This document shows, in pieces, positions 1-18,347 of a stretch of DNA of 18,347 nt. This stretch comes from Verrucomicrobiia bacterium (GTDB lineage Bacteria; Verrucomicrobiota; Verrucomicrobiia; Limisphaerales; Palsa-1400): positions 1 through 18,347 of the forward strand of contig JAICXV010000002.1 in assembly GCA_025934545.1 (NCBI GenBank), given 5' to 3'. A program made the translations under genes and the position numbers. The notes beneath the pieces were generated by a model. That model made no database searches and was not told where the DNA came from. It was given only the letters and a program-made list of their open reading frames with translations. Within the stretch, counting starts at the first letter, position 1, and the number at the start of each line of letters is the position of its first letter.

Positions 1-416
1 ATCGGCGGGACGAACGGCCGTGAACCAGTCGCGATAATCACGTGATCGTAAGGCTCATTCACCGCCTCGCCATCGAGCGCACGAGCTGCATCGGTCGCGT
101 AGGCCAGAGCGGTTTTGGCCAGCGGAACGCCCGTCACTACTTTTTTCTCGCGATCAATTTTCATCGCCCGAACGCCGGCGTGGAGCACGATGTTATTCTT
201 TTTATACCAGGAAAGCGGATTGAGGAAAATCTCGGTCGGCTTTTGCGTTCCATTCAGGACGTTGCTGAGGAGAATGCGATTGTAGTTTCCGTACGGCTCC
301 GCGCCAAACATCACGATATCGAAACGGTTCGGTGCGCGTTTATGGATTTCTTCGACAACACGGGCGCCAGCCATCCCGTTCCCGATGACTACCAATTTAG
401 TTTTCGTTTCGCTCAT
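1..416 (-). CDS. nirB: NirB-type nitrite reductase, FAD/NAD(P)-binding N-terminus (partial)
   Basis: Seen: reading leftward from an ATG at 416, 138 codons are open and the gene continues beyond the window edge. The product begins MSETKTKLVVIGNGMAGARV, with a Rossmann GxGxxG (G12, G14, G17), followed by EPYGNYNRILLSNVL and, near the edge, YDHVIIATGSRPFVPP. Known: this layout is the N-terminal pyridine-nucleotide-disulfide oxidoreductase domain of assimilatory or dissimilatory NAD(P)H nitrite reductase large subunits (NirB/NasB), where FAD passes electrons from NAD(P)H to siroheme and a [4Fe-4S] centre. Context: it lies 17 bp after the porin gene and in the same operon as an FNT nitrite channel, which supports nitrite as substrate. 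The siroheme part cannot be seen, so a shorter stand-alone reductase of the same family, or a split enzyme, remains possible. An ATG two codons upstream but in another frame was not chosen. Confidence 0.72.
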   Translation of the reverse strand, partial: MSETKTKLVVIGNGMAGARVVEEIHKRAPNRFDIVMFGAEPYGNYNRILLSNVLNGTQKPTEIFLNPLSWYKKNNIVLHAGVRAMKIDREKKVVTGVPLAKTALAYATDAARALDGEAVNEPYDHVIIATGSRPFVPP

Positions 417-433
417 GGCATTTGGTCACAACA

Positions 434-1810
434 TCAGAATTTAAATTCCAGCTGCGCCCAAAATCTTTGCAACTTCACATCCGCCACCGTGACCGCAGGC
501 GCGGCGGCGTCTTTGCCGTCGTAATAGGCGTATTCAAGAGTCGCCGCGAAATATTTGCCGAGTTTCTTCGTGGCCATGACATCGAACTCCTGGCCGTAAT
601 CGCCTCCGCCGTGGCTGGCGTCAAACTTGTGATAGATAAAGCGAACAGGAACTTCGGAAGGCAACGCAACCTGGACATAGCCATAAAGATTTTGCAATCC
701 GTTGGCGGGCGTGCTGGAAAGTAAATCCGCCCATTCGAAAGCGTGGAATGTTGCCAGAGGCGTCCGGAAGGAAGCGCGACCACCCGCCTTGCCAGAGTTG
801 ATACCGCTGCCGAAGCCTTCGTAGCCCGCGCCAAAAGCCACCGGTTTAATGTTCGCGCCCGCTTCCAAATTATAATAGCTGGCGTGATATCGGAGCGGGG
901 TTTTGCCGTAATCAGTTTGCCACGCGTATTCAGCGCGGTAGTCCAGCGCGATCCGGTCGGTGACCGGCGCTGCGCCGGCAAAGTATCCGCCGTACGTCGC
1001 GCACGAGTTGGCCGCGCCGGCCGCGTTGGTCAAATCCAGCAAATAGCTGTAGCCGACAAACCGGCCATATTCCCAACCGGAATAGGAAACGTTAATCAAA
1101 TGCGAGGCCGACCGAAAATCGGTGTTTGCCGGCGGCAGACCGCTGACATCGCCGTAAACGCGGTGCACATCCCAAATGTATCCGTAGAACAAATTGAGAT
1201 TGGTGATCGGTTGGCTTCCGATGGTGCCTGCATCGAACGTCTGCCAATATTGTCGCCAGCCGCTGTCACCGATGAACCGATGGTTATCGAGCGTCAAATG
1301 CTGCTGACCTCCACGCGCGGCGACCCAGTTTTCGTAACTATAGCCCAGCCACGCCTGGTCCAGTCGCGTCAAGGGCGGGTCCGCTACGACAGGTTTGTCA
1401 CCTTTATGATTTGACCCGGCCGCATTGAAGTTCCCATCCGATCCGATGACGGAGACATTTTCGCCTTCCACCATTCCTTGAAACCCGTAGAGTGGCGCGG
1501 TTGTATAACCAACACGCGTGCGAATGGTTGGAGCGTAAGATGGTTGCTTGATTGCAGGGACGTTATCTTCATCGGCGTATTCAAAGCGCAGGCGAGCGTC
1601 AATATTGACCTTCCCTTTAGCGATCGCCTCCGGGAGTTTGCCGTCGAAAAATTTTTGGAACAGGTCCGGTTCCGCGTTCGAAGACGCCGCCGGAGTTACG
1701 GAGGCAGGAGGTTGCGCTGTTCCCGACGCTGTAAACGGCTGCGGTTGCGCGAATGTGCCGATGGCGGCCGCGAACAAGGTCGCCGCAGTGATGATTGAGG
1801 TGTTCTTCAT
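434..1810 (-). CDS. Alginate-export-type outer-membrane porin
   Basis: Seen: 458 residues from the ATG at 1810, starting MKNTSIITAATLFAAAIGTF, a clear Sec signal peptide ending near AQPQ. A low-complexity Pro/Ala/Ser linker of about 25 residues follows. The rest alternates aromatic and polar residues in beta-strand fashion (for example RLDQAWLGYSYENW and NLNLFYGYIWDVHRVYG) and ends in LEFKF, a terminal Phe typical of Bam-assembled outer-membrane barrels. Known: this resembles the alginate export porin family (AlgE/PF13372-like), which in many Gram-negatives are general anion or substrate porins with no alginate link. The open frame extends upstream to 1978, but that would overlap the channel gene and bury the signal peptide, so the 1810 start is preferred. 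Inference: its position between the nitrite channel (5 bp gap) and the reductase suggests it passes nitrate or nitrite across the outer membrane. Confidence 0.8.
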   Translation of the reverse strand: MKNTSIITAATLFAAAIGTFAQPQPFTASGTAQPPASVTPAASSNAEPDLFQKFFDGKLPEAIAKGKVNIDARLRFEYADEDNVPAIKQPSYAPTIRTRVGYTTAPLYGFQGMVEGENVSVIGSDGNFNAAGSNHKGDKPVVADPPLTRLDQAWLGYSYENWVAARGGQQHLTLDNHRFIGDSGWRQYWQTFDAGTIGSQPITNLNLFYGYIWDVHRVYGDVSGLPPANTDFRSASHLINVSYSGWEYGRFVGYSYLLDLTNAAGAANSCATYGGYFAGAAPVTDRIALDYRAEYAWQTDYGKTPLRYHASYYNLEAGANIKPVAFGAGYEGFGSGINSGKAGGRASFRTPLATFHAFEWADLLSSTPANGLQNLYGYVQVALPSEVPVRFIYHKFDASHGGGDYGQEFDVMATKKLGKYFAATLEYAYYDGKDAAAPAVTVADVKLQRFWAQLEFKF

Positions 1811-1815
1811 TATTT

Positions 1816-2667
1816 TTACGAAATAGCTTTTTCCACGGCGGGCATGAGGGACGTTGCGGCGACGGGAACGGACGCGGCTCGACGCGTTGGAGAATAAGTC
1901 CAGTAGAGGAAAAGCCCGGTGAAAAGAAAGCCGCCCACCAAATTGCCCATCGTCACCGGAACCATGTTCCAAAGCCACCAGTCCGTCATCGTGACTTTGG
2001 CGCCGAACATCATCCCGGCGGGAATGACGAACATATTAACGACCGCATGTTCGAACCCCTGCGCAAAGAACATAAAAACGGGGAGCCACGCTCCGGCAAT
2101 TTTGCCGAGCGTCGACGTCGAAGTCATCGCCGCGACCACACCGAGTGTTACCATCCAGTTGCACAAGATTGCTTTCGTGAAACACGTAATGACGCCGGCG
2201 GTTCCGAATTTGGCGTATCCGATCGTCTTTGCTTCCGCGATCGCAATAATTTTTTGCGCGAGCACGTCCGGCGCAACGGAACCCATCGTCGTCAGGACGC
2301 AATACAGCAGGACCGCGTAAAAGAGACTGCCGATAAGATTGCCAAGAAACACCCAGCTCAAATTCGAGATAACCGTTGCGAGCGAAATACTGCCGTTGCA
2401 ACGCGCCAACGGAACCAGCCCAAAACTGCCGGTGACCAATTCGAGACCGAGCAAAATAATCAGCACAAAACCCACCGGAAACACCAGCGCACCAACGAGC
2501 GGCATGCTCGTTTGAATCGCCGAGGTCAGCGCCAGACTCGTCGCTATACCAAGCAGTGCACCCGATAAAAATCCGCGTATGAGCAAATCTCGAGTGGACA
2601 GGCGCGCTTTGGCGGTCCCGGTTTTCAACATGATTTCAACAACGTCGGCAGGCTTGATGTAATCCAT
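1816..2667 (-). CDS. nirC: Formate/nitrite transporter (FNT) family channel
   Basis: Seen: 283 residues with about six hydrophobic spans. FNT hallmarks are in order: GLELVTGSF (about 74-82), TKAILCNWMV (Lys165), GFEHAVVNMF (His207) and NMVPVTMGNLVGG (about 234-246). Known: FNT proteins (FocA, NirC, HSC) are pentameric inner-membrane channels for small monovalent anions, with the pore histidine and a conserved lysine needed for transport. Length and motif spacing are normal for the family. Context: it is the first gene of a minus-strand operon with a porin and a NirB-type reductase, which points to nitrite rather than formate. No pyruvate formate-lyase is present here. The start at 2667 gives a short cytoplasmic N-terminus as usual; no strong ribosome-binding site is visible. 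A sigma-54-like promoter match lies about 90 bp upstream. Confidence 0.88.
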   Translation of the reverse strand: MDYIKPADVVEIMLKTGTAKARLSTRDLLIRGFLSGALLGIATSLALTSAIQTSMPLVGALVFPVGFVLIILLGLELVTGSFGLVPLARCNGSISLATVISNLSWVFLGNLIGSLFYAVLLYCVLTTMGSVAPDVLAQKIIAIAEAKTIGYAKFGTAGVITCFTKAILCNWMVTLGVVAAMTSTSTLGKIAGAWLPVFMFFAQGFEHAVVNMFVIPAGMMFGAKVTMTDWWLWNMVPVTMGNLVGGFLFTGLFLYWTYSPTRRAASVPVAATSLMPAVEKAIS

Positions 2668-2754
2668 AATTGGCTGAAAAAGTTTTGGCGGAAGAAGTTT
2701 AGAGCAAAATTCAGTTCATCGATTCCCTGTTCTTCTTCCCTGAGCGCAGTCGTT

Positions 2755-2770
2755 AGCACGCGCGATGCCA
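2755..2770 (-). promoter_or_regulatory. Candidate sigma-54 (-24/-12) promoter of the nitrite operon
   Basis: On the minus strand this reads TGGCATCGCGCGTGCT. Against the consensus TGGCACGRNNNTTGCW it keeps the invariant GG and GC at the exact 12-base offset and matches all but three specified positions. It would start transcription near 2744, leaving a leader of about 75 nt before the channel gene. Sigma-54 control of nitrite assimilation is well known in other bacteria, but this is a single weak-motif match with no confirmed activator site. Confidence 0.35.
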
Positions 2771-2783
2771 AAACGTCAAACAC

Positions 2784-2797
2784 ACGACAAATGTCGT
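2784..2797. promoter_or_regulatory. Small palindrome ACGACA-AA-TGTCGT, possible operator
   Basis: A perfect 6-bp inverted repeat with a 2-bp spacer lies in the divergent gap between the nitrite channel and the GlcD-like gene, 14 bp upstream of the sigma-54-like box. It could be an operator for either gene. It does not fit FNR, CRP or NtrC consensus sites. The rest of the 2668-2995 gap shows a TATAAA at 2820-2825 but no matching -35 and no convincing gene. Confidence 0.25.
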
Positions 2798-2995
2798 AAT
2801 GATTTTAAATTCTACGGCGTATAAATTCGCGCAACGAAAGTTGCCGTCTGTTCAGCCACCACAAAATTTAACAACGGTTTAATGGCTTCTGGATTATTCG
2901 CATCACTCGGGCTGTCGTTTTTTGTCCAGCCTGCAAAGTTTAGGGGCACAATTTTTACTTCAGCCTGCCGCCGGCAACCTTTAGCCTTAAGAAAA

Positions 2996-4375
2996 ATGCC
3001 AGCACAAGAAGTCATCGCCGAACTACAGAAAATCGTCGGAAACAAAGACGTCCTCACGGCCAAAGAGGATCTCATTACTTATTCCTTCGATGGCACCGCT
3101 GCCCTGAGTCAAATGCCCGGTTGCGTTGTGTTCGTCGAATCGGCCTCGGAAGTCTCGGCGATTTTGAAACTTGCAAATGCGAAAAGATTTCCCGTCGTTA
3201 CGCGCGGTTCGGGCACCGGATTGAGCGGCGGTAGTTTGCCCAGCCCAGATTGCGTCGTGCTGTGCACGGTCAAGATGGACAAAATTCTCGAGCTCGACCG
3301 CGCCAATCTGACGATGCTGGTCGAGCCTGGTGTGACTACCTTGCAAGTCGCTGACGCCGCGACGGCTGCAGGTTTGTTTTATCCGCCCGATCCGGGCTCG
3401 ATGAAGATTTCGACCATCGGCGGCAACGTCGCGGAAAATTCCGGCGGCCTCCGTGGACTTAAATACGGCATCACGCGCAATTATGTCATGGGTCTGGAAG
3501 TTGTTTTGCCCAATGGCGAGATCATGACCACCGGAAACAAATGCGTGAAGGATGTCGCCGGTTATTCGTTGAAAGATATTTTCGTTGGATCAGAAGGGAC
3601 GCTTGGGGTCATCACCAAAGTTCTGCTGAAGCTGATTCCAAAACCGGCGGCGAAAAAAACGATGGTGGCGACCTTCTCACAGATGGACAAAGCCGCCGGA
3701 GCCGTGTCGGCCATCATCGCCGCGCAAATTATTCCGTGCACGTTGGAATTCCTGGACCGCACGACCATTCATTGCGTTGAAGACTTCGCGAAGGTTGGGC
3801 TGCCATTGAATTGCGAGGCTCTGTTGCTGATCGAGACTGATGGCCATCCCGCCGCCGTCGCTGATGAAGCGGCCAAGATGGAACAAATCTGTCGCGAAAA
3901 AGGCTGCATGGAACTGCGCGTCGCGGCCAACGATGAAGAAGCAACAAAGCTCGCCACCGCACGGCGTAGCGCGTTTTCGGCCTTGGCGCGATTATCGCCC
4001 ACAACAATTTTAGAAGACGCGACCGTGCCCCGAAGCGAACTCGCGCAAATGATTCGATTCGTCGAAGCGGTCGCCCGAAAATACAAACTCCGCATCGGCA
4101 CCTTCGGCCACATGGGTGACGGCAACTTGCATCCGACGTTCCTGACCGACGAACGCAACAAAGAGGAAATGCATCGCATCGAGGAAGCTTTCAAAGAAAT
4201 CTTCGACGAAGCGATTCGCCTCGGCGGCACGATTACGGGCGAGCACGGTGTCGGTGTGGCGAAGAAATCTTTCCTGCCGAAGTTCCTCGGCGAAGCGCAA
4301 ATGAAGGTCACTCGCGATCTCCGTCGCACCTTGGACCCGAACGGGATTCTAAATCCCGGCAAGATGTTCGATTAA
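2996..4375 (+). CDS. glcD: FAD-linked oxidase, glycolate/D-lactate dehydrogenase GlcD-type
   Basis: Seen: 459 residues from ATG 2996. The open frame runs back to 2882 but the extra 38 residues match nothing in the family, so the internal ATG before PAQEVIAELQKIVG is preferred. The N-terminal half is an FAD_binding_4 (PCMH) domain with VTRGSGTGLSGGSLP, PDPGSMKISTIGGNVAENSG and KDVAGYSLKDIFVGSEGTLG. The C-terminal half is an FAD-oxidase_C domain with GHMGDGNLHP (His372 and His379, the metal/substrate histidines) and GGTITGEHGVGVAKK. Known: GlcD oxidises glycolate or D-lactate at the inner membrane, usually with GlcE and the Fe-S protein GlcF. Neither follows here, so it may be a stand-alone 2-hydroxyacid dehydrogenase or its partners lie elsewhere. 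Substrate cannot be read from the sequence. Confidence 0.88.
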   Translation: MPAQEVIAELQKIVGNKDVLTAKEDLITYSFDGTAALSQMPGCVVFVESASEVSAILKLANAKRFPVVTRGSGTGLSGGSLPSPDCVVLCTVKMDKILELDRANLTMLVEPGVTTLQVADAATAAGLFYPPDPGSMKISTIGGNVAENSGGLRGLKYGITRNYVMGLEVVLPNGEIMTTGNKCVKDVAGYSLKDIFVGSEGTLGVITKVLLKLIPKPAAKKTMVATFSQMDKAAGAVSAIIAAQIIPCTLEFLDRTTIHCVEDFAKVGLPLNCEALLLIETDGHPAAVADEAAKMEQICREKGCMELRVAANDEEATKLATARRSAFSALARLSPTTILEDATVPRSELAQMIRFVEAVARKYKLRIGTFGHMGDGNLHPTFLTDERNKEEMHRIEEAFKEIFDEAIRLGGTITGEHGVGVAKKSFLPKFLGEAQMKVTRDLRRTLDPNGILNPGKMFD

Positions 4376-4381
4376 GAATTC

Positions 4382-4448
4382 GACCACGGATTACACGGAT
4401 GACTCGGATAAAGAATTCTTATCCGTGCCATCCGTGTAATCCGTGGTC
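4382..4448. repeat. Long hairpin repeat (ccacggattacacggat type) after the GlcD gene
   Basis: The arm at 4382-4410 and the arm at 4420-4448 are inverted copies matching at 27 of 29 positions. The bases between them (aagaattct) nearly complete the palindrome, so almost the whole element can fold into one hairpin with a single bulged A. It starts 6 bp after the GlcD stop. It has no T-run, so it is more likely a dispersed repeat family, possibly also protecting the mRNA 3' end, than a simple terminator. I recall elements with this ACCACGGATTACACGGAT core from intergenic DNA of verrucomicrobial and planctomycete genomes, but could not check. Confidence 0.8.
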
Positions 4449-4492
4449 AATTTTGTTTGCCTTTGCAACGGGTTGCGCAAAAATTCGCGCGC

Positions 4493-5665
4493 ATGAAGAA
4501 GACCGGAAAATTTGCGGCGTATCCACGACTGAATCCACTTGGGATTGGTAAAAACATTTCCGCCGCTGACCTCATTGACGAAACCTTTCTCGCCTACAAC
4601 GGCGGACGCCTGCGCGAAGCGGCCAAGCTCCTCACCGAAAAAATGCTGCCGAAAGACGGCTTCATCGGCATGAGTCTCACTGGCGCGCTGACGCCGGCCG
4701 GCCTCGGCAAATCATGTTTGATTCCGCTGATGAAGGCCGGGTTCGTTGATTGGATTGTTTCGACGGGCGCGAATCTGTATCACGATTTGCATTACGGGTT
4801 GAACATGCAGTTGTTTCAAGGCTCGCCGTTTCTTGACGACGTCGTGTTGCATCGCGACGGCGTCATTCGCATTTACGATATTCTTTTTGATTACAATGTG
4901 CTGCTCGACACCGACGCCTTCGTGCGCGAGGTGATTCAAGGGCCGGAGTTTCAGCGCACGATGGGCACGGACGAATTTCATTATCTCCTTGGGAAATACG
5001 TGTCCGAACGCGGGCGTCAGTTGAAGCTCAAGGACAGCTCCGTCCTCGCGACGGCTTATGAATGCGGCATCCCCGTTTTCACGAGCAGCCCGGGCGACAG
5101 CTCGATTGGCATGAACGTCGCCGCGATGAGCATGCGCGATTTGAAATTGATTCCGGATGTGAATCGCGATGTGAACCAGACGGCGGCAATTGTTTACGAA
5201 GCGAAATCTTCCGGCCACAAATCGTCAGTCTTCATTCTCGGCGGTGGTTCGCCAAAAAATTTCATGCTGCAAACCGAGCCGCAGATCCAGGAAGTCATGG
5301 GCATCGAGGAAAAGGGTCACGACTACTTTTTACAATGCACCGATGCGCGGCCCGATACTGGCGGCCTCAGTGGCGCGACGCCGGCCGAAGCAGTTAGTTG
5401 GGGCAAGGTCGATCCGGATTCCCTGCCCGATTGCGTGGTCGCCTATATCGACTCGACGATTTCCCTGCCGCTACTCACCGCCTACGCCCTCAGCCGCGTC
5501 AAACCGCGTAAACAAAAGCGCCTCTTTGACCGTCGCGACGAACTTTACAACAAAGTGCGCTCGCTCTACCTGAAGATCGGGACGGTCACAAAAATCAAGA
5601 CGAGCCGAAAGCTGGCCAAACGCGCCAGCGGGGTTGGAACAAAAACAATCGAACGCGACCGCTAG
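4493..5665 (+). CDS. Deoxyhypusine synthase family protein (bacterial DHS-like / homospermidine synthase-like)
   Basis: Seen: 390 residues from ATG 4493. A TTG at 4457 would add 12 residues with no family support. [14 protein letters not shown] and [15 protein letters not shown] correspond to the NAD-binding motifs of deoxyhypusine synthase, and [11 protein letters not shown] contains the equivalent of the lysine that carries the aminobutyl imine intermediate in human DHS (here Lys305). The C-terminal 60 residues are Lys/Arg rich. Known: DHS transfers the aminobutyl group of spermidine to a lysine of eIF5A in eukaryotes and archaea. Bacteria lack eIF5A, and several bacterial members make homospermidine instead, so a polyamine role is most likely. 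Context: it follows the GlcD gene by 117 bp, most of it a hairpin repeat, so co-transcription is uncertain. It is followed by two small hairpins. Confidence 0.85.
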
Positions 5666-5675
5666 GCCTCGCTGC

Positions 5676-5760
5676 ATGTCGGAATGAATGTATGTCGGAA
5701 TAGGGCTTTCCGACATCAGACGTTTGCTTGTTGTATGTCGGAATTACTTATATTCCGACA
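5676..5760. repeat. ATGTCGGAAT repeat cluster forming two hairpins
   Basis: Direct copies of ATGTCGGAAT start at 5676, 5692 and 5735. Inverted copies lie at 5707-5716 (TTTCCGACAT) and 5752-5760 (ATTCCGACA). They form two consecutive 9-bp stems (5692-5716 and 5736-5760) directly after the DHS-like stop codon, followed by a short AAC-rich run. There is no T-run, so termination would have to be imperfect. They may instead be a small palindromic repeat family or operator-like sites. Confidence 0.7.
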
Positions 5761-5845
5761 ACAACAACAACAGCAACCCGAGGATCGATACAACAATCAG
5801 GGCAACCGACTAATCAAGGTTGGTTAGGGTTTTCGTCATTCAGGC

Positions 5846-5883
5846 AAAAAAAAATCCCCGCTAAAGGTTACCCTTTAGCAGGG
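5846..5883 (-). terminator. Intrinsic terminator of the putative ncRNA
   Basis: On the minus strand CCCTGCTAAAGG, a GTAA tetraloop, and CCTTTAGCGGGG form a 12-bp stem with one G-U pair, followed by A and then nine Ts. This is the strongest rho-independent terminator in the window and points leftward only. Because no gene on the minus strand lies between it and 6296, it argues for a transcript across that region. Confidence 0.88.
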
Positions 5884-6296
5884 AGTTTGGCTTAGCAGGG
5901 ACTTACGCGCGACATGAGGGAACCCAACGAAACCCCACACCACTTCGGCCGCCTGCAAAGATTGTCCAAAACTTTTAAAGATCGCTCGGACGCTTTATGC
6001 AATCCGAGGCAAAAAGAACTTCTGCCGATCGGGCCAGCGTATGCGTGTTGAGGATTCAGGAACGGGTCGGCATCTCTAAAGCGTTCCTCAACACACGCTG
6101 ACTTCAACTACAGGTTCAGCTTGCGAGTCCAACTCTAAACATCATCGCGTTTCCCTCAACTCCCGCGATTACGGATTTGTGTCGGGTTGTGTACGGACAC
6201 CTTCTTCCGCAACCTGTCCCCCCTTCGGCACAGCCACTTAGCCCATCAGACCCGAGCAATTACTGAGATTTTCCTTGAAAACTCAGGGGTCTCCTG
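5846..6296 (-). ncRNA. Probable structured non-coding RNA, about 450 nt, family unknown
   Basis: Seen on the minus strand: a perfect TATAAT at 6303-6308, then about 450 nt without a convincing coding frame, ending in a strong intrinsic terminator (5846-5883). Reading 5' to 3' the stretch holds several stems: CTGAGTTTTC/GAAAA-T-CTCAG near the 5' end, enclosed by AGACCC/GGGTCT; GGACA/TGTCC; ATCGCG/CGCGAT; GCTGA/TCAGC; and GTGTTGAGGA/TCCTCAACAC (6085-6094 with 6045-6054). The loop of the last stem contains TGCCGA (6067-6072), complementary to TCGGCA at 6023-6028, a possible pseudoknot. I looked for hallmarks of tmRNA (tRNA-like end, tag frame), RNase P (GAGGAAAGTC, ACAGAA), 6S and SRP RNA and found none that hold. 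A 71-codon frame inside (5892-6107) starts at TTG, lacks a ribosome-binding site and has an odd composition. The transcript start near 6296 is inferred from the -10 box; the -35 is weak. Confidence 0.62.
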
Positions 6297-6302
6297 TGCT
6301 CA

Positions 6303-6308
6303 ATTATA
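6303..6308 (-). promoter_or_regulatory. -10 box TATAAT of the putative ncRNA
   Basis: The minus strand reads CTTATAATTGAGCACAGG, a perfect sigma-70 -10 hexamer, with transcription expected to begin about seven bases downstream near 6295-6297. No clear TTGACA is found 16-18 bp upstream, as is common for PVC promoters. It sits about 55 bp upstream of, and divergent from, the monoheme protein gene. Confidence 0.55.
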
Positions 6309-6363
6309 AGGTAAAGTCCTCAGCTACCGGCATCGAATGTCGGGCGGCGCGGACCCGCATTCT

Positions 6364-7590
6364 ATGCCGTCGCGAATTTCAAGAGTTGTATTGCTCGTCA
6401 TCCTGGCATCGCTCTGTGCCTTCAACGGCACTTGCCAGAGTCTTCACAAAACAAACGCCGTCGAAGCCACGATGTACGATCCGGATCCCGGCCATGTCGC
6501 CAATCGGCTTTATCGCGCGCTCTACACCTGGAAAGGCGACGATGAAGCAACACCGAGCCATTGGCCCCGGCAAAAAGTTGTTTACGACGGTGCGTCTCTG
6601 AAATCACTTCTCGATGAATTGATGCAATTAAACGTTGCCAAAGATTTTCCTGATCCGATCAAACGCGTCTTCCTGCAACGCGACCTCTGGCTGGCGTTCG
6701 ATTGGCTCGCGCAACAACCGGCGCTGGCGGGCGGCGAAATCCCGGTGATTCAACGCAAATTGGCGCGCGCCATTCAACACGTTGCTTTGCCCTTGGCCCA
6801 GTTACGTCAATTGCCCGACAACTACGAAGAGCAACTAGGCACCGACGCTTTTCCGATCGAGTTCGATCACGGCGCTCCGAACGCGCCGTTTTTGCCGGCG
6901 GGTTTATTCGCCCGCGCCGGTTCATGGATCATGGTCGGGGACAGCGATACGCGCGGCGTCTTGACCATGCAGCACCTGGATTTCTTCCGCGGCCACGACG
7001 CCTATATGGTTTTCGTGCGTCTGCCCGCAGGTCGTGCTGCGACGATTGCTTTTTTGAATAATTTGACCACGGCGGCAAAGGGGCACAGCAAATTGCCGGC
7101 GTTACCCGAAGGTTCACAAATGGCGCTCGTCTCTCAAGTCATGGCCGTGGACGACAAATGCATGCCGTTCCCGACAACCATCACTGAAAACGTCCAGATC
7201 CGCGTTTATCGTCAGCCGAATGATTCTTTAACAAAGACTCCCGACGCCCAGTCGCGATTTGAATTCCGTCTCGACCGCGCCGCCTTATTCGCCCACAAGG
7301 CTATCACCCTGCGTCCCGTCGGCGCGAAAGAGACCGATTGGCAATCCATCAATTATTTGGGCACTAAAAAAGGCGATAGCGACAACAAAGCCGCGATCAT
7401 GGGCAGTTGCATTGATTGCCACGACGAACCTGGCGCTGAATCGTTCAAGACGTTCTCGCAGATGCGGGCTGCTCGCGCGCAAATCCGCCCAATGGGAGTG
7501 TCGAAGCGTTCAGACGAAGTCGGCCGCGCGGTCACCTGGAAACAGCATCAGTTTGATTTTCAGTTGTTACGCGACTTCTGGGCGCAGTAA
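6364..7590 (+). CDS. Exported monoheme cytochrome c-like protein, function unknown
   Basis: Seen: 408 residues from ATG 6364, beginning MPSRISRVVLLVILASLCAF, a Sec signal peptide. An ATG at 6337 would place nine polar residues before it and is less likely. There is no good lipobox. One c-type heme site, SCIDCHDEP (Cys349-His353), lies near the C-terminus; no second CxxCH is present. The 300 residues before it contain no motif I recognise, but look globular and periplasmic (for example WLAFDWLAQQPALAGGE, SWIMVGDSDTRGVL). Inference: an exported one-heme electron-transfer protein or a redox enzyme with a large extra domain. Context: its stop is 9 bp before the sulfatase start, so the two are probably co-transcribed. 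It resembles the uncharacterised heme proteins common in planctomycetes and Verrucomicrobia, but I cannot name a family. Confidence 0.8.
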   Translation: MPSRISRVVLLVILASLCAFNGTCQSLHKTNAVEATMYDPDPGHVANRLYRALYTWKGDDEATPSHWPRQKVVYDGASLKSLLDELMQLNVAKDFPDPIKRVFLQRDLWLAFDWLAQQPALAGGEIPVIQRKLARAIQHVALPLAQLRQLPDNYEEQLGTDAFPIEFDHGAPNAPFLPAGLFARAGSWIMVGDSDTRGVLTMQHLDFFRGHDAYMVFVRLPAGRAATIAFLNNLTTAAKGHSKLPALPEGSQMALVSQVMAVDDKCMPFPTTITENVQIRVYRQPNDSLTKTPDAQSRFEFRLDRAALFAHKAITLRPVGAKETDWQSINYLGTKKGDSDNKAAIMGSCIDCHDEPGAESFKTFSQMRAARAQIRPMGVSKRSDEVGRAVTWKQHQFDFQLLRDFWAQ

Positions 7591-7599
7591 CATCGCGGC

Positions 7600-9033
7600 G
7601 TGTTTTCAATATTCGATTTTCGACATTCGATTTTTTCCAAACTGCTGCCCCTCGCTGCGATCTTGATCGGACCGCTCGTCAGCGCTCAGCCAGAGCCGCG
7701 TCCGAACATTGTTTTCGTTTTGATGGATGACCAGCGCTGGGACGATCTCGGGTTCGCTGGACATCCCTTCGTGCAAACGCCGAACATCGACCGCCTCGCG
7801 CACGAAGGCATTCGGTTCACTCACGCTTTTGTCACCACCCCGCTTTGCTCGCCGAGCCGCGCCAGTTTTCTGACCGGCGAATACGCGCACACGCACGGCA
7901 TCACCGACAACACCGCCCACGACAAACAGAGCCATCAACTCGTGACCTGGCCGCGCTTGCTCCACGATGTCGGTTACGAAACCGGCTTCGTCGGCAAATG
8001 GCACATGGGTTTGGACGACACACCGCGTCCCGGTTTCGATTATTGGGTGAGCATTCGCGGCCAGGGCCAATACCTTGATCCGCCGATCAACGACAATGGA
8101 AACCGCCGCGTCATCAAAGGTTACGTCACCGATATCTTCTCCGATTACGCCGTCGATTTTCTCAAACACAAACACGACAAGCCGTTCATGCTTTGGGTCG
8201 CGCACAAAGCCGTCCATCCCGACTTGCAACAAGCCGCCGACGGAACATTGTCCGATCCCTCCGCTGGAAAATTTATTCCCGCGGAACGACACAAACATTT
8301 ATACGCGAACAAACCGATTCCGCGCCGTCCGAATTACGGTGTCGCGCCCAAAGACAAACCGGCGCTCGCGCGACAAATCGATTCGCTACCGCCGCTGAGC
8401 GATAAAACCGGCACGGACGACGAAACCGTTCGCAATCGCTTGCGCATGGTCGTCGCGGTGGACGAAGGTGTCGGACGGATGTTGAAAGTGTTGGAAGACG
8501 CACATCAACTCGACAATACGCTGTTCGTTTTCACCAGTGATGAAGGTTATTTTTATGGCGAACACGGATTGAGCGTTGAGCGACGGCTCGCCTACGAGGA
8601 ATCGGCGCTGATTCCAATCGTGATGCGTTATCCGAAACTCATCCGACCTAACACGTCCTGTGACGCCATGGTCCTCAACATCGACATCGCTCCCACAATG
8701 CTCGAGCTTGGCGGCGCAAAAATACCAAAGACCGTTCAAGGCATGTCTCTCGTTCCGTGGTTAGATGGCAAAGATGGAAAAGATTTCGTCTGGCGCGATT
8801 CCTTCCTCATCGAATATTGGTCCGACAAAGTTTTCCCGCGCGTGCTGAAGATGGGTTACAAATGCGTGCGAACAGATCGTTGGAAATATATCCACTACGT
8901 CGACCTCACGGGCATGGACGAACTATACGATCTGCAACAAGACCCCTACGAAATGACGAACGTCATTTCGAAAGCCCAGGCGAAAAAGGTTTTGCCGCAG
9001 CTCCAAGAGCAATTGATCAAGCTCTCGCGATAA
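7600..9033 (+). CDS. Secreted sulfatase (arylsulfatase family, S1)
   Basis: Seen: 477 residues from a GTG at 7600; no ATG occurs before the first catalytic motif, so a non-ATG start is required. The N-terminus to about residue 30 is a hydrophobic signal ending LVSAQPEPRP. The sulfatase core then begins PNIVFVLMDDQRWDDLG (metal aspartates 43 and 44), followed by TTPLCSPSRASFLTGEY, the C-x-P-S-R signature whose Cys83 is matured to formylglycine. GFVGKWHMG, FTSDEGYFYGEHGL and a C-terminal ELYDLQQDPYEMTNV tail complete the family layout. Known: such enzymes hydrolyse sulfate esters, often on polysaccharides, and are expanded in PVC bacteria. Substrate cannot be told. A formylglycine-generating enzyme or anSME must be encoded elsewhere. 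It follows the monoheme gene by 9 bp and converges with the muramidase gene. Confidence 0.9.
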   Translation: MFSIFDFRHSIFSKLLPLAAILIGPLVSAQPEPRPNIVFVLMDDQRWDDLGFAGHPFVQTPNIDRLAHEGIRFTHAFVTTPLCSPSRASFLTGEYAHTHGITDNTAHDKQSHQLVTWPRLLHDVGYETGFVGKWHMGLDDTPRPGFDYWVSIRGQGQYLDPPINDNGNRRVIKGYVTDIFSDYAVDFLKHKHDKPFMLWVAHKAVHPDLQQAADGTLSDPSAGKFIPAERHKHLYANKPIPRRPNYGVAPKDKPALARQIDSLPPLSDKTGTDDETVRNRLRMVVAVDEGVGRMLKVLEDAHQLDNTLFVFTSDEGYFYGEHGLSVERRLAYEESALIPIVMRYPKLIRPNTSCDAMVLNIDIAPTMLELGGAKIPKTVQGMSLVPWLDGKDGKDFVWRDSFLIEYWSDKVFPRVLKMGYKCVRTDRWKYIHYVDLTGMDELYDLQQDPYEMTNVISKAQAKKVLPQLQEQLIKLSR

Positions 9034-9035
9034 AT

Positions 9036-9085
9036 AAAAACCCGCGCAAACTTCAGGTCGATGACGACCCGAAAGCCTGCGCGGG
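9036..9085 (-). terminator. Intrinsic terminator of the GH25 muramidase gene
   Basis: On the minus strand CCCGCGCA pairs with TGCGCGGG (9041-9048 with 9078-9085). An inner CGACC/GGTCG stem surrounds a short loop, and TTTTTATTTA follows the outer stem. It sits between the convergent sulfatase and muramidase genes, with its T-run on the muramidase side. The stem could also slow transcription from the sulfatase side, where no T-run follows. Confidence 0.75.
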
Positions 9086-9102
9086 CGACTGTTCAAAACC
9101 AA

Positions 9103-10677
9103 TTATTCGTGAACCAACGAATAGCTGCTGTTACCAAACGCGAAGTTATAGACCGTACCCGACTGGCCATCGCGCACATACCAGGTGCCGGTCGACGGAC
9201 GGAACAGAATTTGATCGATCACGCCGTGGCCGAAAATATTCCCCACCATCGGCTGATCGCCGTTGGCGCCGAATGGGAAACTGACGGTGTGCCCATCACT
9301 GCCGAAGCGGACGTACCATGTTCCCGTGGACGGACGGAACAAACAGGCGTCACGCATTTGTCCTGACCACGCGCCAATCATCGGAATATCGCCAGCCGCT
9401 CCCCACGCAAACGAATGGCTGCTGCCATCAGTCCCGCCGAAGCGCACGAACCACGTTCCGGTCGAGGGACGAAACACAACCTGATCCTTCATTCCTTTAC
9501 CATCGAAATCGCCGACCATCGGAATATCGCCGGCTTGGCCATATTGAAGGGAAGTTGTGTTGCCGGTGTCACCGTAGCGGATGTACCAGATGCCGGATGA
9601 AGGGCGGAATACCGTTTGGTCGCGCATCTGTCCGGACCACGCGCCGATCAATGGAATGTCGCCGTTGGTTCCCCAGAGAAACGAAGAGCTGCCGCCGCTC
9701 TGGAAGCGCACAAACCACTTTCCGAGAGACGGACGAAACACCGCTGCCTCACCGGCCGTCGGCGAACTCCAATTTCCGATCACGGGAATATCGCCCGCCG
9801 TCCCAAAACTGAACGTTGTGATGGCGCCAGTTCCGGTACTGGAACGCGTTTGCCAACTGCCGGCATTGAACAAAACATAATCGGTTCTGCCATCGTTGTT
9901 AAAATCACCAGGCAGATAACTCGCCTGAGCGACATACGGCGAAGCCGACGCGTTATTGATCACATCAGCATCCACACCGCCCGAAACTCCAGAGACCGAA
10001 GCCGAATCGGTATATTGCCACGCATCCCAAACTCCCGAACCCCACACAGCGCAACTGCCGCAGGTACTCCAGGGCGTGCCGGTCTGCGAACTCTCGCCGT
10101 TGTAATCGGCGATGTCCGCATTCCACACCGCAACACTGCCATCGAAGTTACAAGCGCTGCATGCGCTGGTGTAAATGAACGGCGTAATTTTGACGCCTTT
10201 GGCCGATGCATCGGCGACTGCCGCATTGTTCCATTGATTGGCCCAATCCGAATAACTCGACGCGCTGACGTGGCCGCTGAAAACTTCCATGTCCAACATC
10301 GGCATCAAGGTCTTGCCATCGGCATCAATATAATTTCCCGCCACGGACCAGAAATGATTTTCCTCGCTCGCCGCACTCGCGGAAGCCGGATGGGCAAAGT
10401 GATAGGCACCCATGATCATGCCGGCGGCTTTGCCGTTGTTTTGGTTAATGGTGAAATCGCTGTCCGTGATCGTGGTGCCTTCCGTGGCTTTGGCCCAGGC
10501 GAACGTTCGCCCGGAACCCTTGACGCTCGTCCAATTGACACCCGAACCCTGAAAGGAAGAAACATCAATGCCCAGCGCGCGAGACGCCATCGTGTCTCGA
10601 ACTCCTAAAGTCAGACCCAGGGCAGCAATGATCGCTGTCGTCCAAGTCGTGTTTATACGTGATCGGAATACTTTCAT
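9103..10677 (-). CDS. Secreted GH25 muramidase with six C-terminal FG-GAP-like repeats
   Basis: Seen: 524 residues with a signal peptide (MKVFRSRINTTWTTAIIAAL). Residues about 33-245 form a glycoside hydrolase family 25 domain: ALGIDVSSFQG (Asp38), FAWAKATEGTT, GAYHFAHP, MPMLDMEV (Asp129 and Glu131, the catalytic pair position) and WDAWQYTD. CSAC (173-176) and CGSC (206-209) may make disulfides. Residues about 257-524 hold six repeats of roughly 45 residues, each like GDIPMIGAWSGQMRD...VFRPSTGTWYVRFG, related to VCBS/FG-GAP blades. Known: GH25 enzymes cleave the beta-1,4 MurNAc-GlcNAc bond of peptidoglycan. Inference: the repeats likely bind a surface or polymer, making this an exported lysin against other bacteria or a self cell-wall enzyme. 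It is a single-gene unit, divergent from the FG-GAP gene and closed by its own terminator. Confidence 0.9.
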   Translation of the reverse strand: MKVFRSRINTTWTTAIIAALGLTLGVRDTMASRALGIDVSSFQGSGVNWTSVKGSGRTFAWAKATEGTTITDSDFTINQNNGKAAGMIMGAYHFAHPASASAASEENHFWSVAGNYIDADGKTLMPMLDMEVFSGHVSASSYSDWANQWNNAAVADASAKGVKITPFIYTSACSACNFDGSVAVWNADIADYNGESSQTGTPWSTCGSCAVWGSGVWDAWQYTDSASVSGVSGGVDADVINNASASPYVAQASYLPGDFNNDGRTDYVLFNAGSWQTRSSTGTGAITTFSFGTAGDIPVIGNWSSPTAGEAAVFRPSLGKWFVRFQSGGSSSFLWGTNGDIPLIGAWSGQMRDQTVFRPSSGIWYIRYGDTGNTTSLQYGQAGDIPMVGDFDGKGMKDQVVFRPSTGTWFVRFGGTDGSSHSFAWGAAGDIPMIGAWSGQMRDACLFRPSTGTWYVRFGSDGHTVSFPFGANGDQPMVGNIFGHGVIDQILFRPSTGTWYVRDGQSGTVYNFAFGNSSYSLVHE

Positions 10678-10950
10678 AATATTTTGCAGTTTCGTTTTAG
10701 AGTTATTGAACCAATCATTCGTAGAATCGGTTAGACCTGCGCGCTTAATTCAAAAACCGAAACACACCGCACGCGTCGTATTTAGCGATTCTCCGAATGC
10801 AAACGTTGTCTGAAAGAGACCTGGGGCGAGGTGATTTATGGGGCATTCGCCGGCAATAGTCAATCAAACACGAGGTCAACCCGCCGTCACGCTCACCACA
10901 CGAGCTTTTCGTCCTAAAAGGTTGTAGCAAAGGTCAAACAGGATTACGCT

Positions 10951-13050
10951 TTGAACTCGGCACCTCAAACCACTGCTCAACTTTTGAAAACTAAATTTTC
11001 CCTTTGGCTAACAGTTATCGTCTTGTTGTCACTTGTGGGCCGAGCGAGCGCTCAAGGCTCTGCATTCACATATCAAGGCAAGCTCAATGACGGAGCAAAT
11101 GCCGCCAACGGCACTTACGACCTTCGCTTCAAAATCTTCGACTCTTTGACCGGAGGCACACAACAAGGCCCACTACTCATCGGCACTGCGACCATGGTTA
11201 CCAACGGCCTGTTCACCGTCCTTCTCGATTTCGGAAATCAATTCCCAGGCACCAACCGCTGGCTGGAAATTGACGTGCGCACCAACGGCACGGGCGCATT
11301 CACTACTTTGAGCCCGCGTCAGTCAATCAATCCGACGCCTTACGCCATCTATTCGACCACTGCCGGCACTGCCAGCACGGCAAACGCCGTGGCAGCCGCG
11401 AACATCGTCGGCACCGTGCCTCTGGCGCAATTGCCCTCGAACCTGGTCACCAACGGCGCGACCGGCGTCAACATCACCGGCACTTTCAGTGGCAACGGCG
11501 CGGGGGTGACGAACTTAAACATCGCCACCAATTCCGGCGGCACCATCGCTTTATCTGGCGGGTTTAACCCGGCTTCCTCCTTCATTGTCGGCACCGGACC
11601 GCGTTCTGTGATCGCTGCCGATGTAAATGGCGACGGCAAAATGGATTTAATCTCCGCCAACTACGGTACAAACGGAACTGGAAACACACTGTCGATATTG
11701 ACGAACAACGGCGCGGGAGGCTTCACGTTGGCCTCGACGCCGGTCGTGGGCACCGGCGCGTATAAGGTGATCGCAACCGATGTGAACGGAGATAACAAAA
11801 TGGATTTGGTCTGTGCCAACTTCAACGGCGGAAGTAACAACACCCTTTCAATCTTAATCAACAACGGCACCGGTGGTTTTACGTTATCTTCCTCGCCAAT
11901 TGTCGGCACAGGCCCGGATTCAGTCACGGCAGCAGATGTAAATGGCGACGGCAAAATGGATTTAATCACGGCGAACATTGGCAACGGGACCATCGGAATC
12001 GGGACAACCCTTTCAGTCCTGACAAATGATGGCACTGGCGGTTTCGTCCTCGCTTCCACACTGACTGTCGGCCTGGGCCCGATGGGCGTTGTCGCGACGG
12101 ACATCAATGGCGACAACAAAATGGATTTGGTCAGCGTCAATTTCTACAGCAGCACATTGTCCCTCTACACCAATAGTGGCAACGGCAGCTTCGTGTTGTC
12201 ATCCACCATTACTGTTCCGCCGCATCCTAATGCGATTGCCGCAGCAGATGTTAATAACGACGGCAAAATGGATTTAGTCGTTTCGACTCCCGTCAACGAT
12301 TCACTCCTGATCCTGACGAACAATGGATCTGGAACTTTCGGCACAAATTCGACTCCTGGCCTTGTCGGTCCCTACCTCTCCGATTCAGACGGAGTAACCG
12401 CGATCGCAACGGCAGACCTGAACGGCGATGGCAAAGTCGATTTGGTTTGCGCGAACTACATTTTTGGGACCGGCAATACGGTCCTGGTCCTGACCAACGG
12501 TGGAAACGGCAACTTCGCGTTGCCCTTGTCACTCATCGTCGGCGGCGCGCCGTTTTCGACTATCGCAGCGGACGTCAACGGTGACGGCAAGCCCGATTTG
12601 ATTAGCGCAAACACAACCAGCAATACGCTTTCGGTATTGTTTAATTCACCAAGTATCAGCGGCAACTTGTTCGGCGCCCTTTATGGCACCGGCATTATCA
12701 AGTCACCAATGTGGAACGCATCCACGCCCATCAACTTTACCGGCGGGTTGATCGTCAATGCCGGTTTCAGCACCGGCGGTGGCACGTTGGTGATTACAGC
12801 CTCTGGCTCCGGCTACACCTCAGGAACTCTCGGCCCAATTGGCATGAACATCCTTCTCGACGGTGTCGTCGTCGAAACCTGTCAGGTGAACGCCAACGTG
12901 GTCAATTCGCACATGGCGTTTGTTCCGAAAACATTCGTCCGCAAAGGTGTCCCGGCCGGCGCTCATACGATTACGCTCCAACCCCTTCCTAATACGCTCA
13001 GCAACGTCGCGGACAATTACTGCGTTACAATAGTAGAATTCCCTTTCTAA
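10951..13050 (+). CDS. Large secreted FG-GAP/VCBS repeat protein with fibre-like N-terminal module
   Basis: Seen: 699 residues from a TTG at 10951 with AGGA seven bases upstream; no nearby ATG fits. Residues 1-35 are a signal peptide (LWLTVIVLLSLVGRASAQ). Residues 36-130 carry the module SAFTYQGKLNDG...NGTYDLRFKIFD...TNGLFTVLLDFG...LSPRQSINPTPYAIY, which I associate with many verrucomicrobial secreted proteins. A short IVGTVPLAQLPSNLV...SGNGAGVTNLN linker follows. From residue 224 to about 550 there are seven blades with calcium loops like DVNGDGKMDL, as in FG-GAP/VCBS propellers. The last 130 residues are a separate beta-rich domain. Function is unknown; such proteins are usually adhesins or structural surface proteins. 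Context: it is divergent from the muramidase gene and precedes the DUF1501 gene by about 100 bp without a terminator. Confidence 0.82.
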   Translation: MNSAPQTTAQLLKTKFSLWLTVIVLLSLVGRASAQGSAFTYQGKLNDGANAANGTYDLRFKIFDSLTGGTQQGPLLIGTATMVTNGLFTVLLDFGNQFPGTNRWLEIDVRTNGTGAFTTLSPRQSINPTPYAIYSTTAGTASTANAVAAANIVGTVPLAQLPSNLVTNGATGVNITGTFSGNGAGVTNLNIATNSGGTIALSGGFNPASSFIVGTGPRSVIAADVNGDGKMDLISANYGTNGTGNTLSILTNNGAGGFTLASTPVVGTGAYKVIATDVNGDNKMDLVCANFNGGSNNTLSILINNGTGGFTLSSSPIVGTGPDSVTAADVNGDGKMDLITANIGNGTIGIGTTLSVLTNDGTGGFVLASTLTVGLGPMGVVATDINGDNKMDLVSVNFYSSTLSLYTNSGNGSFVLSSTITVPPHPNAIAAADVNNDGKMDLVVSTPVNDSLLILTNNGSGTFGTNSTPGLVGPYLSDSDGVTAIATADLNGDGKVDLVCANYIFGTGNTVLVLTNGGNGNFALPLSLIVGGAPFSTIAADVNGDGKPDLISANTTSNTLSVLFNSPSISGNLFGALYGTGIIKSPMWNASTPINFTGGLIVNAGFSTGGGTLVITASGSGYTSGTLGPIGMNILLDGVVVETCQVNANVVNSHMAFVPKTFVRKGVPAGAHTITLQPLPNTLSNVADNYCVTIVEFPF
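11620..11967 (+). repeat. Near-identical coding repeats in the FG-GAP gene
   Basis: The 33-bp segments at 11620-11652 and 11935-11967 are identical at DNA level and encode the calcium loop DVNGDGKMDLI. Related but diverged copies occur near 11779, 12100, 12247, 12415 and 12571. The exact pair, against diverged neighbours, suggests recent duplication or gene conversion inside the array. Confidence 0.85.
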
Positions 13051-13154
13051 CACGCGGATTCGACGTAACTTCTTCGACCGCACCCTCGTCCTATTACATT
13101 GTAACAACGCTCAACATCTGATACACTTGAGCAAGCAAAAATTACGAGGTGGCT

Positions 13155-14561
13155 ATGTTTGAAAACTGCGATAACTGCGATCACGCCCCCATCCATTCAC
13201 GCCGCGATTTCCTGAGCCGTCTCGGCATGGGCTTTGGCGCCCTCAGCCTGGCCACCCTGTTGCACGAAGACTTTCTCGGCAGCGCCAATGCCGCGCCTTT
13301 GCTCTCGCCGCTGGCCCCGAAAGACCCGCAATTTCCGGCCAAGGCCAAACGTGTCATTCACATTTTCGCCTCAGGCGCGCCGTCGCAGGTTGATACATGG
13401 GACCCGAAACCCGCGCTGGCCACTTACAACGGCAAGACCATCGGCGGTCGCGGCGTGGCCATGCCTTCGCCATTCAAATTTTCACCGCACGGACGCTCGG
13501 GCATTCCCGTCAGCGAAGTTTTCCCGAACCTCGCCAATCATGTCGATGACATGGCGATCATCCGTTCGATGCATACCGACATTCCAGCGCACGAAATCGC
13601 AACGGTCATGATGAACACCGGTTCGCGGCAGTTGGCGCGGCCATGTTTGGGTTCGTGGACCGTTTACGGTTTGGGCAGCGACAATCAAAACATGCCCGGT
13701 TTTATTTCATTGCGCGCCGGCGGCGGTTTGCCTCCCGGTGGAACGCAGAACTGGGGTTCGGCATTTTTGCCCGGCGTCTATCAAGGCACGAGCATCAATA
13801 CTTCGGCCGGTTCGGTCACGGAGATGATCCAGAACATCCGCAATCCTTACATTTCCGAAGAAGAACAACGCCGTCAGCTCGACCTCATTCATCAATTGAA
13901 CGAACTGCACGCGCAGAACCTGCAAAAGGACGCGCAACTCGAAGCGCGCATTGAGGCCTACGAAATTGCTTTCAAGATGCAGTCCGCGGCCTCCGACGCT
14001 TTCGATTATCGCAAGGAACCGCAAAACGTCCGCGACATGTATGGCGAGAGCGGTCAGGGCAAACAAATGTTGATAGCTCGTCGCTTGCTCGAACGCGGCG
14101 TGCGCTTCGTCCAGGTTTGGGCCGGTGGCTGGGACCATCATCAAGACATTGAAACGCGCCTGCCGGAACGCGCGCGCGAAATCGATAAGCCACTAAGCGC
14201 ATTCCTCACCGATCTAAAACGTCTCGGCATGCTCGACAGCACGTTGGTGTTGTGGGGCGGCGAATTTGGCCGTCAACCGACGCGCGACCGCAACGGCAAC
14301 GACAATCCCGGACGCGATCACAATGCGAAAGCGTTCAGTGTTTGGATGGCCGGCGGCGGCGTAAAAGGTGGGACGGTTTGGGGTGCGACCGATGAATTCG
14401 GCGGGCAAGCCGTCGACAAACCCGTTCACGTCCACGATTTGCACGCGACGATTCTTGGCTTGCTCGGCTTCGACCACACGCGCCTGACCTATCGCTACAA
14501 CGGCCGCGATTTCCGTCTGACTGAAACGTACGGCAACGTGGTCAAAGGCATCATGGCTTAG
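13155..14561 (+). CDS. DUF1501 family protein with Tat signal
   Basis: Seen: 468 residues from ATG 13155, which is preceded by GAGG five bases upstream. A GTG at 13149 is in frame but overlaps that ribosome-binding site. The N-terminus carries a twin-arginine signal (SRRDFLSRLGMGFGAL, Arg16-Arg17). DUF1501 hallmarks follow: ASGAPSQVDTWDPKP, GWDHHQDIETRLPE, LVLWGGEFGRQPTRD, GRDHNAKAFSVWMAGGG and VHDLHATILGLLG. Known: DUF1501 belongs to the alkaline phosphatase/sulfatase-like fold, is very abundant in planctomycetes and Verrucomicrobia, and has no settled reaction. It is usually paired with a large DUF1549/DUF1553 cytochrome protein, which is absent here; the FG-GAP protein gene lies upstream instead. 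A Cys-x-x-Cys before the RR motif (Cys5, Cys8) is unusual for a Tat leader. A pair of inverted repeats follows the stop immediately. Confidence 0.9.
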   Translation: MFENCDNCDHAPIHSRRDFLSRLGMGFGALSLATLLHEDFLGSANAAPLLSPLAPKDPQFPAKAKRVIHIFASGAPSQVDTWDPKPALATYNGKTIGGRGVAMPSPFKFSPHGRSGIPVSEVFPNLANHVDDMAIIRSMHTDIPAHEIATVMMNTGSRQLARPCLGSWTVYGLGSDNQNMPGFISLRAGGGLPPGGTQNWGSAFLPGVYQGTSINTSAGSVTEMIQNIRNPYISEEEQRRQLDLIHQLNELHAQNLQKDAQLEARIEAYEIAFKMQSAASDAFDYRKEPQNVRDMYGESGQGKQMLIARRLLERGVRFVQVWAGGWDHHQDIETRLPERAREIDKPLSAFLTDLKRLGMLDSTLVLWGGEFGRQPTRDRNGNDNPGRDHNAKAFSVWMAGGGVKGGTVWGATDEFGGQAVDKPVHVHDLHATILGLLGFDHTRLTYRYNGRDFRLTETYGNVVKGIMA

Positions 14562-14649
14562 CGGAGCGCGGACTTCAGTCCGCTTCAGCGTTGTCGCAGA
14601 CACATCGTTTGAAAGTTGTTAGGTGAAGCGGACTAAAGTCCGCGCTCCG
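14562..14649. repeat. Inverted repeat pair of the ggagcgcggacttcagtccgc type
   Basis: The arms at 14562-14587 and 14624-14649 are inverted copies identical at 25 of 26 positions, separated by 36 bp. Each arm also contains its own small palindrome (CGGACTTCAGTCCG-like). The left arm begins on the base after the DUF1501 stop. I recall this sequence type as a dispersed intergenic repeat in verrucomicrobial genomes. It looks like a REP/MITE-like element and may end or stabilise the DUF1501 transcript. Confidence 0.8.
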
Positions 14650-14708
14650 GCGACCTTTTACACTTCCTTAACAATTTCGTTTTTTCGATCACACAAAAAC
14701 TTTACACT

Positions 14709-14727
14709 GGGGATGCACCTTATCCCC
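14709..14727 (+). promoter_or_regulatory. Hairpin just before the YHYH start codon
   Basis: GGGGATGCACCTTATCCCC forms a 6-bp perfect stem with a 7-base loop. It ends on the base before ATG 14728 and includes the alternative ATG 14713. It could mask the ribosome-binding region and so lower or condition translation; this is inference only. Confidence 0.3.
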
Positions 14728-16494
14728 ATGAAACCAAACTTCTTCGCGGTGGTTATCGGGCTGCTCGCAATGAACGCCCATGTGTTCGCCGATCCGCTGA
14801 TCACTTCCTGGCTTACGCAAGACTCGACCAAATACGCCCGTATCTACACCAGCGACGCCAACAAACTCTCGGGCACAAGCGTGTCCACGTGGAGCAACGG
14901 TACGCAGAATCAAACGAACCCGGCTTATTGCGGCGTGCAGGAAATTTATTCTTCGACGAGCTGGGTTTATATCCGCAGCAGCGGTCTGGCCAACCACATC
15001 ATGGGACCGTGGTACGGCAACGCCGCGCATACGACCTCGTTCCCGAACCTGCCGGCAAACCAACATGTGTTTTACCGGATTCCACGAACTTCAACTGTTC
15101 CCGCAACGAAAACACTGACGGCGCTCGGGGCGATCGGTTATTTCGTCGATGGCGTCGCCATGTTTGATTCGCGCGATGGGTTCGCCTGGAATGGAACTAC
15201 CGAAACGAGCACGCAGGGAAGTTATTATTGGAACCGCGAAGCTTACGTAAATGAGAGTCAGACGTTCGATCCCGGCTACGCGCACCAGGAACAAACCGGC
15301 ACGCATCACTATCACGCCAATCCCGTCGCGTTGCGCTACGTGTTGGGCGATCACGTAGATTTCAATCCCAGCACAAAACTGTATTCCGAAAGCACCAACA
15401 CGGTCACGAAGCACTCGCCGCTTTTAGGTTGGGTGCGCGATGGTTATCCGGTTTATGGACCATACGGATATTCAACGGCAACGAATTCCGCCAGCGGCGT
15501 CCGTCGTATGATCAGCGGCTACGTTTTGCGGAACGGCCAGAAAGGGACGCAAAACCTGACATCGGTCGGTCGCACGAATATTCCGCAATGGGCCGTACGC
15601 GCCTATGGTGTTTCGGCGGCCCAATCCGGCCCAAGCGTGAGCACGACTTATCCTCTCGATCGTTACATGGAGGACAATGATTTCCTGGGCGACCTCGGCT
15701 ATACGCAAGGCGTCGATTTCGATCTGGACGAGTATAACGGCCGGTTCTGCGTCACGCCGGAATTCCCCAGCGGCACGTATGCGTATTTCGTTTCCATCGC
15801 CGCTGATGGCACGCCGACCTTTCCCTACAATATTGGCCGCGCGTTCTACGGCAGCCCGACTGGCGCATCGGTCACGAGTTTGAGCGAAACCGTAACGACA
15901 AACTACGTTGGCGGTCCGAGCACCTCGCCATCCGTCAATCCTCCGGCATATAACAATGGTTCAGTTACCTTGACCTGGAGCGCGCTGGAAGGTGGAACGT
16001 ATCGCATTGAATCCGCGAGCACGTTGAATAACTGGACGACAAATACGGCGGGCGTTAGCGCCGTTGCGAACACCGGCAGTTACACCGGCGCCAATGCAAA
16101 CCCGCAAACCTTTTACCGAGTGGCGCAGACAGCCCTGGCTGCTTACGATGCCGTCGCCAGCAGCACCACTTCTGGCGGCACGGGCGGCGGTATCACGAGC
16201 GTGTCACCGACTTCAGGCAATCGCGGCACGACGTTTACGTTGACCATAAATCTCGATGCGAACGCAAACCCGGCGCCGCCGCCCGCAAACGCGCCGGTTA
16301 ACAGTGTCACCGTCGGAACGATTACCGGGACCAGCAACGTGCACGTGAGCCAAACGCAAGTGACGAGCAGCGTCACTATTCCGGCGGGCGCAACGACTGG
16401 ACCGCAAACCGTCACTGTCGTGTTCCCCGGCCCGCCCGGCAATCCAACCCAAACCGTGACTTACACATTGAGCAATGGCTTCACCATAAATTGA
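14728..16494 (+). CDS. Secreted YHYH-domain protein with Ig-like C-terminus
   Basis: Seen: 588 residues from ATG 14728, which places MKPNFFAVVIGLLAMNAHVF directly as a Sec signal. An in-frame ATG at 14713 is possible, and the open frame reaching back to 14623 overlaps a repeat. A YHYH domain occupies about residues 20-390, with the motif THHYHANP (His193-His194-Tyr195-His196, so HHYH rather than YHYH) and the family signature HSPLLGWVRDGYPVYGPYGY. Residues about 405-475 form a TYRIESASTLNNW-type Ig-like module, and the last 90 an IPT/TIG-like domain (ITSVSPTSGNRGTTFTLTI). Known: YHYH proteins are exported and have no proven function; the histidines suggest metal binding. Context: the stop is 13 bp before the MbnP-MbnH fusion gene, so a two-gene operon and a shared metal role are likely. 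Confidence 0.85.
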   Translation: MKPNFFAVVIGLLAMNAHVFADPLITSWLTQDSTKYARIYTSDANKLSGTSVSTWSNGTQNQTNPAYCGVQEIYSSTSWVYIRSSGLANHIMGPWYGNAAHTTSFPNLPANQHVFYRIPRTSTVPATKTLTALGAIGYFVDGVAMFDSRDGFAWNGTTETSTQGSYYWNREAYVNESQTFDPGYAHQEQTGTHHYHANPVALRYVLGDHVDFNPSTKLYSESTNTVTKHSPLLGWVRDGYPVYGPYGYSTATNSASGVRRMISGYVLRNGQKGTQNLTSVGRTNIPQWAVRAYGVSAAQSGPSVSTTYPLDRYMEDNDFLGDLGYTQGVDFDLDEYNGRFCVTPEFPSGTYAYFVSIAADGTPTFPYNIGRAFYGSPTGASVTSLSETVTTNYVGGPSTSPSVNPPAYNNGSVTLTWSALEGGTYRIESASTLNNWTTNTAGVSAVANTGSYTGANANPQTFYRVAQTALAAYDAVASSTTSGGTGGGITSVSPTSGNRGTTFTLTINLDANANPAPPPANAPVNSVTVGTITGTSNVHVSQTQVTSSVTIPAGATTGPQTVTVVFPGPPGNPTQTVTYTLSNGFTIN

Positions 16495-16507
16495 CCGGCG
16501 AATTGAA

Positions 16508-18250
16508 ATGCGAAATGTTCGATTCAAACTTTGTGTCGTGGGTTTACTTTTGGGCGTAATTGGCGCGCACGCCACGGCGCTGGAGCTCTCACTGAATCAC
16601 GTCTTCAACGGCGTGCCGGTGACGCTCGATTCAATGCAATACCGCAACGCCGCCAATGAAATCATGTCGGTCGAACGCGTCAGCTATCTGCTCAGCAATT
16701 TTGCCTTTGAGCGCGCCGACGGAAAATGGATTGAACTGAACGAGCAATTTGTCTGGATGGACGTTGCCGGCAAACGCACAAACGCAAAATTGGAAGTGCC
16801 CGATGGAACGTATCGCGCGACGCGCTTCGCCGTTGGGCTGGATGCGAAAGCCAATTCCAGCGACACGACCAAATATCTCGCAGACCACCCGCTCAATCCC
16901 AACCTCAACGGACTGCACTGGAGTTGGCAAGGCGGTTACATCTTCCTCGCGCTGGAAGGGAAATATCAAACGACGAATACAGAACCGAAAGGTTACTCCT
17001 ATCATTTCGCGCGCAGTAATAATTGTACGCCTGTGACACTAGCGGCCAATCTTGACCTGAGCAAGGACGCGCGGATGGTCGTCGATTTTGATATCGCAAC
17101 GGTTTTGAATTCACCGCGCGTGCTGTCGTTCGCAAAAGATGGCGCGTCCACTCATTCGCGCAACGGCGATCCGGTTGCATCCGCTATCCGCGCCAATTTG
17201 CCGGGTGCCTTTCATATCCGGCAGTTTTTCCAAACGACCGATACGACCCAGAACAAACCCGTTCAACCGCTCTACATGCCGAAGGAATTCACACCCTACC
17301 GCTTTAACATGAGCGCGATGTTTCCGATTCCAAGTTTACCACGCGACAATCCATTGATCGAAGAGCGCGTCAGTCTTGGTGATAAATTGTTTCACGAGAA
17401 AGCGCTGTCCAAAGATGGATCGATTTCCTGCGCCTCATGCCACCAAAACTCGTCCGCGTTTTCCGATCCACGCGAATTTAGCATCGGCGTCCGCAAGCAG
17501 GTCGGAACGCGTCACGCCATGCCGCTGTTCAACATGGCGTGGAAATCGAGTTTCTTCTGGGACGGACGCGCGCCGAGTTTGCGCAAGCAGGCGTTGATGC
17601 CCATTCAAGATCATGCGGAAATGGACCAGACGTTGGACGGAGCCGTTTCAAATTTGACGGCGCGAGCTGAATATCCGCCGTTGTTCGAAAAAGCATTCGG
17701 CTCGAAAAAAATCACGGCCGAGAAAATCGGTTTGGCGATCGAGCAGTTCGTCCTGACACTGACTTCCTTCGATTCGAAATTCGATCGCGTGTTGCGCGGA
17801 CAAGAAAAGTTCACCGAACAGGAACAACGTGGATTCGAACTGTTCATGACCGAATACGAGCCACGAATGGGCAATTACGGTGCGGATTGTTTCCATTGTC
17901 ACGGCGGACCATTGTTCAGCGATCATCAGTTCCACAACAATGGTCTCGATGCCAAAAACGATTTGGATACGGGTCGTTACAGATTTACGCAGATCGACTC
18001 CGATCGCAGCAAGTTCGCAACGCCATCGCTTCGCAACGTCGCCCTGACCGCGCCTTACATGCACGACGGCCGATTAAAAACTTTGGAGGCCGTTGTCGAA
18101 CACTACAGCACCGGCGTCAAACGCAGTCCGACGCTTGATCCCAATATCGCCAAACATCCAGACGGCGGCATTCATCTTTCTGCGCCGGACAAACAGGCGT
18201 TGGTGGCGTTCCTGAAAACGTTGACCGACCAAAAGTTCGTTAAAAATTAA
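16508..18250 (+). CDS. MbnP-MbnH fusion: copper-binding MbnP domain joined to a MauG-type di-heme peroxidase
   Basis: Seen: 580 residues with a signal peptide (LCVVGLLLGVIGAHATA). Residues about 25-235 form an MbnP-like domain: LSLNHVFNGVPVTLD, VERVSYLLSNFAFE and the signature LHWSWQGGYIFLALEGKY (Trp138, Trp140), then YHFARSNNCTP. Residues about 275-575 form a di-heme cytochrome c peroxidase/MauG domain with heme sites CASCH (308-312) and CFHCH (461-465), plus FFWDGRAPSLRKQALMPI and TPSLRNVALTAPYMHDGR. Known: in methanotrophs MbnP and MbnH are separate periplasmic proteins, and MbnH oxidises an MbnP tryptophan to kynurenine, which is needed for copper binding. Here both lie on one unbroken frame with an intact linker at about 235-275. 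Inference: the enzyme modifies its own fused substrate. It is likely co-transcribed with the YHYH gene. No methanobactin genes are visible. Confidence 0.9.
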   Translation: MRNVRFKLCVVGLLLGVIGAHATALELSLNHVFNGVPVTLDSMQYRNAANEIMSVERVSYLLSNFAFERADGKWIELNEQFVWMDVAGKRTNAKLEVPDGTYRATRFAVGLDAKANSSDTTKYLADHPLNPNLNGLHWSWQGGYIFLALEGKYQTTNTEPKGYSYHFARSNNCTPVTLAANLDLSKDARMVVDFDIATVLNSPRVLSFAKDGASTHSRNGDPVASAIRANLPGAFHIRQFFQTTDTTQNKPVQPLYMPKEFTPYRFNMSAMFPIPSLPRDNPLIEERVSLGDKLFHEKALSKDGSISCASCHQNSSAFSDPREFSIGVRKQVGTRHAMPLFNMAWKSSFFWDGRAPSLRKQALMPIQDHAEMDQTLDGAVSNLTARAEYPPLFEKAFGSKKITAEKIGLAIEQFVLTLTSFDSKFDRVLRGQEKFTEQEQRGFELFMTEYEPRMGNYGADCFHCHGGPLFSDHQFHNNGLDAKNDLDTGRYRFTQIDSDRSKFATPSLRNVALTAPYMHDGRLKTLEAVVEHYSTGVKRSPTLDPNIAKHPDGGIHLSAPDKQALVAFLKTLTDQKFVKN

Positions 18251-18347
18251 TCCGCTGCTTTGGCCGCGACGGGCGGGACAGGCGGCGTGCGTTCAACGGG
18301 TTTGTCGGGCAGACCGCTCATGGCAATCAAGGTCGTGACGGCTTCAC
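18247..18347 (-). CDS. C-terminus of a convergent gene, product unknown (partial)
   Basis: Seen: on the minus strand a frame open from the window edge ends at TAA 18247-18249. It encodes 32 residues that read EAVTTLIAMSGLPDKP and then a Pro/Ala-rich tail ending KAAD. The helix-like start followed by a proline-rich tail resembles the end of some c-type cytochrome subunits, but this is too short to assign. Its stop overlaps the stop of the MbnP-MbnH gene on the other strand, a tail-to-tail arrangement with no room for a terminator. Confidence 0.5.
   Translation of the reverse strand, partial: EAVTTLIAMSGLPDKPVERTPPVPPVAAKAAD

Follow-up and report, generated by a model that had tools for sequence, protein, structure and literature searches.

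Large structured bacterial RNAs that belong to no catalogued family are uncommon. The described RNAs closest to the one presented here are OLE, ROOL and GOLLD: like it, they are long, structured and noncoding, and according to excerpts of PMC12286853 their functions remain poorly understood. The same excerpts locate ROOL and GOLLD in phages and prophages, and give a length of 659 nt for one ROOL and of over 800 nt for many GOLLD RNAs; both are thus longer than the RNA described below (~450 nt) which, in addition, has no phage gene among the neighbouring proteins scanned. The string 'Verrucomicrobi' has 0 occurrences, by word search, in the main texts of PMC12286853 and PMC8040213. Among the papers listed by our literature search, from whose coverage most subscription journals are absent, none has a title or abstract start describing the RNA. 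No match to OLE, ROOL or GOLLD was listed for the RNA or its homologues with the Rfam 15 library, in which these three families are presumably all present. By Rfam, the RNA is not a member of any of them, and it would be filed among the standalone structured bacterial RNAs of unknown function.

The window analysed, i.e. the whole stretch of 18,347 nt at the start of contig JAICXV010000002.1, comes from the draft genome of an uncultured verrucomicrobial bacterium (3.58 Mb, 73% complete; G000 below, of which the window is contig C187). Its minus strand very probably carries, from about 6304 to 5846, a gene for a structured RNA of about 450 nt (Table 1). An earlier note, made from the letters of the window, had placed there an orphan RNA gene bracketed by a perfect TATAAT and by the strongest terminator of the window. 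The terminator part of that description holds: among the 23 terminator-like sites listed in the window, it ranks first by number of pairs (stem 5884-5855; 13 pairs, 9 T). The TATAAT is present at 6303-6308 on the minus strand, but its standing as a promoter is weaker. It is absent from the 8 promoter-like sites of the scan, whose rule thus assigns it no -35. The window contains 4 TATAAT against 2.1 on average in shuffled versions, 38 of 200 of which reach 4. In the same-genus relative (G001) the site reads GATGAT: the box is not conserved, and a promoter as a fixed feature of the gene is not supported. In the copy from a second genus of the same family (G002), an AATAAT was seen by eye near the start of the RNA.

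Table 1. Coordinates in the window of the probable RNA gene, its predicted parts and its neighbours
Feature	Position	Strand	Remarks
Convergent neighbour, deoxyhypusine synthase-like protein	4457..5665	+	Best NCBIfam match: homospermidine biosynthesis protein
Probable RNA gene, ~450 nt	5846..6304	-	Both ends predicted; RNA position p = window 6305-p
Intrinsic terminator	5847..5884	-	Stem kept in all three sequences; U-run weaker in G002
Invariant linker AAGCCAAAC, 3' domain to terminator	5885..5893	-	Alignment
3' domain: long hairpin, well conserved	5895..5956	-	Helices 5 and 6 of the hand-drawn structure
Invariant 14-nt block GGTTTCGTTGGGTT, apical loop and closing pairs	5921..5934	-	Alignment
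Small hairpin CUCGG/CCGAG	5983..6009	-	Two double-changed pairs; helix 4 of the hand-drawn structure
Central long hairpin	6034..6101	-	Helices 2 and 3 of the hand-drawn structure
Invariant block CCGTTCCTGA, loop region of central hairpin	6056..6065	-	Three-sequence alignment
5' core	6167..6214	-	Outer helix 6206-6214 with 6167-6175, enclosing hairpin 6179-6200; single folds
Invariant block AAATCCGTA	6170..6178	-	Three-sequence alignment
Invariant blocks TGTCCGTACA and ACCCGAC, two bases apart	6181..6199	-	Three-sequence alignment
5' variable part	6202..6304	-	58% to G001; no recognised G002 counterpart
TATAAT, possible -10	6303..6308	-	No -35 by promoter scan
Divergent neighbour, 417-aa protein	6337..7590	+	No Pfam or NCBIfam match

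In G001 the RNA lies between the same two genes as in G000; the N-terminal part of the 417-aa protein adjoins it and the contig stops there. This protein contains a CIDCH motif, which we take to be haem-like. Just past the deoxyhypusine synthase-like gene, the window holds repeated TGTCGGAAT units in both orientations (5677-5760), possibly the terminator of that gene or a palindromic repeat. A second, partial match to this gene's protein exists elsewhere in G000 (C785:86-433; 34% identity, one internal stop).

The earlier note had suggested a blastn search for homologues. Carried out on a set of 40 genomes (G000 and relatives), it matched three of them, G000 included: the G001 copy at 80% identity over query positions 2-463 (E 5.5e-111) and the G002 copy at 73% over positions 349-432 (E 5.3e-4), the latter scoring 142 bits with the R2 model defined below. 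Identity between G000 and G001 is 78.9% over 454 aligned columns and between G000 and G002 60.2% over 339. By segment, from the 5' to the 3' end, the values for the G000/G001 pair are 58% for the first 103 columns, 92% for the 5' core, 84% for the linker, 96% for the central hairpin, 50% for the variable stretch before the 3' domain, 92% for the 3' domain and 92% for the terminator; for the G000/G002 pair they are 78% for the 5' core, 57% for the central hairpin and 73% for the 3' domain, no counterpart of the first ~100 nt being recognised in G002. A blastn comparison of the two same-genus loci (E up to 1e-5) aligned 5845-6512, which spans the RNA and the beginning of the 417-aa gene, at 78% identity (17 gaps), and two upstream coding stretches at 82% and 85%; the 180-nt spacer beyond the terminator (5666-5844) remained unaligned. 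Seven runs of at least 7 nt (7 to 14 nt) are invariant in all three sequences: TGTCCGTACA, ACCCGAC, AAATCCGTA, CCGTTCCTGA, GGTTTCGTTGGGTT, AAGCCAAAC and CCCTGCT.

The claim that the stretch has no convincing coding frame was borne out by translation of the three sequences in all six frames, no open frame being shared. In G000 the longest one, with 71 aa, is on the RNA strand and is interrupted in G001, and the G000/G001 alignment of the RNA contains single-base indels. On the strand opposite the G002 copy, 120 aa are open, to which nothing corresponds in G000 or G001. A conserved protein frame is absent from the RNA stretch in the three sequences. As far as the three-way alignment tells, blocks, predicted helices and terminator are kept while the remainder drifts, and no protein frame is kept with them. 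As a separate observation, a 156-aa open frame runs antisense to the G002 RNA copy (locus L003, 1232-1702, minus strand), also with no counterpart in G000 or G001.

The predicted fold starts with the 5' core, the outer helix of which has 9 pairs in the G000 fold and 7 in that of G001 and is uncertain in G002; the hairpin that it encloses (6179-6200) is helix 1 of a structure drawn by hand from the folds. In the central hairpin three pairs are changed on both sides between genera and seven are broken in G002. It contains the 10-bp GTGTTGAGGA/TCCTCAACAC stem on which the earlier note had remarked: this stem is exact (6085-6094 with 6045-6054), and in G002 two of its ten pairs are changed on both sides and four are lost. 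The pseudoknot proposed at the same time, TGCCGA with TCGGCA, did not survive the comparison: the complementarity exists in the window sequence alone, and neither element is present in either homologue. An alternative was considered, between GAYCCG in the central loop (6063-6068) and CGGRUY in the next hairpin. Pairing is complete in G001 and G002, but in G000 one position is mismatched. This contact also competes with the small hairpin, and it was not retained.

All three RNAs fold better than their dinucleotide shuffles: the z values are -4.46 for G000 (5846-6300, minus strand), -4.38 for G001 and -3.59 for G002, with none of 100 shuffles as good in each case. When the window was cut into 300-nt tiles on both strands (n=242), 10 tiles were below the z of 5851-6150 minus. 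Seven of them lie over two inverted repeats (4377-4453 and 14562-14649), two are at 8851-9150, and one covers 5701-6000 on the plus strand. By itself, a low folding energy does not single out a stretch of the window; what distinguishes the 5846-6304 stretch is conservation among relatives. At 4377-4453, between two genes, lies a 35-nt inverted repeat (89% complementary, CCACGGATTACACGGAT type); no tile of the window has a lower folding z than one over this repeat (-8.4). A 26-nt inverted repeat (96% complementary, GCGGACTTCAGTCCGC type) is found at a gene boundary at 14562-14649. The 8851-9150 segment has a low z on both strands (-6.7 minus, -4.2 plus), and no inverted repeat was found in the part of it that was searched (9030-9110).

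The reading that we favour, with moderate confidence, is that of a standalone noncoding structured RNA of ~450 nt acting in trans, as an RNA or as an RNA-protein particle. On the minus strand, transcription would begin a little upstream of 6300 and stop at the intrinsic terminator. The transcript would fold into the 5' core hairpin, the long central hairpin and the 3' hairpin, and the invariant loops GGUUUCGUUGGGUU, CCGUACANNACCC and CCGUUCCUGA, with the linker AAGCCAAAC, would be its working surfaces, which may dock with each other or bind a protein. Such an RNA would act in trans and not as the leader of a neighbouring gene. Action in trans is suggested by the G002 copy, because its neighbours differ: there the RNA is flanked by a nucleoside symporter gene and by one for a LuxR-type response regulator. 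Conservation is highest in the loops and the linker, not in one seed, and we therefore tend to read these parts as tertiary docking or protein-binding surfaces; that the RNA works in trans through its loops has about an even chance of being right.

The main rival is an ordinary long sRNA, i.e. a trans-acting antisense regulator that would pair with mRNAs via the apical loop GGUUUCGUUGGGUU or via a different block that is exposed. What speaks for it is that a free-standing RNA with its own terminator has an invariant loop of 14 nt, as does a genomic context that differs between genera, expected of any trans-acting RNA, but several invariant blocks and conserved long hairpins probably exceed the needs of one seed, and we consider antisense regulation unlikely while keeping it well in sight. 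More doubtful still is a reading in which this long RNA, so far undescribed, has a compact tertiary core: ACCC in the 5' hairpin loop would dock with GGGU in the 3' apical loop, so as to make a self-assembling RNA or RNP machine, possibly catalytic, that arose or was kept only in this small verrucomicrobial lineage. The contact could lengthen to ACCCGAC/GUUGGGU, with 7 pairs, should the 5' stem open. Both of its sides are invariant, so covariation cannot speak, and by a rough estimate a match of this type among invariant blocks is not rare by chance.

A different view is that there is no functional RNA, the stretch being a slowly drifting intergenic sequence, or the remnant of an old gene or mobile element, that ends with a terminator. 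The automatic covariation test speaks for it. Consensus folds were computed (alifold) for four alignments of the three sequences, each compared with 200 column shuffles. Their energies favour the sense strand: z was -6.31 sense versus -2.72 antisense for the shared part, -7.74 versus -3.15 for the 3' domain with terminator and -5.00 versus +0.20 for the 3' domain without terminator, which has 24 fully paired pairs against 18.1 in shuffles (0/200 reach this number). Taken by itself, the middle part gives little: z was -2.21 on the sense and -1.72 on the antisense strand, and its 29 fully paired pairs compare with 31.6 in shuffles. Pairs changed on both sides in these automatic structures were in no excess over shuffles, on the sense strand, in any of the four alignments: 9 versus 9.6 in the shared part (141 of 200 shuffles reach 9), 1 versus 1.7 in the 3' domain, 1 versus 1.0 in the same domain without terminator and 5 versus 5.7 in the middle part. 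The hand-drawn 60-pair structure keeps 7 such pairs (shuffle mean 2.9; 2/500 reach 7) and is paired in 94.8% of its 174 cells (1/500 reach), while versions of it slid along the alignment have 0-2 double-changed pairs and are 40-47% paired; these counts are inflated, the structure having been taken from the fold outputs of the same three sequences, and for that reason they are support, not proof. The chain of stems of the earlier note stands in so far as the folds beat shuffles and stems are kept in the homologues; as regards covariation, the two counts, both made on three sequences, point in different directions. Even so, the view that there is no functional RNA is improbable. It could explain why the stretch was found in three draft genomes only and why the automatic test stays at the level of shuffles, but not the conservation of blocks across genera at different loci with their helices kept; moreover, the draft genome has a single copy by blastn, and no mobile-element gene was found among the neighbouring proteins scanned.

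That the RNA belongs, in a divergent form missed by Rfam, to a known family (tmRNA, RNase P, 6S, SRP RNA, OLE, ROOL, GOLLD or another) is slightly less probable again. The size would fit several of them and Rfam models can miss outliers, but the search of the whole window, which the earlier note had proposed as a check, gave 0 matches at gathering score. The note's statement that the hallmarks of tmRNA, RNase P, 6S and SRP RNA are missing agrees with this: the covariance models for tmRNA, class A RNase P, 6S and bacterial small SRP RNA gave nothing above gathering on the window, and the genome has its own copies, above cut-off, on other contigs, i.e. tmRNA on C698 (157.2 bits), RNase P RNA on C520 (235.8 bits), 6S RNA on C330 (65.7 bits) and bacterial small SRP RNA on C741 (70.3 bits). 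The closest in kind are tmRNA (RF00023), of similar length and standalone, but for which ARAGORN, which looks for the tRNA-like domain and tag frame, found 0 genes in the window; and 6S RNA (RF00013), also a standalone regulatory RNA, but with a model of 187 positions against ~450 nt here. With a relaxed threshold, 9 matches appeared on 5700-6400, 1 on the G002 homologue and 3 on that of G001, all below gathering, and most of those on the three sequences lie on or include the terminator hairpin. At the 3' end of the RNA, NsiR1 (RF02399; 21.4 bits, gathering 39) and rli38 (RF01470; 22.6 bits, gathering 49) match mainly this hairpin, and Pseudomon-1/ErsA (RF01719; 19.2 bits, gathering 50) reaches further upstream with some broken pairs. 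The match on the G002 copy is to RNase P, on the opposite strand, and its 11.1 bits are far below the gathering score of 100.

Least probable of all is a cis-acting leader or attenuator whose terminator would control the downstream gene: in G002 the RNA does lie upstream of, and in the same direction as, the nucleoside symporter (Nuc_H_symport) gene, but in G000 and G001 the next gene past the terminator is convergent, and the role is unlikely because nothing adjacent is downstream in these two genomes.

How widely the putative trans-acting RNA is distributed was examined with three models: R1 (3' domain with terminator), R2 (5' core and central hairpin) and R3 (3' domain without terminator). 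The order, class and phylum searches used strict filters, by which strongly diverged copies could be missed. With R1, 7 of 293 genomes of the order were matched and 3 kept; the alignments of the other four (L015-L018) were dominated by the terminator. Five of 387 genomes of the phylum were matched and G000 was kept. The four others (L061-L064) were dropped, three after viewing of the alignments and L064 on its score alone (23.2 bits); L061, at 35.1 bits and aligned along the whole R1 model, looks to us like a 5S rRNA at its 3' end, with a terminator behind it. R1 also gave 26-28 bits on the opposite strand of the terminator in G000 and G001, so matches of this kind are cheap. R2 found 3 of 320 genomes of the order and 1 of 387 of the phylum; with the filters relaxed and E values up to 1 admitted, it found 3 of 39 relatives. 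R3 found 1 of 384 genomes of the class. No further convincing homologue emerged from these searches of 293 to 387 genomes each. G001 and G002 were not matched in the phylum searches with R1 and R2 nor in the class search with R3, which means that the evenly drawn samples probably do not contain them.

An exact 21-base pattern was also scanned against genome contigs (84,980 species by the collection's description). It was found in 9 stretches, two of which were judged real, being the G002 and G001 copies themselves (L022 and L027), and seven due to chance. Among the rejected ones, R1 gave L021 (Oscillospiraceae) 8.8 bits and R2 gave it 6.7, the R2 match being at another place in the locus, and L026 had 16.3 bits (E 0.009) with R1; both had been selected for holding the pattern, which inflates their scores. 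Scans of viral contigs for exact patterns gave 8 and 8 stretches, all judged chance: the best of the first set (L037) had 13.1 bits with R1, away from the pattern, and the best of the second owed its 14.0 bits to an R2 match on the 18-nt motif. Among the genome and viral pattern loci of the first scans, R2 was scored on L021 and L023 only. Plasmid and phage records had no match at E 1e-5. Separately, positions 2909-2851 of L021 bear a weak likeness to the 3' hairpin (full-length nhmmer profile: 19.5 bits, E 1.1e-5, 59 nt), which the covariance models do not back.

Within the family itself, the RNA was not found in G003, G004 and G005 with R1, R2 or the looser-filter R2, which implies that these genomes can do without it, that their assemblies lack it, or that it has diverged too far for the models. 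Nor did the convergent-gene loci of G002-G005, searched with R1 with filters off and short flanks, have a convincing copy: the best score, 14.0 bits (E 0.006), was at the G002 locus, whereas the real G002 copy, which lies elsewhere, has 105.7 bits. Ranked by identity of the convergent gene's protein, the genomes come as G001 (94%), G002 (90%), G003 (83%), and G004 and G005 (56%), from which the RNA appears to mark the nearest relatives. This fits a gain in the lineage of G000-G002, or a loss or divergence in the others, the genomes being incomplete.

The earlier note had suggested an undescribed family. The lack of any Rfam match at gathering score and the two homologues speak for it, but it is narrow, with three sequences found; we think it probable that the RNA defines a narrow new family, which in the collections searched is limited to two genera within a single verrucomicrobial family. 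Its three natural versions, in which the invariant blocks have sharp borders, provide a defined starting point (blocks, helices, terminator) for work on expression, probing and partners in a little-studied phylum. If real, the family would mean that an RNA of this kind can be confined to two genera and yet be well conserved.
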